DNA of 64,000 nucleotides from positions 26,358 through 90,357 of IMG/VR virus record IMGVR_UViG_3300047457_001149; one strand, given 5' to 3'. Below the pieces are notes generated by a model. That model did not search any database. It was not told the origin of the DNA and saw only the letters and a program-made list of their open reading frames with translations. The DNA is from a virus. Each line of letters starts with the position of its first letter. The first letter of the stretch is position 1. The position numbers and the translations under genes are program-made. Positions 1 to 64,000 of the stretch are shown here, piece by piece.

Positions 1-873
1 CACTGCTTCTTCGCCAGCCAGTGCTTGAACCCGGACCTCGTGGCGGCCGGCCTGAGCGGGGAAGATCGTCGGCTGGCGCTCGCCAAGGCGTCGATCGACG
101 ATGACCACGCTTGGTCCTACGAGGACTTCCTCAAGGGCAAGGACGACCTCCTCGAAGACAAGGCTTACGGCAAGCGGCTCAAGGCCTTGCGCGACAACAT
201 CAAGCGCCTCGTCTTCGGCATGCTCTACGGCGCCGGCGTCAAGAAGGTTGCGGACATCGCGGGCATCAACCTGGAGCTTGCCAAAAAGATCCAGGAGTTG
301 CTCTTCTCGAAGTTTCCGACTATCAAGAGCTTCATCGACCAGACGATCTGGGAGATGCGGATGTTCGGAATCGTCGAGACGTACCACGGGCGGCGCCGCC
401 GCTTCTCCCTCGGAAAGAGCGCGCCGTCGTCGCTTCGATCCAAGGCGGAGCGGCAGGCGGTCAATTTCAAGATCCAGGCGACCAACAGCGACATCGTCAT
501 GATGGTGCTCTGCTGGGTGTCTGAGGTCATTGAACGCGATCTGAAAGGCCGCCTCTTGCTGACCGTGCACGACTCAATCGGATTTCAGGTGCCGAAGAAG
601 TACGCGCATCAAGTCCCTGAGATCTTCAAGAAGTACGGCACGGACCGCGTCGCTGAGGCTTGCCCCTGGCTGCCCGTTCCCTATCGGTGGGACGTTGAGC
701 TCGGTCCGAACTACGGCGACGTCATCGGCGCAGACAAGTACATCGCCAAGCTTCCGGCGGCCCTCCCTGAGCCGGAGCTTGACGGGTACACCGACGAGGA
801 GATCTTCGACGATCTCCGCGACCCAGAGGCGCACGACCTCGCGCCTCTCACCAAGCCGCGAGAAGCGGCGTAG
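1..873 (+). CDS. DNA polymerase I-type (family A) polymerase, C-terminal part (partial at window edge)
   Basis: This is the polymerase end of a family A replicative DNA polymerase. The frame is open from base 1, so the gene starts outside the window; 290 residues are visible. Motif B is clear (RDNIK...F..LYG: Arg64, Lys68, Phe72, Tyr76-Gly77 counted from base 1), followed by the palm motif C VHDS, with the metal-binding Asp, near residue 192. The spacing fits phage and bacterial PolA fingers and palm. Motif A and any 3'-5' exonuclease domain lie upstream or are absent. The next gene is a separate DEDDh exonuclease, which could supply proofreading (inference). Confidence 0.93.
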   Translation, partial: HCFFASQCLNPDLVAAGLSGEDRRLALAKASIDDDHAWSYEDFLKGKDDLLEDKAYGKRLKALRDNIKRLVFGMLYGAGVKKVADIAGINLELAKKIQELLFSKFPTIKSFIDQTIWEMRMFGIVETYHGRRRRFSLGKSAPSSLRSKAERQAVNFKIQATNSDIVMMVLCWVSEVIERDLKGRLLLTVHDSIGFQVPKKYAHQVPEIFKKYGTDRVAEACPWLPVPYRWDVELGPNYGDVIGADKYIAKLPAALPEPELDGYTDEEIFDDLRDPEAHDLAPLTKPREAA

Positions 874-880
874 GAGCCCC

Positions 881-1468
881 ATGTACAAGAAGTCTTCTGG
901 CCTGCCTGACCTTGCCTTCGTCGATGTCGAGACGCTGGGGCTGAACCCGGAGAAGCACCGCGTCATTGAGATCGCGGTGTCGAGGGTTCCGTTCGACGTC
1001 AAGAAGTGGCCGGCCTCGCCAGAGATTCTGGTGAGGCGGTTCACGCCATCGGCTGAAGACTTGGCGCAGGCAGAGCCAGGAGCGCTTCGCGTCAACGGGT
1101 ATCACGCGGGACACCCAGAGTGGTCCGACGCCGTGCCCGACCAGAAGGGCGCTTGGCAGATGCTCAACTCGCTCGTCCTCCGAGACGCCGTGCTCGTCAG
1201 CCAGAACGTCCCCTTCGACCGGGGCTTCATGGAGGCCGAGCTCCGACGGGCCGGCGTGACAAACCCTTTCTGGGCTCGCCGCTTCATCGACATCCAGAGC
1301 TACTCCGCGCTCATCGCGATGGAGAAGGGTCTCAGCAAGTGGGGTCTGCACGACGTCTACTCGGCGCTCGGACTGCCTGCTTTGCAGGAACACCGCGCGG
1401 CGGCGGACGTTCAGCGCGGCATGGCGGTGTTCGAGTACGTCTACGACCGGGTCATGAAAACGGCGTAA
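881..1468 (+). CDS. DEDDh 3'-5' exonuclease (DnaQ/RNase T-like)
   Basis: A 195-residue protein with all DEDDh exonuclease motifs: Exo I DVET (Asp15, Glu17), Exo II NVPFD (Asp113) and Exo III HRAAAD (His171, Asp176). These residues bind two metal ions in DnaQ, RNase T and the epsilon subunit. It starts at ATG 881, seven bases after the polymerase stop, in the same operon. It may proofread for the polymerase or process DNA ends; the sequence does not say which. A decayed copy of its 3' end, lacking Exo III, lies at 1882-1961. Confidence 0.9.
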   Translation: MYKKSSGLPDLAFVDVETLGLNPEKHRVIEIAVSRVPFDVKKWPASPEILVRRFTPSAEDLAQAEPGALRVNGYHAGHPEWSDAVPDQKGAWQMLNSLVLRDAVLVSQNVPFDRGFMEAELRRAGVTNPFWARRFIDIQSYSALIAMEKGLSKWGLHDVYSALGLPALQEHRAAADVQRGMAVFEYVYDRVMKTA

Positions 1469-1475
1469 ACGCGGG

Positions 1476-1486
1476 TATAAGGCAGT
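1476..1486 (+). promoter_or_regulatory. Leader with TATAAG box and AAGG ribosome site (copy 1)
   Basis: GGGTATAAGGCAGTATG precedes the gene at 1487; the near-identical GGGTAAAAGGCAGTATG precedes the gene at 1990. AAGG serves as ribosome-binding site. TATAAG could be a -10 box, but it lies so close to the ATG that the transcript would be almost leaderless. A promoter is therefore only possible; the ribosome-site role is likely. Confidence 0.4.
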
Positions 1487-1810
1487 ATGGACAACCATCT
1501 GTCTGAAGCGCGTCGAATCGTTCTCAAAACCCTGTCTATCTGGGCCTCCGGACTTAACGGTCCGGAGGCAAAGGCTCTGGCGGCGGCGGCATCGCCGGAA
1601 GAGCTGTCGTCCGCGTACGCGAAGGTTATCGCCTTCGCGGACGAGCACTACAGGCGCGGGCGCGGGTGGGCCTACCGCCGCGACGCAGAGCGGAGCTACT
1701 TCGCCGCAAAAAAAGCGGTCGAGTGGCTCGACCGCGCACCTTCGTACCGCGAGCTGGATGACTGGGGGTCTCGCGTGTACCGCGAGACCTGCATCGCTCG
1801 CTGCTCGTAA
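1487..1810 (+). CDS. Hypothetical protein, 107 aa
   Basis: Unrecognised, mostly helical 107-residue protein. The N-terminal half is Ala/Glu-rich; the C-terminal half is rich in Arg, Tyr and Trp. The start is ATG 1487 in the leader AAGGCAGTATG. The same leader and first residues (M-x-N-H-L) recur at the next gene (1990), but the rest of the proteins differ. The gene is followed directly by a strong hairpin that also ends the next cassette. Confidence 0.7.
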   Translation: MDNHLSEARRIVLKTLSIWASGLNGPEAKALAAAASPEELSSAYAKVIAFADEHYRRGRGWAYRRDAERSYFAAKKAVEWLDRAPSYRELDDWGSRVYRETCIARCS

Positions 1811-1881
1811 GACCTCCGTCCTGGAGGCACCGCCCCGCGCCGTTCGGCGCGGCCAAAGGGGCGGTTTCTTTGGCCGTCAAT
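1808..1881 (+). repeat. Direct repeat (terminator cassette end), copy 1
   Basis: About 70 bases running from the gene stop through the terminator to GTCAAT match 2852-2927 with only a few differences. Together with the exonuclease relic and leader it marks a tandem duplication. Confidence 0.8.
1813..1873 (+). terminator. Intrinsic terminator, copy 1 of a repeated element
   Basis: A small CCTCC/GGAGG hairpin is followed by ACCGCCCC paired with GGGGCGGT enclosing a GCGCC-GTTC-GGCGC stem, then TTTCTTT. The element starts right after the TAA of the preceding gene and recurs almost base for base at 2858-2919. Confidence 0.75.
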
Positions 1882-1961
1882 TGGGGCCTGCACGACGTCT
1901 ACGCTGCGCTCGGACTGCCGTGTTCAAGTACGTCTACGACCGCGTCATGAAAACGCCGTAA
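1882..1961 (+). pseudogene. Relic of the exonuclease 3' end
   Basis: The first part matches 1341-1378 of the exonuclease gene. After a roughly 48-base deletion it resumes with a match to 1427-1468, up to and including the TAA. The deletion removes the Exo III residues (His171, Asp176) and shifts the frame between the two blocks, so it cannot encode a working protein. It is a footprint of a tandem duplication. Confidence 0.8.
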
Positions 1962-1984
1962 AAAAGGTGTTTTGCGGGTAAAAG
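1957..1984 (+). promoter_or_regulatory. Candidate promoter CGTAAA-N16-TAAAAG
   Basis: CGTAAA at 1957-1962 and TAAAAG at 1979-1984 are 16 bases apart. The pattern matches sites at 37895-37923 and 51157-51184 (see findings). The ATG follows six bases later, which would give a leaderless or very short leader transcript. Confidence 0.35.
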
Positions 1985-1989
1985 GCAGT

Positions 1990-2523
1990 ATGGGAAACCA
2001 TCTGCCTTCCTGGGCGGCGTCGGAGCTCGTGCTCCGCGCCATCGACAACACCATCGCCGCGCCCAAGCAGGGCGCGGCGTACTTCCGGCGCCCCGCCGGA
2101 AGTTACATCCCCCACCTCGCGGCGCTCCCCGCCGACGAGGAGGGCCCGCGCGCGGCGGGAGTCCTCCGCGAACTGGCCAGAGATGGCCAGTACGTGGAAG
2201 TGACCGAACAAGTGAGGAAGTCAGGCGCGTCCTTCGGGGCGTGCCGGTACTTCAGGGTCGAGGGCGTGGCCGGGGTGGAGGCAGCGTGCCTCCTCTCCGA
2301 CCTCTCCGAAGACGAGCTCGGGCTGGTGCGCGCCCGCAAGGGCCACCACCAGCCCGAGCTGGTGGCCCCGGGCGTGCCCGCCCGGAACGTCAACTTCCTC
2401 CACGTCTGCGTGGGGGACCCGGGCAACCCGGGCAGCGAGATCGACCCCGCTACGGCGGTGGTCTACTTCTGGGCCCCCGGGCGGGTCCTCCCGCCCGGGC
2501 TCACGGTCAAGCTCGACCGATGA
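1990..2523 (+). CDS. Hypothetical protein, 177 aa
   Basis: Unrecognised 177-residue protein. The start ATG 1990 is chosen because leader and first residues (M-G-N-H-L) copy those of the gene at 1487; an in-frame alternative codon exists at 1972. The middle has alternating charged and hydrophobic stretches; the C-terminal part is Pro/Gly-rich and beta-like. It overlaps the next gene by four bases (ATGA), implying translational coupling. Confidence 0.7.
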   Translation: MGNHLPSWAASELVLRAIDNTIAAPKQGAAYFRRPAGSYIPHLAALPADEEGPRAAGVLRELARDGQYVEVTEQVRKSGASFGACRYFRVEGVAGVEAACLLSDLSEDELGLVRARKGHHQPELVAPGVPARNVNFLHVCVGDPGNPGSEIDPATAVVYFWAPGRVLPPGLTVKLDR

Positions 2524-2855
2524 CGCCCCCGGACGGTGTCCAGGGGTGGCTCGACTCCTTCGGGAGGCAAGCCCAAAAATGCGCGGCCAGCCGGGAGTGG
2601 ACCCGGCTGGCCTGTAGCCTGACCATGCTGGGCGTCCCCGAGCCCGGTAATTGGATTGAAGACGTCAGCAATGACGTCGACCTCGCCTGGGTGGACGCGC
2701 ACCCGGGCGAGTACGCGGCCCTCGTGGCCGATCTCATCCCGCGAGAGGCTCTCAAGCCCCTTGCGGCGGTGTTCGCGAGGGACGTGAAGACGTCCCGCAT
2801 CTGCTCGCGGCCAGAGTATGCCGCGTTTCTCAGGGACTGGTTGAGGTCTCTGTAA
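2520..2855 (+). CDS. Hypothetical protein, 111 aa
   Basis: Unrecognised 111-residue helical protein with several Trp residues. ATG 2520 overlaps the stop of the previous gene (ATGA), so the pair is probably co-translated. It is followed by copy 2 of the repeated terminator. No domain is recognisable. Confidence 0.65.
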   Translation: MTPPDGVQGWLDSFGRQAQKCAASREWTRLACSLTMLGVPEPGNWIEDVSNDVDLAWVDAHPGEYAALVADLIPREALKPLAAVFARDVKTSRICSRPEYAAFLRDWLRSL

Positions 2856-2927
2856 GCCCTCCGTCCTGGAGGCACCGCCCCGCGCCGTTCGGCGCGTCCA
2901 AAGGGGCGGTTTTCTTTGGCCGTCAAT
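2852..2927 (+). repeat. Direct repeat (terminator cassette end), copy 2
   Basis: Second copy of the 1808-1881 element. Its right end overlaps the stop codon of the terminase gene on the opposite strand (2923-2925). Confidence 0.8.
2858..2919 (+). terminator. Intrinsic terminator, copy 2
   Basis: Same double hairpin as at 1813: CCTCC/GGAGG, then ACCGCCCC/GGGGCGGT enclosing GCGCC-GTTC-GGCGC, followed by TTTTCTTT. It sits between convergent units (the + strand gene ending 2855 and the terminase ending 2923), so it probably terminates the + strand transcript. Confidence 0.75.
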
Positions 2928-4650
2928 CGTCGTCGATCGACGACGTCAGGTTGATCTCGTTGTTCGCGATCTGCAGCGCCATCCTTGCGAAGTTGAGCGA
3001 GTGCAAGAAGTCATCAGGCTGGTTAGGCGCGTGCCGCCAGACCTTCCTCGTCGCTCCCGACTGACCGATGACCTCTTCGTACTCAGCCATGATGTCCTTG
3101 AACGGCTGGTCCATGACGTTCGAGGGTTCGCTGGGGAACTGAAACTCCTTACGGATGAAGCTAGTCATCAGCGAGTCGATCGAGATCGTTCGGTTCACCG
3201 TCACGAACTTCCCCTTCCGGTTCCAGCTCATGTAAGCGGCGGCGTTGCCGGAGTACCGAAACTTGATCACGCGCTGCGGGTTCTGGATCTTGTTGCGGAG
3301 CATGTCCATCGACATATTGCCCTCGCCCGCGTCGCCGCCGATGAACATCTTGTAGTGCGTCGTTCGGTCATAGAGCGCCAGCGTCTCGAAGATCTCTTCA
3401 AACTCGCTGAGCGGGGACGTGCCAGGGAAGATCTTGAAGTAGAGGAGGCGCGTCCGTCCAAGCCCCATCTTCCCGATGATGGTCATCACCGTGCGGGACT
3501 TGATCTGCACGCCCCCGTCGCCCGTGGTGATCGCCGTTCCGCCGCCGGACCAGTCAAGGCCGACTGCGATCTTCGTCACTTGGCTGAGGTTCTCTCTTGT
3601 CGGCGTGCGGCTGATGAGCGGCCCGTCGCAAGCGACTTGAAGCATCTCCTTGCTGACCAGCCGGCGCCCCTGCGAGTCGCTGATACCGAGAACCTCATTT
3701 CGAAAGACCGAGATTGGGTACGCCGAGGCGCCCTCAAGGTTCTGTAGGACGTCCTTCTTCCATTTTGACAGAGCCGCGTCCCTCTGCGGCCCCTCTGGCC
3801 ACGCCGCCGGCACGTACTGCGGCATGATGAGGCGCGAGATGTGATACCCCTTCGTCTGATACACCTGTCCATCCTCATCAGGAGGCAGGCGGTGCATGTC
3901 TACCCAGACGCCTTCGCGCGGGTTCAGGTACTTGTCGCAGCTCTTACAGACCGGGCCGCGCCGCCCTACCTGAGTCTCGCTGACGAGGATCGAGTGCTTG
4001 CCGCATCCGGGACACTTGACCGCCCACTCGGTCTGGCTCGACGCTTCCCAGAGGTGTTCGATCCCGTTCTCCATCGACTTCGGCGTGCCGCAGTAAGTCT
4101 CGTAGGAGCCCCGCTTCGACGCCGCCAGGCACTCTTTGATCACCGGCAGGATTACGTCGAGTGACATGTCCTGCACCTCGTCGAGCATCAGCCGGTCGCA
4201 AGAGCGGCCACGGCATCGGTCGGCGTCGTCCGAGGCGTAGCTGAACTCGATCTGCGACCCGTGCGAGAAGTAGCGCGCGAGCACGCGATTGGTGGTGTCG
4301 GTGTCGACGAAGATGTCCCGGACCAGCGGGGAGAAGAGGATGAACTTCCCGACGCGCGAGACCGAGAAGGTCTGCGTCTGCTCTTTGGTCGGCGCGATGA
4401 AGAAGGTCTTGAAGTGCGGGATCGCCAGACACTCGCCGATGGCGAAGGTCGAGAGCGTCATGCTCTTGCCGACCTGCCGGCAAGTCTTCAGGAGCATCTT
4501 CTGCGGAGAGGCGTCGTAGACCGCCCGAAACATCGGGTAGTCTGTCAGGCTGAACTGCTTGCCCTCCCAGACGAGGAGCTTCTCCGCGAACTGCGACCGC
4601 GTCCCGGCCAGAATCTTCTTGATGTTAGATGGAGTGCTGGAGGTCTGCAT
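2923..4650 (-). CDS. terL: Terminase large subunit (ATPase-nuclease)
   Basis: 575-residue DNA-packaging motor. It shows Walker A CRQVGKS (57-63), Walker B LMLDE (154-158), a CGTP coupling segment (187-190) and a zinc-finger insertion (Cys213, 216, 235, 238). A C-terminal RNase H-type nuclease begins with VGLDWSGGG near residue 362 and continues with GGDAGEG. Length and order are typical of large terminases; the zinc finger recalls the GpA-like branch. It is the last gene of the minus-strand structural block and overlaps the gene before it by 26 bases. No small subunit is recognised nearby. Confidence 0.95.
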   Translation of the reverse strand: MQTSSTPSNIKKILAGTRSQFAEKLLVWEGKQFSLTDYPMFRAVYDASPQKMLLKTCRQVGKSMTLSTFAIGECLAIPHFKTFFIAPTKEQTQTFSVSRVGKFILFSPLVRDIFVDTDTTNRVLARYFSHGSQIEFSYASDDADRCRGRSCDRLMLDEVQDMSLDVILPVIKECLAASKRGSYETYCGTPKSMENGIEHLWEASSQTEWAVKCPGCGKHSILVSETQVGRRGPVCKSCDKYLNPREGVWVDMHRLPPDEDGQVYQTKGYHISRLIMPQYVPAAWPEGPQRDAALSKWKKDVLQNLEGASAYPISVFRNEVLGISDSQGRRLVSKEMLQVACDGPLISRTPTRENLSQVTKIAVGLDWSGGGTAITTGDGGVQIKSRTVMTIIGKMGLGRTRLLYFKIFPGTSPLSEFEEIFETLALYDRTTHYKMFIGGDAGEGNMSMDMLRNKIQNPQRVIKFRYSGNAAAYMSWNRKGKFVTVNRTISIDSLMTSFIRKEFQFPSEPSNVMDQPFKDIMAEYEEVIGQSGATRKVWRHAPNQPDDFLHSLNFARMALQIANNEINLTSSIDDD

Positions 4651-5308
4651 TCTGTCGTGATCGGCGGTCCATCCGCTCCGTCACGTACAGGAGGCACTCG
4701 ATCAGACGATGCACCTGGGCGTCGACGGCGGACTTTGGCTCGCCCTGCAGCATACGCCGTAAAGCGTCCAAAGGCATCTTCTCGACCGTCTGCCACTCTT
4801 TGCGGGCGCGCGCCGGGAGATCTTTCTCCCCGACGAGCAGGGTGTCGAGCACGTCCTGGCAAAAGGCGAGCTCCTTCGGCGCCAGCGCGAGACCTTCGTC
4901 GTGCAGCACTACGGCGATGGCCGGGTCGATCGTGTCGGGGTCGAAGCCGTCGTCCTCGGTGAAGGTGTGGTCGGTGAGCGCGGTGAGCTCGCGGACCACC
5001 CAGCAAAGCTGCTCGGGCGTCGGGTGGTGGATCGCCTCGCCAGAAGCGGAGACGCCGTCGCAGGCCAAGGCCAGGGCGAAGAGCACGTCGTGGTCGTAGG
5101 TCCAAACCGGGCCAGTGACGACCGTCTGCGCGCCGAGCAGCTTGGCCATGAGCTCGTCAGTCGGCGGAATCTTCGCCCGCTCCAGCTCGATACGAATCGT
5201 GTCCGGCTCCCACGCAGGAAGGGTCAGTCCCAGAACCTTTTGCGCCGCGACCCAAGCGACGGACATCTCGACGTGCGGGTCGCGCAGGATTTCGGACGCG
5301 GCAGACAT
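4625..5308 (-). CDS. Hypothetical virion-operon protein, 227 aa
   Basis: Unrecognised, acidic, largely helical protein of 227 residues. Its start shares bases with the stop of the upstream gene (TGATG at 5308) and its end overlaps the terminase start, so it is translated in a coupled series. The position next to terL could fit a packaging or neck role, but no motif supports it. Confidence 0.75.
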   Translation of the reverse strand: MSAASEILRDPHVEMSVAWVAAQKVLGLTLPAWEPDTIRIELERAKIPPTDELMAKLLGAQTVVTGPVWTYDHDVLFALALACDGVSASGEAIHHPTPEQLCWVVRELTALTDHTFTEDDGFDPDTIDPAIAVVLHDEGLALAPKELAFCQDVLDTLLVGEKDLPARARKEWQTVEKMPLDALRRMLQGEPKSAVDAQVHRLIECLLYVTERMDRRSRQNADLQHSI

Positions 5309-6360
5309 CAGCCCGCGACCACCGGGACGCCAGCGGCCTTGAGGTGCCGGGCGAGGTCCTGCTTCATGTCCGCCGGGAGGGTGTTGATCACTTCAGCAAC
5401 CTTCTGCGCGTCGACCCGACCGCCGGAGGCGATCTCGGAGACGACATCAGGCCCGAGCGCGTCAGAGAAGAACGACGTCGGCAGCGACGCGAGCTTCGCG
5501 GTGTCGACGAGCTGCCCGCCGAGATCGAGCATGTTGGCAGCCAGCTTCACGGTCGAGTTGAAGACCGCCGCCACGGGATCCGGCACTCGACGGTCGTAGT
5601 GCTTGTCGAAGCCGGCCATGGCGTCGAGGTCTCCGATCGCTTCGGCGAGCTTCACGCGCGTCACCTGGTCGCGAAGGCCGGCGCGGTCTTCGATCACCGC
5701 TCGGGCCATCTTGTTGAAGGCCTCCTTCACTTCCGCCTGCTTTGCCATCGTCGCGCGCGACGCCAGCGTCTCCGCGAGCTTCTGGCGATCCGTCACGGCC
5801 AGCCCCGACCACTTGAGCGACTCGGGCTTGAGCGAGACGTCGTGGCGCTCCGCCGCCTCCGCGAGCTTCGCGAAGGCGTTGGCGCGCGTCTCCGGCCGCA
5901 TCCGGCGGTACTGCTCAAGCAGGCGCTCTTCGGCGACCTTGACCTCTTCGGCGTCGCGGACCGGGTAGAGGCGCTCCTCCGGGAAGATGCACTCGTCGGG
6001 ATCGAACTCCGCGACCTTCTCTTCGACCGGCGCGAGGTAGTCGACTGGGATGCCGTACGCGTCGAGGGCCTCCTCGATCTCAGCGACGACCTCCTTCGGC
6101 ACCAGCGGCACGCGCCGCCCCTCAGAGGCGATCTTGGTCTGCTCCGCCCCGTGCTTGGCGTAGAGGTACGAAACGACCGCGTGCTCCGGCGTGTGCACCG
6201 GGAAGCTCGATCGATCCGGCCACGCGAAGGCGGACGCGGGGATCTGGTCTCGCCGATCCTCGAACGAGGCGTGCTTGACGAGGTCATACGCGCCGGGATG
6301 GCGGTGGAAGAGCATCTGAAGGGTCGAGTGGCCCGGGTCGTTGTAGAGGTCCATCGTCAC
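5308..6360 (-). CDS. Conserved-looking virion-operon protein, 350 aa
   Basis: 350 residues, helical, with several repeats of the KLAE/KLA type through the middle and C-terminal half. No enzymatic motif. It overlaps its upstream neighbour by four bases (ATGA). Length and position between terminase and tail-fibre genes suggest a structural or assembly protein, which is inference. Confidence 0.75.
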   Translation of the reverse strand: MTMDLYNDPGHSTLQMLFHRHPGAYDLVKHASFEDRRDQIPASAFAWPDRSSFPVHTPEHAVVSYLYAKHGAEQTKIASEGRRVPLVPKEVVAEIEEALDAYGIPVDYLAPVEEKVAEFDPDECIFPEERLYPVRDAEEVKVAEERLLEQYRRMRPETRANAFAKLAEAAERHDVSLKPESLKWSGLAVTDRQKLAETLASRATMAKQAEVKEAFNKMARAVIEDRAGLRDQVTRVKLAEAIGDLDAMAGFDKHYDRRVPDPVAAVFNSTVKLAANMLDLGGQLVDTAKLASLPTSFFSDALGPDVVSEIASGGRVDAQKVAEVINTLPADMKQDLARHLKAAGVPVVAG

Positions 6361-7364
6361 ACCGTGTTGGGGTTAAAGGTAGGGCAGACGGCGTAAACGG
6401 AGGCGAGCGCCGCTCGCTCTGCCGCTTGGGCCGCGTTGACGTTATTCTGCGCCGTCAGCGCGTCGTTGGCCAGCGTCTGGCATCGGGCCTGACAGGCGGT
6501 CACTCGCCGCGCGTAGTCGTCTCGTTGCGACGTCTTGGTGGTGAGGAGCGCCTGATAGGAGCGCGCGTCGCCGACGTAGCTTCCCTGTTGGAGGACGAAG
6601 TTCTTGGCGTTCGTCGAAGCGACGCCGGTCCCGCCCGTGACCGTCTCGGTGATGCCACTGACTACGCCGCGCGCTGTCTCCAGAAAGGCAACGTCCGTGA
6701 CGAGAAAGTTGTAGATCTCGCGCGTCGCCAGACAGTTTTGATCGCACTCGTTCGCGGCCGTGACGGCGGCGTCGCGAGTGGCTTCGGCCGCCACTCGCGC
6801 GTCGCGCGCCGCGACGTACGCCGCCGTGCGCTCTGCCTCGACCGAGGCGCTCGCCTGCGGCAGCGCATACTGCTGCGAGGGATTGGTCGCGAACGCCGTA
6901 AATGAGGTTCGCCACTCAGTAACCAGCGACGAGAGCCTCGCGATGATCTGCCGGTAGGCAGCGTCTGCGGTCGTCAGGTTGTCGTAGATGAGCGTGCAGG
7001 AGCGTGAGAGGTAGACGGTGCGTCCGGTCTGTACGGCGTGCACCCGGTCGCGGGGCAGCTCGGTGATGTCGTTGATGTTGGCGATACGAACGAAGGTGTC
7101 CGGCGGCACGATCAGCACGTCGCTGGAGACAACCCGGATGTACCTTGGCGCGGACGGGTCGGTCTGGCGGATGTCGAAGGGCGTAGCGATCCGCGCGAGC
7201 ACGTCGGATCGAGGATCGGCCGTGTTCACGATCGTCAGGACAAAGAGGTCGGGGAAAGGGAGGTCGCCGCGATCTGTGATCGTAGACGTCACCTCAAGCT
7301 TCACCGACCCGTCGCCGAGCGTGATGGCTCGGCGAACCTGCGTGACGTAGGGGATCGTGCTCAC
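6357..7364 (-). CDS. Virion protein with beta N-terminus and long coiled coil, 335 aa
   Basis: The first ~130 residues are beta-rich (alternating Val/Ile/Thr). Residues ~130-330 are Ala/Arg/Glu-rich and look like a coiled coil, with paired Cys in EACDQNC-like and CQARCQ-type spots. This layout (beta head plus fibrous stem) is common in phage appendage proteins. It overlaps its neighbours on both sides by four bases. Confidence 0.7.
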   Translation of the reverse strand: MSTIPYVTQVRRAITLGDGSVKLEVTSTITDRGDLPFPDLFVLTIVNTADPRSDVLARIATPFDIRQTDPSAPRYIRVVSSDVLIVPPDTFVRIANINDITELPRDRVHAVQTGRTVYLSRSCTLIYDNLTTADAAYRQIIARLSSLVTEWRTSFTAFATNPSQQYALPQASASVEAERTAAYVAARDARVAAEATRDAAVTAANECDQNCLATREIYNFLVTDVAFLETARGVVSGITETVTGGTGVASTNAKNFVLQQGSYVGDARSYQALLTTKTSQRDDYARRVTACQARCQTLANDALTAQNNVNAAQAAERAALASVYAVCPTFNPNTV

Positions 7365-7753
7365 GGCGACTCCGAGTTGTACACGTAAGCGGTCTCGCCG
7401 CCAAAGGTCGTGTTGGTGCTCGTCGCCCAGAGGCGCGTGAGGATGTCTACCCGCGCGCGGGTTACAGCGGCGAAGGCTGACGCCTGCCCCTTGTTGTCAA
7501 AGCTTCTCGTGAACTCCGCCGCGCGGTAGTACGGCTTGTAGGCGTCGAGCGCCTCGCTGCGCGACGGAGGCCAAGAGAGCATGTCAGCCACCAGCGCGAC
7601 GTGCTGGTAGGTGTCCGTCGCCACGTCGAGCACGAAGATCTCGGGCGCGATGTCGCCGGTCGCGACGACCCGAAAGGTCACGTCGTACAGGCTCGCGTCG
7701 GGCGGGTCCCGAGGAATGACTTCCTCTTTTTGGCTAAGACTGATCCACGCCAT
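7361..7753 (-). CDS. Hypothetical virion-operon protein, 130 aa
   Basis: 130 residues with a beta-rich N-terminus (predicted sandwich-like pattern) and a helical C-terminus. It overlaps the following gene by four bases and sits one base from the preceding gene. No family recognised; probably a small tail or appendage component by context. Confidence 0.7.
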   Translation of the reverse strand: MAWISLSQKEEVIPRDPPDASLYDVTFRVVATGDIAPEIFVLDVATDTYQHVALVADMLSWPPSRSEALDAYKPYYRAAEFTRSFDNKGQASAFAAVTRARVDILTRLWATSTNTTFGGETAYVYNSESP

Positions 7754-7754
7754 G

Positions 7755-8675
7755 TCAGGGTCCGATCGTGTGCGTGATGGTGTTCAGGAACGCGGTCTGA
7801 TTCTGCGTCGCCGCGCGCTGCAGCGCGTCTACTTGTTGCCGCGACACGAGAAAGAGGTCTTCAACAGCCTGGGCGGTGGGGAGGATCTGCGTGAATCGAG
7901 TCGTCAGGCTGAGCGGCGTAGGGCTCGGCTCGCGGAAGGTCACGCCGCTGTTGCCCGTCGCGAGCATCGTCGCGCCCTGCATGAGCTTCCATGTCAGGTT
8001 CGCCGCCGCGGTCGGAAAGTACTTCGGTTCGACGCCGGCCGGGACCGCGCTCGGGTCGATCTTCACGAAGTAAAAAGCCCAGTTGCCGCTCACGCCCGGA
8101 GAGGTGAATGTCCGGTCAACTTGTGCAACATTACCCAAGTAGGATACAATCCGAGCCCAGCCGTTGTTCCCAGGGTCGGTGAAGTTAGACAGGTACACCC
8201 AGCGCCCGATGTCGTCGGGGGAGAAGTTGTAGCTCGGAATGACCAAGCCCACAGGTCCGCAAGAAGCGTCGCCGCCGGAGGCGCGGGTTTGTCGAGCTAG
8301 GACGGCGAATTCAGTGTCGGTGTAAGGAGCCTCGGAAGTGAGCCAGGTTGACGGAGGGTTAGTGAAGCCGACCGTCTGCCCCGGAACGACGGAGGCCAGC
8401 GCGACGTCTCCACCAACGCCACGAAGGTCGAGGCAGACGATATTGCAGGGAGGCAGGTTTGTGACGTCGAGCAGCGTCGCGACGCGCTCAAAGGTCTCGA
8501 AGCCGCCAACCTGGCGGACGACGAACATGTAGGCGAAGTAAGAGGGGTCCGTCGCGATCGGCGGTGACCCTGGCGGTACGCTGATCGGAACAGTTACCGC
8601 CCACTGGATGGCTTGATAGCCTTCAGGGCGGATGTACCCCTTCTGCTGAATACGAAGGGTGACCGGAGTAGTCAT
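7755..8675 (-). CDS. Beta-rich virion protein, 306 aa
   Basis: 306 residues dominated by Thr/Val/Pro/Gly beta patterns, with a helical tail (last ~40 residues, ending in an Asn/Thr-rich helix). It fits an appendage or fibre-associated protein. Its ATG shares the CATG palindrome with the ATG of the divergent RuvC-like gene at 8674; the ribosome site GAGGAA for this gene lies inside that gene's first codons. Confidence 0.7.
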   Translation of the reverse strand: MTTPVTLRIQQKGYIRPEGYQAIQWAVTVPISVPPGSPPIATDPSYFAYMFVVRQVGGFETFERVATLLDVTNLPPCNIVCLDLRGVGGDVALASVVPGQTVGFTNPPSTWLTSEAPYTDTEFAVLARQTRASGGDASCGPVGLVIPSYNFSPDDIGRWVYLSNFTDPGNNGWARIVSYLGNVAQVDRTFTSPGVSGNWAFYFVKIDPSAVPAGVEPKYFPTAAANLTWKLMQGATMLATGNSGVTFREPSPTPLSLTTRFTQILPTAQAVEDLFLVSRQQVDALQRAATQNQTAFLNTITHTIGP

Positions 8676-9231
8676 GAAGTTCCTCGGAGTCGATCAGTCG
8701 CTTCGCGAACCAGGGGCCGCCATCGTGGATGAGCGAGGACAGATCCTCGCAGCTACGCACCTAAAGATAAGAGGGGAGGTGCGCGGCGGCCAGCGTTTGG
8801 CCGAGATTCTCGGCTTTATTCGAGAGGTCTGCGCCCCTCACGACATCGTCGCAGCCGCGATGGAAGGCCCCAGCCTCAACAGCACGCACCGAGAGTTTGA
8901 CCTCGGAGAGGTGAGCGGCTTGGTGCGCGCGGAGATCTACGCCGAGCACCGCGTCGAGCCCTGGGTGGTGGCGCCGACGCAGCTCAAGCTCTTTGCGACG
9001 GGGCGCGGCGCAGCGGACAAAGACGAAGTCATGAACGCCGTAAACAAGCTCTGGGGCCTCGACGTCGGCAACGACAACGTCGCTGACGCAATCGTCCTCG
9101 CGCAGATCGCGAGGTACGCCTACACGCAGGCGCGCCCGATGACGCGCGCGCAGGCGGACGTCATTGTCTCCTTGACCAAGCCAAAAGCGGCCAAGCGCCG
9201 CGCCCCGCGCAAGAAGGTTACGAACATCTGA
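8674..9231 (+). CDS. RuvC-like Holliday junction resolvase
   Basis: 185-residue RNase H-fold nuclease. The acidic set is present: Asp7 (GVDQS), Glu64 (AMEGPS), and Asp134 and Asp138 in NDNVADA. The RuvC loop GRGAADKDEV follows a basic strand (PTQLKLFATG). In phages such enzymes cut branched DNA before packaging and support recombination. The C-terminus is Lys/Arg-rich. Start ATG 8674 has GGAG six bases upstream. It stands with one partner gene as a + strand island inside the minus-strand structural block. Confidence 0.88.
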   Translation: MKFLGVDQSLREPGAAIVDERGQILAATHLKIRGEVRGGQRLAEILGFIREVCAPHDIVAAAMEGPSLNSTHREFDLGEVSGLVRAEIYAEHRVEPWVVAPTQLKLFATGRGAADKDEVMNAVNKLWGLDVGNDNVADAIVLAQIARYAYTQARPMTRAQADVIVSLTKPKAAKRRAPRKKVTNI

Positions 9232-9233
9232 TT

Positions 9234-9896
9234 ATGTCAAAGACGTACGAACTCAAAGCGGATCTCAGCCAGCGAGAGAAGATTTTGATCGCGGCAGCGG
9301 AGCTTGGGGCAGACACCCCCGAGGAGCCCATAGCGGCACACGACATCGTTCGGCGAGTGCACGCACGATTTCCAGAAGACTTCTCGCTCGGCGGGGAAGG
9401 TCCGCCGATGGCCGACAGCAACAAGGTGTTTGCTAAGCTGGCGGGCCCTGAGGGCCTGCGCGGAAAGGGGTACCTGGAGGCCGCGGGCACTCGACAATTT
9501 CGTTTGACCAAAAAGGGCTGGCGAGAGATCGCGCGGCTGACGGTGCCCGAACCGAAGCCTCTGAAAAAGAGGGTGCGAAAGCCAAAGCGCCTGGCCAACC
9601 TGAGCGCTGCCGACAAGCACTACGCCCGACACTACGCGAGCCTCCCGACGTTCCTGAAATCAACGCGGGGCGCGCCCCTCACCTACGCGGACGCGTGCAG
9701 CTTCTGGGGCGTCTCGCCTACTCGCCCGGACTTGACCAAGATTGAAGAGGCGGGAACTTTGTTCGAGCGGCTGGTGGCCGAACTCCGCGCGTACGACGTA
9801 AAGGATGCAAGCGTGCCCAGCTACGCGACGTGCGCTGGGCTACTGAACTTGCACTTGATGATGCGGAGAAGGTTTGCCGGGCAGCTGGGCGGCTAG
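9234..9896 (+). CDS. Hypothetical protein with winged-helix-like N-terminus, 220 aa
   Basis: 220 residues. The first ~100 look like a winged-helix (helices, then FRLTKKGWREIARL), followed by a basic linker KPLKKRVRKPKR and a helical second half. It starts two bases after the RuvC-like stop, so it is co-expressed with it. A DNA-binding partner of the resolvase is possible. Its stop overlaps the converging gene's stop by four bases (CTAG at 9893-9896). Confidence 0.65.
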   Translation: MSKTYELKADLSQREKILIAAAELGADTPEEPIAAHDIVRRVHARFPEDFSLGGEGPPMADSNKVFAKLAGPEGLRGKGYLEAAGTRQFRLTKKGWREIARLTVPEPKPLKKRVRKPKRLANLSAADKHYARHYASLPTFLKSTRGAPLTYADACSFWGVSPTRPDLTKIEEAGTLFERLVAELRAYDVKDASVPSYATCAGLLNLHLMMRRRFAGQLGG

Positions 9897-12800
9897 GTGC
9901 GGACGCAGAGCAGGGCGGCGGGACGGAAGACGACGCTGGTGACAGCGAGATCGAAGACAGAAGGGGCGCCTGAAGCAAGTTGTACGTGCGCCTTCCCGTC
10001 GTTTCCAAGGAAAATTGGCGCGTGCGCAGCAAATCTTACGTCTTCGCTCTGCCCGCGACGCCGGACTTTGTACCCCGTCGCGCGCCAGATGCTTCGCGTG
10101 TTATTGACGTCGTAATTTGCGCCCGGGCTCGTTTGTAGAAGCAGATTCCATTCGGTCTCAAAGACGCCCAAACCCCCGGTCATGTTGGTCAAAATAAACC
10201 CAGCGTTAGTCACAGTTTCCGAACTGGTCGTGTTACCGACGGCGCCGGGGTATTCGTTTTGAAGGGCGATGACGTTACCCACTGGCGTTGCGGCTGTGAT
10301 GTAAAGGGAATTTCCGACGCCGTTAATAGCGGTCTGACAGGCGACAGCTACCTGAGCGTCAGTCCAGCCTAGCGTCAGATTTACTGCGACGGTGCCGGGG
10401 GGCGCCGCAGGAGACCCTGCAATTTGAAAGAAGAACGTTGTAGCGGGGTTTACTCCGTCGTTGATCGTGAACGTCTGCCCCGCGCCGATGCTTGCGGTGT
10501 CGACTGTCGTCAGAGACCCCGTCGCGGCAACGCCGCCGACGGCGTCCAGGGTGCCCGGGTAATTTGCCGCAAGGCGAAGCTGAACGCTCAGGTCGACCAT
10601 ATACCCGACCACTGTGTAGCCCGCGGGCAGGAATGGGGAAAGAGCTGTTTGGTTGACGAACGGCGCGATTGCGGCAGTGGTGTCTGATAGGGTCAAAAAG
10701 CTCGGGTTAATTGAGCTGCCGAGCACCAAGTCGTTAGCGCCCGAGGCCGGCAGCGGGATCGGTACGACGCGCGTATACATACTGCCGTGGTGGTGCGACA
10801 GCGACGCGTCCTTCGGCGTTCCGGATTCAATCCCGTTCAGCAGCCGGAAGTCGTCTAGGGCGAGAATGCGATTGGTGGTTCTGACGAGAGGGTAAAGCTC
10901 AGACCACGATACCGATTGGGTCCCCGTGACTGTGAGCGGGCTCAGAATGTAAACCGTCGTTGCGTTTATGACCGTAAGGATTTCCCATTTTCCGTTGTAC
11001 ACCGCCAGGGGTCCTGTGGTCGACAAGAGGAGCAGATGTCCTGCCGACCCAGCAGGGCCGCTGACCATGTTTGCCAGCCCAGAAATCTGGATGATGTTTG
11101 TAGAGGGGTTAGTGAAAGTGAGGGCCGCAGTGCCGGCGTTCCCTGTGCCTGCGGTATCTTGCTCGCTCCACGACGCTTCGAGCACCGTTTCAGAAAATTG
11201 TTGACCGAGGTTGTTGTGCCCGCGCCGGATCACGCCGTTGCCGTAGATCTGCTCGTCGGCGTAAACGCCGGGCACAGATGGAATGGTCTTTCGCCCCCGC
11301 ACCCCGGTCTGGGAATTCCCTTCGATGTGCGCCTTGTAGAATGTAAGGGTTGCGCCCGAAAGAGGCGTGAGCGGCAGGCTTGACAGCCCGTCAAGTGAAC
11401 AAAGAACGCAAGTAGGAACAGGGACAGTAAAGTTAATTGACTCAAGAAAGTAAAACCCGGCATTAAGCGGGTCGTTCTTGATTTCGACGACGACGTGTCG
11501 ATGGTTAGGCGACGTGTACGGCGCTTGAATTACCAATTCTTGCGACAGAAAGGTCGCTGAAGCTTGTGACAACGTGCTGAAAGTGATCGTCCCGCCGAGC
11601 ACTCCAGTAACGGGATTGTTGAGGGGAATGTCGACTGTGCTGCTGTTGTTATATGCGAACGGCAAAAGGGTAAGGTTCGCCAAGTCTTCTTTTTGGGAAG
11701 AAAGGGAGAAGAGGTTGCCTGGCGAATTTAGCGTGGACTGAATAAACCGTCCGCCCCCGGTAGACGTCGCCAAATCTTCAAAACGCTTTTGAAGGGGCGC
11801 CAGACCAGTCATTCGGTGCCCAGTTTCTAGCACTCGACGATTGATGCCGGCTGAGCTGTTGTTGAGGAGGTCCGCCAACGCCGCGCGGAGCGATCCTGAG
11901 ATAGCGTTCAGCGCCGTGTTCCCTACGCTGGCGACCCCACTGACACCTTCAAAGCCAACGCGACGGGCGCCGCTGGTGTTGGTAGAAAGGTCTCCCAGTT
12001 GCGCCACCACGGCGTCGAGCGCGTTTTCAACGGTTCCGGCGGGGAGAGCGGTGGGCGGCGTAGCTGCGTCTGCGTTCCAGTTCCCCGACCCGTCGTAGCC
12101 CACCAGGCTCGCCCCAGAGCTTCCCGGCGTAATCGCCGCCAGGAGCCGTCGAAGAGGGCCCGCTGCGCCGATCGGCGCAGGGGCGTCGCCGAGGCGGATG
12201 CGCGAGCCGTCAATGAAGACGAACTCAGTGATGCCGTCCTGTACCAGCAGCTTCCCGATCGGAACCGAGCCCGGAATCTTCTCGGGCTCCCGCCCCGTGT
12301 TGAAGAGCGAGTAGCCCGTCGGCGGCGTCGTGTTGGTCGTTTTGAACCCTGCCCGGTCCGTCGGGAGGTCGAAGATCGCCTGCCGCCGCCCGCCGCGCGG
12401 GTAGCCCGGGCCGACATACTCTTGCACCGGACCCGGCGGAAAGGCGATGGCGAGGCCTTCTCCGTCGCGCAGGCGGTTGTGGTTTACGCCGCTCACAACG
12501 GCCGCGAAGAAGGCCGCGAGCTGCGCCTGAGTTACGAGGTGCGCTTCGGCGTCGTAAGCCCCTTGCACCGCGCCGTTGCCGATAGTGACGGCGACGCTGC
12601 CGGGAGTCACGGCGGTGGAGGCGACGCGAAGGAGGTTCGCGACGCCAAAGGTGCCTTGCGACGTGACGTCAGCGTTGAACGCGGCGATGAACTGCGCGTG
12701 ATTGGGCACGCCGGACTGCGTGCCGCACGTGACGAGGATCTGAGTTCGAGGCGTCCCGGTTACGGCGAAGGTGAATGTGCCGGTAGCTGCCGAGGCGTTG

Positions 12801-13318
12801 AACTGGATCTGAAGGGCGATCCGATTCGCGCCGGTCGTCAGCGCCGTCGGATCAGAAAGGCTGTCGCCGTCAAAGTACCCGCGCTGGCCGGTCGACGCCG
12901 ATGACGCCGTAAACACCAGGGCGTCCACCGCGCTCGGGCCGAGGTAAGGGTTGTCGCCGAAGAACACGCGACCGCCCAAGTGGCGCCCGCCGCTGAACCG
13001 CCCCGGTGTGAGCGCGGGGTAGACGTAAAGGTCGGAGGTAGCGACGAGCTCAAATTCGCCGCTCGCCGGCACGGGCTCGGTGACGGAGAAGAGGGCTTCG
13101 GAGCGGAGGAGGAGGCTTCGGTCGTAGTCTGCGTAGTAGAGGAGGTCTTGCACCGCGCGGCGCAGGACTTCTGTCCGAGAACGAAGGTTCTCGACCGGCC
13201 GGTTTGTCGTACCAGACCAGATCACCTCGGCGTCTGCGACCGGGACGATCGAAGCGGCGTCGGCGTCGTTGTTGTCCGACCCCTGCTTGAACGAAATGTT
13301 CTCGTCGTAGTTAGGCAT
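9893..13318 (-). CDS. Very large tail fibre / appendage protein, 1141 aa
   Basis: 1141 residues, almost all beta-structured and Gly/Thr/Ser/Asn-rich, with a short helical N-terminus (VENLRSRTEVLRRAVQDLLYYADY) that may attach to the baseplate. At least two segments share a fibre-type pattern (near residues ~165-280 and ~960-1070). Composition, length and position after the baseplate genes support a tail fibre or tailspike. The middle (about 10100-11850) is visibly less GC-rich than its flanks, hinting at domain exchange. No depolymerase motif is evident. Confidence 0.75.
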   Translation of the reverse strand: MPNYDENISFKQGSDNNDADAASIVPVADAEVIWSGTTNRPVENLRSRTEVLRRAVQDLLYYADYDRSLLLRSEALFSVTEPVPASGEFELVATSDLYVYPALTPGRFSGGRHLGGRVFFGDNPYLGPSAVDALVFTASSASTGQRGYFDGDSLSDPTALTTGANRIALQIQFNASAATGTFTFAVTGTPRTQILVTCGTQSGVPNHAQFIAAFNADVTSQGTFGVANLLRVASTAVTPGSVAVTIGNGAVQGAYDAEAHLVTQAQLAAFFAAVVSGVNHNRLRDGEGLAIAFPPGPVQEYVGPGYPRGGRRQAIFDLPTDRAGFKTTNTTPPTGYSLFNTGREPEKIPGSVPIGKLLVQDGITEFVFIDGSRIRLGDAPAPIGAAGPLRRLLAAITPGSSGASLVGYDGSGNWNADAATPPTALPAGTVENALDAVVAQLGDLSTNTSGARRVGFEGVSGVASVGNTALNAISGSLRAALADLLNNSSAGINRRVLETGHRMTGLAPLQKRFEDLATSTGGGRFIQSTLNSPGNLFSLSSQKEDLANLTLLPFAYNNSSTVDIPLNNPVTGVLGGTITFSTLSQASATFLSQELVIQAPYTSPNHRHVVVEIKNDPLNAGFYFLESINFTVPVPTCVLCSLDGLSSLPLTPLSGATLTFYKAHIEGNSQTGVRGRKTIPSVPGVYADEQIYGNGVIRRGHNNLGQQFSETVLEASWSEQDTAGTGNAGTAALTFTNPSTNIIQISGLANMVSGPAGSAGHLLLLSTTGPLAVYNGKWEILTVINATTVYILSPLTVTGTQSVSWSELYPLVRTTNRILALDDFRLLNGIESGTPKDASLSHHHGSMYTRVVPIPLPASGANDLVLGSSINPSFLTLSDTTAAIAPFVNQTALSPFLPAGYTVVGYMVDLSVQLRLAANYPGTLDAVGGVAATGSLTTVDTASIGAGQTFTINDGVNPATTFFFQIAGSPAAPPGTVAVNLTLGWTDAQVAVACQTAINGVGNSLYITAATPVGNVIALQNEYPGAVGNTTSSETVTNAGFILTNMTGGLGVFETEWNLLLQTSPGANYDVNNTRSIWRATGYKVRRRGQSEDVRFAAHAPIFLGNDGKAHVQLASGAPSVFDLAVTSVVFRPAALLCVRT

Positions 13319-13324
13319 GACTCC

Positions 13325-13810
13325 TCAGGAAGTGACGGCGATGCGCCAGGTGTAGGTGACCGTGATCGCGCTGGTCTTGACGATGTCGGGGTGAACTTGG
13401 CGCGCGAACATCTGCCCGTTGCCCATGAAGAGCCCAACTTCGCGAAGGGTCTGCCCGACAGCTTGAGAGGTCGTAAGAGACCCGGTGACGATGAGCTCCC
13501 CCGTGGCGGGTAGAACCGTGCGCGACCCGGCGCTCAGCGTGATCGCGTCGCCCGGGAGGCCGCCTCCGAGCGCGATGTCGCCAGTGGTCGGAGGCGTCCC
13601 TACGGTCCCGGGGACCAGTTGAACGAAACGCCAGTCAGTCGGCGAGCCGGTGTCCTGCGACCAGAGGTAGAGCGGCGAGTTCAGCCCAGCGAGCACGATC
13701 GTGTTACGGATCGCGTAACGCCGTAAAGGGCGGATTTCCCCCAGGTGGAAGATCTCTACCTGCAGGTCTCCCCGGAGGCGGACCGCTTCAAGTCTGGTAT
13801 TGTCGCTCAC
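13325..13810 (-). CDS. Tail-collar fibre-like protein, 161 aa
   Basis: 161 residues. The C-terminal part carries the pattern typical of tail-collar fibre N-domains (LREVGLFMGNGQMFARQVHP...IVKTSAITVTYTWRI), as in the DUF3751-type family. It lies between two giant structural genes and probably links fibre to baseplate (inference from context). It overlaps its upstream neighbour by four bases. Confidence 0.65.
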   Translation of the reverse strand: MSDNTRLEAVRLRGDLQVEIFHLGEIRPLRRYAIRNTIVLAGLNSPLYLWSQDTGSPTDWRFVQLVPGTVGTPPTTGDIALGGGLPGDAITLSAGSRTVLPATGELIVTGSLTTSQAVGQTLREVGLFMGNGQMFARQVHPDIVKTSAITVTYTWRIAVTS

Positions 13811-16800
13811 GGCCCAAGGGTAATCTGAACCGCTCGATCCACCAAGCCCATCTGCTGCGGAGTTTGAGTGGGCGCGCGGACAACTCGCGGGTTGGTCGCG
13901 CCGTAGGCCAGGCGAGTCTCGCCAGGGTCGAGCGGGTCGCCAGAGGCGCGAATGCGCCGGATACAGTGTACGTACCGGACGAGGTTCGACAGCAAGTTGT
14001 CGAAGGACGCAGACGGCAGAATCGTCAACGTGCTCGTGGCGTAGTCCACGGTGTAGTCGACGCCCTCAGCAGGGCGCCGCGCGCCGCCGTTGACGGTCAC
14101 CGCCGAGTCGAAGCGCACCTTCACGAGCGAGGTCTGCACGTCGCCGACAGGCAGCGGCGCGGTCGCGGGCAAGGGGTAGGTCCCGGCGGCGCCGGCGATC
14201 GTCGTCGAGTCGTCGCGGTAGCGGAACGCGTCTCCGTAGCGCACGCCGTCGGTCGGTGCGTAGCGCAGCACGTTGTCGACGCTGAAGAGCGCCTCGGTGT
14301 AGAAAGGCCCGTAGCCGACGACGAAGTCTTCGAGCACGCGGAGACGGTCACTGAAGTCCGTGAGCGCGTCCAGGTAGATGTACGTGTGCGAAGGCTTCGC
14401 CTCGCGAATCAGGCGCGTGATGTCTTCAACAAACTCCGCCGGCAGGACGACGTTGCGGTCGATGCGGATCGTGATCGCGTGGTACTTCAAGAAGCGGTCC
14501 ATCATCACGAAGGCCACAGTGCGTCGGTAGAGGAGCGGCGGGAGCTCGACGTCCAGCTGCACGGGCGGGACGAAGGTCGAGGCGCTCGGCGGCGGGAAGC
14601 GGTCGAGGACGACCACTTGATGCTCGATGCTCGACGGCGAAAGCGGCGTCGCGATACTGCGGATCGGGTAGGAGCCCGCGAAGCCCGGCGTGCGAATCAC
14701 CAGGGCTTGGCCTACGTCTCGCATTCTGGCCAGCGGAGTTCCAGGTGGGAATGCGAACTGGACGGAGTCTGCGCCGAACCAGAACGCCGTGCCTTGTCGC
14801 CGCTGCCCCGGCATCGCCTCGTCGTTGACGCCGTAAGCCACGCCAAAGTCGCCGAAGTTCGCTCGGTCGAGAGGGTTGTAGACGTGCTCGATGTACTCGG
14901 GCGACACGCGCCGCCGCTCCGGCGTATCGACGTCCAGCTGCAGCACCTGATCGGGGATGACGACGTGATGCCACCACGTCGGATCGCGGACGTAGTCGAT
15001 GACCTGGAACGCGGTAGTCAGCGCCTCGAACGCGCGGAGGGTCAGGTAGCCCGCGTTGGCGGGGTCGGCGATGTCGCTGCGGACGGGGGTGGTGAGCGGC
15101 AGCGCGTAGGTGCTCTGCGAGGTCACCACAGTCTGCTGGTTAACTCGGGAGATGAACCAGCTGAGCGCCGTGGCGTCGTCGAGTCCGTAAGGTGCCTCAA
15201 GCACAACGGTGGAGGCGTCGTCGACCGCGAGGATCTTAAACGTGCCGTTGTTCCTTGACGCGTTGGCGTTTCGAATCGTGATCGTCCCGTTGACGTCTTC
15301 TTGCGCGAACGCGAAGCTGCCCGCGCGGAATCGCGTAGTCAGTTGCGCGTGCTGAAACTCCCAGTAGTCGACCGTCTGATTCGGAGGAGGCGGCGCCACT
15401 TGAACTACGGTCGAGCTGATTACCGCTGTGACGACGTACTCCTCCTGCACGTCGACCGTTCGCACCAAGAGGCGCGCGCCGATGTCGGTCGAGAAGAAGG
15501 CGGCCGACGGCACTGTCAAGCTGCTGTTCGCGGCCGAGAAGACGCCGTTCCTGCCGCTGGCGTAGTCGATCGTCTGCCCGTCGGTGCCGGTGAAGATGAC
15601 GCCGCTGTCGTACGAGAGGAGTAGCTCGTTGTCGTCGTTGATGACCGGCAGCTCCGCCATGACGTTCAGGGCGCTCTCAAAGCGTTCGAGCGTCGGTCCG
15701 AGGAGAAAGAGCTGCGCGACGCCGCGAAGGAATGTTCGGTACTGCTCGCTCGTCGGGCGGCGGTAATCGAGCATGTACCCAAAGTTGTTGTAGAGTGCGT
15801 TCTCGTCAATCTCGACGTCCGTGCCCCAAAGGGCGAGCGTGCGGACAGTCCGACTCTTGGCGAACGCGAAGGGCGTCGGAGTCGGGTTGACGTGGGTGTA
15901 CGTCACGACCTCCCGCCGCCACGTGTAGTTGACGCGCGGTGCGGCGATCGGACTCCACGGCGTCAGGATGACCAGCTGCCCCGCGTCGTAGTTTACGACG
16001 TAGTCGAGGCCTTCTTGTACCGCCTCGCCCGCGCGCAAGAGGCGGAAGGTGCCGTCGGGGGCCATGGCGCGGACAGTAAAGGCGCGGGTGCCGGCGACGG
16101 AGAAGGTGCCGGGCACGAGATAGGTCTGTGGCAGCGTGATGACCGGGCGCGGGCCTGCTGTGTAGGTTCCTGACATCCCGACGATCACGAGGTCGACCCG
16201 GTTTGACAGCGTCGCTTCGAAGTTGATCGAGCGGTCGAGCGTCAGCACTCCGCCAAGGGAGGAGGCGCACCGCGCCAGCCCGCAATTGAGCGGGCTCTCC
16301 CCGGAGGACACGTACACATAAGCGCCAGTGAGCGGCAGCCAACGAGCAGGGTCGAACGCCGCGCCGGAGATGTGCGCGGACCGGGCCCATTGTGCGACGC
16401 CAAGGTACTCCACGACGTCGCCCGCCGCGTAGCTAGTGAGCGGCGCCCACGTACCTTGGTAGAAGGGCTCTCCAGCGACGGTGACGGTCTTTGTTCCTGG
16501 CACCGAGGCTCCGTCCGTCGTCGTCGGCGCGAAGCGAAGAGCGATGCTCGGGCGCGCGGGCGGCAGCACTCCAACACGTACAGCGTCGAAGGGCGTTCGG
16601 ACGACGCTGACTGCGATGGTCTTCGACGAGAAGTCTTGGACGTAGTCGGGCTGCTTCACGGCCAAGTAGAGGACGTTGCCGTCAATCCCTGTGATGCGGG
16701 TGTACGTCGGGTCTCCGCCGCCGAGGATCTTCAAGCGAAAGAAATCACCAACGCGAGCGCCTGCAGCGGCCCAGTTGTTTCCCGAAGGGTCTGTGAACAT

Positions 16801-17277
16801 CGCGGGCGCGACCTCCTCGACGTATCTCACGGGGAACAGCGGCAGGCTCGCGCCTGCGCCGTCTACGTCGAAGAGGTTTGACTTGAAGCTGACGCCGCCG
16901 GCCTCGACGAGATAATCTCTAAGCGCCAGGAGAGTCGCGGTGGGCGCCAGCACCTTGTTTGTGAAAGTGCGTGCGCCAGCGATCGTCAGCCCCTCTTGCG
17001 TGTACGCGTAAGTGTCGTCCGCGGGAGAGTGGCCTTCTTGATAGAAGAGCTGGCTTTCCCGAATCTCCAAGTACTTGTAGTAGTGCTTACTGAAGAGGGG
17101 GACGTGCCTGAGACTCGTGCCGAGAACAGTCTGCAAGAGCTCCAGGTAAAGCTGTCCGAGGTTGATCTGCGCGCCGTCAAAGTACGCGCGAAGGTCCCTG
17201 GCGTCCGTAAAGAAGGCGTTCCAAAAGGCTGACAGCGCGTTGATGAAGTTCTTCGACGGATCGTTGAGAAGCGGCAT
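13807..17277 (-). CDS. Large baseplate/tail structural protein, 1156 aa
   Basis: 1156 residues. ATG 17277 is chosen because GAGGAG lies upstream with good spacing; an in-frame ATG at 17322 would add 15 residues and overlap the previous gene more. The N-terminus is helical (DARDLRAYFDGAQINLGQLY); the rest is beta-rich with recurring THR/Val strands and several Pro/Tyr loops. It follows the baseplate J-like gene, the position of the I protein in P2-like modules, but is far larger. A baseplate wedge or tail-surface role is inferred. Confidence 0.75.
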   Translation of the reverse strand: MPLLNDPSKNFINALSAFWNAFFTDARDLRAYFDGAQINLGQLYLELLQTVLGTSLRHVPLFSKHYYKYLEIRESQLFYQEGHSPADDTYAYTQEGLTIAGARTFTNKVLAPTATLLALRDYLVEAGGVSFKSNLFDVDGAGASLPLFPVRYVEEVAPAMFTDPSGNNWAAAGARVGDFFRLKILGGGDPTYTRITGIDGNVLYLAVKQPDYVQDFSSKTIAVSVVRTPFDAVRVGVLPPARPSIALRFAPTTTDGASVPGTKTVTVAGEPFYQGTWAPLTSYAAGDVVEYLGVAQWARSAHISGAAFDPARWLPLTGAYVYVSSGESPLNCGLARCASSLGGVLTLDRSINFEATLSNRVDLVIVGMSGTYTAGPRPVITLPQTYLVPGTFSVAGTRAFTVRAMAPDGTFRLLRAGEAVQEGLDYVVNYDAGQLVILTPWSPIAAPRVNYTWRREVVTYTHVNPTPTPFAFAKSRTVRTLALWGTDVEIDENALYNNFGYMLDYRRPTSEQYRTFLRGVAQLFLLGPTLERFESALNVMAELPVINDDNELLLSYDSGVIFTGTDGQTIDYASGRNGVFSAANSSLTVPSAAFFSTDIGARLLVRTVDVQEEYVVTAVISSTVVQVAPPPPNQTVDYWEFQHAQLTTRFRAGSFAFAQEDVNGTITIRNANASRNNGTFKILAVDDASTVVLEAPYGLDDATALSWFISRVNQQTVVTSQSTYALPLTTPVRSDIADPANAGYLTLRAFEALTTAFQVIDYVRDPTWWHHVVIPDQVLQLDVDTPERRRVSPEYIEHVYNPLDRANFGDFGVAYGVNDEAMPGQRRQGTAFWFGADSVQFAFPPGTPLARMRDVGQALVIRTPGFAGSYPIRSIATPLSPSSIEHQVVVLDRFPPPSASTFVPPVQLDVELPPLLYRRTVAFVMMDRFLKYHAITIRIDRNVVLPAEFVEDITRLIREAKPSHTYIYLDALTDFSDRLRVLEDFVVGYGPFYTEALFSVDNVLRYAPTDGVRYGDAFRYRDDSTTIAGAAGTYPLPATAPLPVGDVQTSLVKVRFDSAVTVNGGARRPAEGVDYTVDYATSTLTILPSASFDNLLSNLVRYVHCIRRIRASGDPLDPGETRLAYGATNPRVVRAPTQTPQQMGLVDRAVQITLGP

Positions 17278-17278
17278 T

Positions 17279-19336
17279 TCAGACTCCTCGCTGCTGAAGT
17301 GCCAGCTCGTCTGCGTCCGCAAGATACCGCACGGTGCGGTCGCTCACCCCGAGGTTCAGGAGCTGCCGACGCAGTTGCGCCTCGTATCCTGCCGCAGGCA
17401 GGCCGAAGTCGAGGGGGTTGGTCAGCCGCGCCGAGCTTGTCACGCCGTTGTCCGGAAACAGTGTGACGATGTCCTCCGTCTCGTAGCGGTACACCTTGCC
17501 GTCGGGCGACAGGAGCTCGTAGCTGATCGTGAACGGGTACGTCGCGGCGATGTTGACGTCAGCCTCCTTCGCGACAAGAGACAGCGCGCCAGTGTCTGGG
17601 CGAGTTCCGAACGGGGTTGCGCCGATGAAGGTCACGAGCGCCGACACGACGGTCTCCTCGCTCACCGGGAATGACGCAACAGGGTTGAACACGTCGAGCG
17701 TGTTGCGCGGGAGGATTCGCGGACGATACGGGATCGAGAAGGAGAGGTAAACGGGATGGTGGGACCGGACAAGCGGGTTGGCGCCGACCGGACGATTGAA
17801 GTCGTCGGTCACGTACGCGGAGATGGCGTCGAAGTTAACCACAGACGTGTAGGTGACTTCGAGGATCAGTCCCGTGAGGTCCGCCGCCGGCCAGCCCACT
17901 TCGACCATGGTCACCGCTTTGGTCGATTGCGCCTCCTGAGGGTTCTTGCACGTGACGTAGTAACCGAGCTCCGTGCCGGGCGCGGGAGTCGTGGCCACGG
18001 GGCTGTTTCGCCGGTCAGTGAAGCGGACGGTGCCGGTGACGAGGTCGCGGTAGGGGTCGTACTGCGCGGGGGCGCTCAGGAGCACCGCTTGCTTTACGCG
18101 GTACACCGGACGCCCGGAGAGCATGACGCGGTTGTATTCGCGGAAGCTCCGAGACGTCGTCGCGGAGGTCGTCGGGCCCCGCGTCAGCTTGTTGTTGAAG
18201 AGCGGATAGTTGTTGCCGACGCGGTAAGCGAGGGCGGGAATGGGGCTCTCTTCGTCTGTCGCGATATCAAACGGGACGCGGGCCGACACTTCAATCTCGT
18301 CTGGTCGCACCGCTGTGATGACGTATTGGAACGGAGAGTTAGGTGTACCGCTCTCGATCACCAGAGTGTCACCGACCACGACTCCGTACGCCGAGAAGGT
18401 GCCAAGCGGCAGGGCTCCGTCTCGCAGGACCGTGATCAGATTGTCCGGGCGTGGCGCGAGCGCGTTGATCTCGATGCGCTCAACAATCTCCTGCGGCTCC
18501 AGCTTGGCGTAGAGATCGACGTGCCCGCCGACGTGCAGGCGGTACCCCGACGCGGGGTCGGAGGCGATGTCGCGCTGCATCTCGGGGTCGCCGTAGCCCA
18601 CGGTGAGCAGCTGCTGGATCTCGGGGAATTGCTCGCCCCGAAGAATCGCGTCGTTGGATCGTGCGTTGATGAGCGCGCGAAGCGAGAAGGCGTTTGACGA
18701 CGTCGAGATGAACTCTGACGTCGACTGCATGTCGTCGCCGAAAGCGAAAGCCTGGGTGTTTTCGGCGTAAGAAAGGAACGGAGAGAAAGGGTCGACTCCT
18801 ACAAAGCGGCCGGCCGGCTGGTTATAGACCGCGCCTACTCGGGCTGCCGTGAGGTTGACCTGAACGACGTAATCAATCACTCGCCCCGAAGAGTCGAGAT
18901 TTGGGCGAAGCTCGCTAGAGCTGATGAAAAGGTCCGTCGTCCCGGAGATGTAGAACACCAGCTGCGGCGTCTTGAAGAACCGCGTCCGGCGCGGGATCAG
19001 TAGATCCACCTTCTGCGTAAAATGCAGCGTCACTTGGCCTTTGGCGAAGCGACCTTGATCCCGCGTCAGGTAGAAGTTGGCGAGAATCGCGTCCGCCGCG
19101 TCGCGCACGCTCTCGGCGTCACCGAGCTGCGAGATGTCACGCAGCGACAGGCGGTTCCTGAGCTCAATGAGCTGCTGACGGAGGAGCGCGTAGACCGTAG
19201 CGTGCCCGTCGACGATCGTGTTGCCGAGGACTGACCCTTGGCTGTAGTCGTGATCCGGGTTTCGTGACGTCAGGACGTCGCGTAGGAGCTGGGCGGCTTC
19301 TTCGACGTCTTCTTGGTTGATGTCGTACTCTGCCAT
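17279..19336 (-). CDS. Baseplate J-like protein
   Basis: 685 residues. The pattern matches the baseplate J family: an N-terminal helix region, then IPRRTRF (the IPxGTxF type segment) followed by FYISGT and strands, and a large middle with repeated short beta units. This is the gp6/J wedge component of contractile tails. It directly follows a gp25-like gene (three bases between), as in P2 and T4-like modules. That pair is the main evidence for a contractile tail here. Confidence 0.8.
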   Translation of the reverse strand: MAEYDINQEDVEEAAQLLRDVLTSRNPDHDYSQGSVLGNTIVDGHATVYALLRQQLIELRNRLSLRDISQLGDAESVRDAADAILANFYLTRDQGRFAKGQVTLHFTQKVDLLIPRRTRFFKTPQLVFYISGTTDLFISSSELRPNLDSSGRVIDYVVQVNLTAARVGAVYNQPAGRFVGVDPFSPFLSYAENTQAFAFGDDMQSTSEFISTSSNAFSLRALINARSNDAILRGEQFPEIQQLLTVGYGDPEMQRDIASDPASGYRLHVGGHVDLYAKLEPQEIVERIEINALAPRPDNLITVLRDGALPLGTFSAYGVVVGDTLVIESGTPNSPFQYVITAVRPDEIEVSARVPFDIATDEESPIPALAYRVGNNYPLFNNKLTRGPTTSATTSRSFREYNRVMLSGRPVYRVKQAVLLSAPAQYDPYRDLVTGTVRFTDRRNSPVATTPAPGTELGYYVTCKNPQEAQSTKAVTMVEVGWPAADLTGLILEVTYTSVVNFDAISAYVTDDFNRPVGANPLVRSHHPVYLSFSIPYRPRILPRNTLDVFNPVASFPVSEETVVSALVTFIGATPFGTRPDTGALSLVAKEADVNIAATYPFTISYELLSPDGKVYRYETEDIVTLFPDNGVTSSARLTNPLDFGLPAAGYEAQLRRQLLNLGVSDRTVRYLADADELALQQRGV

Positions 19337-19339
19337 GGC

Positions 19340-19783
19340 CTAGCCAATCCTCGCGTACGGAATGAGAACAGGGAGGGTGCTCTGCGCGCTGTTTGTCAGG
19401 CGCACCCAAATGTCGAACGCGTTGTCGCTGAGCTGTGTGAACCTCGTAAGGCTCACGGTCTGCAGCGTTTCGGTGTCCGGCAAGTTCCGCCGGAACCGCT
19501 GCATTTGTTTCAGCTGTGTCGTAGCGTCATCGATGTACTCCAGCACGGCGGTCTGCACGGTGCCAAGATCGACGACGTTGTTAGACAGAAGGTACGGGAA
19601 GTTGGTGCCCTCTGTTTGGCGCCACGGATGAGAGCCCTTAGGGGTCAAGAACAACATCAGCCACTGGTCGGCGAGCTTCTGTATCCCCTCCACCCGGATC
19701 GGGTTGCCGAAGCCGAGCGTGAAGTTTCCGAGCGCACGCTGTTGCGCTGGGTCGATGAGCTGGATGTGAAGATCTTTCGACAT
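19340..19783 (-). CDS. gp25/W-like baseplate wedge protein
   Basis: 147 residues from ATG 19783, which overlaps the upstream stop (TGATG); a longer frame to 19807 lacks support. The middle has the gp25-type run: GIQKLADQWLMLFLTPKGSHPWRQTEGTNFPYLL in shape (two helices, then a Pro-rich GT turn). The family forms part of the baseplate wedge with lysozyme-like fold. Order with the J-like gene supports the call; the identity is moderate because the motif is loose. Confidence 0.65.
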   Translation of the reverse strand: MSKDLHIQLIDPAQQRALGNFTLGFGNPIRVEGIQKLADQWLMLFLTPKGSHPWRQTEGTNFPYLLSNNVVDLGTVQTAVLEYIDDATTQLKQMQRFRRNLPDTETLQTVSLTRFTQLSDNAFDIWVRLTNSAQSTLPVLIPYARIG

Positions 19784-21045
19784 CAGTACGGAGTCCCGTC
19801 GCCCCAAACGCCTCGCGAATAGTCGTAGACGTGCGGCTCAAAGTTAGAGACTTGCGGGAAGATAGGCGTAACTGTCTGCGCGCCTCGGTTGGTCGTAGCA
19901 GCGCGAACGCCAGTCTGCGCGGCTTCCGAGTGGGCCATTCTTTCGCGGCTGACGAACAGTTCTCGGCGTGACTGCCCCTGCATGTCCGAGGACCTCTCGG
20001 GCGCAGCGAGCCTCAGATACGCCCCCATGGCAATCGCCGTTTGCCCCGCTGTGTCCAGCTGTCCGATTGCTACCCGTGCTTCATCTCGCGCGGCGAGCGC
20101 CCGAGGAGCTTCGGCGGTTCGGAATATCTCCGTTGCCAGGTCGTAGCTGCCCTCGGTGTCGATCTGCACCAGCATGGGTTCGTCGTCCGTCCGGTAGTAC
20201 TGGAACGGGCTCTTGGTTTGATTGCGCCACGCGCCGTTTGAAAAGTTGAGCAACTTATCTACCGCAAGCGTCTGCCCGGCGGTGTAAACCGTAGCCAGCA
20301 CCCCAGGGGTGGCGGTGTTGTCGAAGTTTCTCCGGATTTCTGGAAAGGCCACGTAAAGTTTGGCCAGTAGAACGACTAGTGTGTCGATTTGAGGATCGGT
20401 GTACGGCAGCTCGAAGTACTCGCGCACAAGGCCGCGCAGGTAGTCCGCGCGAAGGATTCCCAAGGCGCCTTCCAGCCCAACGAAGATTGCGTCGTCGTGC
20501 CTTGCGGGGATGGTCGTCGTTTTGTAGTCGAGCGCGGGTCCTACAGAAATGTTTCCCAGCCGATCGATCAGAAAGTGATACGCCGGCCCTGCCCCTCGCG
20601 TCGTCATGTTCTGCGGCGTCACTGCCTGCTTCTCTGCTGAATTCGTAAAGTCATCGAGTTCGGCAGAGACGAGCACGTTCGCGTCGTCGGGGTGGGGAGC
20701 GACGCCGTGCGGGGCCTGCCTCTGCGTGCGAATTGTCCGGTTTTGACGCGAGGTGAAGCGGCGGCGATCCAGCTCCAGCCCGTAGGCGCAGACGACGATC
20801 TGTCGGATGGTTCGCGGCTCTTCGTCGTCCGGCGGGATTACGTGCGCCGGGTGCGCGTTCAGGTAAGAAAATTGAATCGTCTCTTGAAAACCGATGTCGC
20901 TGAGCAGGCGCGGTGGGGTGCCAGTGTTGCCAACGCGCGGCTCCAGATTGGCGTACTGCGTGACGGTCCGCCTCTGATCGTTCGACCGGCGACTGAGCGC
21001 CGCGACGATCGAGTCTATGCCGGCGGCGGGCGAGGGATCAGGCAT
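19783..21045 (-). CDS. Baseplate-operon protein with degenerate amidase_2/PGRP-like domain
   Basis: 420 residues. Residues ~80-240 follow the N-acetylmuramoyl-L-alanine amidase type 2 order: IVVCAYG (where active enzymes have VVHxS/T), AYHFLIDRLGNISVGP (Tyr156, like Tyr46 of T7 lysozyme), then IFVGLEGALG, and a late helix TLVVLLAKLY. The first zinc His is replaced by Cys86, and no H...C pair follows at the end. It is therefore probably inactive as an amidase and may bind peptidoglycan or serve as structure. It sits between sigma factor and gp25-like gene. Confidence 0.6.
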   Translation of the reverse strand: MPDPSPAAGIDSIVAALSRRSNDQRRTVTQYANLEPRVGNTGTPPRLLSDIGFQETIQFSYLNAHPAHVIPPDDEEPRTIRQIVVCAYGLELDRRRFTSRQNRTIRTQRQAPHGVAPHPDDANVLVSAELDDFTNSAEKQAVTPQNMTTRGAGPAYHFLIDRLGNISVGPALDYKTTTIPARHDDAIFVGLEGALGILRADYLRGLVREYFELPYTDPQIDTLVVLLAKLYVAFPEIRRNFDNTATPGVLATVYTAGQTLAVDKLLNFSNGAWRNQTKSPFQYYRTDDEPMLVQIDTEGSYDLATEIFRTAEAPRALAARDEARVAIGQLDTAGQTAIAMGAYLRLAAPERSSDMQGQSRRELFVSRERMAHSEAAQTGVRAATTNRGAQTVTPIFPQVSNFEPHVYDYSRGVWGDGTPY

Positions 21046-21049
21046 GCAG

Positions 21050-21748
21050 CTATCGTAGCCGCTGCGCCTTTTCGAGCAAGGCTTTGATCTGATTGAGCTG
21101 GTAGGACAGTTGTCCCTGCGTCAGCCCGGTCTCGTGCATGATGCCGGCGGCGTTCTTTACGGCGTTACCGTTGTAGCCCGTTCGCATCTCAAAGATCTTC
21201 TTCTGCACCGGCGTCATGTCGTGGTAGGCGAGGTGCACGACCTCCGGGTCGTCCATGTACATCATGAAGGCGGGCCCGTCCCCTGACTCCATGTACTCGC
21301 GCTTCCCGACGAGCTCGACGACGCTCTGCAGCCGTTTCGGAGGCAGCCGCATGTGGTCGGCGATCTCGTCAATCGACGGTGGTCTGCCGTGCATGTCTTC
21401 CAGCTGGCTTTTTGCCTTGACGTAGTTGTTGAAGAGGAGCCGCTTCTGCTCTGGCACGGACACCGACGACTGCCGCGCGTAAGCGGTGCGCGAGAGCTTT
21501 TGGAGCTGGTTGGTGACGTGCGTCGAGAGCGCGGTCCCGGCGTTCGGGTTGTAGGTCTCGAACGCCTTGATCGCCAGCAGTTTGGCCTCGTTCTCCAGCA
21601 TCGTCTGCGGAAGGATGTTGCTCCAGCGCGAGCTCTCGCGTCTGATGACTGGCGCCATCTGCTTGAGCAGCGCTTCCAGGTCCTGCTGGGACCGCGTCTG
21701 CTTCCACTTCTTCCAGAGCTCTAGGTCTTTGCTCTTCGTGTCGTCCAT
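21050..21748 (-). CDS. Sigma70-family-like sigma factor (phage)
   Basis: 232 residues. Residues ~30-95 resemble sigma region 2 (FETYNPNAGTALSTHVTNQL, cf. GxxFSTYAxxxI). Residues ~105-145 resemble region 3 (ED-GRPPSIDEIADHM), and residues ~178-230 resemble region 4 (MTPVQKKIFEMRTGY... with a terminal helix-turn-helix). It would direct host RNA polymerase to phage promoters. A GAGG ribosome site lies seven bases before ATG 21748. It is embedded in the structural operon, so it is made with late proteins and may act in a feed-forward loop or be packaged; both are inference. Confidence 0.78.
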   Translation of the reverse strand: MDDTKSKDLELWKKWKQTRSQQDLEALLKQMAPVIRRESSRWSNILPQTMLENEAKLLAIKAFETYNPNAGTALSTHVTNQLQKLSRTAYARQSSVSVPEQKRLLFNNYVKAKSQLEDMHGRPPSIDEIADHMRLPPKRLQSVVELVGKREYMESGDGPAFMMYMDDPEVVHLAYHDMTPVQKKIFEMRTGYNGNAVKNAAGIMHETGLTQGQLSYQLNQIKALLEKAQRLR

Positions 21749-21756
21749 GGCCGGCC

Positions 21757-24700
21757 TCAGGTCGTGGGACTGAGAAGGTTGCGCACCCGATCTCGGTAGA
21801 GCTCCAAGAGCGTGTCCCAGTTTGCGCGAGTTTCAGGATATTCGCCTGCGACGCCTTTGTTTTCCGCCGTCGGCAGAATCTCGGGTCCAGTCGTGTATCC
21901 TCGTTCAGCCTCAGCCGGGGGCTGCCCTGGTCCGAGTCGCAGCCTAAAGATTCGTCCGTAGTAAGTGGCGGAGGCGCGGCTCACGTTGCCTCGCGTCTGC
22001 GTCCCGTCGGCGTTCTGCCGGGTGACATCCTGCAAGCGCAAGCGCCCGTACGCGAGCTCAGTTTGAGGGTCGGCTACGAGGCCCGCGCGCAGCAACTCAT
22101 TGATCGTGCGGCCGCCGTGCCAGAATCGAATGTAGTCTTCCAGGCTGCACGCGGGGCGTGACGCCAGTTGCATGGCGATGTGGTAGTTATCAAAGGCCTC
22201 CGCGTACGCCGTTCCCGGGCGAGGGCTGATCGGCCCCAGGTCTTCAAGGTTGTTCTCTGCTGGAGTGGCCTCGGCAGTGTCCGCGGCCGCGGCGGCAGCT
22301 TGCGGCTGAGCTTGCGTCCCGTCCCCCGAAAGAATCTCTCGAACTTCCTGCGGCGTTACGGCGTTCGTCAAGCGGACGGGAATGTTAGGCAAACCCGCAA
22401 TGTCGCTGTGGCGCGCTTGCGCATTCCTGTCTCCCTGCGTAGCCGGTCCAGCTTCCGGCATTGAGGTGGCTGTGCGCGCCTGTTCCTGTCGCGCGGCCCG
22501 CGCGGCAGCTTGGTTATCGATGATCGTCGAGTACGTGTCGCCCGTAATGACGATGTCTTCGCCACGGATGCCCTTGGAGAAAGTCAGCACGGCGTCCCAG
22601 CGAAAGCAGGCGAGCGTGCGCCGGGGAGGTTGTCCCCCGTAGAGAAGTTTTTGGTAGAACTCTTCCGCTTTTGAGTCATCTTGGATGACTGCGCGGATCT
22701 CATCGATGATTTCAGCCGGGGCGGAGGTGACGCGCCCGTTGAAGCGCGCGGCGTCGAGCCTTACGTCGTAAATGAACTCTTGGATCGTGCGGCAGAACTG
22801 CATTCGAACGACGGTCGACATCGAGGCCCCGCCCGTACCCGCGTTGGCCGAGTGACTGACGCCGACGACGTAGCCTACCGAGTGCATGCCCGTGCGCTGG
22901 CTGTCAAACAGCATCGCCGGGAAGCCGACGACGAGATACGGGTTGAACCGCAAGTTTGCCCCGGCGGAGCGCTGCGCGTAGCGCTGCTTCAGGTACTCAT
23001 ACTGCGCGTACAGCTTGAAGAGTTCGGAGAATTCTTCTCCTTGTTGGACCGCTTCTGTTGAAGACAGCGCGCCTACGCCTTCCCCGGTCGGAGCTGTCGC
23101 CCCCGTCGCGGTGGCATCCGTAATGTTTATCGAGAGCAGCTGCGCGTTCTCTGGCGGAAACAAGGGCTTCTGGTAAGCCGTCGCAATCGGCGCGCGAAAT
23201 TCAGTCAGAGCTGGGAGCTGGTTAGCGTCAATGAGGCGCTTCACGCGCGTGAAGTAGGTGCTCAAACTGCGCGTGCGCGCGATACCGGCAGAGAGCCCCC
23301 CAGCGTAGTAATTGATGTAGCCGAGGTGCATGTAGAAGAGGTCAGGCCGAATCCCGCCCAAGCGATCCCAGTAGCTCGACGCATACACGCCGCCATCAAT
23401 CAAGATCTGAGCGAGTGCCGGAGGGGCGCGCCCCGTAAGCATCGTTTGCAGCGCGGCCATGTATGAAGAGTTAGAGCTGAACATCGCCCACATGTTCGTG
23501 AGCGCGTCGTCGAAGCTAGTACCGGCGACAAAAGCTCTAGGCGGCGTAGCCCAGGGATTGACCGTCCACGCCCGGGCGGGATACGTGCGGTATTGACGCT
23601 GATTCGCAATCGCCCACGAAACGAAAGTTTTGCAGCCGGTCTCCGTGAATACGATCCACGTAAAACCGAACGCGGCAGCAGTCATCTGATCCTGCGTCAA
23701 ACCGTTGAAAGGCGCTTCGCGAGACAAGCGGTCTCGAATCGCCACGGTCAGCATAGCGAGCCGGGTGTCGAGGTTGTGCACCGGAAGCCAGCGTGGCGGG
23801 AACCCGTCGCGGTTAGGCCGCCCCCGCCTTGGCGGGCTCCCTGAGGGACGGCTTGGCGGGAAGTCAGGGTTTTCGCGCATGGGCCACGGCGCTGTCGCTT
23901 CCGGCGGCACGAAGCGCGCCGGGTCAAGCCCCGAACCGCGCTGAAGGCAGTCGCGGACAACGTTCGACCCGCCGACTGTCAGCCGCGTGACCGTTCGTCC
24001 GCGCTCGGCGCCGCCAATCAGGACTTGAGCGGGCACGGCATAGGCCGGCATCGACGAGGCGTCTCCAACGCCCCCTGCGCGCCGCGTCTCGGGGGTAGTA
24101 GTGGCCGCCTGAGACCCGGGCAAAGGGGCTCCGGTCGGCGGTGTGGCGGCTCCGCCGGCGGCGACGGCGGCTCCGGCCGCGCCCTGAGGTGTCGACGGCG
24201 TTCCTGCTCGAAGGACGCCCTGCCCGGGGGTAGTCACAATGAAGGGTTGCTGCGCGGCCGCCACAGACGCGGTCAAAGGCGTCGGGGCGGGGGCTTGATA
24301 GGGGGCTTGGGTATTCGCGGGAGTGGCTCCTGTTGATCGCCCCTGGTTGGCAAACTGCTGGAGCATCTGAAACCACGACGGAAGCTCTGCGCGGGATGTG
24401 ACGGGGCCTTTGAAAAACTCTTCCGGCCAGATCAGCAGGTTACGCCCCGACTCTCCACCGTGCTCAGAGGGGCTGATCTGCGCTTCCTGCAGCTGCCCGA
24501 CCTTATGGTGCAAGATTGCGTTTGCTTCTTCCGGCCAACCCACTGTGAGCGCGTGCAGCATGAACTCCGCGTTCGGGCCCTGCGCGCGAAGCGATCGCGC
24601 CATCACGCTGTCATTGATGTAAACGCGCGTCGGTTGGTTGATGTACGACTCATCGAAGGTCCAGGAGTCGATCATCGACGGCATGATGACGTTGCACGCA

Positions 24701-26190
24701 GGAGTTTCGCCGAAGAAGAAATTTGGCTTCACGAAGTACTGAGCCAAGCGGATTGGCTCAGTGGTCTCCGCTACTGCGATGTCCGCCACGTTGTTTGCGG
24801 CGCGAGCGAGCATGTCGTCTCGCACGCGGTTGACGTACTCGGTGGTGATTTCGGCGTCTGTTTGTTGTTGCGCACGCTCAGTAGCTGCTCGTATCTCGTC
24901 TTCGCTGCGAAAAGAGTTGATGACTTCGCTCTGCCCAACGCTGTTCGACAGCAAGCGCTGCGCGGCGGCCGGCAGCGATGGAAGCCCTGCGATGGGCCGT
25001 GCTGCTTGCTCTCGCAGGGCGGCGTCTCGCTGAGCCGCCGCAGCGGCGGCCGTTTCTTGACGAGCTTGCACCGCGCCGATCGCTTGTCGGAGAAATGGGT
25101 CAGTCGCCTCGTCGTTAGTTCGCGCTTGCCCTCGCCTGTACGTCGTAAGGGGATCGAGGGGCGACAAGGGGCGTAGGATTTTACCTTCTTCAGGCTGGTT
25201 GGGAGCCAAGGGAGACAGCTTGACACGAACGCACACGGGGTTCGTGATCATCGCGATCTCCATGTAGACGAGCGAGAGGACTTGTTGGAGCGTGTTCCAG
25301 ACCGGGCCGGAAGACCCCGTCTGCGCCGAAATCTGCCGTTGCATAGCGACCAGCGCCTGGTCGTTTCTCGCGGCGTTAAAGATCGGGAAGACGCCCTTAC
25401 GGTCGTTGAGCTTGTCCGCGTCTTCCAAAAGAGGCAGGCGCACCCAGCGGTTTTGAAAGCGGGTCTTACGAATGTGCCGCGCGAAGAAGTTCATCATCGG
25501 CACGGCACGGCGCTCAATCGGCACTTGCGTAGAGATGACGCCCTTGATCACGTTGGTCACAAGTTCGTAGGCGCACAGGATCTCTGCGGTTCCCTCCGGC
25601 GTGTTTGGGTCCGGCGTGGCCTGAATTGTCGTGGTCGCCCCGATGGCTCGACCGCTGGCGTCGTAGCGTACGGACGCTGTTTGCGCTTGGGCGCTCGTCG
25701 TAAGAAGGCCTTGGTGAAAGAGGGCGTAAGGGTAAAGCAAGCCGGGGACAGAGAGCGCTTGAGTCATCATCGTCGGGTCCCGCGACGCGACGATGTCGTC
25801 GACATTCGTCATGAAGAAGAAGTAAAGCTGCTGGAAGATATGGATGTGCGCGAGGCAGCTGAACGCTACTGTCCGCGAACCGGTAGACGACGAGAAGTGC
25901 CAGCCGACGATTTCGCCGTCCACCAACAGGCGGAACTTAGGCTTGTCCTCGGCCCAGTAATCTAGGTAGAAGATCTGCACGGGAATGCGGTCTTCCGTGC
26001 CGAGGCGTTGAATCGCGGGATCGGGCAGGCAGTAGATTGTGAAGCTCGGGACTTGCCAAACCTGCGAGTCCACTTGCCACCCCATGACGGGGACCTCTAC
26101 GCCGTTGATGTAGCAGACCCAGGCCCCCGCGTAGTGCGGGACGTCTGAGAAAACTGCTCCGGATCGCGTCGCGGTGGGGTCAAAGGACAT
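21757..26190 (-). CDS. Giant baseplate hub-like protein, 1477 aa
   Basis: 1477 residues. The first ~130 residues have the hub pattern (INGVEVPVMGWQVD..., LLVDGEIVGWHFSSS, TVAFSCLAH), like gp27/VgrG/D-type domains that introduce a local coordinate strand set. A middle region of ~90 residues is an Ala/Pro/Thr/Gln-rich linker (around 660-750). The third part is helical with FTETGCKTF and long aromatic segments; a glycan-cleaving function was considered but no catalytic set is certain. The end is again beta plus Ala/Gln-rich linker. Hub with fused domains is the best call. Confidence 0.65.
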   Translation of the reverse strand: MSFDPTATRSGAVFSDVPHYAGAWVCYINGVEVPVMGWQVDSQVWQVPSFTIYCLPDPAIQRLGTEDRIPVQIFYLDYWAEDKPKFRLLVDGEIVGWHFSSSTGSRTVAFSCLAHIHIFQQLYFFFMTNVDDIVASRDPTMMTQALSVPGLLYPYALFHQGLLTTSAQAQTASVRYDASGRAIGATTTIQATPDPNTPEGTAEILCAYELVTNVIKGVISTQVPIERRAVPMMNFFARHIRKTRFQNRWVRLPLLEDADKLNDRKGVFPIFNAARNDQALVAMQRQISAQTGSSGPVWNTLQQVLSLVYMEIAMITNPVCVRVKLSPLAPNQPEEGKILRPLSPLDPLTTYRRGQARTNDEATDPFLRQAIGAVQARQETAAAAAAQRDAALREQAARPIAGLPSLPAAAQRLLSNSVGQSEVINSFRSEDEIRAATERAQQQTDAEITTEYVNRVRDDMLARAANNVADIAVAETTEPIRLAQYFVKPNFFFGETPACNVIMPSMIDSWTFDESYINQPTRVYINDSVMARSLRAQGPNAEFMLHALTVGWPEEANAILHHKVGQLQEAQISPSEHGGESGRNLLIWPEEFFKGPVTSRAELPSWFQMLQQFANQGRSTGATPANTQAPYQAPAPTPLTASVAAAQQPFIVTTPGQGVLRAGTPSTPQGAAGAAVAAGGAATPPTGAPLPGSQAATTTPETRRAGGVGDASSMPAYAVPAQVLIGGAERGRTVTRLTVGGSNVVRDCLQRGSGLDPARFVPPEATAPWPMRENPDFPPSRPSGSPPRRGRPNRDGFPPRWLPVHNLDTRLAMLTVAIRDRLSREAPFNGLTQDQMTAAAFGFTWIVFTETGCKTFVSWAIANQRQYRTYPARAWTVNPWATPPRAFVAGTSFDDALTNMWAMFSSNSSYMAALQTMLTGRAPPALAQILIDGGVYASSYWDRLGGIRPDLFYMHLGYINYYAGGLSAGIARTRSLSTYFTRVKRLIDANQLPALTEFRAPIATAYQKPLFPPENAQLLSINITDATATGATAPTGEGVGALSSTEAVQQGEEFSELFKLYAQYEYLKQRYAQRSAGANLRFNPYLVVGFPAMLFDSQRTGMHSVGYVVGVSHSANAGTGGASMSTVVRMQFCRTIQEFIYDVRLDAARFNGRVTSAPAEIIDEIRAVIQDDSKAEEFYQKLLYGGQPPRRTLACFRWDAVLTFSKGIRGEDIVITGDTYSTIIDNQAAARAARQEQARTATSMPEAGPATQGDRNAQARHSDIAGLPNIPVRLTNAVTPQEVREILSGDGTQAQPQAAAAAADTAEATPAENNLEDLGPISPRPGTAYAEAFDNYHIAMQLASRPACSLEDYIRFWHGGRTINELLRAGLVADPQTELAYGRLRLQDVTRQNADGTQTRGNVSRASATYYGRIFRLRLGPGQPPAEAERGYTTGPEILPTAENKGVAGEYPETRANWDTLLELYRDRVRNLLSPTT

Positions 26191-26202
26191 GACCCTCTGA
26201 TG

Positions 26203-27327
26203 TTACTCTGCGAGCGGGATTGCGTATAGGAGCGCGGCGGCGACGGCGCCCAGCCGGTTGCTGGCGCCTTGAGATTCCCAAGCGCGCAGGAGGAGCTCCG
26301 CTTCTTCTGGGAGTGCTTGTCCGATAGCGACGAGCTCCCGAAGGAAAAGCTCAAACAGCGGCGCGACGGGGGCCACGCTTTCGTAGGCTGTCTCAGGGCT
26401 CACCAGGTCCTTTGCTTGTAGGCGAGAGACCTCCGCGCGCAGGCGCGCAGCGTCCGGCAGATACCCGGCGATAGAGGCGAGACTAGACACTTGAACGGCG
26501 TAAAAGAGCAATACGGCGAACGAGGCGGTCGACTGCGGAGGGCGCAGCGCGTTGAGGGCGGCTTGCCGGAACGTCTCGGTGAGGGCGCGCGCATTTGAGT
26601 AGTCGAGGTTCGTCAGCTGAAGGGCGGCGTCGCGGGTAGTGGTCTGGTCGAAGACTGGGTTAAACGACCAGGCGTACGTTCTAGTGGCGATGAGCGCGCT
26701 AGAGCTCTTAAAGCCGACTTCTACAGACACGTCTACGGGCTCGTCTTCTGGAAAATGGCGACGCGAGCTGACGTTTAGTGAAAGAAGAGAAGAGATCAGA
26801 AAGGACGAGCCGGAAAAGTCAGGGCGAACGAAGCCGGTGAAGCTGTCATAAGCCACGCTACCGTCTATGACGACTTGCGCGCTCTCAATGCTGAGCGGAC
26901 TGCTGGTGCTGACTGTCAGCAGGACCGGCGAAGTAGGAGAAACTTGCGTCGCTCCCGGCGTTGGACTTCTCGCAAGTAGGAGCGCGTCGCCAGCGAGGTG
27001 TGACCGCGCGACGGTCAGGGTGGAGGTGGCGCTGTCTGCGTAGGTTGTCGTAAAAATGAACGCCTCGCCTTGGACGGCGGGCGAGGTGAGCTGCAGCTGC
27101 ACGTCCAAGACCGTTCCTGAGTAGGCGACGGCGACAGAGAAGGTGGGGTGCAGAAAGGTCGTTACGCCGTTAACGGCGGTGTAGATCACTCCAGTCCCGG
27201 CGCGACTTACAGACAGTGTCCGACTGCCTGGAGTAGAAAGCGGCGAGATCCCCTCAACTCGTATTGACCAAGTGGGGGAGCGATCGACGAGGAGCTTGTC
27301 GGGCGGGGTTTGAGTGAGGGTGGTCAT
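26203..27327 (-). CDS. Virion protein with Ig-like beta N-terminus, 374 aa
   Basis: 374 residues. Residues ~15-215 are beta-rich Ser/Thr/Val sequence with tandem Ig-like character; residues ~225-374 are helical (DAALQLTNLDYSNARALTETF..., then Ala/Leu-rich helices). Context between hub and tail genes suggests a baseplate component. It overlaps its upstream neighbour by four bases. Confidence 0.7.
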   Translation of the reverse strand: MTTLTQTPPDKLLVDRSPTWSIRVEGISPLSTPGSRTLSVSRAGTGVIYTAVNGVTTFLHPTFSVAVAYSGTVLDVQLQLTSPAVQGEAFIFTTTYADSATSTLTVARSHLAGDALLLARSPTPGATQVSPTSPVLLTVSTSSPLSIESAQVVIDGSVAYDSFTGFVRPDFSGSSFLISSLLSLNVSSRRHFPEDEPVDVSVEVGFKSSSALIATRTYAWSFNPVFDQTTTRDAALQLTNLDYSNARALTETFRQAALNALRPPQSTASFAVLLFYAVQVSSLASIAGYLPDAARLRAEVSRLQAKDLVSPETAYESVAPVAPLFELFLRELVAIGQALPEEAELLLRAWESQGASNRLGAVAAALLYAIPLAE

Positions 27328-28616
27328 CGCAACAAGTCCCTCACGTCTTGTTGAGAGACGTAACCGCTGGCAAAGGGCGAGGGCGCGGAGAACGTCGCCG
27401 TCTCCGGGCGCCCGCTAGTCTGAGCGGATACTTGAGATGTCTGCGCCTGCGTCGCCCTTGTCGCCGCGTTGTTCTGCCCGTTGGCGGGCGTATACAGGAG
27501 GCCTTGATTCGCTGGCGTACTGACGGGGCCTACGGACCTGGTGCCCGTCACGCTACCGCTCGGATTCGAAGGCCCGCTCTGCGCCGCGCGCTGCTGTGCC
27601 GCTTGCTGCGCCTGTCGCCGCTCAGCCGCGTTTGGCCCTTGAGGAGTCGGCTGCGTTTGCGCCGACGCTTGCTCAGTCACGGCGTCTGTAGGCGCCGGGG
27701 GTTGCGCGGTTCGCGGGTCCGCCGAGCGCTCCGGTACGGGCCCGCCCTGGCCTTCCGAAAGGCGCGTAAGAACGCTTGCGATCGCGGCGCGCGAGCCGCG
27801 CGGCATGCGCCGGCCGTCGTACGGGATGGCATTCGGGTCGGCCGCGAAGGGAGTGTCCGCGCGCGTAGGAACCCAGCCGCTGGTGTAGTTAACGATCGCG
27901 ACGCGCTTAACCAGAAGTTGAAACTGAAAGGGAACGGCTGTTTCGGAGGTCGCCTGCAACGTGAAGTTCGTAGTGACGATGGCGCCTGTAATGATGTACG
28001 AGTCAATCTTCAGGCTGACTACTTTCTGCCGCCTTGCGAGCTGCGTGCCGCGAAGCACTTCAAGGTAGAGGCGCAGGAAGTTGGTGGCTTGATCGTCTTG
28101 GACAGAGTTGAGGAGCCATCCGTTAAACGTCCACATCGGCGGCGACTGGCCGAAGAAATACGCGACGTAGTTGTCCGCGAGCGTTTCCTTGATGTCGACC
28201 TTTTCTTGCAGCGGCATGGACGCATGCAGGATGAAAAAGTCGAGGTAGCCGTTCGTCGCGACGGTCTGGTTGGCGCGTGTGTGCGTGTCGGCGCTGCCAG
28301 AGCCGCCCGTTGTTCGATCGGGCTGACGGGGCGTCGGATTACCTACGAGGCGCGGTATCAGCTGTTCTTTCGTATGGTCGTCGCTGACCGACGCCAGAAA
28401 CAAGTTCATCTCGGACGGGTCAACTCGAACGTAAAGTCGCGACAGCGTGTTTCGGTAGAAGTCGGTACGGTAGCCTCGCGTGTTGTCGGAATACTTCGCG
28501 GTCATGCCCTGCATGAAGTTGGCGAACACGCCGCCGGCTCCGCGAGCAGGGTTGTACTCGACGGTTTCGTTTGCTGAGGGGACTGAGTCCCTGCCGGGGG
28601 CGAAGACGAAGGTCAC
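27324..28616 (-). CDS. Tail/baseplate protein with Gln/Ala/Pro-rich tail, 430 aa
   Basis: 430 residues. The folded part (~1-260) includes DNYVAYFFGQSPPMWTFNGWLLNS and LKIDSYIITGAIVTTNFTLQ, the pattern of proteins that precede the hub in contractile tails. The C-terminal ~170 residues are disordered (Ala/Gln/Thr/Pro). It lies between the tape measure and the hub-like gene, the usual place for tube-to-baseplate adaptors. Confidence 0.65.
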   Translation of the reverse strand: MTFVFAPGRDSVPSANETVEYNPARGAGGVFANFMQGMTAKYSDNTRGYRTDFYRNTLSRLYVRVDPSEMNLFLASVSDDHTKEQLIPRLVGNPTPRQPDRTTGGSGSADTHTRANQTVATNGYLDFFILHASMPLQEKVDIKETLADNYVAYFFGQSPPMWTFNGWLLNSVQDDQATNFLRLYLEVLRGTQLARRQKVVSLKIDSYIITGAIVTTNFTLQATSETAVPFQFQLLVKRVAIVNYTSGWVPTRADTPFAADPNAIPYDGRRMPRGSRAAIASVLTRLSEGQGGPVPERSADPRTAQPPAPTDAVTEQASAQTQPTPQGPNAAERRQAQQAAQQRAAQSGPSNPSGSVTGTRSVGPVSTPANQGLLYTPANGQNNAATRATQAQTSQVSAQTSGRPETATFSAPSPFASGYVSQQDVRDLLR

Positions 28617-28619
28617 GCG

Positions 28620-28868
28620 CTACTCCTGCTCTGTGTAACGGTAGATCGTGATGGGCCCCTGTTCGTAGACTACCGCCTTGGCCAATCGCCACATCGACGG
28701 AAAGTTCAGCGCCGGCGCCAACGCTTGCCGAAAGTTTTCGACAGTGGCCTCGTGCATAGCGTTGAGCACGTCGTAGGCCGTTGCCGGAATCTGCTCCGGT
28801 CGCAGTGGCGGGAGCGGGTCTGTCGGCGGCTCGATCGGGTTGTAATCTTGAGTCGGTTCTTGGGCCAC
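28620..28868 (-). CDS. Small tail-operon protein, 82 aa
   Basis: 82 residues: Pro-rich N-terminus (~25 residues) then a compact helical and beta domain ending VYEQGPITIYRYTEQE. It fills the space between tape measure (eight bases upstream) and the next tail gene (three bases downstream). Function unknown; possibly a short tail-tip component. Confidence 0.6.
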   Translation of the reverse strand: MAQEPTQDYNPIEPPTDPLPPLRPEQIPATAYDVLNAMHEATVENFRQALAPALNFPSMWRLAKAVVYEQGPITIYRYTEQE

Positions 28869-28875
28869 GGGTCAC

Positions 28876-31800
28876 CTACGGGAGGCTGTCAAGGAGCCCG
28901 CGCATTCCTGCGCTGGAAATTGTGTCTCGGAAAAGCTGAGCGGCCTCACGCAGCTCGCGCGCGCTACTAAGGAGGGGGTCTCCTGCTCCCCCAATGCCTT
29001 CGTTGCGCATCTCGATTTCTGCCGCCGCGGAGTCCAGTAGCTGCGAAGCGGCACCCCGCTCGCCTGAGCTCGTGGGGTTCATCGCGCTGGCGACCTCTCT
29101 GTTGACAAAGCCTTCTGCGTTTTCCCTGCCCAAGATCGCTGAACGGACTCGGTATCCGAAAGTGTCTCGGACTTTTTCTCTTTCCGCACCGGCTTGCTGT
29201 CCAGCCAGTTGTAGCAGCTCGTTGATCTGCCCCCGCGCGTTTGGGTCGCCCCGACGATGGCGGCGAAGTGCGTCCGCGAGCACGCGGCCGTAGCGACCCT
29301 GCTGCTGAAGCTGCGCCATGCGCGACGGGTCCGCTGCAAGCTCATCGATGTTCGCGCTGAGCCTCGCTTCGCTAAAGCCCCCGCGCGTGCCCATCATGCC
29401 GCCGATGGCGTCCCTGTCGCGGGCCAGGTCGGCCAGCGGGCCCCCCATGTTCCCCAAGACGTCGAGGCTGCTGACGACGTCTTCACCCGCTTGGCCACTT
29501 CGCATGAGGGTCTCGCCCTCGCGGAACGCGCTGAGCATTCCTTCAGCGGTCCGTTGAGAGCCAATGGCTTGCGAGAAATTGCGAGCCGCCAAGGTGCCTT
29601 CCTCGGTGGTAAGGAAGCGTTCAGATACTCCCTCCGCGCGGGACATGATGTTGGCGTACTCTTCGCGAGACACCGTCCGCCGAAGCTCTCCAGACATACT
29701 CTGAATGATTCTGCGCGCGCTCTCTTGCTGCGCGGGGCTGCCACGACGGATCGCCGCGTTCGCCATACCCAGCGAAGCGAGAATGTGCCGCGTCCGCTCC
29801 GCTTTCGCCGACCCCTCTGGGCCTACCCCCTCGATGTTTCCCATGATCGACATGAGCGCACGCGCCGATGCACGGGACCCGCTGTGCCCGAGCAGCGACT
29901 CAGCGCCGCGACGGCGGTCCTCTTCAAAGTTGTGCAGCGCTCTACTGCGGCTCGGCACCATGCTCTGCCCTAGCTCAATTCCCTGCTCCAGCCCTTCTCG
30001 TTGGACGTCGGTCATCATCAGCCGGGCTTCTGGCGCTACCTGTTGGATCGCCAGGTTCGGGTTTCGATCAAAGATCCTAGCGGCCTCCTGCTCGCTTCTT
30101 CCGGCCGCGCGCATCGAAGCGATGAACGCCTGGCGGTACTCGCCCGAGGTTCGTAGCTCGCCGCCAAACAAGTTGCCAGGGGAGATGAAGTTGGTGGCGG
30201 CGGTCGGCAGCATGTTGAACGCCGTCTGGAACGCTGCGTTGCCGACCATCGTCTCTAGCCGCTCTCCGCGCCCCATTGTGGCTACGCGCCGAGCGAACTC
30301 GCTGCGCGCCCGCTCGCCGGCGGCGCCTCCGCCAAAGGTGGCTTCCATCTGTCCCATCGCCGAGATCTCGTCTCGCATCGTCCCATGCAAGAGCTGCTGA
30401 GACATTCGGCCGCCTTCAGCGAAGACGCGAGCTCCTTGGCGCAATGTCTCCAAGGGAAGTTCTTTGTCCGTCCCGAGGATGCCTCCTGTAGCGGTCTCCA
30501 TCGCGCCAGACAGCAGAAAGCCTTCTCCCATAGCGAGCAGCCCGCGACGTCCCGTGCCTTGCGAGAGCCCGTAACCGATTCGCATGCGGTCGTACAAAGA
30601 CATCTCGCTGATCTCACCCTCGGGCCGGTTTCCCCGCTGCTGGAGGTACCTCGCGAAATCTCCAGAACGAACCAGTCGCGACTGCCGGCGACGGTCGAGG
30701 TCTGAGCTTGGCGCAAAGTAGTAGTTCTGGGCTTCGATGCCGCCCGTGAGCCGCGAGAGCCCCGTCTCGATTCCGTGGATGTCGTGCTCTACCTCAGAAA
30801 TGAAGCCGCCGACACGCCGGCTTTGCCGAAGCACGTCCATGACGCCCGGCATATTTTGTTCCCGCACGCGCTCCGCGTCGGCCTTTGCCTCGCGCATGCG
30901 GGTGGCCGCCTCTTGCCTTTGTGCGGCGTAAAAAGTCGGTGAGGTTACCTCCATCGCGCGCGCCATAGCGGCGTTCTCGTCAAGACCGGCGATACGGGCC
31001 GCCGTAATAAACCCTTGCGTGCCGCGCATGCCCATTCCGCGCGCGAGCCCTAGAATCTGAGAGTCCTCGACGTTGCGCTGGGCAAACGGGCCCTGGGACT
31101 GCAGGATCCGAGAGATTTGATCCCGCAGCATCGGCTGCATGCTGACGGCCATTCCGAGCCCACCAACCCCGAGATTGCTCGCCATGGCGGACAGGTTGTT
31201 CGCCCCTATCCCTGTCATAGAGAAGAGGTTGCCTCCGCCCGCGGCCAAGCTTTGGAGAGCAGATACGTTGAGCCCGCCGCCCGCGGTCATCATCGCGGGA
31301 GCGAGCATCGGCATCCCCATCATGTTGGCGCTGAACTGGTTGTACATTGCCGCGAGACCTTGAGGGCCTCGCAGCGCGGACATAAGTGCCGGGTTGATGT
31401 AGCCCGCATTCTGTCCCATGGTCGCCATGCCGAGATTGGCCATGCCGGCGCGAGTTCCCGCTCCCGCGCTCATGCCGAAGTTTTGGAACATTCCCGCGCC
31501 CGCGCTGCCGCCCACCTCCAGCATCTCTTGAAAGGATGTCCCGGCCATGCGGGCAAAGGCTCTACCGCTCTGCACGGCCCCGAGGGTCTCGCTCAGGTTG
31601 AGGCCGCTCGTGCGGAGGTTGCCCATCGTCTGGAGTGCGCGCTGAATGTCCGGCTCTTGCGCGAGCTCCATGAAGGCGCTCAAGCTCTTGGCGACGTCGC
31701 GAACCCGAGAAGTCATCTGCTCGACGTTGCCAACGCCGCTCATAAGGCCGGCGTGGGCTGCGCCCTGTGTGATGCCCGCTACGTCTGAAGCGTTAAACCG

Positions 31801-32610
31801 ATCGAAAGTCTCTCGACGAAAAGTCGAAGAGTTCCCGAGATTTTGCAGGCTCTCAGCTGCCCGCTCAGCCATGCTGGCGCTGAATCCGACTCCGAGGGGC
31901 CCCGAGCCGACGGGCATGAAATGCGCTGACAGGTGCTCAATGCCGCGCGCGAAGCCCGCTTGCTGCATCCTTGGAGCCATGACTTGCTCCATGAATGTGT
32001 TCTGCGCAAAGGCGCCGGCTCCGAAGTGCTCCATGCCGAACATGGCGCCGAGCCCGCCGATAGCGGCGCCAATTCCTCCGCCAAACTTTCCGCCCGCGTA
32101 AGCTCCGGCGAGGCCCGCCAGACCGACCGCGCCTACGCGGGCGCCGAGACCCGCGTAGGATGCTCGGTTGGCGTAGTTTTGTGCGCTCTCCGCTATCTCT
32201 TGTTCAACCGCCCCGGCGTACGGGGTGTTGAAGAGGCTCGGGGCGAAAGATCCGCCGAAGATGCCGGGGGACATCTGCGGTCCCGCGTACATAGGCGGCG
32301 GCGGGGGCATCGCGGGCGAGAAGGCCGAGCGCGGGTTGCCCATCATCCCCATGTAGGGATTCGGCGTTTGCGGGCCCATCATGGCCGCGGGGGACGGATA
32401 TCCCGCCATGCCTCCGAAGCCGGGCATGCCTGCCATAATGTTGTTGGCCGGCAGGATAGACATCGCCGCCCCGGGCCCGCCCATAGACAGGGCGGCGGCG
32501 ATTTGTCCGGGAAAGACGACCGGCGGAGGAACGGCGATCGCAGCAGGCAAGAGGCCCGCCTGTTGCTGCATGGAGTTATAGCCGGGGTCCTGGCCATCTT
32601 CGAACGGCAT
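28876..32610 (-). CDS. Tape measure protein
   Basis: 1244 residues, the expected position downstream of frameshifted tail chaperones. The first ~130 residues are rich in Met, Pro, Gly and Ala. A Gly/Ala hydrophobic stretch (residues ~150-200, AGLAGAYAGGKFGGGIGAA type) could be membrane-active. The rest is long helical sequence with many Ala, Met, Arg and Glu. At about 1.5 angstroms per residue the length would correspond to a tail near 180 nm (rule of thumb, not measured). Confidence 0.82.
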   Translation of the reverse strand: MPFEDGQDPGYNSMQQQAGLLPAAIAVPPPVVFPGQIAAALSMGGPGAAMSILPANNIMAGMPGFGGMAGYPSPAAMMGPQTPNPYMGMMGNPRSAFSPAMPPPPPMYAGPQMSPGIFGGSFAPSLFNTPYAGAVEQEIAESAQNYANRASYAGLGARVGAVGLAGLAGAYAGGKFGGGIGAAIGGLGAMFGMEHFGAGAFAQNTFMEQVMAPRMQQAGFARGIEHLSAHFMPVGSGPLGVGFSASMAERAAESLQNLGNSSTFRRETFDRFNASDVAGITQGAAHAGLMSGVGNVEQMTSRVRDVAKSLSAFMELAQEPDIQRALQTMGNLRTSGLNLSETLGAVQSGRAFARMAGTSFQEMLEVGGSAGAGMFQNFGMSAGAGTRAGMANLGMATMGQNAGYINPALMSALRGPQGLAAMYNQFSANMMGMPMLAPAMMTAGGGLNVSALQSLAAGGGNLFSMTGIGANNLSAMASNLGVGGLGMAVSMQPMLRDQISRILQSQGPFAQRNVEDSQILGLARGMGMRGTQGFITAARIAGLDENAAMARAMEVTSPTFYAAQRQEAATRMREAKADAERVREQNMPGVMDVLRQSRRVGGFISEVEHDIHGIETGLSRLTGGIEAQNYYFAPSSDLDRRRQSRLVRSGDFARYLQQRGNRPEGEISEMSLYDRMRIGYGLSQGTGRRGLLAMGEGFLLSGAMETATGGILGTDKELPLETLRQGARVFAEGGRMSQQLLHGTMRDEISAMGQMEATFGGGAAGERARSEFARRVATMGRGERLETMVGNAAFQTAFNMLPTAATNFISPGNLFGGELRTSGEYRQAFIASMRAAGRSEQEAARIFDRNPNLAIQQVAPEARLMMTDVQREGLEQGIELGQSMVPSRSRALHNFEEDRRRGAESLLGHSGSRASARALMSIMGNIEGVGPEGSAKAERTRHILASLGMANAAIRRGSPAQQESARRIIQSMSGELRRTVSREEYANIMSRAEGVSERFLTTEEGTLAARNFSQAIGSQRTAEGMLSAFREGETLMRSGQAGEDVVSSLDVLGNMGGPLADLARDRDAIGGMMGTRGGFSEARLSANIDELAADPSRMAQLQQQGRYGRVLADALRRHRRGDPNARGQINELLQLAGQQAGAEREKVRDTFGYRVRSAILGRENAEGFVNREVASAMNPTSSGERGAASQLLDSAAAEIEMRNEGIGGAGDPLLSSARELREAAQLFRDTISSAGMRGLLDSLP

Positions 32611-32619
32611 GCCCCAAGT

Positions 32620-33030
32620 CTACTTGTCTTCGCTGAAGGACGCGACGCGCTTGAGCGCCTCGGCCTCGCGAATCTTCTGCTCAGCCTGCTTCTGACTCTC
32701 GATCCTCAACCGCTCGCGCTCCTCGCGCTGATACTCAGGCATGTAACGGTCTTGGTAGAGCTCGGCTTCGTAGAGCTTCAGCCAGAGGTTGATGTCCTCG
32801 TGGATGGCCTTTTTACGCCGTATTATCTGCTCCGCGTCTGTTCCCATCTCGACGAGCAAAAAGATCATCCGCTCGAAAAGACGGGTCGTCAGAGACACTT
32901 CCGCGTACTTCAAGTTCTGCTCGCGGAAGATCATCTCCTGCAAAACCGCGTCTTGAAACGAGCCCGCCTTGGGCAGCTTTACGCCGTCCGCCGAGGCCTT
33001 GGCGCGAACCACCCCAGACGGGCGAATCAA
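32620..33030 (-). CDS. Tail assembly chaperone, frameshift extension (GT-type)
   Basis: This frame has no convincing start of its own. It continues the preceding chaperone after a -1 shift at GGGTTTT (33036-33030), beginning LIRPSGVV. The fusion protein would be 370 residues: 234 from the first frame and 136 from this one. The extension has two helical parts (VLQEMIFREQNLKYAEVSL..., then a Glu/Arg/Gln-rich coiled end). This matches the lambda G/GT arrangement, in which the longer form recruits the tape measure, here the next gene. Confidence 0.85.
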   Translation of the reverse strand: MIRPSGVVRAKASADGVKLPKAGSFQDAVLQEMIFREQNLKYAEVSLTTRLFERMIFLLVEMGTDAEQIIRRKKAIHEDINLWLKLYEAELYQDRYMPEYQREERERLRIESQKQAEQKIREAEALKRVASFSEDK

Positions 33031-33731
33031 AAACCCGAAGACGCCCCCTCGCTGAGGGCGGCGTAGGTCTTGTTGTCGAAGTCGACGAGCGCGCGGTAGA
33101 GGGCCTCGACCATCGGCCCCGCGATGAACCGATCGCAAAAAGCCAGGCGCTCTCGGAAGGCGCGGTCGTGGTCGCTCATCGGCTCGTCAGGAGCCGCCGT
33201 GGCGAGCGCCTTGTCGCGGTAGCGAACCAGTGAGCAGGCGAGCTGCACGCGGAGTCGCGCTTGATTGATGACTGCTTGATCAAAAGTCCGAACGTCGTCG
33301 AGGGCGTTAGCGACGCGCTGGTTGGAGGCGGCGTCGCGCGAGCGGAGAACCACCTTCAGACGCCCATGGTAGAGCGCGTACTCCTTCTCCCAGTAGCCCT
33401 GCTCAAGCACCTTGTCGAGGATCTCGTTGGCCTCATCCTCTTCCATGCCCGCGTTCTTGATGTTCCGCAGCCACCGCTCGGCCGGGGTCAGGCTGACGTA
33501 CTCCTTGGCCTTGCTCTTGACCTCTTCGATCTGCTTCGCGCGCGCCTCTGGCTCGGCCTCAACCGGCATTTCGTTGAGCATCTGCTGCGCGAGCTGGTCT
33601 GCGGGATCGTTGGGATTGAAGACCGGGGTCTTGGGCGCGACCGCCTTGCCGGGAGCGGGAGTGGGAGCGGGAACCGGTGCCGGAGTCTTTTCGCCGTAAA
33701 CGCCAGGGCGCCGAATGTCCTTGTTGGTCAT
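33027..33731 (-). CDS. Tail assembly chaperone, short form (G-type)
   Basis: 234 residues. The N-terminus is Pro/Ala-rich (about 15-40); the rest is helical (EEVKSKAKEYVSLTPAERWL..., NAGMEEDEANEILDKVLEQGYW). It ends ...EGASSGF at TGA 33029-33027, exactly on the frameshift heptamer. Gene order (chaperone, frameshift extension, tape measure) identifies the role better than its sequence does. It heads the minus-strand tail block. Confidence 0.82.
   Translation of the reverse strand: MTNKDIRRPGVYGEKTPAPVPAPTPAPGKAVAPKTPVFNPNDPADQLAQQMLNEMPVEAEPEARAKQIEEVKSKAKEYVSLTPAERWLRNIKNAGMEEDEANEILDKVLEQGYWEKEYALYHGRLKVVLRSRDAASNQRVANALDDVRTFDQAVINQARLRVQLACSLVRYRDKALATAAPDEPMSDHDRAFRERLAFCDRFIAGPMVEALYRALVDFDNKTYAALSEGASSGF
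33030..33036 (-). promoter_or_regulatory. Programmed -1 ribosomal frameshift site GGGTTTT
   Basis: In the mRNA the zero-frame codons are TCG GGT TTT TGA. The heptamer G-GGT-TTT allows GGT and TTT tRNAs to slip back to GGG and TTT, avoiding the stop at 33029-33027. A purine-rich GAGGGGG lies seven bases upstream (33050-33044) and could act as an internal Shine-Dalgarno-type stimulator. It is placed at the end of the first chaperone frame, just before the tape measure. Confidence 0.82.
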
Positions 33732-33734
33732 GCT

Positions 33735-33763
33735 CGTACTTCCTTACCTGTTTGTGGTATAGG
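33735..33763 (+). promoter_or_regulatory. Candidate promoter for the helicase gene (CGTACT-N17-TATAGG)
   Basis: CGTACT at 33735-33740 and TATAGG at 33758-33763, 17 bases apart, in the divergent gap between chaperone and helicase genes. It partly resembles the (A/C)GTAAA/TAnAAG sites. It would start transcription near 33770, about 50 bases before ATG 33819. Confidence 0.4.
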
Positions 33764-33818
33764 TGATTTGGGAAGCCTACTCGCTTTCCGCGCAGGGGAG
33801 AAGCCCCGAGGAGAAATC

Positions 33819-35894
33819 ATGAGTGCAGCAGAGTGGTTGAACGATTCAAGTCGTGGCATCGCGCGAGTTGTCCGACCTGGACAAGTTGCGATGGCCAAGC
33901 TGGTCGAGGAAGTCCTCACCAGCGAAAAGGGCGGGGTGGCGTTTCTGGAGGCAGGAACTGGCACAGGTAAGAGCTTCGCGTACTCAGTGCCGGCGATTCT
34001 CAGCGGCAAGCGCGTCGTTATCTCGACGGCGAAGAAGGCGCTACAGAATCAGCTCGTCGAGAAGGATCTCCCCTTCTTGACGGGGAAGATCAAGCAGACT
34101 TCTTTTTCGCTCTTGAAGGGCAAGAACAACTACGCATGCGGGCTCCGCTTCAACGAGCTCCGGGAGAACGACGCGTTTACGCGGTTGCCCATCTTTGAGC
34201 AGAACGCCTTCGCGAACTGGATGGAGGCTGGCGGCTACCACGACCTCTCGGACTTCACGCCGCCTTTCACGCTCGAAAGCATGGTGCGGGTCACCGAGTG
34301 CGTGCGGAAGAACTGCCCCTACGCCGAGTCGACGTGCGGGTACGTCAAGGCGCGCGACGCGGCCATGGCCGCGCAGATCGTCGTCGTGAACCACGCGCTC
34401 CTCGCCTATGACCTCTCGGTCGGCGGCGGGAAGATCCTGGGGCCTTACGACGCGCTCATCATCGACGAGGGCCATCAGGCCCCGAAGTACTTCCGCGAGG
34501 CCTTCTCGCTGAAGCTGCATCACAAGCATCCGGAAGCGATCAAGCGGCTCTTCGACGGCACTGAGTTCGAGCCGCACGCGCTGCTGGAGCACATCTACAA
34601 CTCGATCTTCACAACCGTGGCGCCCAAGAGCGAGCGCCTGAGTCTGACGGACAAGCTTCGCCAGTCGTTTGAAGACCTCTACACCGAGCTCGACAAGACT
34701 TACCGCAAGCTCAAGGCCCGCGGTCTTCTCGACGAGGACGACGGGGCGCAAGAGGCCGCCACAGCCGTAGCGGTCGCGCGGGCAAAGCTCAAGTCCGGCG
34801 CCACACTGGTGGACAAGAGCCGCAAGCTCGCGCAGATCGTGCTGGGCACGCACGTCGTCCGTGACGAAGAGGGTCAGATCATCGAGGGCGACGACACAGA
34901 CTACCTCTGCTACGTCGAGAAGCGTGGGCGCGGCGAGGTCCCTGAGATCGTTGTCACTCCCGTTGAGGTTGGCCCGCTGATCGCTCCGGGGCTGCTTGGT
35001 CTCGGGCGCGTGGTGGTGACGAGCGCGACGCTAGCGACGCCAAACGGCATGGACTACATGGCGCGCGAGTACGGGCTGACGCCCGGACAGGTCGCGATCA
35101 AGCAGGTCCTGGCCTCGCCGTTCGACTACAAGGCGCGGTCCACCGCGTACGTGTCGTCGACGTCGCCGGACCCTTCGGGGCGCGGCGACGACTACTACTC
35201 GATGATGAGCGAGGAGATTCACGAGCTCCTCGTCGCGTCGAAGGGCGGCGCCTTCGTTCTCTGCGCCAGCTACGACGACATGAACAAGCTCGCGGACGGC
35301 TGCCGTGAGCTCCTGCGCGGGTCGCTCAAGGGAGCTGGCGCTCCGTACCTCGTCTCTACCCAGGTGGGCTCCCCGGAGCCTCTCCTTGACTGGTTCAAGA
35401 ACACGCCGCGCGCCGTGCTCTTCGCCGTCAAGACTTTCTGGGAGGGCGTTGACGTACCTGGCCTCGGGCTTCGGCTCGTGGTCATTCCTCGTCTGCCGTT
35501 CCCTAACGCGGGCGACGTCGTTCTGCAGGCTCGAAAGAAGTTGGTGATGGACCGCCTCATCGAGAACGCAGGCTATGAAGAGAAGCGGGCCTCGCTGTCG
35601 GCCTGGGACTCTTTCGACTTCCAAGAGGCCATCATGGACCTCAAGCAAGGTGCTGGGCGGCTGATCCGCTCCGAGACGGACATGGGCGTGGTCGCGCTCC
35701 TTGACCGTCGGGCCTTTGGTACAACCAAGGGATATTCCAACAAGGTGCGAGCGGCGCTGCCGATGCCGACGACCAGTGACAAGGCCAAGGTGCTGCAGTT
35801 CCTGACGGCGCTCGCCGGCAAGGCGGCAGTACCGGAGCTTCCGCCTGTGCGCGGAGGCTCTACTCCGAAGCTCGACCGCTCGGGCGAGCTTTAA
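33819..35894 (+). CDS. DinG/XPD-like superfamily 2 DNA helicase with Fe-S cysteines
   Basis: 691 residues. Walker A EAGTGTGKS (44-52), DEGH box (216-219) and C-terminal helicase motifs are present, including the late QGAGRLIRS motif VI near residue 611. Four cysteines (107, 161, 166, 173) in the ACGLR and CVRKNCPYAESTC segments fit the 4Fe-4S pin of DinG/XPD enzymes. It would unwind DNA 5'-3', helping replication or recombination. The start ATG 33819 follows CGAGGAG; the frame is open further upstream but only as antisense to the chaperone gene. Confidence 0.9.
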   Translation: MSAAEWLNDSSRGIARVVRPGQVAMAKLVEEVLTSEKGGVAFLEAGTGTGKSFAYSVPAILSGKRVVISTAKKALQNQLVEKDLPFLTGKIKQTSFSLLKGKNNYACGLRFNELRENDAFTRLPIFEQNAFANWMEAGGYHDLSDFTPPFTLESMVRVTECVRKNCPYAESTCGYVKARDAAMAAQIVVVNHALLAYDLSVGGGKILGPYDALIIDEGHQAPKYFREAFSLKLHHKHPEAIKRLFDGTEFEPHALLEHIYNSIFTTVAPKSERLSLTDKLRQSFEDLYTELDKTYRKLKARGLLDEDDGAQEAATAVAVARAKLKSGATLVDKSRKLAQIVLGTHVVRDEEGQIIEGDDTDYLCYVEKRGRGEVPEIVVTPVEVGPLIAPGLLGLGRVVVTSATLATPNGMDYMAREYGLTPGQVAIKQVLASPFDYKARSTAYVSSTSPDPSGRGDDYYSMMSEEIHELLVASKGGAFVLCASYDDMNKLADGCRELLRGSLKGAGAPYLVSTQVGSPEPLLDWFKNTPRAVLFAVKTFWEGVDVPGLGLRLVVIPRLPFPNAGDVVLQARKKLVMDRLIENAGYEEKRASLSAWDSFDFQEAIMDLKQGAGRLIRSETDMGVVALLDRRAFGTTKGYSNKVRAALPMPTTSDKAKVLQFLTALAGKAAVPELPPVRGGSTPKLDRSGEL

Positions 35895-35939
35895 CCCGGT
35901 AAAGTAGCGCGCGCCGGAGAGTACCTGTAGACTCCGGGC

Positions 35940-36410
35940 GTGTTCCCCGACGTCCCTGATCGCCTCCCGACGTGCGTCTGCGTCAAGTGCCGGCTGCCGA
36001 TCAAAGACAAGCACGCGGTCGTGCAAGTCTTGTCGGCAGCCGGCATCGGGCCAGGGCCGGGCACCGGGCGTACCGTACACATCAATGAGATCGCCGAAGC
36101 GGCCCACTTGGACTGCGCGCGACCGGCGCTCACGTTGAGTGCGGACGCGATTCCGCGAACCAAGCTCAAGCCAGGAGACCCACCGCACGTGCCCCAGATG
36201 TCCCCCGACTACCAGTGCGTCCGCTGCGGCAAGGTCTACGGGCGCGCGGACCGATTCATCCAGGTCTACCGAGCAGAGGGGATCGCAGTTGATCCGGAAA
36301 CAAAGGCGCCCGCGCTTCGCTGCTCTGACGGCTACGAGACCTCCCACCTTGACTGCTCTGACCCGCAGCTGAAAGGCGAGGGGAGCCTGGTACTTGTGGG
36401 GACGGCATGA
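35940..36410 (+). CDS. Duplicated zinc-ribbon-like protein, 156 aa
   Basis: 156 residues in two similar halves. Each has a C-x-x-C knuckle (CVKC near 14-17; CVRC near 91-94) and ends with HLDC (near 59-62 and 140-143), so each could bind one zinc. This suggests an internal duplication. GTG 35940 is the only fitting start; TGTAGACT lies seven bases upstream, so the transcript may be nearly leaderless. A nucleic-acid or protein-binding role is possible. Confidence 0.65.
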   Translation: MFPDVPDRLPTCVCVKCRLPIKDKHAVVQVLSAAGIGPGPGTGRTVHINEIAEAAHLDCARPALTLSADAIPRTKLKPGDPPHVPQMSPDYQCVRCGKVYGRADRFIQVYRAEGIAVDPETKAPALRCSDGYETSHLDCSDPQLKGEGSLVLVGTA

Positions 36411-36886
36411 GCCAGAAAGGCGTCGTTAACCCTTGGGCGAACCAAAAAAAGAAGGGCGCGGCTGATAGCGTTCAAGAGCGTCTCGCCGGAAAGGCCCGCG
36501 AAGGAAAGACGCCAGTATCGCTTCAAGGGCGGCTCTACTCGATCTTAGTGACGCTGCCGGTGCGCTTTCAAGAAAGCAAAGACGCTGACGTAGCTGCGCG
36601 GCATGTGATGGGCGAGTTCCTGCAGAAGAGCCAAAACACCCCGCTCGCGCAGCTCCTACTCCAGCAAAAGGTGAGCGTCAAAGAGTCGGATCTGATTGGG
36701 CCGAAGGTGACTTTTGAGTTTGGTCCTGTTCAGCTGCACGCTGCCGCCAGCTCTTCCGACTTGAATCTGGCCTTAGCCTTCGGCATTGATCGGCTCGCCC
36801 TCGCGCTCACGGAAGGGCGTGTGCGCAATAAGTCCCTTGAGAACTTGATGAAGGAGCACTTCCTTGAAGTGCTGCGGAACGTCTAG
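36407..36886 (+). CDS. Hypothetical protein, 159 aa
   Basis: 159 residues. The N-terminal ~40 are basic and disordered (NPWANQKKKGAAD); the remainder is mixed helix and strand. It overlaps the preceding stop by four bases (ATGA). No family recognised. Confidence 0.65.
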   Translation: MSQKGVVNPWANQKKKGAADSVQERLAGKAREGKTPVSLQGRLYSILVTLPVRFQESKDADVAARHVMGEFLQKSQNTPLAQLLLQQKVSVKESDLIGPKVTFEFGPVQLHAAASSSDLNLALAFGIDRLALALTEGRVRNKSLENLMKEHFLEVLRNV

Positions 36887-36893
36887 GAGAAGC

Positions 36894-37139
36894 ATGAACA
36901 CGATCAAGTGCGGCGACTGTGTCTTCTTTGACCAGCGCGAGAAGTTCACTCCTCGCGGGCCAAAGCCCGCGTGGTACGGGTGGTGTGCGAAGAAGTCGAT
37001 CTATCCCCACCGCGCTCCGGACGGCATGGTCATTCCTGAGGGAGCTACAAGGGCGGCCGAGGATGCGACCATGAGCTCGCCTGTGATCGTGGACCCGAAG
37101 AAAGCCGTGGGGACCTGTACGGAGGTGGTGAGGAAGTGA
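36894..37139 (+). CDS. Small cysteine-containing protein, 81 aa
   Basis: 81 residues with CGDC near the N-terminus, WCAKK in the middle and one late Cys, so four cysteines could form a metal site. TAGGAGAAGC precedes ATG 36894. It overlaps the next start by one base (GTGATG). Function unknown. Confidence 0.65.
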   Translation: MNTIKCGDCVFFDQREKFTPRGPKPAWYGWCAKKSIYPHRAPDGMVIPEGATRAAEDATMSSPVIVDPKKAVGTCTEVVRK

Positions 37140-37537
37140 TGGAACCGAAGGTTTACGTTCCAGGGCAGGATCGCAAGGCGGACGACCTGATCAAGCTCTA
37201 TGACAAGATCAACACGTCTCCCGCCGCTGAGCGCACGATCGGCGAAGAGCGGTCGGTCAAAGATCCCTTCGGCATTGAGAAACGAGGCGAGCCGAAGGAC
37301 GACTACGAGGCGGGCAAGAGCGCCGCTGAGCGCTTCACGAAGTTTTTCGGACTGCTGGTCCAGGACTTCGAGCTCGCCCCGCGCGCCGCGCTCTTCGCCG
37401 CTGAGCTGACGTTCCTCAACATCTTCAACGCCGACGATCTCCCGCTTCCTGAGGAGGAGGTCGAGGCGGCGCGCAAGGCGGCGTTCGACTACTACACGAA
37501 GAGCCGCGCGCTGATTCCTTCTACGGCCAAGCGGTGA
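37139..37537 (+). CDS. Hypothetical protein, 132 aa
   Basis: 132 residues, charged N-terminal half, helical C-terminal half (ERFTKFFGLLVQDFELAPRAALFAAELTFL). ATG 37139 is chosen, sharing a base with the previous stop; a GTG three bases earlier is possible. No family recognised. Confidence 0.65.
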   Translation: MEPKVYVPGQDRKADDLIKLYDKINTSPAAERTIGEERSVKDPFGIEKRGEPKDDYEAGKSAAERFTKFFGLLVQDFELAPRAALFAAELTFLNIFNADDLPLPEEEVEAARKAAFDYYTKSRALIPSTAKR

Positions 37538-37899
37538 TCGAGCACTTCGAGTACTGCTACCTCGTGCATCGAGCCCACGAGGTTCGGCGCATGGCCGAAC
37601 GGGCCAAGGCCGAGGGAGAAGAGTTTCACGTCTCGAACGCCTTCTCCCCGTTGGCTAACTACCTGATGGCACACGCCGTCATTCGTTCAATCTCCCCGGG
37701 CGAGCCTGAAGTCATCATCCTGCGGCTGCGTCATCCGGACGATGGGCAGGACTGGCTGCCGAAGGTGCGCGCGACGCAAGGGAAGTTCTTCGAACCCGGA
37801 TACGTCGAAGTTCCTGGCGTCGTCCGCGAGGACGGGCTCGTCGAACACCTCGCGTACTCGGACAAAGTGCCCGCGCCGCTCAAGCCGCCTACGCCGTAA
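37534..37899 (+). CDS. Hypothetical protein, 121 aa
   Basis: 121 residues. Starts at GTG 37534 overlapping the stop of the previous gene (GTGA). The first half is helical (HRAHEVRRMAERAKAEGEEF), the second beta-rich with a Pro tail. No family recognised. It ends the coupled run that begins at 35940. Confidence 0.65.
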   Translation: MIEHFEYCYLVHRAHEVRRMAERAKAEGEEFHVSNAFSPLANYLMAHAVIRSISPGEPEVIILRLRHPDDGQDWLPKVRATQGKFFEPGYVEVPGVVREDGLVEHLAYSDKVPAPLKPPTP

Positions 37900-37923
37900 A
37901 AAATTCAGACTTGCTGGTACAAG
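37895..37923 (+). promoter_or_regulatory. Candidate promoter CGTAAA-N17-TACAAG
   Basis: CGTAAA (37895-37900), 17 bases, TACAAG (37918-37923), preceded by GG. A start about seven bases downstream falls at the foot of the hairpin at 37929-37957, which supports the call. It resembles sites at 1957 and 51157. Confidence 0.5.
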
Positions 37924-37928
37924 GCTTC

Positions 37929-37957
37929 ACTTTCCCTCCCATTGTGGGAGTGAAAGT
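37929..37957 (+). promoter_or_regulatory. 5'-leader hairpin before the GHKL-type gene
   Basis: ACTTTC-C-CTCCCA pairs with TGGGAG-T-GAAAGT around a TTG loop: twelve pairs and one mismatch. It ends ten bases before ATG 37968, leaving GGAGG free. No T-run follows, so it looks like a leader element rather than a terminator. Confidence 0.65.
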
Positions 37958-37967
37958 CGGAGGAATC

Positions 37968-39278
37968 ATGAAGATCCAGTACCAGATCACCCGCAACTAC
38001 GTCTCCAACTGGTCCCTCGCTCACGCGATCCGTGAGGTGATGGCCAACGCTTTTGACGCCGAGAAGCAGCTCGGCGCCAAGGCGCAGATCAAGTACGACA
38101 AGAAGAACAAGAGGCTGACCGTCCGCAACGAGAACGTCTCGGTCCGTCATGAAGACGCGCTCTACTTCGGCGAGAGCTCGAAGCGTGGGCAGGACTTCAT
38201 CGGCCAGTACGGCGAGGGCCTGAAGCTCGCGCTGCTGGTCTTCGCGAGGCTCGACCTCGACGTCGTCATCAAGAACGGCGCCAACGAGAACTGGCGGCCG
38301 TCGATGCAGACGGACAAGCTCGGCGTCGAGTGCCTGACCCTCGACATCACCAAGGCGGACAGGCAGGAGGGGCACTTCGACGTCGTGCTGAACGGCATCG
38401 AGGAGGAGTCGTGGGACACGATCCGTTCGTGGTTCCTGCAGCTCAGCCCGGCGTCCGAGGTCAAGCAGACCACCTACGGCCAGCTGCTCGACGACCCGGA
38501 GTACGTCGGCAAGATCTTCGTCCGTGGCGTCTACGTCACGACGCGACCGAAGTACGACTTCGGCTACAACTTCTTCCACGTCGACACCGGCCGCGACCGT
38601 CAGGTCCCGTCCAACTTCGACATCGACTGGTCGATCCAGCAGATCTGGAACGAGCTGTCGAAGAAGGGCGACGCGAAGTTTCGCGCTCGCCTGTTCAAGA
38701 GCTTTGAGAGCGAGGCCGCCGAGCAGGAGGCCTTCCTCTACAACCAGCCCCCTGCGCTGGTCACCGCGATGGTGACTGAGTTCAAGGAGAACTACGGCGA
38801 CAAGGCCGTACCCGTCGCCGGTACCGGCGAGGGCGGCGACCTGGAGCACCTCGGCCACACGCCCGTGCCGCTGCCCAAGCGCCTCGTCGCGCTACTTCGG
38901 GCAGAGATGCCGTCGCCCGAGAAGATCAAGGCCGAGTACTCGCAACAAGTCGTGAAGCGCTACCGGCTCGCCGAGCTCTCGCCCGTCGAGGTGAAGAACT
39001 TCACTCGCGCGCTGGAGCTCCTCTTCCCGCACGTGCGAGACGCGACCACGCGCGCGGTCATCGTCGACTTCGGCTCGAAGGACGTACTCGGCCTGCACAG
39101 CGGCGAGGACGTCTACATCGCGAAGGAAGTGGCACAGGACTTCGGCAAGCTCGCCATGGTCCTCGTCCACGAGTTCGCGCACGACTCCGGCGCCGACGGG
39201 AGCAAGGCGCACACCGACGCCATCCAGAGCCTCAGCGAGTCTCTGGTGAATCAGCTGTGGCGGCAGATTCCGGCGTAG
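37968..39278 (+). CDS. GHKL-type ATPase-like protein with C-terminal HEFAH metal motif
   Basis: 436 residues. The N-terminal ~95 have the GHKL order: N-box E23-x3-N27-x2-D30 (REVMANAFDA), and the GQYGEG lid with following Lys (79-86), while the usual DxGxG between them is degenerate (RNENVSV). The C-terminal end has HEFAH (401-405), a further His415, and a helix, resembling zinc-metalloprotease HExxH sites. Gyrase/MutL/Hsp90-like ATPases and phage rIIA proteins share the first fold. A combined ATP switch and metalloprotease is unusual; function cannot be assigned. Start: ATG 37968 after GGAGG. Confidence 0.8.
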   Translation: MKIQYQITRNYVSNWSLAHAIREVMANAFDAEKQLGAKAQIKYDKKNKRLTVRNENVSVRHEDALYFGESSKRGQDFIGQYGEGLKLALLVFARLDLDVVIKNGANENWRPSMQTDKLGVECLTLDITKADRQEGHFDVVLNGIEEESWDTIRSWFLQLSPASEVKQTTYGQLLDDPEYVGKIFVRGVYVTTRPKYDFGYNFFHVDTGRDRQVPSNFDIDWSIQQIWNELSKKGDAKFRARLFKSFESEAAEQEAFLYNQPPALVTAMVTEFKENYGDKAVPVAGTGEGGDLEHLGHTPVPLPKRLVALLRAEMPSPEKIKAEYSQQVVKRYRLAELSPVEVKNFTRALELLFPHVRDATTRAVIVDFGSKDVLGLHSGEDVYIAKEVAQDFGKLAMVLVHEFAHDSGADGSKAHTDAIQSLSESLVNQLWRQIPA

Positions 39279-39651
39279 GCTCCGGCTTCGTCGCGTCCAG
39301 CGACTCGATCAGCGCTTGAAACATCCGGAGCTTCTCCGGGTCACTGAGCGCCTTACTCACAGGCTCGGGCAGATGCGCTGCGCGCAACGCTTCCGCTGGC
39401 ACTACGCCGGCGCGGCGTTGCGCGTAGCGCTGTCCGGCGACCATCAGCTTCGCCGGGTCAAAGCCGGCGGCGCGCACCACTTCAACAAGGAAGGCGGGGA
39501 CGGGCTTGGACAGCGCCCAGCTCTCCCACGCCTCTGCAGACTTCCGGCGCAACATCACGTTCATGATGGCGGTGATGAGCGGCCAGAAAACCAGCCCCAG
39601 AAGAACGTCCTGGTGCTGGATCACGAAAGACAGAACGACGTTTAGGTTCAT
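39232..39651 (-). CDS. Single-pass membrane protein, possible holin-type, 139 aa
   Basis: 139 residues. Residues ~5-32 form one hydrophobic helix (VLLGLVFWPLITAIMNV), followed by a basic and Trp-rich turn (RRKSAEAWESWAL), and a soluble helical tail with a Pro/Glu-rich end. This looks like small phage membrane proteins near lysis genes, but one helix and no lysis neighbour leave it open. It converges on, and overlaps by 47 bases, the + strand gene ending 39278. No good ribosome site precedes ATG 39651, which lowers confidence. Confidence 0.55.
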   Translation of the reverse strand: MNLNVVLSFVIQHQDVLLGLVFWPLITAIMNVMLRRKSAEAWESWALSKPVPAFLVEVVRAAGFDPAKLMVAGQRYAQRRAGVVPAEALRAAHLPEPVSKALSDPEKLRMFQALIESLDATKPEPTPESAATADSPETR

Positions 39652-39663
39652 GAGGACAAAGGT

Positions 39664-40125
39664 ATGTCGAACAAGACCGTAGCAGTCATCAATGCCGTTG
39701 ACGCCATCGCTCGCGCAGCCGCGTTTCTCGACCAGGTTCGAGGCGACTCGGCGCTCTCAAAGGTTGACGATCACGCAGCTCTCCACAAGGCGTGGGCGCA
39801 TCTCGCCAAGGCGCCGCAGCGGCTCGGGCTCGACCCGATGACCAACGCGCGCTGCAACGCGCTCACGCAGGCCAACACCGCACTGTACGCGGCGTCCCAC
39901 GCGACGACGCAGTCACAGGCGGACGCGCTCACGCAGACGGCGAATGCGCTGCTCTCGCTGCATGACCAGGCGGCGGGCGTGGCGTGGTATAGCCTGCCGG
40001 GCACGCGTCGCGATGTGCGCGCCGAGACCCTGCGGCTCAACGACCGGGCGGAAAATCGTCAGCTGCTGCACAAGGTTGTGGAGCTGCTCGGCATCATTGC
40101 GGCCCGTTCCACGACCAATCACTGA
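39664..40125 (+). CDS. Hypothetical protein, 153 aa
   Basis: 153 residues, Ala-rich helical sequence throughout with many Thr/Gln (ANTALYAASHATTQSQADAL). GAGGACAAAGG precedes ATG 39664. No family recognised. A helical bundle or coat-like role could be imagined, but nothing supports it. Confidence 0.65.
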   Translation: MSNKTVAVINAVDAIARAAAFLDQVRGDSALSKVDDHAALHKAWAHLAKAPQRLGLDPMTNARCNALTQANTALYAASHATTQSQADALTQTANALLSLHDQAAGVAWYSLPGTRRDVRAETLRLNDRAENRQLLHKVVELLGIIAARSTTNH

Positions 40126-40137
40126 AGGAACAATAAC

Positions 40138-40371
40138 ATGGACAAGCTTCTGCAACAGATTCAAAATACTCTGAACTCGGCGCGTGAAGGCACAGTGGTC
40201 GACGTCGCGCCGCTGCTTTCGGCAGCGGACGCGATCACCGACGGGGAGCGCTTGGAGCTCGCCGCATCTGCCGCAAATCCCAAGAACGTCGCCGGGTATC
40301 TTCGAGATGTTCTCCGGGTCATTGCGGAACCGCCACCGCAGCCCGCACAGCTCAGCTCGCCGCAGCAGTGA
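40138..40371 (+). CDS. Hypothetical protein, 77 aa
   Basis: 77 residues, helical with a Pro/Gln tail. ATG 40138 follows GAAGGAAC. No family recognised. Same operon as its neighbours. Confidence 0.6.
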   Translation: MDKLLQQIQNTLNSAREGTVVDVAPLLSAADAITDGERLELAASAANPKNVAGYLRDVLRVIAEPPPQPAQLSSPQQ

Positions 40372-40392
40372 CACTTTACGTCGTCAACCGTC

Positions 40393-40587
40393 ATGCCCGC
40401 AAAGAGAACGCCCACGTCCGACGCGCGACTGCGTCTGATCCTCGCTAGCTACGAGGACGTACTTAAGGCGCGAGCTGCGAGAAAGGACGCGCCTGACGAC
40501 GCGGCCGCTCAGAACAAAGAAGCCCGGGCGATCACGCTGCTAGAGAACAGCGTGATCGACTGGATCAACGACGTCTGGAAGACTTGA
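40393..40587 (+). CDS. Hypothetical protein, 64 aa
   Basis: 64 residues, basic N-terminus and one or two helices ending IDWINDVWKT. No family recognised; the ribosome site before ATG 40393 is weak. Confidence 0.5.
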   Translation: MPAKRTPTSDARLRLILASYEDVLKARAARKDAPDDAAAQNKEARAITLLENSVIDWINDVWKT

Positions 40588-40618
40588 CTAGGTTTCACAC
40601 AAGGAGTAAAAAAGACAC

Positions 40619-40819
40619 ATGACGGACATCGAAGCGCAGTTTCAGGAGCTCATTCAGGCGGCCAAGGCACACAAGGCCGAGCTCGACATGGCGAAGCTGG
40701 AGTACAAGCACACCATGCGAAAGGTCGGGATCTTGGCGGAGCAGTACCCCGCCATGGCGCAGAAGCTCGGGCTGACCGCGCCGAAGAAGGACAAGAGCGA
40801 CAGCGGCAGCGAAGAGTAA
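40619..40819 (+). CDS. Hypothetical helical protein, 66 aa
   Basis: 66 residues, a probable single long helix or coiled coil (EAQFQELIQAAKAHKAEL) and a Lys/Ser/Asp tail. AAGGAGTAAAAAAG precedes ATG 40619. Function unknown. Confidence 0.6.
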   Translation: MTDIEAQFQELIQAAKAHKAELDMAKLEYKHTMRKVGILAEQYPAMAQKLGLTAPKKDKSDSGSEE

Positions 40820-40841
40820 CGGCACCACTAGCACACCACTA

Positions 40842-40873
40842 ACGGGCGTCGGGGCTTCGGCCCCGGCGCCCGT
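40842..40873 (+). ncRNA. UUCG-capped leader hairpin, copy 1
   Basis: Fourteen pairs (ACGGGCGTCGGGGC with GCCCCGGCGCCCGT, one T-G pair) capped by C-TTCG-G. It ends 17 bases before ATG 40891. A second copy at 51221-51252 has compensatory changes. No T-run follows, so it is a leader or processing signal rather than a terminator. Confidence 0.7.
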
Positions 40874-40890
40874 TGGCGTTAGGAGAAAAC

Positions 40891-42381
40891 ATGTCGAGAG
40901 TCTGGTCGAAGTTTCAAGAAGACATCTACAGGTTCGTCGCTCAAGAGACGGGGAACCTGATGGTGATCGCGCGCGCCGGCTGCGGCAAGACCACCACCAT
41001 CTGCGAGGCGTGCAACCGGATCCCGCGCGGTAAGCGCGTCCTAGTCTGCGCCTTCAACAACAAGATTCGCGACGAGCTTGCTGAGCGCTTGAAGGACATG
41101 AAGCACGTGTACGTCAAGGGCATGCACCAGCTCGGCTTCGCCGCGATCATGCGACAGCGCGGCGGCGGTCGGCTGGACGTGGACCGCTACCGCATCCGCG
41201 ACTACGTCCGGGGGCTGATCCCGGACGAGATGAAGGAGTATCGCGGTGACATGGTCAAGCTCGTGGCGATGTGCATGGCTAACTTGGCCTTGGACAGCGG
41301 CGCGATCAAGAGCGCCATGTACGAGTACGACCTTCGCCCTAGCGCACCGGCCCACGAGGGCCTGTTCATCGAGTGGACTCAGGCGGCCATGGAGTACAGC
41401 CGGCGGCCGGCGGCGTCCATTTCTTTCGACGAGCAAGTGTTCCTGCCTGCCGTCATGAACCTCTCGACGGGCGCCTTCGACGTCGTCCTGGTTGACGAGG
41501 CGCAGGACTTGAACGCCTGCCAGTACCGCATCGCCATGAACGCGGTAAAGCGCGGCGGCCGCGTGATCGCGGTCGGCGACGACCGTCAGGCGATCTACGG
41601 CTTTCGCGGCGCTGACTCCGACGCCATCGGTCGGCTGACGCGCGAGCTCAAGGCGACGGTGTTGCCCTTGAGCGTCACCTATCGCTGCCCGACCAAGGTC
41701 GTCGCCTTGGCTCAGCGCCTTGTGCCTGACTTCGAGTCGGGAGACGGAGCGCCCCCGGGCGAGGTGCGAATCGTCGGCGAGAAGGAGTTTCTCGACGGCG
41801 TGAAGGTCGGGGACGCGGTGATCAGCCGCACCAACTCCGGCCTCACCAAGTACTGCTTGTCTCTGCTCGTCGGAGGCAAGCGCGCACGCATCATCGGGAG
41901 AGACTTGAGCGCGAAGCTTGAGGCGATCCTGGCGCGCGTGACGACGAACGTCCTCAAGGACGCGCTCGGTCAGATGAGCGCGTTTGTAGAGGACGAGGTT
42001 GAACGCCTCGTCGCCGCCAAGAAGGATGACAAGGCCGAGGAGCTCCTCGACAACCTTGAAGCCCTTCGCGCGCTGTCAGACGGCATGACGACTGTCACTT
42101 CATTGCGGCAGCGCATGAACTCTCTCTTCGCCGAGGGCGACGGCGTCGAGTACGGCACCATCCCCTGCATGACCGTACACAAGGCGAAGGGCCTTGAGTT
42201 CGATCGGGTCTGGCTCTTGGAGTCGACCTTCCGCGTCAACACCATCGAGGGTGAGAACCTCTACTACGTCGGCATCACGCGCACCAAACACCAACTCTTT
42301 CTGGTTCAAGTGCCGCGCGCTGACGGCTCGAAGGTTCCCAGCATCGCGCTGACCACCCTGGGCTTCAACCCGAACGCGTAA
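40891..42381 (+). CDS. UvrD/Rep-like superfamily 1 DNA helicase
   Basis: 496 residues. Walker A ARAGCGKTT (residues ~27-35), DEAQD (202-206), GDDRQAIYGFRGA (motif III area) and the late YYVGITRTKHQLFL (motif VI) are clear. It lacks the large insertions of UvrD and is shorter than PcrA, like other phage SF1 helicases. It would unwind DNA during replication or repair. ATG 40891 follows TTAGGAG, behind a stable hairpin. A strong hairpin follows the stop. Confidence 0.92.
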   Translation: MSRVWSKFQEDIYRFVAQETGNLMVIARAGCGKTTTICEACNRIPRGKRVLVCAFNNKIRDELAERLKDMKHVYVKGMHQLGFAAIMRQRGGGRLDVDRYRIRDYVRGLIPDEMKEYRGDMVKLVAMCMANLALDSGAIKSAMYEYDLRPSAPAHEGLFIEWTQAAMEYSRRPAASISFDEQVFLPAVMNLSTGAFDVVLVDEAQDLNACQYRIAMNAVKRGGRVIAVGDDRQAIYGFRGADSDAIGRLTRELKATVLPLSVTYRCPTKVVALAQRLVPDFESGDGAPPGEVRIVGEKEFLDGVKVGDAVISRTNSGLTKYCLSLLVGGKRARIIGRDLSAKLEAILARVTTNVLKDALGQMSAFVEDEVERLVAAKKDDKAEELLDNLEALRALSDGMTTVTSLRQRMNSLFAEGDGVEYGTIPCMTVHKAKGLEFDRVWLLESTFRVNTIEGENLYYVGITRTKHQLFLVQVPRADGSKVPSIALTTLGFNPNA

Positions 42382-42388
42382 CCCACGA

Positions 42389-42415
42389 GGAGGGGCGAGG
42401 ACAACTCGCCCCTCC
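42389..42415 (+). terminator. Hairpin after the UvrD-like gene
   Basis: GGAGGGGCGAG pairs with CTCGCCCCTCC around GACAA: eleven perfect pairs starting eight bases after the stop, followed by TTCGCTCTCC. Likely a terminator, although the T-run is poor. Confidence 0.55.
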
Positions 42416-42419
42416 TTCG

Positions 42420-42469
42420 CTCTCCGCCCCTTTCTGTTGCCGCGCGCGGCGGCAGAAAGGGGCGGAGAG
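42420..42469 (+). ncRNA. Long leader hairpin, 17 bp stem
   Basis: CTCTCCGCCCCTTTCTG pairs perfectly with CAGAAAGGGGCGGAGAG, enclosing a further G/C stem. It ends 23 bases before GTG 42493, which has TTAGGAGGAGG. Matches the hairpin-plus-ribosome-site layout seen at other unit starts. Confidence 0.6.
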
Positions 42470-42492
42470 CCTCATTGGTTAGGAGGAGGCAT

Positions 42493-43167
42493 GTGACACT
42501 AGAAGAGGCGATAGAGAAGATCAAGAAGGCGTACGCACAGAAGCTCACCGGCGTCAGAGCGTCGACGGAGCTACTACGCAACGCCGTAAACGTCTACGAG
42601 AGCGCGGCTCAAGAGGACGCGCTCAACCACTTCCTCATCGGGTCCGGCATCATCTCTCCGGACACCGAGCGCAAGGCCGAGACCGCGGCGCTCACGCTGC
42701 TCGACGTCGTCGAGAAGCTGCCCGAGCTCCGCCCGGGCTACGAGCACGAGATGATCTTGTTGGAAGATGAAGAGGAGACGGAGGCGGCGCCCGAGCCGCT
42801 GCCCGAGAGGCCGTTCCCTCTTCTCGCGGCGGACGGGCGCCCCGTTCTGATCTTCGGCGGCTTCGTCGTCGAGGATAAGATGCGTTCGCTGACGCAGACG
42901 GCGGGCGTTGCGGTGGAGTGGATTTCTAACGAGAGGAATGGGCAGGGCGACGGTGAGTGTGAGAGCGCGTGCCGCAAGATCCGCAACGGGCAGTATGCCG
43001 GGGTGATCTTGCTGAACGAGCTCATGTCACACCGACAGGGCGACAATCTGATCAAGGCTGCCAAGGGTGCAGGAGTTCACCACGCCGTCGGTAAGAAAGG
43101 CGGCAAGGGTGTGCTGCTGCGAGCGCTGGAACTGTTCGAGAAACAACGCAAGGAGACTGTGAAATGA
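42493..43167 (+). CDS. Protein with DUF2325-like C-terminal domain, 224 aa
   Basis: 224 residues. The N-terminal ~85 are helical, then an acidic/Pro linker (EDEEETEAAPEPLPE), then ~110 residues resembling DUF2325: PVLIFGG..., EWISNERNGQ, GVILLNELMSHRQGDNLIKAAKGAGVHHAVGKKGGKG. Such domains occur in bacterial DNA-repair and defence contexts, but their reaction is not known. Start GTG 42493 lies inside ATGTGA, so an ATG two bases earlier would stop at once. The next gene overlaps by four bases. Confidence 0.6.
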   Translation: MTLEEAIEKIKKAYAQKLTGVRASTELLRNAVNVYESAAQEDALNHFLIGSGIISPDTERKAETAALTLLDVVEKLPELRPGYEHEMILLEDEEETEAAPEPLPERPFPLLAADGRPVLIFGGFVVEDKMRSLTQTAGVAVEWISNERNGQGDGECESACRKIRNGQYAGVILLNELMSHRQGDNLIKAAKGAGVHHAVGKKGGKGVLLRALELFEKQRKETVK

Positions 43168-44207
43168 CGAGCTACTACAACATCTGCAAGGCCTTCATCA
43201 ATGGCGAGAAGATCGAGAAGCGCTGGCTCTCCCGCGTCGGGAAGAACAACGGCTGGGGTTACGGACGGGGCGGCGGGCTCTACTCAGCGCCGGGGACGAG
43301 GCGGATGGACGTCATCTACCAGGACGGCGTCAGCATAATTCGTTCCTACGAGCGCATGGCGCTGGCCGTGCGCCAAGATAACGGGCGCGTCATCGTGAAC
43401 GCCGATGATGGCCCGTCGATGATGACCCGCAGTCACCAGCGGGAGCTGCGCGGCGTGCTGCAGGGCGTGGAGCACTGCCTCCTGCCGTTCTCCGCGCTGC
43501 GCGCCGCCGGGATCTTTGTGGAGGATGTGGTGATCGTGGCCACGACTCCGGACAAAGAGATCGAGACCTGGAAGAAGTGCCGGTGCGAGAAGCCCTGGCA
43601 CACCGAGTCGAACGATTACGTTCGAGTGAACGAGGACGGCACGCACTCGGTGCGGAACGTTCAGCACTTCCTGGGCGAGACGCTCTTCACCACGCAACGG
43701 CATCCGGACCGTTACTACGTCGCCGGCCTCGACCGGAACGACGACCCGCGTAAGCGGAACTTCTATCTGGCGTGGCTGCCCGCCTTCGCGGCGCCCAAGA
43801 GCGTCGACGAGGCGCTCGAACTGCTGAAGCCGCAGGGTCTGCCGGAGAGCGGCTGGCTTCGTCAGGGCGAGTGGTTCTTCGTGCCGAAGCCGGGGCTCAA
43901 GCCGGTGCTTGAAGGCGGGAACGTGTTGGTCAAGGAGACCAAGATTACCTGGGACAAGACGAAGCCCGGCGTCCCGATCACGTCGGCGGACGCGGAGGAA
44001 GCACGGGCGTCGGCGAAGGGGCTGCCCTGGGGACGTCAGCGCCGGCACCGTGCGACACGCATGTACATCAACGACTCAGTGTACGTGAGCGGCATGGTTC
44101 GAGACGCGGAGCACAGCCCTCTCAAGCTGGGCGATGGGAAGACTTGGTACGAGGTGATTCGTAACCGCGCCGTGGGCAGCTGGGGCGCGCAAGGGAATGT
44201 GGACTGA
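43164..44207 (+). CDS. Conserved hypothetical protein, 347 aa
   Basis: 347 residues. Aromatic and His-rich segments recur: RQGEWFFVPKP (~233-243) and RATRMYIND...VSGMVRDAEHSPLKLG...WYEVIRNRA at the C-terminus. This C-terminal pattern is shared by unassigned phage and plasmid proteins. No catalytic motif is clear. It overlaps the preceding gene by four bases and the next start by one (TGATG). Confidence 0.7.
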   Translation: MTSYYNICKAFINGEKIEKRWLSRVGKNNGWGYGRGGGLYSAPGTRRMDVIYQDGVSIIRSYERMALAVRQDNGRVIVNADDGPSMMTRSHQRELRGVLQGVEHCLLPFSALRAAGIFVEDVVIVATTPDKEIETWKKCRCEKPWHTESNDYVRVNEDGTHSVRNVQHFLGETLFTTQRHPDRYYVAGLDRNDDPRKRNFYLAWLPAFAAPKSVDEALELLKPQGLPESGWLRQGEWFFVPKPGLKPVLEGGNVLVKETKITWDKTKPGVPITSADAEEARASAKGLPWGRQRRHRATRMYINDSVYVSGMVRDAEHSPLKLGDGKTWYEVIRNRAVGSWGAQGNVD

Positions 44208-44476
44208 TGCGAGAGCTGTACGAGTTTCGGGAAGCGCCCGCAGACTTCGATCTACCCGACGCGTTCGATCCCGATCGAAGCAATCGGGACCGCGCGAAGC
44301 GGGCGGCGATGGGTCTGGAGGCCTACTGGGGAGACACCGACAGAGGAGAGGAAGCAGAGACCGTGGCCAAGGACTTCCTGACCGACCTCCTGCATTGGGG
44401 CGACGGTCAGGGGATCGACATCGAGGAGTTGTTGGGTCGAGCGAGGTCTACCTACGAGGATGAGAGGCAGCGATGA
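44207..44476 (+). CDS. Small acidic protein, 89 aa (paralogue 1)
   Basis: 89 residues. Its C-terminal ~55 residues (AAMGLEAYWG...DFLTDLLHWGDGQGIDIEELLGRARSTYEDE in outline) match the next protein (AARAIEAHW...DLLADLWHWCEGQGLDFYEIAAEARATF). The two genes are a tandem duplicate overlapping by four bases. Function unknown. Confidence 0.65.
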   Translation: MRELYEFREAPADFDLPDAFDPDRSNRDRAKRAAMGLEAYWGDTDRGEEAETVAKDFLTDLLHWGDGQGIDIEELLGRARSTYEDERQR

Positions 44477-44748
44477 AGCTTCAAGGCATGCGCAGTTACA
44501 AGAACGCGCCGGCCTCGTTCTTCGAGGTCAAGCGGGACGGTACCTGCGGACGAAGGCGCGCCAACAAGGCGGCGAGGGCGATCGAGGCGCACTGGGAAGA
44601 GACGAAGCCGGAGGGCGCTAGCGCGAAGGACTTGTTTCACGATCTCCTCGCCGACCTCTGGCACTGGTGCGAGGGGCAGGGCCTCGACTTCTACGAGATC
44701 GCGGCGGAGGCGCGCGCGACATTCAAGCAGGAGAGAGATCAGAAGTGA
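44473..44748 (+). CDS. Small protein, 91 aa (paralogue 2)
   Basis: 91 residues, paralogue of the gene at 44207; the shared core is HW/YW...DLL.D..HW..GQG.D. The N-terminus is basic with Cys-Gly-Arg-Arg-Arg, unlike the acidic first copy, so the copies have diverged. Coupled by ATGA overlap. Confidence 0.65.
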   Translation: MKLQGMRSYKNAPASFFEVKRDGTCGRRRANKAARAIEAHWEETKPEGASAKDLFHDLLADLWHWCEGQGLDFYEIAAEARATFKQERDQK

Positions 44749-44770
44749 CTTGTGATACCTTTACGAGGTA

Positions 44771-45115
44771 ATGCGCAATCACTACTTGAATCACGAGGAG
44801 CTTGAGTCTCTCGCATCCGACGACAACGACAACGTGCGTAAGCTCGTGGACTTGCTCCGCGATCTCGCCGGAGAGCGCTTGTTGGATCGGATGCGAGACC
44901 TCGGCCGTAAGTACCTGAACGACAGCGAAGCCTCAGGCCTCGATCGGGCTCTGTGGTACGCCGTCGAGAACGGGCCAGCCAGGCTAGACAGCGAAGAGGT
45001 CGGCGATCTCGAACAGCTGTCGCAAATGGCCGGAGGCTGGTGGCGGCTCGACGGCCCGGAACCGGAGTTCTTGTCGTTCGAGGAGTGGACTGAGATTTAC
45101 GGAGACGGGCAGTGA
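44771..45115 (+). CDS. Hypothetical protein, 114 aa
   Basis: 114 residues, acidic and helical, with GGWWRLDG near residue ~90. ATG 44771 follows ACGAGGTA. It overlaps the Xre-type gene by four bases (GTGA), so both are likely made together. Confidence 0.65.
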   Translation: MRNHYLNHEELESLASDDNDNVRKLVDLLRDLAGERLLDRMRDLGRKYLNDSEASGLDRALWYAVENGPARLDSEEVGDLEQLSQMAGGWWRLDGPEPEFLSFEEWTEIYGDGQ

Positions 45116-45441
45116 GCAAGGCAGACGACGCGAAGACCCAGCGGCAACAGACGCTGGGCAAGTTGCTGCGCGAAGCTCGGCACTCTCGCGGCTGGGTGTT
45201 GGAGGACGTGGCGAAGAAGGCTGGCGTGTCAATCCCCTTCTTGAGCGACCTGGAGCGCGGCAAGCGAGTGATCAGCCCGAAGCGGCTGCACGATCTCGCC
45301 CGCGCGCTGGAGCTCTCGGGGGCTGACTACATCCGGCTTTTCCAGCTTCGGCAAAGGCTTCCGCCGAAGGAAGAGCGGTGGTTCCTTCAGAACCCAGGAC
45401 TTTGGAAGTCCGCTCCGAAAGGGGCTTTACCCGCTGAGTAA
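45112..45441 (+). CDS. Xre/Cro-type DNA-binding regulator
   Basis: 109 residues. A classic lambda-repressor-like helix-turn-helix occupies ~15-70: LGKLLREARHSRGWVLEDVAKKAGVSIPFLSDLERGKR..., ending with a helix DLARALELSG. It may repress or switch phage or host promoters; the target is unknown. Starts at GTG 45112 inside the previous stop. A candidate promoter begins inside its 3' end (45426). Confidence 0.85.
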   Translation: MSKADDAKTQRQQTLGKLLREARHSRGWVLEDVAKKAGVSIPFLSDLERGKRVISPKRLHDLARALELSGADYIRLFQLRQRLPPKEERWFLQNPGLWKSAPKGALPAE

Positions 45442-45454
45442 ACTACAGTAGGCT
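45426..45454 (+). promoter_or_regulatory. Candidate sigma70-like promoter (TTTACC-N17-TAGGCT)
   Basis: TTTACC 45426-45431, 17 bases, TAGGCT 45449-45454. It overlaps the end of the Xre gene and would start transcription near 45462, before the hairpin at 45478-45510 and GTG 45528. Confidence 0.45.
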
Positions 45455-45477
45455 TCGGTTGTGCAGTTCACCGAGAC

Positions 45478-45510
45478 AGGCCCGCTACGACATCCGGTTG
45501 TAGCGGGCCT
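45478..45510 (+). ncRNA. Leader hairpin, 11 bp stem
   Basis: AGGCCCGCTAC pairs with GTAGCGGGCCT around an 11-base loop; TCTCATTTGGAGG follows and the start GTG 45528 is 17 bases on. A promoter-like element lies upstream, so a leader is favoured over a terminator. Confidence 0.6.
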
Positions 45511-45527
45511 TCTCATTTGGAGGGGTC

Positions 45528-45965
45528 GTGGACTATCCATTTCCGACAGCTCAGGTCGAAGTCGCAGTGCCGAAAAAGTTCCGCACGTGGTTCTCGGCGA
45601 AAGACTCCTTGTGCGTCACGCTGCAGGGAGACGTCGTCAAGATCATGGACGGCCCTCCGCTTCGAATCGTGCCGACTGATCATGGATACGCCGCGATGCG
45701 CGGGAAGATGGTCGTCGGAGAGTTCGATCAGCACACCGTGCGGCGCACGGTGAACGATCGGCTCTTGCGGCAAATGAGCGTCCTTCGCTCAGCGATTTAC
45801 GGCGTTAGCTTTCCCGCTCCGTTGGCATACGTGCTGCGCGATGGCTCGTTGGTTCACCCGGGCCCGTGCTTCTCGAAGCACGCCGAGAGCGTGACGCTGC
45901 GCGCGCTCTTTAGCGTGAAGGACGAGGATGCTCGGTGCTCTATCTGCAAGGAGGCTTTTGTGTGA
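45528..45965 (+). CDS. Hypothetical protein, 145 aa
   Basis: 145 residues. A beta-rich core (QVEVAVPKKFRTWFSAKDSLCVTL...) and a C-terminal CSICKEAFV, which with the next protein's cysteines suggests zinc binding. GTG 45528 after GGAGGGG. Overlaps the next gene by four bases. Confidence 0.65.
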   Translation: MDYPFPTAQVEVAVPKKFRTWFSAKDSLCVTLQGDVVKIMDGPPLRIVPTDHGYAAMRGKMVVGEFDQHTVRRTVNDRLLRQMSVLRSAIYGVSFPAPLAYVLRDGSLVHPGPCFSKHAESVTLRALFSVKDEDARCSICKEAFV

Positions 45966-46507
45966 CGACATGTGAAAGCTGCGGCGCGGAGCACGTGCTT
46001 CTCCGCGACGAGGACGACGACCTCTATCGTCGAGTCTGTATCTGTGAGTCGAAACTGCCCTGTCACCACAAGGGCTGCAAGCAACTCGTAGTCGGCGCCC
46101 GCCTGGACAGATCCGGCGAGGTCCGCAAGTGCTTCTGCGCGAAGCACGCGGGCCTGGATGATGTGGCGGGCTGGCTGTCTCCGTCTCTGCCGGAGCCAAC
46201 TCCCGTGGTGAAGCAAGAGAAGGAGAAGAAGGAGAGGAAAGAGAAGAAGGACAGCTCGCCTAACGACGTCACGAAGCTCAACGTGCCGCTATTCGCGATG
46301 ACGTGCTGCGGACGGACGGTCGTGTCCACGCGCCGCACGTTTCACTGCTGCGAGTGCGACCAGACGCTGCGAGGCGCCCCGATCGAGAAGGGCGAGATGG
46401 ACGGCGTGTTCGTCAGGCACGGCCCGACCGGCACGAGCGTGATCATCACGCTCAAGATCGAAAGCATCGCTGACTACGTAGCCCACGACTTCGTAATCAG
46501 CGTGTAA
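45962..46507 (+). CDS. Cysteine-rich zinc-ribbon-like protein, 181 aa
   Basis: 181 residues. N-terminal part has CESCG, CICESKLPCHHKGC and CFCAKH; the C-terminal part has CCGR and CCECD, so several zinc sites are possible. A Lys/Glu linker (~EKEKKERKEKKD) separates them. Start GTG 45962 overlaps the previous stop (GTGTGA). Could bind nucleic acid or act as adaptor; unassigned. Confidence 0.65.
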   Translation: MTTCESCGAEHVLLRDEDDDLYRRVCICESKLPCHHKGCKQLVVGARLDRSGEVRKCFCAKHAGLDDVAGWLSPSLPEPTPVVKQEKEKKERKEKKDSSPNDVTKLNVPLFAMTCCGRTVVSTRRTFHCCECDQTLRGAPIEKGEMDGVFVRHGPTGTSVIITLKIESIADYVAHDFVISV

Positions 46508-46515
46508 GCAGAGGA

Positions 46516-46546
46516 GGGGAGGGCCCGTATCCTGCGGGCCCTCCCC
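46516..46546 (+). ncRNA. Leader hairpin, 12 bp stem
   Basis: GGGGAGGGCCCG pairs perfectly with CGGGCCCTCCCC around a 7-base loop, ending 23 bases before GTG 46570. Could end the previous unit or begin the next; no T-run. Confidence 0.55.
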
Positions 46547-46569
46547 GTTCTCGTAGTATTCTTCCCTGC

Positions 46570-48054
46570 GTGTCAGGGCTAAAGACCGAACTCCGACCGC
46601 ACCAGATCCGAGCAATCGAGAAGCTCAAGGCTTCCGGCGGGCTCCTCGCCGCACACGGCTTGGGGTCCGGTAAGACGCTCACGTCCATCGCGGCGGCCGA
46701 CGAGCTCGGCCTGCCGATCGAAGCGATCGTGCCGGCGCCGCTCGTGGCGAACTACCAGAAGGAGCTGGAGAAGCACCTGGAGGAGCCGCCCGAGGACGCG
46801 CGCATTCGCTCGTATCAGAAGGTTACGCGGAACCCGGACATCCGGCGGGACGCGCTCGCCGTGCTCGACGAGGCGCACCGCATCCGCAACGTCGGCACCT
46901 CCGTCGAGCGGGAGGTCGCTCGGCGGGCGGCCGAGGCGAAGGCGCGCCTCCTGCTCACCGGCACGCCGGTGTTCAACAACCCGGCCGACCTCGCTCCGCT
47001 CCTCAACACGGCGGCGGGCAGAACTGTGCTGCCCAATGACCCCCGCGCGTTCAACGAGCACTTTGTCGGCGAGCGAGAGATCAAGCCGGGGTTCATCGCG
47101 AGGCTGCGCGGCGTTCAGTCGTCCAAGGTTCCCTATCTCAAGAACCGCAAGGAGTTGATTGAAGCCGCGCGCGGCTACGTCGACGTCTACCAAGGCGGCG
47201 GCGAAGGCTTCCCAGATCGGATCGACGAGCACCACGAGGTGGTCATGTCGCCGATGCAGCGGGAGATCTACCGCTTCCACGAGGGCAAGATCCCGTGGGT
47301 GGTCGCCTACAAGATGCGGCACAACCTGCCGCTCAACAAGAGCGAGAGCAGCAACCTGAACAAGTTTCAGGCAGGGCTCCGGCAAGTGTCGAACACGCCG
47401 AGGCCGTACATCGCGGGCATGACCGACGAGCAAGAGGAGAAGCACTCTCCCAAGCTTCGCAAGATGGTCGACCACCTGTCCGAGATGCGGAACAACGACC
47501 CGAACCATCGCGGGGTCGTCTACTCGAACTACCTCGAAGGCGGGCTCTTGCCGATGTCGCGGATGCTTCAGAAGAAGAACATCCCGCATGCGGTGTTTCA
47601 CGGCGGCCTCTCCAAGCTGGAGAAGGCGCAGCTCGTCAAGGACTACAACAGCGGGAAGACGCCGGTCTTGCTCGTGTCGTCTTCCGGAGCTGAGGGCCTG
47701 GACTTGAAGGGGACGAAGTCGATCCAGCTGGCCGAGCCGCACTGGAACAACTCAAAGATCGATCAGGTGATCGGGCGGGGGATCCGCTACCGGAGCCACG
47801 ACCACTTGCCCGAGGAAGAGCGGAAGGTGCGCGTGATGCGCTACTACTCCGTTCATCCCAAGCCCGGGCTCTTCGGAGACCGCGAAGAGGCCATCGAGCG
47901 GTACATGCAAAACATGTCCGACATGAAGAGCGGGATCGGCGGCGAGGTGATGCAGGCGCTGCAAGAGGCGAGCGACTACGGCCCGCTGCAGAAGACGGCG
48001 GCGAAGTACGGCCTGTCAGTCGCGATCCTCGCGAAGGCCTTCCCCCTCCGGTAG
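46570..48054 (+). CDS. SNF2/ERCC3-type superfamily 2 helicase
   Basis: 494 residues. Motif I HGLGSGKT (29-36), DEAH (100-103), LLTGTP (III), then late motifs including GGLSKLEKAQLVKDYNSGKTPVLLVSS...GLDLKG and QVIGRGIRYRS (VI). Such SNF2-like ATPases translocate on double-stranded DNA and may displace proteins or remodel replication forks. Starts at GTG 46570. The 3' end is overlapped by a converging gene (38 bases). Third helicase in the window after DinG- and UvrD-like. Confidence 0.88.
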   Translation: MSGLKTELRPHQIRAIEKLKASGGLLAAHGLGSGKTLTSIAAADELGLPIEAIVPAPLVANYQKELEKHLEEPPEDARIRSYQKVTRNPDIRRDALAVLDEAHRIRNVGTSVEREVARRAAEAKARLLLTGTPVFNNPADLAPLLNTAAGRTVLPNDPRAFNEHFVGEREIKPGFIARLRGVQSSKVPYLKNRKELIEAARGYVDVYQGGGEGFPDRIDEHHEVVMSPMQREIYRFHEGKIPWVVAYKMRHNLPLNKSESSNLNKFQAGLRQVSNTPRPYIAGMTDEQEEKHSPKLRKMVDHLSEMRNNDPNHRGVVYSNYLEGGLLPMSRMLQKKNIPHAVFHGGLSKLEKAQLVKDYNSGKTPVLLVSSSGAEGLDLKGTKSIQLAEPHWNNSKIDQVIGRGIRYRSHDHLPEEERKVRVMRYYSVHPKPGLFGDREEAIERYMQNMSDMKSGIGGEVMQALQEASDYGPLQKTAAKYGLSVAILAKAFPLR

Positions 48055-48315
48055 CTTCCCGCGCTCCATCAGCAGCGCGAGCAGGTACTTGATCTTCGCG
48101 CGCTGCGCGCTGATCGCGTCTCGATAGGGCGCCGAGAGGTCCTTGACGATCGCCTTGGCGCCGGCGAGCTTCTCGTCCGCGGCCTTCTCCGTCTCGACCT
48201 GGTGGATGTTGGCCTCACACTGCACGAGCTCTCCGCGCACGTCTTCGTCAGAGTAGGTGGCGACGTCTTCGGCGTAGCCCGGCGGAAGCTTCTCCAGCAG
48301 CTTGATCATGTCCAT
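48016..48315 (-). CDS. Small helical protein, 99 aa
   Basis: 99 residues, Glu/Lys-rich coiled-coil-like (HQVETEKAADEKLAGAK...). It converges with the SNF2-like gene and overlaps its end. No family recognised. First in position but last in order of a three-gene minus-strand unit. Confidence 0.65.
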   Translation of the reverse strand: MDMIKLLEKLPPGYAEDVATYSDEDVRGELVQCEANIHQVETEKAADEKLAGAKAIVKDLSAPYRDAISAQRAKIKYLLALLMERGKLPEGEGLREDRD

Positions 48316-48338
48316 GATGAACCAGTCCTTTACGTCGT

Positions 48339-48695
48339 TCAGTTGAGCCCAAGGCGACCAAGCGTAGAGATCTCGTCGTCATCGTCGGTCGGGATCATCA
48401 GCGTGTCGGTCGGGGCGTCGACGTAGTTCTTGACGAAGTGGGTGTCGTTGATTCGATAGTCCTTGGCGGGCTCGATCGCCGCAATTATCGAATAGAGGCG
48501 CCGGAGGTGGTTGTCGATGCTCACGAAGAGGGCGTTCACCATCGTCATGTTGTCACAATCGTCGAGGCGTCCGCTTTTGTGCGTCTTCTTGTGACGCTCG
48601 GCGTACGCCTTGAGTTCGTCACGCTTCATGAGCACACGCTCCTTCTGTTCGCGGAGCACCTCTAGCAACTCATTACCTGGGATCGTGAGCTTCAT
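48339..48695 (-). CDS. Hypothetical protein, 118 aa
   Basis: 118 residues from the second of two adjacent ATGs (48695), which suits GAGGTA upstream better. Helical N-terminus with many Lys/Arg, beta C-terminus with an acidic run DDDDE. A longer frame to 48740 runs into the previous gene and lacks a ribosome site. Function unknown. Confidence 0.6.
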   Translation of the reverse strand: MKLTIPGNELLEVLREQKERVLMKRDELKAYAERHKKTHKSGRLDDCDNMTMVNALFVSIDNHLRRLYSIIAAIEPAKDYRINDTHFVKNYVDAPTDTLMIPTDDDDEISTLGRLGLN

Positions 48696-48711
48696 CATTA
48701 CCTCGGCGGGT

Positions 48712-48740
48712 AAGCTACCAGAGCTTTTGTGGGCTGTCAC
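48712..48740 (-). promoter_or_regulatory. Candidate promoter (minus strand) GTGACA-N17-TAGCTT
   Basis: On the minus strand GTGACA (48740-48735), 17 bases, TAGCTT (48717-48712), upstream of the gene ending at 48339. Resembles sigma70 promoters. Confidence 0.4.
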
Positions 48741-49018
48741 GCCAAAGTGACGGGCACGGTCTCGGCGGCGCGGATCTCTCGGCTGAGCTGGAGCGTGTCG
48801 CGCTTCAAGCGACGGAGCAGCCGGCGGACGTGCTTGGCCTCCCGCAAGGAGCGCTGCGCGGTGCCGGACGGAAAGGTGAAGCGGGCGTAGACCGAGGTCT
48901 CGTAGAGGTCGTTCAAGGCGAGGAGCTGCGCAAGCCGCTCGACGGCGTTGCTGTCTTTCCGGACGGCCTTGATCTCTTTCGCGAGGCTGACTCCAGTGAG
49001 CTTCATGGGGCGCAGCAT
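48737..49018 (-). CDS. Small basic protein, 93 aa
   Basis: 93 residues, helical, Arg-rich in the C-terminal half (RRLLRRLKRDTLQLSREIR). Start ATG 49018 has AAGG just upstream; a second ATG (49006) has none. Gene is divergent from 49139. Possibly nucleic-acid binding. Confidence 0.6.
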   Translation of the reverse strand: MLRPMKLTGVSLAKEIKAVRKDSNAVERLAQLLALNDLYETSVYARFTFPSGTAQRSLREAKHVRRLLRRLKRDTLQLSREIRAAETVPVTLA

Positions 49019-49021
49019 ACC

Positions 49022-49049
49022 TTGACAGGGAATCTATGAGTAGTAAGCT
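49022..49049 (+). promoter_or_regulatory. Candidate sigma70-like promoter TTGACA-N16-TAAGCT
   Basis: A perfect -35 TTGACA at 49022-49027, 16 bases, TAAGCT at 49044-49049. It lies in the divergent gap and would start the long small-gene operon beginning at 49139. The hairpin at 49076 lies downstream. Confidence 0.6.
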
Positions 49050-49075
49050 CTCTTTCGGGAGCCCCTTCTACCCAT

Positions 49076-49122
49076 GAGCGCCCCGCCAGTCCGGCTTCAG
49101 GCACCGGGCTGGCGGGGCGCTC
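49076..49122 (+). ncRNA. Leader hairpin, 19 bp stem
   Basis: GAGCGCCCCGCCAGTCCGG pairs with CCGGGCTGGCGGGGCGCTC (one T-G) around nine bases. It ends 16 bases before ATG 49139, with GCTTTTGGAG between. Since the promoter is upstream of it, it is a leader element of the following operon. Confidence 0.65.
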
Positions 49123-49138
49123 GCTTTTGGAGACTGCG

Positions 49139-49570
49139 ATGTCCATGAACTTCGACGATCTCATTCAAGCCTACCGGGGCGTGCTCCGGGAGAAATACGA
49201 CAAGCTGGACCGCGCGCTGGAGGCCTTCCGCGTGGAGTTTCCCGGCGTCGTCAGCGCTGCCGGGTTGCCGATGCCGTCGGTGGTGCCGCGCGCCGGCTCC
49301 GGCAGCGCCAGCGACATTGTCACCGTGGCGTGGGTGCAAGACTCGGCGCAGCCGGGAGCAATCGCCCGCGTCCGGATCGACTGGACCGTCAGCATCTCCG
49401 CGTTTCACTTTTCGGTTCGCGACCCCAGGGACCCGCGGGCGCCTCAGTTCGACGAGGCCGCCAGCATGAACTTCAAAGTCCCGCAGTGGTTCATCGACCG
49501 AGCGCAGCAGCTCATGTCCGACAAGGCGCTTCCCTACGACCGCTGGGAAGCAAAGATCTACACGTACTAG
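49139..49570 (+). CDS. Hypothetical protein, 143 aa
   Basis: 143 residues: helical N-terminus (LIQAYRGVLREKYDKLDRALEAF), Pro/Ser/Gly middle, mixed C-terminus (NFKVPQWFIDRAQQLM). ATG 49139 has GGAG upstream. First gene of the small-gene operon. Function unknown. Confidence 0.65.
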   Translation: MSMNFDDLIQAYRGVLREKYDKLDRALEAFRVEFPGVVSAAGLPMPSVVPRAGSGSASDIVTVAWVQDSAQPGAIARVRIDWTVSISAFHFSVRDPRDPRAPQFDEAASMNFKVPQWFIDRAQQLMSDKALPYDRWEAKIYTY

Positions 49571-49577
49571 GAGGCAG

Positions 49578-50105
49578 ATGAAGTCCTACGCCACTCCGAG
49601 CGAGGCGTGGCGCCAGTGGTCGCGGGCAGACGCCCGCCGACTGAAGGCGTCGATGTATCAGCTCGCGGACGGCCGTTACGCCGTTTACGTCGTCAACTCC
49701 AACCTGATTCCGGCCGGGGCTCGACGAATGAAGCCCCAGCCGCCGTACCCGGTGGCGGACCCACGGGGAGAAACGAAAGAGGCCTTGGGTAAGGTGGAGG
49801 CCCGCCACGCGGGCATCGTCCGACACGCTTGCCGGGTGGCCGTGCGCCTGGCGAAGCAGAAGCTCACGGTTCACACGCGCGAGATTCGCGACGCGCTCGT
49901 CGCTCAGGGCTTGCTCGACCCGGAGGCTGGTCCGGAGCACTGGCTTGGCGCGGCGGTCAACAAACTGGCGAAGGAGGGCATCCTCGAGAAGTCAGGGCAC
50001 ACGTACAAGTACACGGACGCTTCGCGAGGGATTCACGAGCGAACCGTAACGATCTGGCAGCTGAAAGAGAACGCAGACACGACAAGGTACGAGGAGGAAG
50101 CATGA
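49578..50105 (+). CDS. Hypothetical protein with possible winged-helix segment, 175 aa
   Basis: 175 residues. The C-terminal half (ALVAQGLLDPEAGPEHWLGAAVNKLAKEGILEKSGHTYKYT) resembles a winged helix. AGGAGG precedes ATG 49578. Overlaps the next gene by four bases. Could be a DNA-binding protein. Confidence 0.65.
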   Translation: MKSYATPSEAWRQWSRADARRLKASMYQLADGRYAVYVVNSNLIPAGARRMKPQPPYPVADPRGETKEALGKVEARHAGIVRHACRVAVRLAKQKLTVHTREIRDALVAQGLLDPEAGPEHWLGAAVNKLAKEGILEKSGHTYKYTDASRGIHERTVTIWQLKENADTTRYEEEA

Positions 50106-50749
50106 AGATGTTCGAGGTGACGGTGCCGGTCCACGGCACCATGATGGTGCTGGTCGAGGCGGAGAACGAAGAGGAGGCGAAGGAGAAGACGCTTCGCGGC
50201 GAGATCGCCGACGAAGACGGCGCCTTTCAGTACGGGGGCATCGACGAGAACGGCGAGTGGGCCTTCGAGGAGGCCAAGGCTCTGCCGGAGCGGGTGGAGG
50301 CGATCAAGGTCGATCTCACGTGGTCGCTCTGGTCGCTGTACAAGGACTACTGGGAAGAGCAGGCGCCGGGGGTGTGGGACAAGATCGAGGGGTTGGAGGT
50401 CGGCAAGTCGATTGAGATCGAGACGGCGCCCCGCAAAGAGATTCGCTACGGGGGTGTTGAGATCAGTCGGACGGAGACGGGGTGGCAGGCCACGGGGCAG
50501 TTCTTCGCCGTGTGGGACGAGGCGGAGGAGCTGGCCGAAACGGTCGGGGTTGAAGAAGACCGGATCGATGAGGTGCGAAAGGTCCTGCCCGTGACGTGGG
50601 AGGGGCCGGGGGTGGACGTGGACATCGAGGTCGAGGCTCCTACACTGGAGGAGCTGATGCGGCTTATCGACAAGAGGGAGGACGTATTACTGGAAGAAGA
50701 AAAGGAAGCGTGGACCAAGTTTGAAAGGCATTTTAAAGATGAACCCTGA
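50102..50749 (+). CDS. Acidic hypothetical protein, 215 aa
   Basis: 215 residues with many Glu/Asp (clusters EAENEEEAKEK, EEVEEDRIDEVRK, DVLLEEEKEA). N-terminal ~60 residues are a small alpha/beta unit (MFEVTVPVHG...VLVEAENEEEAK). High acidity is a feature of DNA mimics and of ordinary phage small proteins alike; no evidence decides. Coupled by ATGA overlap. Confidence 0.6.
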   Translation: MKMFEVTVPVHGTMMVLVEAENEEEAKEKTLRGEIADEDGAFQYGGIDENGEWAFEEAKALPERVEAIKVDLTWSLWSLYKDYWEEQAPGVWDKIEGLEVGKSIEIETAPRKEIRYGGVEISRTETGWQATGQFFAVWDEAEELAETVGVEEDRIDEVRKVLPVTWEGPGVDVDIEVEAPTLEELMRLIDKREDVLLEEEKEAWTKFERHFKDEP

Positions 50750-51161
50750 ACACGTAGTCGCTGCGATCCTGTCGTTGTTTCCTTACATGAGCGGCAACAA
50801 CCGCGCGTGCGTGGAGCACCGGCGATCAGAGATCGCAGCGCAGCTTACCGAGACGGCGGACGCTGGTGTCCCCTCAGAGATCATGGCGGCGGTCGCATTC
50901 GTCGAGACGCACCTCGGGTGCGATCGCGGAGAAGGGGGCGGCTGGGGCGCGCCCATCGACGGGCAGCACCGTCACACGGCGGGGACGCACATGCACGCCG
51001 CGCGCGTGCTCATTCGCGGGCTGGAGCGTTGCGGGGACTGGGACGGATCGATCCGTCGCTTCCGCACGGGGCTCTGTCATCCGACCACGGTCGGCACTAG
51101 CTACCTGCGGCGCGTGAACCTGCTCATCCGTCGGATCGAGCTTCGCGCAGCGGGTCAGTAA
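50739..51161 (+). CDS. Lysozyme/transglycosylase-like candidate endolysin, 140 aa
   Basis: 140 residues from ATG 50739. EIMAAVAFVETHLG places a Glu56 in a helix followed by GGGWGAPID and RHTAGTHMHAARVL, and a late YLRRVNLLI helix. This is the order of small goose-type/transglycosylase-like enzymes with Glu as acid. No signal peptide. It could be the phage endolysin or a virion lysin; neighbours give no help. Moderate confidence. Confidence 0.5.
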   Translation: MNPEHVVAAILSLFPYMSGNNRACVEHRRSEIAAQLTETADAGVPSEIMAAVAFVETHLGCDRGEGGGWGAPIDGQHRHTAGTHMHAARVLIRGLERCGDWDGSIRRFRTGLCHPTTVGTSYLRRVNLLIRRIELRAAGQ

Positions 51162-51184
51162 ATTCGCGAGTTTGCAGGTAGAAG
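51157..51184 (+). promoter_or_regulatory. Candidate promoter AGTAAA-N16-TAGAAG
   Basis: AGTAAA 51157-51162, 16 bases, TAGAAG 51179-51184, after GG. Matches 37895-37923 and 1957-1984. It would start just before two hairpins leading to ATG 51273. Confidence 0.45.
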
Positions 51185-51220
51185 ATGCGCCAGCCACATG
51201 GTGTGGCCGGCAATCAATCA

Positions 51221-51252
51221 ACGGGCGCCAGGGCTTCGGCCTTGGCGCCCGT
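51221..51252 (+). ncRNA. UUCG-capped leader hairpin, copy 2
   Basis: ACGGGCGCCAGGGC pairs with GCCTTGGCGCCCGT around TTCG. Compared with 40842-40873 a G-C pair became A-T, a G-C became G-T and a T-G became C-G, so pairing is preserved while sequence changed. It ends 20 bases before ATG 51273; GTTGGCGTT and GGAGAAAA follow in both copies. Confidence 0.7.
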
Positions 51253-51272
51253 TGGCGTTTACGGAGAAAAAC

Positions 51273-51839
51273 ATGCGAGCAGAACACGTGTTTCAGATGG
51301 AGCAGAATGGCAAGCGGCTCGACGTCTACGTCGACCAGTGGCCGGACAATCCCCGCGAAAACGGGGACAACCTCGGCCAGCTCGTCTGCTGGCACCGGCG
51401 CTACGAGCTCGGCTCGAAGGAGGAGGTGAAGGCTGCGAGGGCCTTCGACCCGTCTAACTACGGCGGGTGGGCCGATCTGGAGGCCGCGATTGAGCGGGAG
51501 TTCAAACCGGTGGTAATCCTGCCGGTCTACATGCTCGATCACTCGGGCATCGCGCTCAGTACGTCGAGCTTCCACGACCGGTGGGATTCCGGTCAGGTCG
51601 GTTTCATTTTCGCCACGCGAGAAAGCGTGACGAAGTGGTTCAACAAGAAACGAATCACCAAGGACCTCCGCGAGAAGGTGGAGGCGCAGCTCCGCTCGGA
51701 GGTCGATCAGTACGGGAAGTACGTCAACGGCGACGTGTACGCCGCCGTCGTGACGGACCTCGTCAGCGGGGAGGAGGTGGACTCGCTGTGCGGGATCTAC
51801 TGCGACAACGTGCGCGAGATCGCAAACGATCTGCTGTGA
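51273..51839 (+). CDS. Conserved-type phage protein, 188 aa
   Basis: 188 residues. GFIFATRESVTKWFNKKRITKDLREKVEAQLRSEVDQYGKYVNGDVYAAVVTDLVSGEEVDSLCGIYC in outline is a pattern seen in phage proteins of unknown role. Start ATG 51273 follows GGAGAAAAAC behind the hairpin; in-frame codons further upstream overlap the hairpin. Overlaps the next gene by four bases. Confidence 0.6.
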   Translation: MRAEHVFQMEQNGKRLDVYVDQWPDNPRENGDNLGQLVCWHRRYELGSKEEVKAARAFDPSNYGGWADLEAAIEREFKPVVILPVYMLDHSGIALSTSSFHDRWDSGQVGFIFATRESVTKWFNKKRITKDLREKVEAQLRSEVDQYGKYVNGDVYAAVVTDLVSGEEVDSLCGIYCDNVREIANDLL

Positions 51840-52072
51840 AGAAGATCTACGCGATCGTCGACCGCGACGGGGTGCAGATCTGGCCTTTCCGCTACGGCGG
51901 CGTGAGGGGCTACGAAGACGCCGAAGAGATCGCTCGGGAGCTGCGACGGACTAGGCCGGACGCAGAGGTCGAAGAGTTCACGAAGAAGAAAGAGGAGGAC
52001 GAGTGGCTCGAATTCTCAAGGCCGATGGGACGATCAGCGAACTCAAGGGCGAGGACCCGAAGGGGCGGCTGA
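51836..52072 (+). CDS. Small protein, 78 aa
   Basis: 78 residues from GTG 51836 (inside the previous TGA). N-terminal alpha/beta piece (KKIYAIVDRDGVQIWPFRYGG), then Glu/Arg-rich helix and a basic Arg/Ser tail. It overlaps the following gene by 70 bases, unusually long for this operon, so its 3' end may be a read-through artefact of frame drift. Confidence 0.5.
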   Translation: MKKIYAIVDRDGVQIWPFRYGGVRGYEDAEEIARELRRTRPDAEVEEFTKKKEEDEWLEFSRPMGRSANSRARTRRGG

Positions 52073-52281
52073 CCCTCGAACAGATGCAGCAGGCGGTGGG
52101 CGGGTACGTCGAGGTGATCCGGCTTCCGCTCGACAGGCTGCAGATGCTCGTCGACGAGGAGGGCGGCTGGAAAGACCTCCCTGTCAACGAGACGGCGACG
52201 CTTCTGTATCAGAGCAACACGGGAGCCGGAAGGGTCATCAAGGGCGACGTGGTCCTGTGTGACTACCGGTCGCTTCGATAG
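52003..52281 (+). CDS. DUF3846-like protein, 92 aa
   Basis: 92 residues. The order ADGTISELKGEDPKGRLTLEQMQQAVGGYVEVIRL...VDEEGG...NETATLLY...IKGDVVLCD agrees with the DUF3846 family of phage and plasmid proteins (unknown role). GTG 52003 start follows GAGGACGA. Overlaps the preceding gene. Confidence 0.65.
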   Translation: MARILKADGTISELKGEDPKGRLTLEQMQQAVGGYVEVIRLPLDRLQMLVDEEGGWKDLPVNETATLLYQSNTGAGRVIKGDVVLCDYRSLR

Positions 52282-52290
52282 GAGGAAGAG

Positions 52291-52710
52291 ATGAGCGAAA
52301 TGGTCTACCTGGTGACGGCCGACGCCTACGAGTACAACGACGAGTACTGGAGCTGGACGGACGGAGTCCGGTTTGAAAATAAGGCCCGGACCGACTTGGC
52401 CCAGGCTGAGGCGCACGCGCTCCTGATCAACATGGCGCACGCCCGTGAGGTGGTTACCTCCTGTCACGAATGGACCTACGGGGAAGGGGTGTGGCATCTG
52501 GTCGAAAACTGCGCGGACGCCGAAGAACTCTACCGGCGCGTGTTTCGCAAAGAGCCGGGCGATGACTTCAAAAAAGAGCTGGAAGCTCTCTCGGAGCTTT
52601 CCGATGGTCTGCCCGAAGGGGAAGGGTTCACGGACGAAGACATCCGGTGGTTCGTGGAGAACGTCTCCACGTGCCGGCGCGCCCGTGTCGAAGCGCTGGA
52701 AGTGCTGTGA
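52291..52710 (+). CDS. Hypothetical protein, 139 aa
   Basis: 139 residues, Trp- and Glu-rich (YEYNDEYWSWTDGV). GGAGGAAGAG precedes ATG 52291. The last part is helical and acidic. Coupled to the next gene by overlap (GTGA). Function unknown. Confidence 0.6.
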   Translation: MSEMVYLVTADAYEYNDEYWSWTDGVRFENKARTDLAQAEAHALLINMAHAREVVTSCHEWTYGEGVWHLVENCADAEELYRRVFRKEPGDDFKKELEALSELSDGLPEGEGFTDEDIRWFVENVSTCRRARVEALEVL

Positions 52711-53066
52711 ATCCGCTCACGCACGCCAAGAACAGCGTGAAGCGCCACGGCGGATCGGTGGACGACTATCTGCCCATCCATCACTGGATGGATCAGACGA
52801 AGCTCCACGTGGCGGATCTCCGACACCGCGTGGTGCTGCACAACTCGTTCGGAGTGGGGCTGTGTGAGAGCGTGTTCGGGTTCTACCTCACGAACTCGGA
52901 CGGCAAGAAGTTCTCTGTGAGGAAGGTAGCCGAAGAGCACGTGATCGAGGACATGGGGTTCATCCCGAGCCTGGATCGCGCGCTGGCGCATACGCCGATT
53001 ACGCAGGCGGAGGCGCCGAGGCTGAGGAAGGTGATCGTGAAAGAGGAAGGGGAAGACCATGCCTAA
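52707..53066 (+). CDS. DUF6915-like protein, 119 aa
   Basis: 119 residues from GTG 52707. PLTHAKNSVKRHGGSVDDYLPIHHWMDQTKLHVADLRHRVVLHN in outline with a following IEDMGFIPS helix agrees with my knowledge of DUF6915 (several conserved His and Asp, possible metal site). Role unknown. Overlaps the next gene by eight bases. Confidence 0.65.
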   Translation: MNPLTHAKNSVKRHGGSVDDYLPIHHWMDQTKLHVADLRHRVVLHNSFGVGLCESVFGFYLTNSDGKKFSVRKVAEEHVIEDMGFIPSLDRALAHTPITQAEAPRLRKVIVKEEGEDHA

Positions 53067-53667
53067 CTGGTGCGACAACGATCTATACATATACGGTAAG
53101 TCTCGGGTCGAGATCGCCGACGCCATCGCTGGAAGCGAAGGCGTGATCGACTTCCAGAAGATCGTCCCCATGCCGGCGGCGCTGTGGGAAATTCCGTCAG
53201 GCACCATGACGGCGGACGCCGAGGTGCTGCTCGGCTGGAGGGACGCCGAGGTCATGCTGGACTGGGAGTGGGTCAAGGGAGAGGGGATCACGAGCGTCAA
53301 AGATCTCAAGATTTACCTCGTAAAGACCCACCCCGATCTTCCGGAGCTCGCTGAGAAGATGAAGGCGCTCAAGGCGGAGCTGGGGTATGCGGACTGGTAC
53401 GAATGGGCCTGCGCCAAGTGGGGCACCAAATGGAACGTCGACGGCGGCGTGCGAGACGATCAGCGGACTCGTATCCGCCTGACGTTCTTGACGGCGGGGT
53501 CACCCCCGTGGCCGATCGTCGACGCGCTCAGCGAGAAGTACCCCGAGACGAAGTTCTCGCTCCGCTACTACGAGTGCGGCATAGGCTTCAAGGGGTGGTA
53601 CGCCCGCAAAGGCGCGAAGGTGCTGGGGGACGTGCACGAGATGTATCGGGGGCGGCGTGGCGGCTGA
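53059..53667 (+). CDS. Api92-like ferredoxin-fold protein, 202 aa
   Basis: 202 residues starting MPNWCDNDLYIYG, then FQKIVPMP, AKWGTKW and LTFLTAGSPPWPIVDALSEKYPETKF, the ordered motifs of the Api92-like ferredoxin-domain family carried by phages and plasmids. Molecular role unknown. ATG 53059 after GGGGAAGACC. Confidence 0.75.
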   Translation: MPNWCDNDLYIYGKSRVEIADAIAGSEGVIDFQKIVPMPAALWEIPSGTMTADAEVLLGWRDAEVMLDWEWVKGEGITSVKDLKIYLVKTHPDLPELAEKMKALKAELGYADWYEWACAKWGTKWNVDGGVRDDQRTRIRLTFLTAGSPPWPIVDALSEKYPETKFSLRYYECGIGFKGWYARKGAKVLGDVHEMYRGRRGG

Positions 53668-53839
53668 GGCGCTTCTCCGGAAGCTTCGCAACGAGTACTC
53701 GGAGACGCGCGACGGCGACTGGGGCGAGTTCGTCCAGTGGGCGTGCGGCTACGACGTAAAGAAGGAACTGAGGGCGTGGGGAACGCCGGAGGAGGAGATC
53801 GAACGATGGGAATCCGAAGTGATGTCTTTCTCGCCGTGA
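53657..53839 (+). CDS. Small protein, 60 aa
   Basis: 60 residues from GTG 53657, helical and acidic with several Trp. It overlaps the next gene by 34 bases. Function unknown. Confidence 0.5.
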   Translation: MAAEALLRKLRNEYSETRDGDWGEFVQWACGYDVKKELRAWGTPEEEIERWESEVMSFSP

Positions 53840-54144
53840 AGGCGTCCATCCAGGACGAGTTCAAAGCGAAGTACGAAGAGTGGCTCAAAGATAACTTCGC
53901 GGCGGAAATGTTTCAGCGGCCCGAAGGCGTGGCCTTCTACATGACCGACGTGAACTGGTACTCCGACAAGATCGAGGAGATGTACCTGTGGCTCGTCCGT
54001 AAAGGCCAGCGGGAATTCATCATCGTCACGGCGTGCCACGACTACCCAGAGTCGACGGAGAGCGACGCCGGGCACTGGGAGGACAACCCCTGGAACGCTG
54101 AGAGGGTGATTTCCGTCAGCATCGAGTTCGACAAGGAGGAGTAA
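53806..54144 (+). CDS. Conserved-type phage protein, 112 aa
   Basis: 112 residues. ATG 53806 is chosen: GGAGGAGATC lies nine bases upstream and the protein begins MGIRSDVFLAVKA, a start seen in many phage proteins. The C-terminus has ACHDYPESTESDAGHWEDNPWN. Unknown function. Ends one base into the next ATG. Confidence 0.65.
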   Translation: MGIRSDVFLAVKASIQDEFKAKYEEWLKDNFAAEMFQRPEGVAFYMTDVNWYSDKIEEMYLWLVRKGQREFIIVTACHDYPESTESDAGHWEDNPWNAERVISVSIEFDKEE

Positions 54145-54710
54145 TGGACGAAAAAACGAGAGAGATTCTGCAGCGGGTGCACGCCGCGCTGCTCGACGCT
54201 GCCGGCGGCGTGCCGGCGGAGTTCTGGGACAAGGGAGGGACGGGCCACGACGTGGCGAACGAGCTGATGGAGGTCATCGCGGCGTCAAAGCCGAGGCGGC
54301 TCCCCGGAGGTGGCTCGACGAACAACGTCGACGCCTACACGACGGCGTGGCAGGAGTTCGTCGAATCGATCACCTCGGTGCTGGGGTGGCGGCTCGCTAG
54401 CTACGACCCCGGCTTCGCCTTCGAGACGCCCAGCGGTGAGCGGGTGTATCTCAACGAGGAGAGCGCGGGGCAGCTCGCGAAGGCGCTCGACCGGGTGCCG
54501 GTGGAGCAGGCGAAGGTCGAAAAGGAAAGGAGGCGCTGGGTGGTCAACTTCGACATTCGCGTCCCGATCCTCGTGGAGATCATCGCGAAGGACGAGGACA
54601 CGGCGGTCGAGCTCGTGATGGATCGCGAACCGGAGGAGTGGCTCGAAGACGCCAAGATCGAGAACGCAGAGATCCTGCCGGAGTGCATCACGGTGACTCC
54701 GGGCGAGTAG
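54144..54710 (+). CDS. Hypothetical protein, 188 aa
   Basis: 188 residues, N-terminal helices, a charged middle, then an alpha/beta C-terminus (FDIRVPILVEIIAKDEDTAVELVMD) like the N-terminal unit of the gene at 50102. TAATG overlap with the preceding gene. Function unknown. Confidence 0.6.
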   Translation: MDEKTREILQRVHAALLDAAGGVPAEFWDKGGTGHDVANELMEVIAASKPRRLPGGGSTNNVDAYTTAWQEFVESITSVLGWRLASYDPGFAFETPSGERVYLNEESAGQLAKALDRVPVEQAKVEKERRRWVVNFDIRVPILVEIIAKDEDTAVELVMDREPEEWLEDAKIENAEILPECITVTPGE

Positions 54711-54728
54711 GTCGAGAGAAGGAGAAAC

Positions 54729-55538
54729 ATGGACGACATCAAGCAGCTGCTGACGCTCCCGGATAACTGCTTCGTATCCCCCGACCATCCGGCGGTGAAA
54801 GACCCCGAGCACTGGTGCCTGGGGCCGGTACTCCTGACGCGCGACTCGGACCTCGTCGCCGAGGTCAACTTCGACGCGCTGCAGAAGGAGCTGAAGGAGA
54901 AGGGGTTTCTCGACGATCAGGACGAGGGAGACTACGGGTTCTACCGGCTCAATCACTGGGCCGTCGGCTGGGTCGAGCACCTGAGCTTCCGGGTGCTCGA
55001 CGAGAAGGGCGAGCCGACGGCCATCTACAAGTTCCTGAAGGAGTGGGAGAAGAAGCTCGACGACTACCCGCTGGCAGACGAGGAGGAGCTTTCACGGCGT
55101 GAATACGACGCCGCGATCGAGTGGATCCAGTGCGAGGGCATCCGCAGCTGCAAGGGCGGCGTGCCGACGGACTGGATGGAGCGAGTCTTCACCTGGCTCT
55201 GGGAGCACGAGCAGGGGGAGATGGAGAATCACTCGGGGCACGGCGCGACCCCGTCAGAAGCGGCGATTCGGAGAGCGCTTGCGGCTCTCGAATTTCTGGA
55301 GGTGAGCGTGGAAGAAGAGATCGAAGCGATCATGGCGAAGAAGTTTCCCGGTTGCCCGGTGGACTACTTCGCCGAGGTGACGGACGACCACTCGGAAGAT
55401 TTCGCGCGCGTCGAGGCGGATCTCCCGGAAGGTAAAGAGTTTTTCCTTATCGTGCGGGGCACCTTCGCCGACGAGGACGCGGCCTTCGCGGCGCTGCGGG
55501 ACAAGCTGGTGGAGGAGTTCAAGCATGAGCATGCCTGA
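54729..55538 (+). CDS. Acidic hypothetical protein, 269 aa
   Basis: 269 residues, Glu/Asp-rich throughout, with a Trp-rich middle (YRLNHWAVGWVEHLSF) and a late helical domain. GAGAAGGAGAAAC precedes ATG 54729. No family recognised. Confidence 0.6.
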   Translation: MDDIKQLLTLPDNCFVSPDHPAVKDPEHWCLGPVLLTRDSDLVAEVNFDALQKELKEKGFLDDQDEGDYGFYRLNHWAVGWVEHLSFRVLDEKGEPTAIYKFLKEWEKKLDDYPLADEEELSRREYDAAIEWIQCEGIRSCKGGVPTDWMERVFTWLWEHEQGEMENHSGHGATPSEAAIRRALAALEFLEVSVEEEIEAIMAKKFPGCPVDYFAEVTDDHSEDFARVEADLPEGKEFFLIVRGTFADEDAAFAALRDKLVEEFKHEHA

Positions 55539-55866
55539 AGACACGTTCAAGAAGCGCGAGGAAGCCGTCAAGGTCTTCTGGGAGTGCCTGCAAGAGTGGC
55601 ACGCTGAGGCGCTCGTGAACTACCGCTACGTCGTGAACGAGGCCACGGGCCTCCTCGCGACGGGGGACGGCGAGGGGCCGGAGGACATGACCGTCCTGCC
55701 GGTCCCCAACGCGTCCATCTGCGAGGCGATCCAGGATCCGGGAGAGAAGGAGCGCGCGCTCGCGCGGCCCGAGCCCGGCATGTTCCGCCTCTTCGTCACG
55801 CGGAAGAACCGGCTTTCGTGGGCTGACTTCCCGATCGCGGCTCTCTCGGGCAACCGCCTCAACTGA
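55525..55866 (+). CDS. Hypothetical protein, 113 aa
   Basis: 113 residues, helical N-terminus (FKKREEAVKVFWECLQEWHAEAL). Overlaps the preceding gene by 14 bases. A hairpin follows the stop. Function unknown. Confidence 0.6.
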   Translation: MSMPEDTFKKREEAVKVFWECLQEWHAEALVNYRYVVNEATGLLATGDGEGPEDMTVLPVPNASICEAIQDPGEKERALARPEPGMFRLFVTRKNRLSWADFPIAALSGNRLN

Positions 55867-55874
55867 AGGGCCTC

Positions 55875-55909
55875 GGGCGCGCAGGGGACTCCACATCCCC
55901 TGCGCGCCC
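55875..55909 (+). ncRNA. Hairpin between genes, 14 bp stem
   Basis: GGGCGCGCAGGGGA pairs perfectly with TCCCCTGCGCGCCC around seven bases, followed by ATTCTTTC and ATG 55921. No clear ribosome site precedes that ATG, so this could be a terminator for the upstream operon or a leader. Confidence 0.55.
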
Positions 55910-55920
55910 ATTCTTTCACT

Positions 55921-56241
55921 ATGACCCCTCGACTCTACCGCGTCTTCGTTCCGAGCCGTGTGCTGGTACTCGCCTTCGACGAGGAGGCGGCCGCGCAGTT
56001 CGTGCTTGAGGAGCAAGTGGACAACTTGATCATGGAGGAGATGAGTGTCGTGAAGCTCACAGAGGAGAACATCCTGCCGAAGGAGCGCGAAGTGCGGCCT
56101 TACTTCTCAGGTGAGGTAAAGGAGCGCATCATTCGCGCGGCGTCGAACTGGCTGCTCATCATCAAGGCTGAAGAAGACGAAGAACGTCGACAACAAGAAG
56201 ACTTCGCACGCAGGCAGCTGAAGCTGCCGGGCGTCGAGTGA
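55921..56241 (+). CDS. Hypothetical protein, 106 aa
   Basis: 106 residues: beta-rich N-terminus (YRVFVPSRVLVLAF), helical middle, ending with a charged segment (EEDEERRQQEDFARRQLKLPGVE). The last part and the following leader (56184-56279) are duplicated at 56586-56681. No ribosome site is obvious upstream of ATG 55921. Confidence 0.6.
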   Translation: MTPRLYRVFVPSRVLVLAFDEEAAAQFVLEEQVDNLIMEEMSVVKLTEENILPKEREVRPYFSGEVKERIIRAASNWLLIIKAEEDEERRQQEDFARRQLKLPGVE

Positions 56242-56279
56242 CCCACAACTAAGCAGAAGAAGATCAGGAGAAGACCATG
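56184..56279 (+). repeat. 96-base direct repeat, copy 1
   Basis: Covers the end of the gene at 55921 and the leader AGGAGAAGACCATG. Copy 2 is at 56586-56681 with a few differences. The two copies flank the first Gly-Tyr-Asp unit, like a duplication or insertion footprint. Confidence 0.8.
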
Positions 56280-56280
56280 C

Positions 56281-56313
56281 TACGGCTCCTCCGAAGCCGT
56301 GCAGGAGGCGTGA
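56281..56313 (+). pseudogene. 3' relic of a Gly-Tyr-Asp unit
   Basis: TAC GGC TCC TCC GAA GCC GTG CAG GAG GCG TGA is a diverged copy of the unit ending (YSEDVQEA-stop) found at the end of the complete units. Its GCAGGAGGCGTGATG supplies the ribosome site for the next unit. Confidence 0.7.
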
Positions 56314-57026
56314 TGTCGGCCCCAAAACTGATCCGAGGCGTCATCAAAAAGTGGGCCATGGCCGACTACGGCTACGCCGGCCGCGGCAACGGCTACGGCT
56401 ACAGCGACGTCTACAGCTTCGGCGACGGTGACGGCTACGGCGACGCCTACGGCGATGGCTATGGCGACGGCTGCGGCGACGCCTACGGTGATGCCTGCGG
56501 CGACGGCTATGGCGACGGCGACGGCGACGGCCACGGCGACGGCTTCGGCTACGGCTGCGGCGAAGGTCGCGGCGACGGCAGCGGCACGTCGACAACAAAA
56601 AGACTTCGCACGCAGGCAGCTGAAGCTGCCGGGCGTCGAGTGACCCACAACGAGTCAGAAAAAGACCAGGAGAAGACCATGTCCATGACCACGACCAAGA
56701 AGACCACGACCAAGAAGCCCACGACCAAGAAGACCACGACCAAGAAGACCACCCCCGAGCGCCCCGTTCTCGTCACCACCGAGCACCGCGGCGTTTTCTT
56801 CGGCTACGCACAGAACACCGACGGCGACACCATCACGCTGCGCGGAGGGCGTCTTTGCATCTACTGGAGCCGCGACGTTCGCGGTTTCATGGGACTCGCG
56901 GCGAACGGTCCCACGGCGAGTTGCCGCATCGGGCCTGCCGCGGACATCACGCTCCGCAAGGTCACGGCGGTCGTCGAGGTGACTGAAGCCGCGGTGATGG
57001 CGTGGGAGGCGGCGCCGTGGGGCTGA
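56313..57026 (+). CDS. Gly-Tyr-Asp repeat protein, unit 1, in frame with the DUF6948-like gene
   Basis: Starts MSAPKLIRGVIKKWAMADYG, then ~80 residues of G-Y-G-D-G-type repeat (with Cys and Phe variants). It does not end in the usual YSEDVQ tail. Instead it reads without a stop through the second 96-base repeat (in another frame from the original) and into the DUF6948-like gene, so a 237-residue fusion is possible. A shorter DUF6948-like protein can start at 56679. ATG 56313 has AGGAGG just upstream; ATG 56277 is an alternative. Confidence 0.6.
   Translation: MSAPKLIRGVIKKWAMADYGYAGRGNGYGYSDVYSFGDGDGYGDAYGDGYGDGCGDAYGDACGDGYGDGDGDGHGDGFGYGCGEGRGDGSGTSTTKRLRTQAAEAAGRRVTHNESEKDQEKTMSMTTTKKTTTKKPTTKKTTTKKTTPERPVLVTTEHRGVFFGYAQNTDGDTITLRGGRLCIYWSRDVRGFMGLAANGPTASCRIGPAADITLRKVTAVVEVTEAAVMAWEAAPWG
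56586..56681 (+). repeat. 96-base direct repeat, copy 2
   Basis: See 56184-56279. Ends in AGGAGAAGACCATG, whose ATG (56679) starts the DUF6948-like gene. Confidence 0.8.
56679..57026 (+). CDS. DUF6948-like protein with Thr/Lys repeat N-terminus, 115 aa
   Basis: 115 residues. The first ~28 are a Thr-Thr-Lys-Lys repeat (MSMTTTKKTTTKK...), then TEHRGVFFGYA, TITLRGGRLCIYWSRDVRGFMGLAANGP and a late MAWEAAPWG, matching the DUF6948 family outline (phage and plasmid, unknown role). GGAGAAGACC precedes ATG 56679. Its end overlaps unit 2 by 25 bases. Confidence 0.65.
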   Translation: MSMTTTKKTTTKKPTTKKTTTKKTTPERPVLVTTEHRGVFFGYAQNTDGDTITLRGGRLCIYWSRDVRGFMGLAANGPTASCRIGPAADITLRKVTAVVEVTEAAVMAWEAAPWG

Positions 57027-57244
57027 TCCGAGGCGTCGTTGAGGCGTGGGCTGCCGCCGAAGACGGCTGCGGCGACGGCTTCGGCTACGGCAACGGCGAA
57101 GGCTACGGCTACGGCAACGGCTTCGGCTACGGCGGCGGCTTCGGCTGCGGCGACGGCTTCGGCGGAGGCGGCGGCTACGGCTACGGCTTCGGCGGAGGCG
57201 GCGGCTACGGCGTCGGTTACTCCGAAGACGTGCAGGAAGCGTGA
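57002..57244 (+). CDS. Gly-Tyr-Asp repeat protein, unit 2 (5'-truncated), 80 aa
   Basis: The usual start (M-x-x-PK) is missing; GLIRGVVEAWAAAEDG joins directly to the end of the DUF6948-like gene. Possible starts are GTG 57002 or 57017. The repeat (G-F/Y-G-N/G-G) ends with VGYSEDVQEA. Shares the family N-core and C-tail, so it is a real member whose 5' end was lost in a junction. Confidence 0.6.
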   Translation: MGGGAVGLIRGVVEAWAAAEDGCGDGFGYGNGEGYGYGNGFGYGGGFGCGDGFGGGGGYGYGFGGGGGYGVGYSEDVQEA

Positions 57245-57471
57245 TGTCGAACCCGAAACTAATCCGAGGCGTCGCTGAGACGTGGGCCATGTCCGACTAC
57301 GGCTACGGCTACGGCTACGGCGACGGCTACGGCTACGGCTACGGCGACGGCTTCGGCTACGGCTACGGCTACGGCTACGGCGACGGCGAAGGCTACGGCT
57401 ACGGCGAAGGCTACGGCTACGGCGACGGCGACGGCGCCGGTTACTCCGAAGACGTGCAGGCGGCGCGATGA
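57244..57471 (+). CDS. Gly-Tyr-Asp repeat protein, unit 3, 75 aa
   Basis: MSNPKLIRGVAETWAMSDYG followed by ~40 residues of G-Y-G and G-D-G, ending GAGYSEDVQAAR. Starts one base inside the stop of unit 2 (TGATG). The sequence GTGCAGGAAGCG before ATG both encodes VQEA of the previous unit and supplies its ribosome site. Confidence 0.7.
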   Translation: MSNPKLIRGVAETWAMSDYGYGYGYGDGYGYGYGDGFGYGYGYGYGDGEGYGYGEGYGYGDGDGAGYSEDVQAAR

Positions 57472-57698
57472 CGAGCCCGAAACTGATCCGAGGAGTCGTT
57501 GAGCCGTGGGCCATGGCCGACTACGGCTACGGCTACGGCGGCTACGGCTACGGCTACGACTGCGGCGTGGGCTACGGCTGCGGCGTGGGCTACGGCTTCG
57601 GCGACGGCGACGGCGACGGCGACGGCCACGGCTACGGCCGCAGCTACCTCTCCGGCGACGGCGGCGGTTACTCCGAAGACGTGCAGGCGGCGCGATGA
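57468..57698 (+). CDS. Gly-Tyr-Asp repeat protein, unit 4, 76 aa
   Basis: MTSPKLIRGVVEPWAMADYG, then a repeat with Cys-Gly-Val and Asp-Gly blocks, an unusual HGYGRSYLSGDGGG near the end, then YSEDVQAAR. Overlaps unit 3 by four bases. Confidence 0.7.
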   Translation: MTSPKLIRGVVEPWAMADYGYGYGGYGYGYDCGVGYGCGVGYGFGDGDGDGDGHGYGRSYLSGDGGGYSEDVQAAR

Positions 57699-58027
57699 CG
57701 AGCCCGAAACTAATCCGAGGCGTCGTCGAAGACTGGGCTGCCGCCGAAGACGGCTTTGGCGACGGCTTTGGCGACGTCTTCGGCTACGGCTTTGGCTACG
57801 GCGACGGCTTCGGCTACGGCTGCGTCAACGGCGACGGCTACGGCTTCGGCTGCGTAAACGGCGACGGCTACGGCTACGGCTACGGCTTCGGCGACGGCGA
57901 CGGCTTCGGCGACAGCGACGGCTACGGCGACGGCTACGGCTACGGCGGCGGCGACGCCTACGGCGGCGGCTACGGCAACGGCGACGGCTACGGTGACGGA
58001 TACTCCGAAGACGTGAAGGAGGCGTGA
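57695..58027 (+). CDS. Gly-Tyr-Asp repeat protein, unit 5, 110 aa
   Basis: The longest unit: MTSPKLIRGVVEDWAAAEDG, then ~80 residues of G-F/Y-G-D/N blocks (two copies of GCVNGDGYG), ending GDGYSEDVKEA. Overlaps unit 4 by four bases and ends in TGATG with the next gene. The residue composition suggests a disordered, aromatic-rich chain. Confidence 0.7.
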   Translation: MTSPKLIRGVVEDWAAAEDGFGDGFGDVFGYGFGYGDGFGYGCVNGDGYGFGCVNGDGYGYGYGFGDGDGFGDSDGYGDGYGYGGGDAYGGGYGNGDGYGDGYSEDVKEA

Positions 58028-58785
58028 TGCCGTCTCTCTGGTCAAAGAGCCGCCCTCGGCACCTCAAGATCATCAGCGAGGTCGACCAGGAGCCCCTACC
58101 TGATCGGCTTCATATCACCGCGAACTCGAAGACCGGCGTGTCTATCGACTTCGCGGTGCACCTCACGTGCTCACCTACCCAGGTGTGCATGGGTTACGGC
58201 GAGGAGTCAGCGGGGTGCTACGCGCTCCAAGGCTTCATGTCGTTCCCTAACGCCGTAAAGCACCACGTGCGAAATCAACGGCTGATGGAGGACCTCGTGG
58301 CGCGAAAGCCGCAAGAGGTGCTCCAGGTTGCGACGAAGCTCTGGGCAGACTTGCCCCGGGGCGTCGATTGGATCCGCTGGAACGGCGCGGGCGACTTGTC
58401 GCTCGGCGCCGTTCGGCTGATCAACGCGTTCTCAGCGAGGTACCCGGAGATCATCCTCTGGATCACCACGCGCCTTCCGGATCTCGCCTGCGAGATCAAA
58501 GACCGAAAGTCCATCCGGCTTCTCCTCTCGCTCGATCGCTCGACGCCGCCGAAGGTGGCCGAGAGAATCTGGGCGGTGCCAGAGAGGTTCCGTAAGGGCG
58601 TGGCGCGAGTCTCGTACACGCGCGTCTCTGAGGCCGACGTGCCGCCGAAAGGCGTGCACGTCGTCTTCAACAAGCACACATCAGGCAGATACAACGACTG
58701 GCCGCACGTGCGGGTGTGCCCCGCGTCGCTCTCGACCGGAGAGCACGAGGGTGCGTGCGACCCGTGCAGGAAGTGTTTCAAATGA
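58027..58785 (+). CDS. Gp88-like cysteine-containing protein, 252 aa
   Basis: 252 residues. Early segment LTCSPTQVC...GCYALQG resembles the Gp88 phage family with its paired Cys and CYA; a late C-x-x-C cluster (CDPCRKCFK) ends the protein. Cys could bind a metal or cluster. Role unknown. Starts ATG 58027 in TGATG after GTGAAGGAGGCG. Overlaps the next gene by four bases. Confidence 0.6.
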   Translation: MPSLWSKSRPRHLKIISEVDQEPLPDRLHITANSKTGVSIDFAVHLTCSPTQVCMGYGEESAGCYALQGFMSFPNAVKHHVRNQRLMEDLVARKPQEVLQVATKLWADLPRGVDWIRWNGAGDLSLGAVRLINAFSARYPEIILWITTRLPDLACEIKDRKSIRLLLSLDRSTPPKVAERIWAVPERFRKGVARVSYTRVSEADVPPKGVHVVFNKHTSGRYNDWPHVRVCPASLSTGEHEGACDPCRKCFK

Positions 58786-59054
58786 AAGACTTCGAACAAG
58801 AGGTGACGGCAGTCCTTTGGGGCGTCGGCGAGATGCTCAAGAAGAAGAACGCGGCGTACGGAGACTCGGCGCTCTCGCCCGTGCGGATCTTCTCGAAGGC
58901 GGATCCCGTCGAGCAGATCCTCGTGCGGATCGACGACAAGCTCTCGCGACTGGCGCGGGGGATGGCGGCGGGAGAGGACGTCGAGGACGACCTCATGGGG
59001 TATCTGGTGCTACTCAAGATCGCGAAGATGAGGAGGAAGCGGGAAGAGAGGTGA
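58782..59054 (+). CDS. DUF1599/Nmad1-like protein, 90 aa
   Basis: 90 residues with MLKKKNAAYGDSA...PVRIF..., VEQILVRIDDKLSRLARG...EDDLMGYLVLLKIAKM, the order of the nucleotide-modification-associated domain 1 (DUF1599) family. Such proteins are linked to modified nucleotides in phages by association. It overlaps the preceding gene by four bases. Confidence 0.65.
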   Translation: MKDFEQEVTAVLWGVGEMLKKKNAAYGDSALSPVRIFSKADPVEQILVRIDDKLSRLARGMAAGEDVEDDLMGYLVLLKIAKMRRKREER

Positions 59055-59068
59055 ATTCGTAGATCGGG

Positions 59069-59091
59069 CCCTGAGCGTCTCGCTCAGGGCC
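59069..59091 (+). terminator. Hairpin before the tRNA
   Basis: GGCCCTGAGCG pairs with CGCTCAGGGCC around TCT, ending about three bases before the tRNA. It could be a terminator of the upstream operon or a processing signal for the tRNA. Confidence 0.55.
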
Positions 59092-59094
59092 TCC

Positions 59095-59169
59095 GCTGAC
59101 GTAGCTCAACGGTAGAGCTCCGGCTTTGTAATCCGGGGGTTGAGGGTTCGATTCCCTTCGTCAGCTCCA
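59095..59169 (+). tRNA. tRNA-Thr (anticodon TGT)
   Basis: Folds as a cloverleaf: acceptor GCTGACG/CGTCAGC, D stem GCTC/GAGC, anticodon stem CCGGC/TCCGG with a C-T mismatch at 31-39, loop TTTGTAA (anticodon TGT), T stem GAGGG/CCCTT with TTCGATT loop, discriminator T, encoded CCA. It would read ACA and, by wobble, other Thr codons. Confidence 0.9.
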
Positions 59170-59184
59170 TAGGAAGGAGGGCCT

Positions 59185-60012
59185 ATGCCACGGGTGACGT
59201 GGACCAAAGAAGAGGATGATGTTCTCAGGCGGGCGTATCGAAAGATCGTCGGGCGGACGACGCAGGAGAGCGTTTGGCGAAAGATCTTGGAGCAGCTGCC
59301 GCGCCGTTCGAAGGCGTCGTGCCTTGTGCGCGCGAGCAAGCTCAGGATCGCTAACAAGGCGAGGTGGTCAGAGGCAGAGGACAAGATCATCAGGGATTGG
59401 TTCGCCGACGGCTCTGTTCGCGGCATAAAGAAGCTCCTGCCCCGGCGGAGCTGGGAGGCGATCAAAGGCCGCGCCAAGCGGCTCGGGGTCAATTCGCTTC
59501 GCTGGCAGGGCTACGTGTCGGTGACGGAGGCGGCGGCGCGCCTGAACTTCTCGTTGTCTTACTTCACGAACATCTTGAAGGCGATGGGCGTGGCGCTGCG
59601 AAATCGCGCAAACGAAGGAGGTAAGAGGGCACGCTACCGCCATCATGTGGTCGAGTGGGAAGAGGCCGAGGACGCGGTCAAGCGTTGGTTGGCGCTGGAC
59701 ACGACGCGCGCGGCGGCGGAGCGGTGGGGACTTAAACGGGACCGAGTGCAGCGCTGGGTCCGGGAGGCGCGTGGGTATCAAGAGAAGCCGGGGGTGGCGC
59801 TGAGGCTGCCTGCGGCAGAGTTCGACAAGATCATCAAGGAACGACTCGAAAAAGGAAAGAGGGCGAAAGATGGCGAACAACTATCAGCTGTGGAGCGAGA
59901 GCGTCGAGAACCTTTCGGACGAGGAGATCGAGTGGATCAAGGACACACTTACCTGGTCTCCTACGGAGGAGGAGGAGGAGGACCCGAACTTCGAGTGTCC
60001 CGCGTGGTATGA
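59185..60012 (+). CDS. Myb/SANT-like DNA-binding protein, 275 aa
   Basis: 275 residues. Two Myb/SANT-like starts, WTKEEDDVLRRAYRK (~6) and WSEAEDKIIRDWF (~61), then further helix-turn-helix-like segments (VTEAAARLNFSLSYFT; TRAAAERWGLKRDRVQRWV), as in phage transcriptional or homing-associated DNA binders. GGAAGGAGGGCCT precedes ATG 59185. Its last ~48 residues (Gly-rich, low-complexity) overlap the next gene by 143 bases and look out of place. Confidence 0.65.
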   Translation: MPRVTWTKEEDDVLRRAYRKIVGRTTQESVWRKILEQLPRRSKASCLVRASKLRIANKARWSEAEDKIIRDWFADGSVRGIKKLLPRRSWEAIKGRAKRLGVNSLRWQGYVSVTEAAARLNFSLSYFTNILKAMGVALRNRANEGGKRARYRHHVVEWEEAEDAVKRWLALDTTRAAAERWGLKRDRVQRWVREARGYQEKPGVALRLPAAEFDKIIKERLEKGKRAKDGEQLSAVERERREPFGRGDRVDQGHTYLVSYGGGGGGPELRVSRVV

Positions 60013-60313
60013 CCGCGACGCAGGGGGTTGCGGCTTCGACTACAACCTCGACAAGAAGTCCAGGTCGCTGCACGTATACTCCGAAGAGAACGGCAACCTG
60101 GACGCCTTGGTGGACTTCCTCCAGGAGTTCATCAACCGCTTCCGGCCCGAGATGCTCTTCGTGATCACGTGGGCGGAGACGTGCTCGAAGCCCCGGATCG
60201 GCCAGTTCGGGGGCGGGGCCGTGGTGATCCACAGGGACGGCGCCCGGTGGCTGACCGCCTGGGCGTGGGCGCGGGAGCAGGTTGAAGAGATTCAGGCGGA
60301 GAAGAAGGCGTGA
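59870..60313 (+). CDS. Hypothetical protein, 147 aa
   Basis: 147 residues, acidic N-terminus (SDEEIEWIKDTLTWSPTEEEEED), Cys pair, then an alpha/beta C-terminus (LFVITWAETCSKPRIG). GAAAGAGGGCGAAAG precedes ATG 59870. The whole 5' third lies inside the previous gene. Overlaps the next gene by four bases (GTGA). Confidence 0.65.
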   Translation: MANNYQLWSESVENLSDEEIEWIKDTLTWSPTEEEEEDPNFECPAWYDRDAGGCGFDYNLDKKSRSLHVYSEENGNLDALVDFLQEFINRFRPEMLFVITWAETCSKPRIGQFGGGAVVIHRDGARWLTAWAWAREQVEEIQAEKKA

Positions 60314-60630
60314 GCGACTTCGAGACGAAGACCCTCAGGGGCAAGGCGCGGAAGGCGGCGGAGATCATCCTCAATGCCGCAGGACCGGTGAGCGGGGGAG
60401 GCTGCAAGGCCTTCTACTCGCAGAAGGAATGGCGAGATCGAGGCGAGGAGTACGGCCGAAAGGCGGTGCTCATCGTGGTGCACGACGGCGGCGACCTCGC
60501 GCCCTTCTTCAGCTGGTCTTACGGCCAGGAGGAGAAGCAGGCGGCGATGCGCGCGGCGCTCGGCAAGGAGAAGATGTGGGCAGAGGCGTGTACCGGTTGG
60601 TACACGGCGATCTACGAAAGGACGAAGTGA
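60310..60630 (+). CDS. Hypothetical protein, 106 aa
   Basis: 106 residues from GTG 60310, alpha/beta with YSQKEWRDRGEEYGRKAVLIVVHDGG; overlaps the next ATG by one base. Unknown function; DNA-modifying families were considered without match. Confidence 0.6.
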   Translation: MSDFETKTLRGKARKAAEIILNAAGPVSGGGCKAFYSQKEWRDRGEEYGRKAVLIVVHDGGDLAPFFSWSYGQEEKQAAMRAALGKEKMWAEACTGWYTAIYERTK

Positions 60631-60923
60631 TGAAGGTCACGATCACGAGGAAGAGCCGTGGAATCGGCTACGGCTCGACCAGCGAGGTCGAGCAGGGGCC
60701 TGGTGGCCTGAGGATCAAGGACGTCAAGTCCCCAGATCTCTCCGGGCTGAGCCCGCGCGCGGCCTGCGACGCGCACCAGCAGGCGTGGAGGCTGAATCAA
60801 GGGCACTCCTGGCGCAGTGCCTTTTTCTGGAAGGGAAAGAAGATCAAGCGCAGCGACGTGCTCTGGGAGCTGGAGCTCCTCGTCAACGGCGGCAACCCGA
60901 TCGAGGTGGAGGTTGAGGAATGA
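60630..60923 (+). CDS. Small protein, 97 aa
   Basis: 97 residues, basic N-terminus, Trp-containing middle, a Val/Glu-rich beta end. TGATG overlap with previous gene, ATGA with the next. Function unknown. Confidence 0.6.
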   Translation: MKVTITRKSRGIGYGSTSEVEQGPGGLRIKDVKSPDLSGLSPRAACDAHQQAWRLNQGHSWRSAFFWKGKKIKRSDVLWELELLVNGGNPIEVEVEE

Positions 60924-61426
60924 AGAAGAGATACTACCTGATTCCCTCGCAGGGCTATCAAGTGCTCCATCTCTCGCTCAGCGAGGAGGGCATCCGGTGG
61001 CTGGGAGAAGCCCGGAGGCGGATGCTCTCGCTGATGAAGCAGGAACCGGAGCTCCAGGCCATGGTGTACTCCGGCCTGGAGAGGTTCGCCACGGCCTCGA
61101 TCATCGAGAATGTGCTGGGCGATGACGATATTCGAGAGGCCCTGTACGACGACAACAGCGTCGTGCTGCTGGCGGCTCCGGCGGACTTTCCGATGAAGGA
61201 GGTTCACCTGTCGGGCTTTAACTCGGTTCAGGTCGTCAAGTACGGCGTAAAGCTGTCGGGGGTGCGGCCGGACTGGAAGCTCATCAGCTGGCAGGAGCTG
61301 GGGGTCGACGCGGACGAGGATCTCCTGCGGTGTCGCTACGCGGACTGCGACGAGGCGCATCCGGTGGCGACGGAGAATGAGTTGGTGACGTGCATGAAGT
61401 GCAGGAAGGACATGGGAATCGAATGA
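60920..61426 (+). CDS. Hypothetical protein, 168 aa
   Basis: 168 residues, alpha/beta, ending with CRYADCDEAHP...CMKCRKDMG (two C-x-x-C-like clusters; possible zinc ribbon). ATGA overlap with the previous gene. Function unknown. Confidence 0.6.
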   Translation: MKKRYYLIPSQGYQVLHLSLSEEGIRWLGEARRRMLSLMKQEPELQAMVYSGLERFATASIIENVLGDDDIREALYDDNSVVLLAAPADFPMKEVHLSGFNSVQVVKYGVKLSGVRPDWKLISWQELGVDADEDLLRCRYADCDEAHPVATENELVTCMKCRKDMGIE

Positions 61427-61917
61427 GAGCCGCCGACAGCATCCCCCGCTACCCGTACCTCGTTCAGCGGCTTCGCTGGACGGGCGGGGGCGCAAAGGCA
61501 GGGAGCGAAGGGGTCAAGATCGGTGACTTCTTCGACTTCGACTACATGGGGAGCGCGGAGTTTGAGTTTGGCGCGATCCCCGCCGCGAAGCGCGCCCTCC
61601 GTGCCGAACTGGAGGCGCTCGGCTGGCCCGACCCCGAGAAGATCAAAGTGGAGGAGTATGTTTTCTGGTACGTCGGGGGGCCGCGCGACCGCGAGCTCGC
61701 GGAGGTTTGGGTTCGCGAAGAGCTCAAAACCGACTTCACGGGCATGAAGGAACGCTCGGACCTTCGGCGGGCGGTGACCGAGCCCGATAAGTGGTCCCCC
61801 AACGGCTGGTGGGCCATCGACAACGATGGCCGCTCAGGAAGTGCGGGCTTCGCGCTCTTCGCGGTGTTTCTCAAGAAGGACTACGCACGGGACTTTATCA
61901 AGGGAGTAAAAGGATGA
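61423..61917 (+). CDS. Conserved-type phage protein, 164 aa
   Basis: 164 residues. FFDFDYMGSAEFEFGAIPAAKRALR resembles a motif found in many phage hypothetical proteins (DYMGSAEFE). The rest is alpha/beta. ATGA overlaps on both sides. Unknown function. Confidence 0.65.
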   Translation: MRAADSIPRYPYLVQRLRWTGGGAKAGSEGVKIGDFFDFDYMGSAEFEFGAIPAAKRALRAELEALGWPDPEKIKVEEYVFWYVGGPRDRELAEVWVREELKTDFTGMKERSDLRRAVTEPDKWSPNGWWAIDNDGRSGSAGFALFAVFLKKDYARDFIKGVKG

Positions 61918-62495
61918 CTGCTGAAGAGATCGTCGAAGCTATCAAGGAACTCAAGACGGTAGCGACGCTTCAGAAGATGGGCCTGGGCAAAGACGGCATC
62001 GAGTGGGTCAAGAGCCTGGGGGACGTTCCGGCGCGCTCGGTGTGGCGTGCGTGCGTCAATCCCGAATGGCTGGGCTGCTTTCTGGAAAGCCTCCACAAAC
62101 GAGGTCGGCTTTCTCCAAAGTACCTGGTCAGTGCGGCAGTGGCGTGCGCAGAGAGCGTCGAGCACCTTTCCAGAAACGACGGGGGTCGGGTGCGCCGTGC
62201 GAACGAGGCGGTGCGCGGTTGGCTTCGAGGCAAGGTCACCGAGGAGGAGCTGGAAGCCGCCAAGATCGGCGCATACGTGGCTGCGGCGTCGCAGGATCGC
62301 GAACGTGTCCACGCTGCAACTACGGCGGCGACGGCGGCGGCCTCGGCGAAAAACGACGTGCTCTACGTGCACGACGCGATCGCGGCTGCGGCCAAAGTGA
62401 AGGAGGCCAAAGAGCTGTGCGACGTGATTCGCGCTGAGGTCGCGTGGGAGATCGTTCAAGAGGCATTTAACAAGGAGCAGGCGGATGAACGCTGA
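61914..62495 (+). CDS. Helical hypothetical protein, 193 aa
   Basis: 193 residues, strongly helical with a long Ala-rich segment. Its first 13 residues (MTAEEIVEAIKEL) match those of the next gene (MNAEEIIEAIKEL) although the rest differs, a sign of recombination or shared localisation signal. Overlaps the next gene by 11 bases. Confidence 0.6.
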   Translation: MTAEEIVEAIKELKTVATLQKMGLGKDGIEWVKSLGDVPARSVWRACVNPEWLGCFLESLHKRGRLSPKYLVSAAVACAESVEHLSRNDGGRVRRANEAVRGWLRGKVTEEELEAAKIGAYVAAASQDRERVHAATTAATAAASAKNDVLYVHDAIAAAAKVKEAKELCDVIRAEVAWEIVQEAFNKEQADER

Positions 62496-62949
62496 AGAGA
62501 TCATCGAGGCAATCAAGGAACTCAGGAAGAAGTACCAGGCCCTGGTCGAGGAGGAGGGGCAGAAGTATTTCGACGAGAGGCCGTGGGTCCCCTACTTCGA
62601 CCAGAAGGAATGGGAGGACGGGATCCTCGCGGACGACGACACCGGGGAGTCGGTCAGGAAATGGGAGGTCCGTTCGGAGGACGAGCTCTTCTTCCCGGAG
62701 CTCAAGAACAAGGACTACGTGTACCTCCACTGGCAGCCCGACGAGACTTCGTCGGGTTACGGAGTCTCGCTCACCAACGAGGATGGCTGGGAGCGCTTTA
62801 AGAAGGCGCTCCAATACCGGAACTACGACTGCCGGTGCGGTGAGAAAATGAAGCGGGTCGAGGGCGAGAAAAAGGTCTTGGACAATGGGCGGACGTTCCG
62901 CTGCCCGGCGGGCCATCTGACCTGGTTCGGAAAGGAGGACGAGAAGTGA
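62485..62949 (+). CDS. Hypothetical protein, 154 aa
   Basis: 154 residues. Shares the N-terminal helix with the previous gene. It has a DYVYLHWQPDETSSGYG-like middle and a zinc-ribbon-like end (CRCGEKM...RCPAGH). AGGAGGCGG-like site precedes ATG 62485. Unknown function. Overlaps next gene by four bases. Confidence 0.6.
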   Translation: MNAEEIIEAIKELRKKYQALVEEEGQKYFDERPWVPYFDQKEWEDGILADDDTGESVRKWEVRSEDELFFPELKNKDYVYLHWQPDETSSGYGVSLTNEDGWERFKKALQYRNYDCRCGEKMKRVEGEKKVLDNGRTFRCPAGHLTWFGKEDEK

Positions 62950-63251
62950 GCGAGCAGACGGAGGCCCAGTCGGCCAAGTGGCAGGCGCGCGCCATCTACA
63001 ACGACGGCCCCTACACGATCGACATCGTCTGGGACCGGCAGAGCTGCGTGGGGCCCGAAAAGGACACCGAGAGGCTGGTGAAGTGGCTGAACGCCTACGG
63101 GCTCAAGGGCATGCGCCGAGAGGTGCAGAAGGCGGGGCTCGGGACGAGCGAGTTCCGGGAGGTGGTCTACAAGAGCAGGGGGTATCAGCTGACCGGTAAC
63201 CCTCGGGCGTCGTACGGGTACCTTTACCTGGAGGCTAAGAAGGAGGGGTGA
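62946..63251 (+). CDS. Hypothetical protein, 101 aa
   Basis: 101 residues from GTG 62946 (GTGA overlap), alpha/beta. Last gene of the long operon; a series of hairpins follows. Function unknown. Confidence 0.6.
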   Translation: MSEQTEAQSAKWQARAIYNDGPYTIDIVWDRQSCVGPEKDTERLVKWLNAYGLKGMRREVQKAGLGTSEFREVVYKSRGYQLTGNPRASYGYLYLEAKKEG

Positions 63252-63260
63252 CAGAGGCCG

Positions 63261-63330
63261 GGGGGGCCAAGGGCCCCCGCTAGGCACCCGGGGGCGTCGG
63301 CCCCGGGAAGCGCTTCGGCGCTTCTTTTGT
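63261..63330 (+). terminator. Hairpin cluster with terminator
   Basis: Three G/C-rich hairpins in a row: GGGGGCC/GGCCCCC, CCCGGGG/CCCCGGG and AAGCGC-TTCG-GCGCTT (63308-63323), the last followed by CTTTTGTG. The final hairpin with its T-run is the likely terminator of the 49139-63251 operon. Confidence 0.65.
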
Positions 63331-63363
63331 GTTATATTTCTAGGAGAAGGAAGAGGAGGAATT

Positions 63364-63987
63364 ATGCGACGAAGACTGTTTAAGTCGGCGGGTGGTTTGG
63401 AAGGGGGCGAAGGCCACGAAGGCCTCGAATTTCTGCGCGAAAGCTTTGAAGGCCTTAAACGCCTTCGAGAGCTCGCTGAACAGGCGCGTCGCGTAGAGGG
63501 TATTGAGGGGAGGAAAGAGTTTGTAAGGCGGATGGAGGGGACGGAGGGGAAAGAGCTTGCAAATCAGATGGAGCAGCTCAAAAAGAAGATTCTAGAGCAC
63601 TCGGAGGGGCGCGAAGACGAGTTCCTGAAAGGCAAAAGCGTGGCTGAATACATGGAGGCGGAAAGGGAAAAGTGGCGGGACCGTCTCAAAGGGAAAGGAA
63701 ACCCTGAGTCCTCGAAGTCTTTGGAAGGCTTGCGGGGGGCGCTTAAGGGCGAGGGTCTATCGGAGCCGCCGCGTCGACACGAGGCGGCTCCGGCGGCGGC
63801 CCGGGTCCTCGGTAAGGTGCCTAGAGCTCCAAGCCCCACGTCCCCGCACGTACCTCCGGTGGCGGCCCACGTTCCTGCCCCGCACGTACCTCCGGTGGCG
63901 GCCCACGTTCCTGCCCCGCACGTACCTCCGTCGGTGTCCCGGGTCCTCGGTAAGGTGCCTAGAGCTCTGCCCCGGCTAAAGCCTTAA
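63364..63987 (+). CDS. Charged protein with C-terminal His-Val-Pro repeats, 207 aa
   Basis: 207 residues. The first ~135 are Glu/Arg/Lys/Leu-rich (ELAEQARRVEGIEGRKEFV) and helical. The C-terminal ~60 are a Pro/Ala/His/Val-rich repeat tail (HVPPVAAHVPAP). GAAGAGGAGGAATT precedes ATG 63364, a strong ribosome site. A TTGTGTTATATT stretch at 63326-63337 could be its promoter. Function unknown; the tail resembles a flexible linker. Confidence 0.65.
   Translation: MRRRLFKSAGGLEGGEGHEGLEFLRESFEGLKRLRELAEQARRVEGIEGRKEFVRRMEGTEGKELANQMEQLKKKILEHSEGREDEFLKGKSVAEYMEAEREKWRDRLKGKGNPESSKSLEGLRGALKGEGLSEPPRRHEAAPAAARVLGKVPRAPSPTSPHVPPVAAHVPAPHVPPVAAHVPAPHVPPSVSRVLGKVPRALPRLKP
63801..63967 (+). repeat. Nested direct repeats in the 3' end of the gene
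   Basis: A 36-base unit occurs at 63844-63879 and 63880-63915, with a partial third copy (63916-63930). A 29-base outer repeat occurs at 63801-63829 and 63939-63967. They expand the HVPPVAAHVPAP tail and its VLGKVPRA flank. Confidence 0.85.
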
Positions 63988-64000
63988 TTGGGCATACGCC

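Follow-up and report, generated by a model that had tools for sequence, protein, structure and literature searches.

Tandem (Gly-X)n repeat genes in a viral genome and their pairing with DUF6948, a predicted Sm-like protein of phages

Five genes encoding (Gly-X)n repeat (GX) proteins lie head to tail on the plus strand (positions 56313-58027) of the window analyzed here, a stretch of 64,000 nt that corresponds to bases 26358-90357 of the 90,357-bp virus record IMGVR_UViG_3300047457_001149, which encodes helicases in addition to a terminase and a baseplate protein. With a probability of about 0.5, we interpret this array as one copy, expanded locally, of a phage module in which two genes encode an Sm-like protein and a disordered, assembling partner. 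The pairing of the two genes, the anatomy of the GX units, their conserved ends and their evolution as hexamer repeats are established at the level of sequence. Beyond this, the two proteins would be co-expressed and bind each other, their target would be RNA rather than DNA, and they would form condensates.

All five units proposed in a preliminary description of this DNA are open frames at the places given there (Table 1). The N-core LIRGV..(E).WA, also written LIRGVVE.WA, is common to all of them, with the LIRG motif preceding the (GX)n core in each case. The C-tail YSEDV[QK], said to be shared as well, ends units 2-5 but is missing from unit 1. There is a relic, though not at the 3′ end of the array as had been assumed; it sits upstream of unit 1, where the region aligns with the other unit junctions and is identical to the junction at 57214-57305 in 77 of 92 positions. 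For unit 2, the frame does open at the position described, but its start is more likely the GTG at 57017, which follows a GGGAGG string and overlaps the stop codon of the DUF6948 gene by 10 nt. The core of unit 1 runs into the second copy of a 96-bp duplication (90 of 96 positions identical between copies), and its frame stays open through the DUF6948 gene; judged from the sequence, it possibly encodes a GX-DUF6948 fusion resembling the one in the locus L114.

Table 1 Features of the GX array and its borders, in window coordinates.
Feature	Position	Strand	Basis or remark
3′ end of gene 55921-56241 and leader; first copy of the 96-bp duplication	56184..56279	+	
Degenerate C-tail left from a lost unit (YGSSEAVQEA, stop), immediately before unit 1	56281..56313	+	read from the sequence
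Unit 1: N-core MSAPKLIRGVIKKWAMADY and (GX)n core	56313..57026	+	open frame 56277-57026
Second copy of the 96-bp duplication, holding the Shine-Dalgarno site and ATG (56679) of the DUF6948 gene	56586..56681	+	
DUF6948 gene (PF22253), between units 1 and 2	56679..57026	+	Pfam
Unit 2: MGLIRGVVEAWAAAED - (GX)n - YSEDVQEA	57017..57244	+	longer frame opens at 57002
Unit 3: MSNPKLIRGVAETWAMSDY - (GX)n - YSEDVQAAR	57244..57471	+	open frame
Unit 4: MTSPKLIRGVVEPWAMADY - (GX)n - YSEDVQAAR	57468..57698	+	open frame
Unit 5: MTSPKLIRGVVEDWAAAED - (GX)n - YSEDVKEA	57695..58027	+	open frame
GP88-family gene (PF17338), overlapping the array end (TGATG), in the same coupled gene string	58027..58785	+	Pfam, E 1.5e-9

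The gene junctions within the array are TGATG or ATGA overlaps. Because the junctions between intact units (2-3, 3-4 and 4-5) are 83-89% identical at the DNA level over about 96-107 aligned columns, we consider the units related by duplication. The codons of the C-tail had been thought to provide the ribosome site of the following unit; the linkage by overlap holds, but Shine-Dalgarno-like strings occur only in places (AAGGAGG before 58027, AGGAAG before 57244) and are weak before 57468 and 57695. Ribosome-site coding alone is moreover insufficient to explain the acidic tail, because such a tail recurs elsewhere (EEDIV in the arrays L141 and L120). Among the 87 core pairs counted in the window, Gly is spelled GGC in 84, and the X position is occupied by Tyr in 31 and by Phe in 10. 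The window contains further short repeats, a 15-bp tandem repeat at 56687-56752 (4.4 copies, 96%) that encodes Lys/Thr repeats (KKTTT) at the N-terminus of the DUF6948 protein and a 36-bp repeat at 63842-63930 (2.5 copies, 100% identical), as well as a single detected tRNA gene, tRNA-Thr (TGT), at 59095-59169.

Direct homology searches with whole units gave no matches, most likely because BLAST masks low-complexity sequence, and the searches were therefore based on DNA patterns and on partner domains. When the N-core was used as a profile by itself, it proved too short to reach significance in the window, and an exact DNA pattern for the C-tail GYSEDVQ returned three matches only, all unrelated. 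Several candidate families were rejected for the window units: the Pfam models TrAA12 and Keratin_2_head produced low-complexity matches below the curated cut-off, and a serine-rich NCBIfam match lay far below its own cut-off. The core matches to PHROG 18306, 10432 and 11232, uncharacterized phage families, are of the same low-complexity kind; PHROG 18306 matches both the GX core and DUF6948. Pentapeptide-repeat proteins (A(D/N)LXX) were ruled out, as the cores are strict two-residue G-X repeats; pentapeptide runs were confined to other sites, seen in L067 and L132. The earlier statement that nothing known matches is thus right in that no named family covers the units, but wrong in treating the family as peculiar to this phage, since the class is widespread.

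The same description had overlooked the constant partner gene inside the array. The window protein is a clear member of DUF6948 (PF22253; Pfam E 4.2e-23, 81.7 bits against a cut-off of 27, model positions 2-85 of 85), a family without assigned function. No paper on DUF6948 or the GX repeat, and hence none on their pairing, was found in the open-access literature (subscription papers lay outside the search). When bacterial genomes not chosen for GX were searched for the family, DUF6948 was located directly upstream of a GX frame at all nine strong loci (L269, L270, L281-L285, L287 and L288). The family is rare there. It was found in 3 of 385 genomes of Alphaproteobacteria, one of them the GX-chosen center (2/384 without it), in 1 of 369 in the class of G411, which is the GX-chosen center itself (0/368 without it), and in 1 of 395 in the phylum of G409; strong matches numbered one among 284 in the phylum of G402, in a GX-chosen genome, and six among 399 in the order of G408, one being the GX-chosen center. 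Sixteen genomes were chosen for GX, and eight of these have DUF6948, always beside the GX gene and in two cases below the curated cut-off. In two of the cellular loci, a gene resembling YqaJ-type phage exonucleases, assigned by eye, follows the DUF6948-GX pair (L269, 1987-2898; L281, 2059-2967; module strand).

Viral loci show the same arrangement. With a profile built here, at least 73 of the 120 loci that a DNA pattern found, among the matches listed, have DUF6948 as the immediate upstream neighbor of the core, and so do all untruncated loci identified through either of two partner domains (15/15 and 6/6). A looser profile placed DUF6948 on the same strand in 91 of the 99 pattern loci with room upstream, again among the matches listed, where adjacency was checked in the stricter set only. 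The core starts a median of 32 nt after the DUF6948 stop codon; in the window, the next core starts 50 nt after the DUF6948 domain. The DUF6948 subtype also predicts the type of GX flank, with agreement of the nearest neighbor in 38 of 42 cases (expected 25%), although linkage alone could produce this.

To characterize the GX class, we scanned for DNA encoding GYGYGDGYGYG, a pattern that favors Tyr-rich cores. It occurs in more than 120 viral stretches among the matches listed and yields 64 matches in 257 Gb of bacterial and archaeal genomes, some of them unrelated. In the viral matches, a small frame encodes a short N-flank, then the (G-[Y/D/S/N])n core, and at the end either a short tail or a small C-terminal domain. 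Other tandem arrays with conserved ends exist, including eight units in L141 (QLIRGEMSR ... EEDIVCKSN), six in L080 (INFEDSQNS ... GVGY) and several each in L120 and L107. Distant phages share the N-motif [LIV][LIV]RG and an acidic [E/S]ED[I/V] tail; for instance, the N-motif VIRGELPTWANAQVGYG of L247 resembles LIRGVVEPWAMADYGYG of the window. Of 125 distinct flanks, 22 have [ILVM][ILVM][RQ]G in the last 25 aa ahead of the core, compared with 0.9% of control windows. The acidic tail is missing from many GX proteins, and extra domains are present in some. Scans with two partner domains, made without the repeat, found an in-frame GX core N-terminal to the domain at 7/7 and 18/18 loci, which settles the GX reading frame. 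The same domains searched by tblastn against cultured phages gave few relatives; cultured examples are therefore scarce. A homolog of one partner domain ('IDG', LTGSC motif) in Riemerella phage CRP6 (WIL01335.1; L230, 2809-3417), encoded between the Erf and DnaB genes, has BspA/LRR_5-like repeats where the GX core would be expected; repeat types may be interchangeable. In the cellular genomes, the DNA pattern also matched GY-repeat C-terminal tails of apparent exopolysaccharide tyrosine autokinases (L157, L170, L172, L182, L188, L189, L191, L203 and L212), which apparently are convergent Tyr-rich tails; by analogy, they suggest the idea of Tyr phosphorylation of the phage GX proteins.

GX loci are neighbored by genes for helicases, DnaB, SSB, RecT, Erf, primase, HNH nucleases and methyltransferases. 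Comparison with near relatives, a check proposed earlier, revealed no array in the records examined (G002-G005, terminase 79-81% identical), while the end motifs recur in distant phages as described above. In G005 (79%), homologs of the window genes 50721-51161 and 59870-60313 are found at 7024-7392 and 8243-8602; in two relatives with a terminase identity of 79%, this matching place has a gap of only about 0.9 kb between the homologs and no array. The array block is therefore accessory. This presence or absence between close relatives, together with fast change, an early gene region, a wide range of phyla and multiple flank types, would also suit a decoy for counter-defense or host takeover, in which the hypervariable repeat and DUF6948 block or titrate a host factor and the variability reflects an arms race. 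We regard this explanation as unlikely, given that no defense-related domain was found in Pfam, PHROGs or NCBIfam and that the alphabet of the core is constrained rather than diversified.

We modeled both partners. The AlphaFold2 model of DUF6948 (pLDDT 94.6) has the order b-b-b-a-b-b-a, and the 50 PDB neighbors listed by Foldseek all come from Sm/LSm proteins or from the LSm-like NatC subunit (prob 0.90-1.00, E 0.02-0.14, TM about 0.5); viral DUF6948 models in BFVD match as well. These models predict an Sm/LSm-like fold, a five-stranded bent barrel. A profile of 66 DUF6948 sequences matched none of the PDB sequences up to E = 10; the likeness to Sm proteins is by predicted fold only, and small barrels of the SH3-like type can have proteins, not RNA, as their ligands. 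The GX unit is predicted to be disordered (mean pLDDT 38), with regularly spaced aromatic residues, which bears out the earlier view of a low-complexity aromatic core between conserved ends.

Silk-like (GX)n proteins show strict G-X alternation, and so do the cores studied here. The GX proteins could accordingly be thought to form silk-like β-sheets through their alternating Gly, as an intracellular or extracellular filament, matrix or coat, for which tandem gene copies would raise the dose. This structural role appears improbable to us: the neighboring genes belong to replication and recombination and not to structural functions, the partner is predicted to be Sm-like, the order of Tyr and Asp is near random, and AlphaFold2 gives no β-structure, a weak point in view of the low confidence of that model. 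The preliminary description had left the choice between condensate or fiber, itself an inference; considering the predicted link to RNA and Sm proteins, a nucleoprotein condensate is more likely than a fiber.

The cores themselves are spelled very uniformly within a locus. The dominant Gly codon accounts for 96% on average, versus 40% for that codon in the remaining long ORFs at the locus, and each X letter is encoded by one codon in 97-98%. Between loci, the spelling varies (GGC-TAC, GGC-TAT, GGA-TAT, GGT-TAC or GGG-TAC), while X is almost only Y, D, S or N, in a Tyr/Asp order close to random. Arrays are homogeneous at silent sites while the letters vary, and the spelling fixed in a locus often differs from the codon preferred in the genome (L087, GC 31%, all GGC). 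The prediction that recombination would alter length is supported by L056 and L064, which have common flanks and 21 versus 48 hexamers, a difference to which assembly collapse could contribute. These sequence features fit a fast turnover of a few founder hexamers under constraint at the protein level. Two other interpretations of the letters were set aside. If AT- or VA-repeat frames were real, the TAC/GAC/AAC/CAC variation would be synonymous, and CAC would be expected to occur often. It hardly occurs, and it is the GX frame that continues into the conserved flanking domains. A diversity-generating retroelement, judged here from the codon letters, would produce adenine-templated NNC variation, unlike the restriction to TAC/GAC/AAC/TCC-type codons seen here.

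The near-uniform spelling, a mark of recent expansion, and the length difference between near-identical contigs are what would be expected of a selfish or neutral microsatellite, a (GGCTAC/GGCGAC)n hexanucleotide that expands by slippage and whose reading frame is meaningless. Such an origin is nevertheless very improbable, as the same amino-acid alphabet is written with differing codons in different phages, His (CAC) and Ala are almost absent although one or two base changes would suffice to reach them, every locus found without the repeat has conserved N- and C-terminal domains in frame with the core (18/18 and 7/7), and DUF6948 is linked at 9/9 loci. A toxin-antitoxin-like addiction pair, for which only the constant order of two small overlapping genes speaks, can hardly be upheld in view of five GX units for one DUF6948 in the window, the existence of fused GX-DUF6948 proteins (L114) and the rarity in chromosomes.

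Returning to the two-gene module, related combinations are known from cellular proteins. LSm/Sm proteins with low-complexity tails (Lsm4, SmB/D) join an Sm fold to a low-complexity region linked to RNP granules. The module likewise pairs a predicted Sm fold with a low-complexity region, a likeness of fold only (Foldseek E 0.02-0.14). In Hfq of Acinetobacter baumannii, an Sm core is followed by a disordered GGFGGQ-repeat tail with an acidic tip, and the repeats and their number matter for function (PMC11617691). Core, disordered Gly/aromatic repeat and acidic tip have counterparts in the module, where by analogy the SEDV tail of the window and the EEDIV tail of L141 would correspond to the tip. 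In contrast to Hfq, the module belongs to phages, its Sm-like domain and repeat come from two overlapping genes or from a repeat-Sm fusion, the repeat is G-[YDSN] instead of GGFGGQ, and the likeness is one of predicted fold, with no sequence match found. A disordered aromatic and glycine-rich tick protein phase-separates and relies on Arg and aromatic residues for this (PMC11794139). The GX cores share short Gly/aromatic alternation and predicted disorder with such tick proteins and with FUS-type [G/S]Y[G/S] sequences, but differ from both in their strict G-X alternation, their acidic Asp and the rarity of Arg.

From these comparisons, we propose the following mechanism for the module. Its first gene, DUF6948, would encode a small β-barrel of predicted Sm/LSm fold that by analogy binds nucleic acid and possibly forms a ring. 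The second gene, starting within or just past the stop codon of the first, would supply the N-motif, the (Gly-[Tyr/Asp/Ser/Asn])n core and an acidic tail or domain; Tyr would act as sticker and Gly, Asp, Ser and Asn as spacers, while the conserved ends would dock on the Sm-like partner. The pair would form or regulate a nucleoprotein assembly in early infection, and in the phage studied here the second gene has been duplicated to five units. More tentatively, as a possibility that we rate below the module itself, phages of many bacterial phyla may carry a two-component RNP-condensate system in which an Sm-like ring and a hypervariable Gly-Tyr sticker from a gene of its own organize phage or host RNA or ssDNA in early infection, and the array would then offer several sticker variants per ring.

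With these results, a large number of unannotated low-complexity phage ORFs can be assigned the same partner and a recognizable anatomy, pointing to a joint function of DUF6948 and GX proteins. For work on how repeats evolve, the GX genes also provide sticker-spacer sequences of many natural lengths and spellings. If the Sm reading is true, phages would have Hfq/LSm-like proteins of their own, separated from the low-complexity part, and this would directly pose the question of whether bacterial viruses build RNA condensates.
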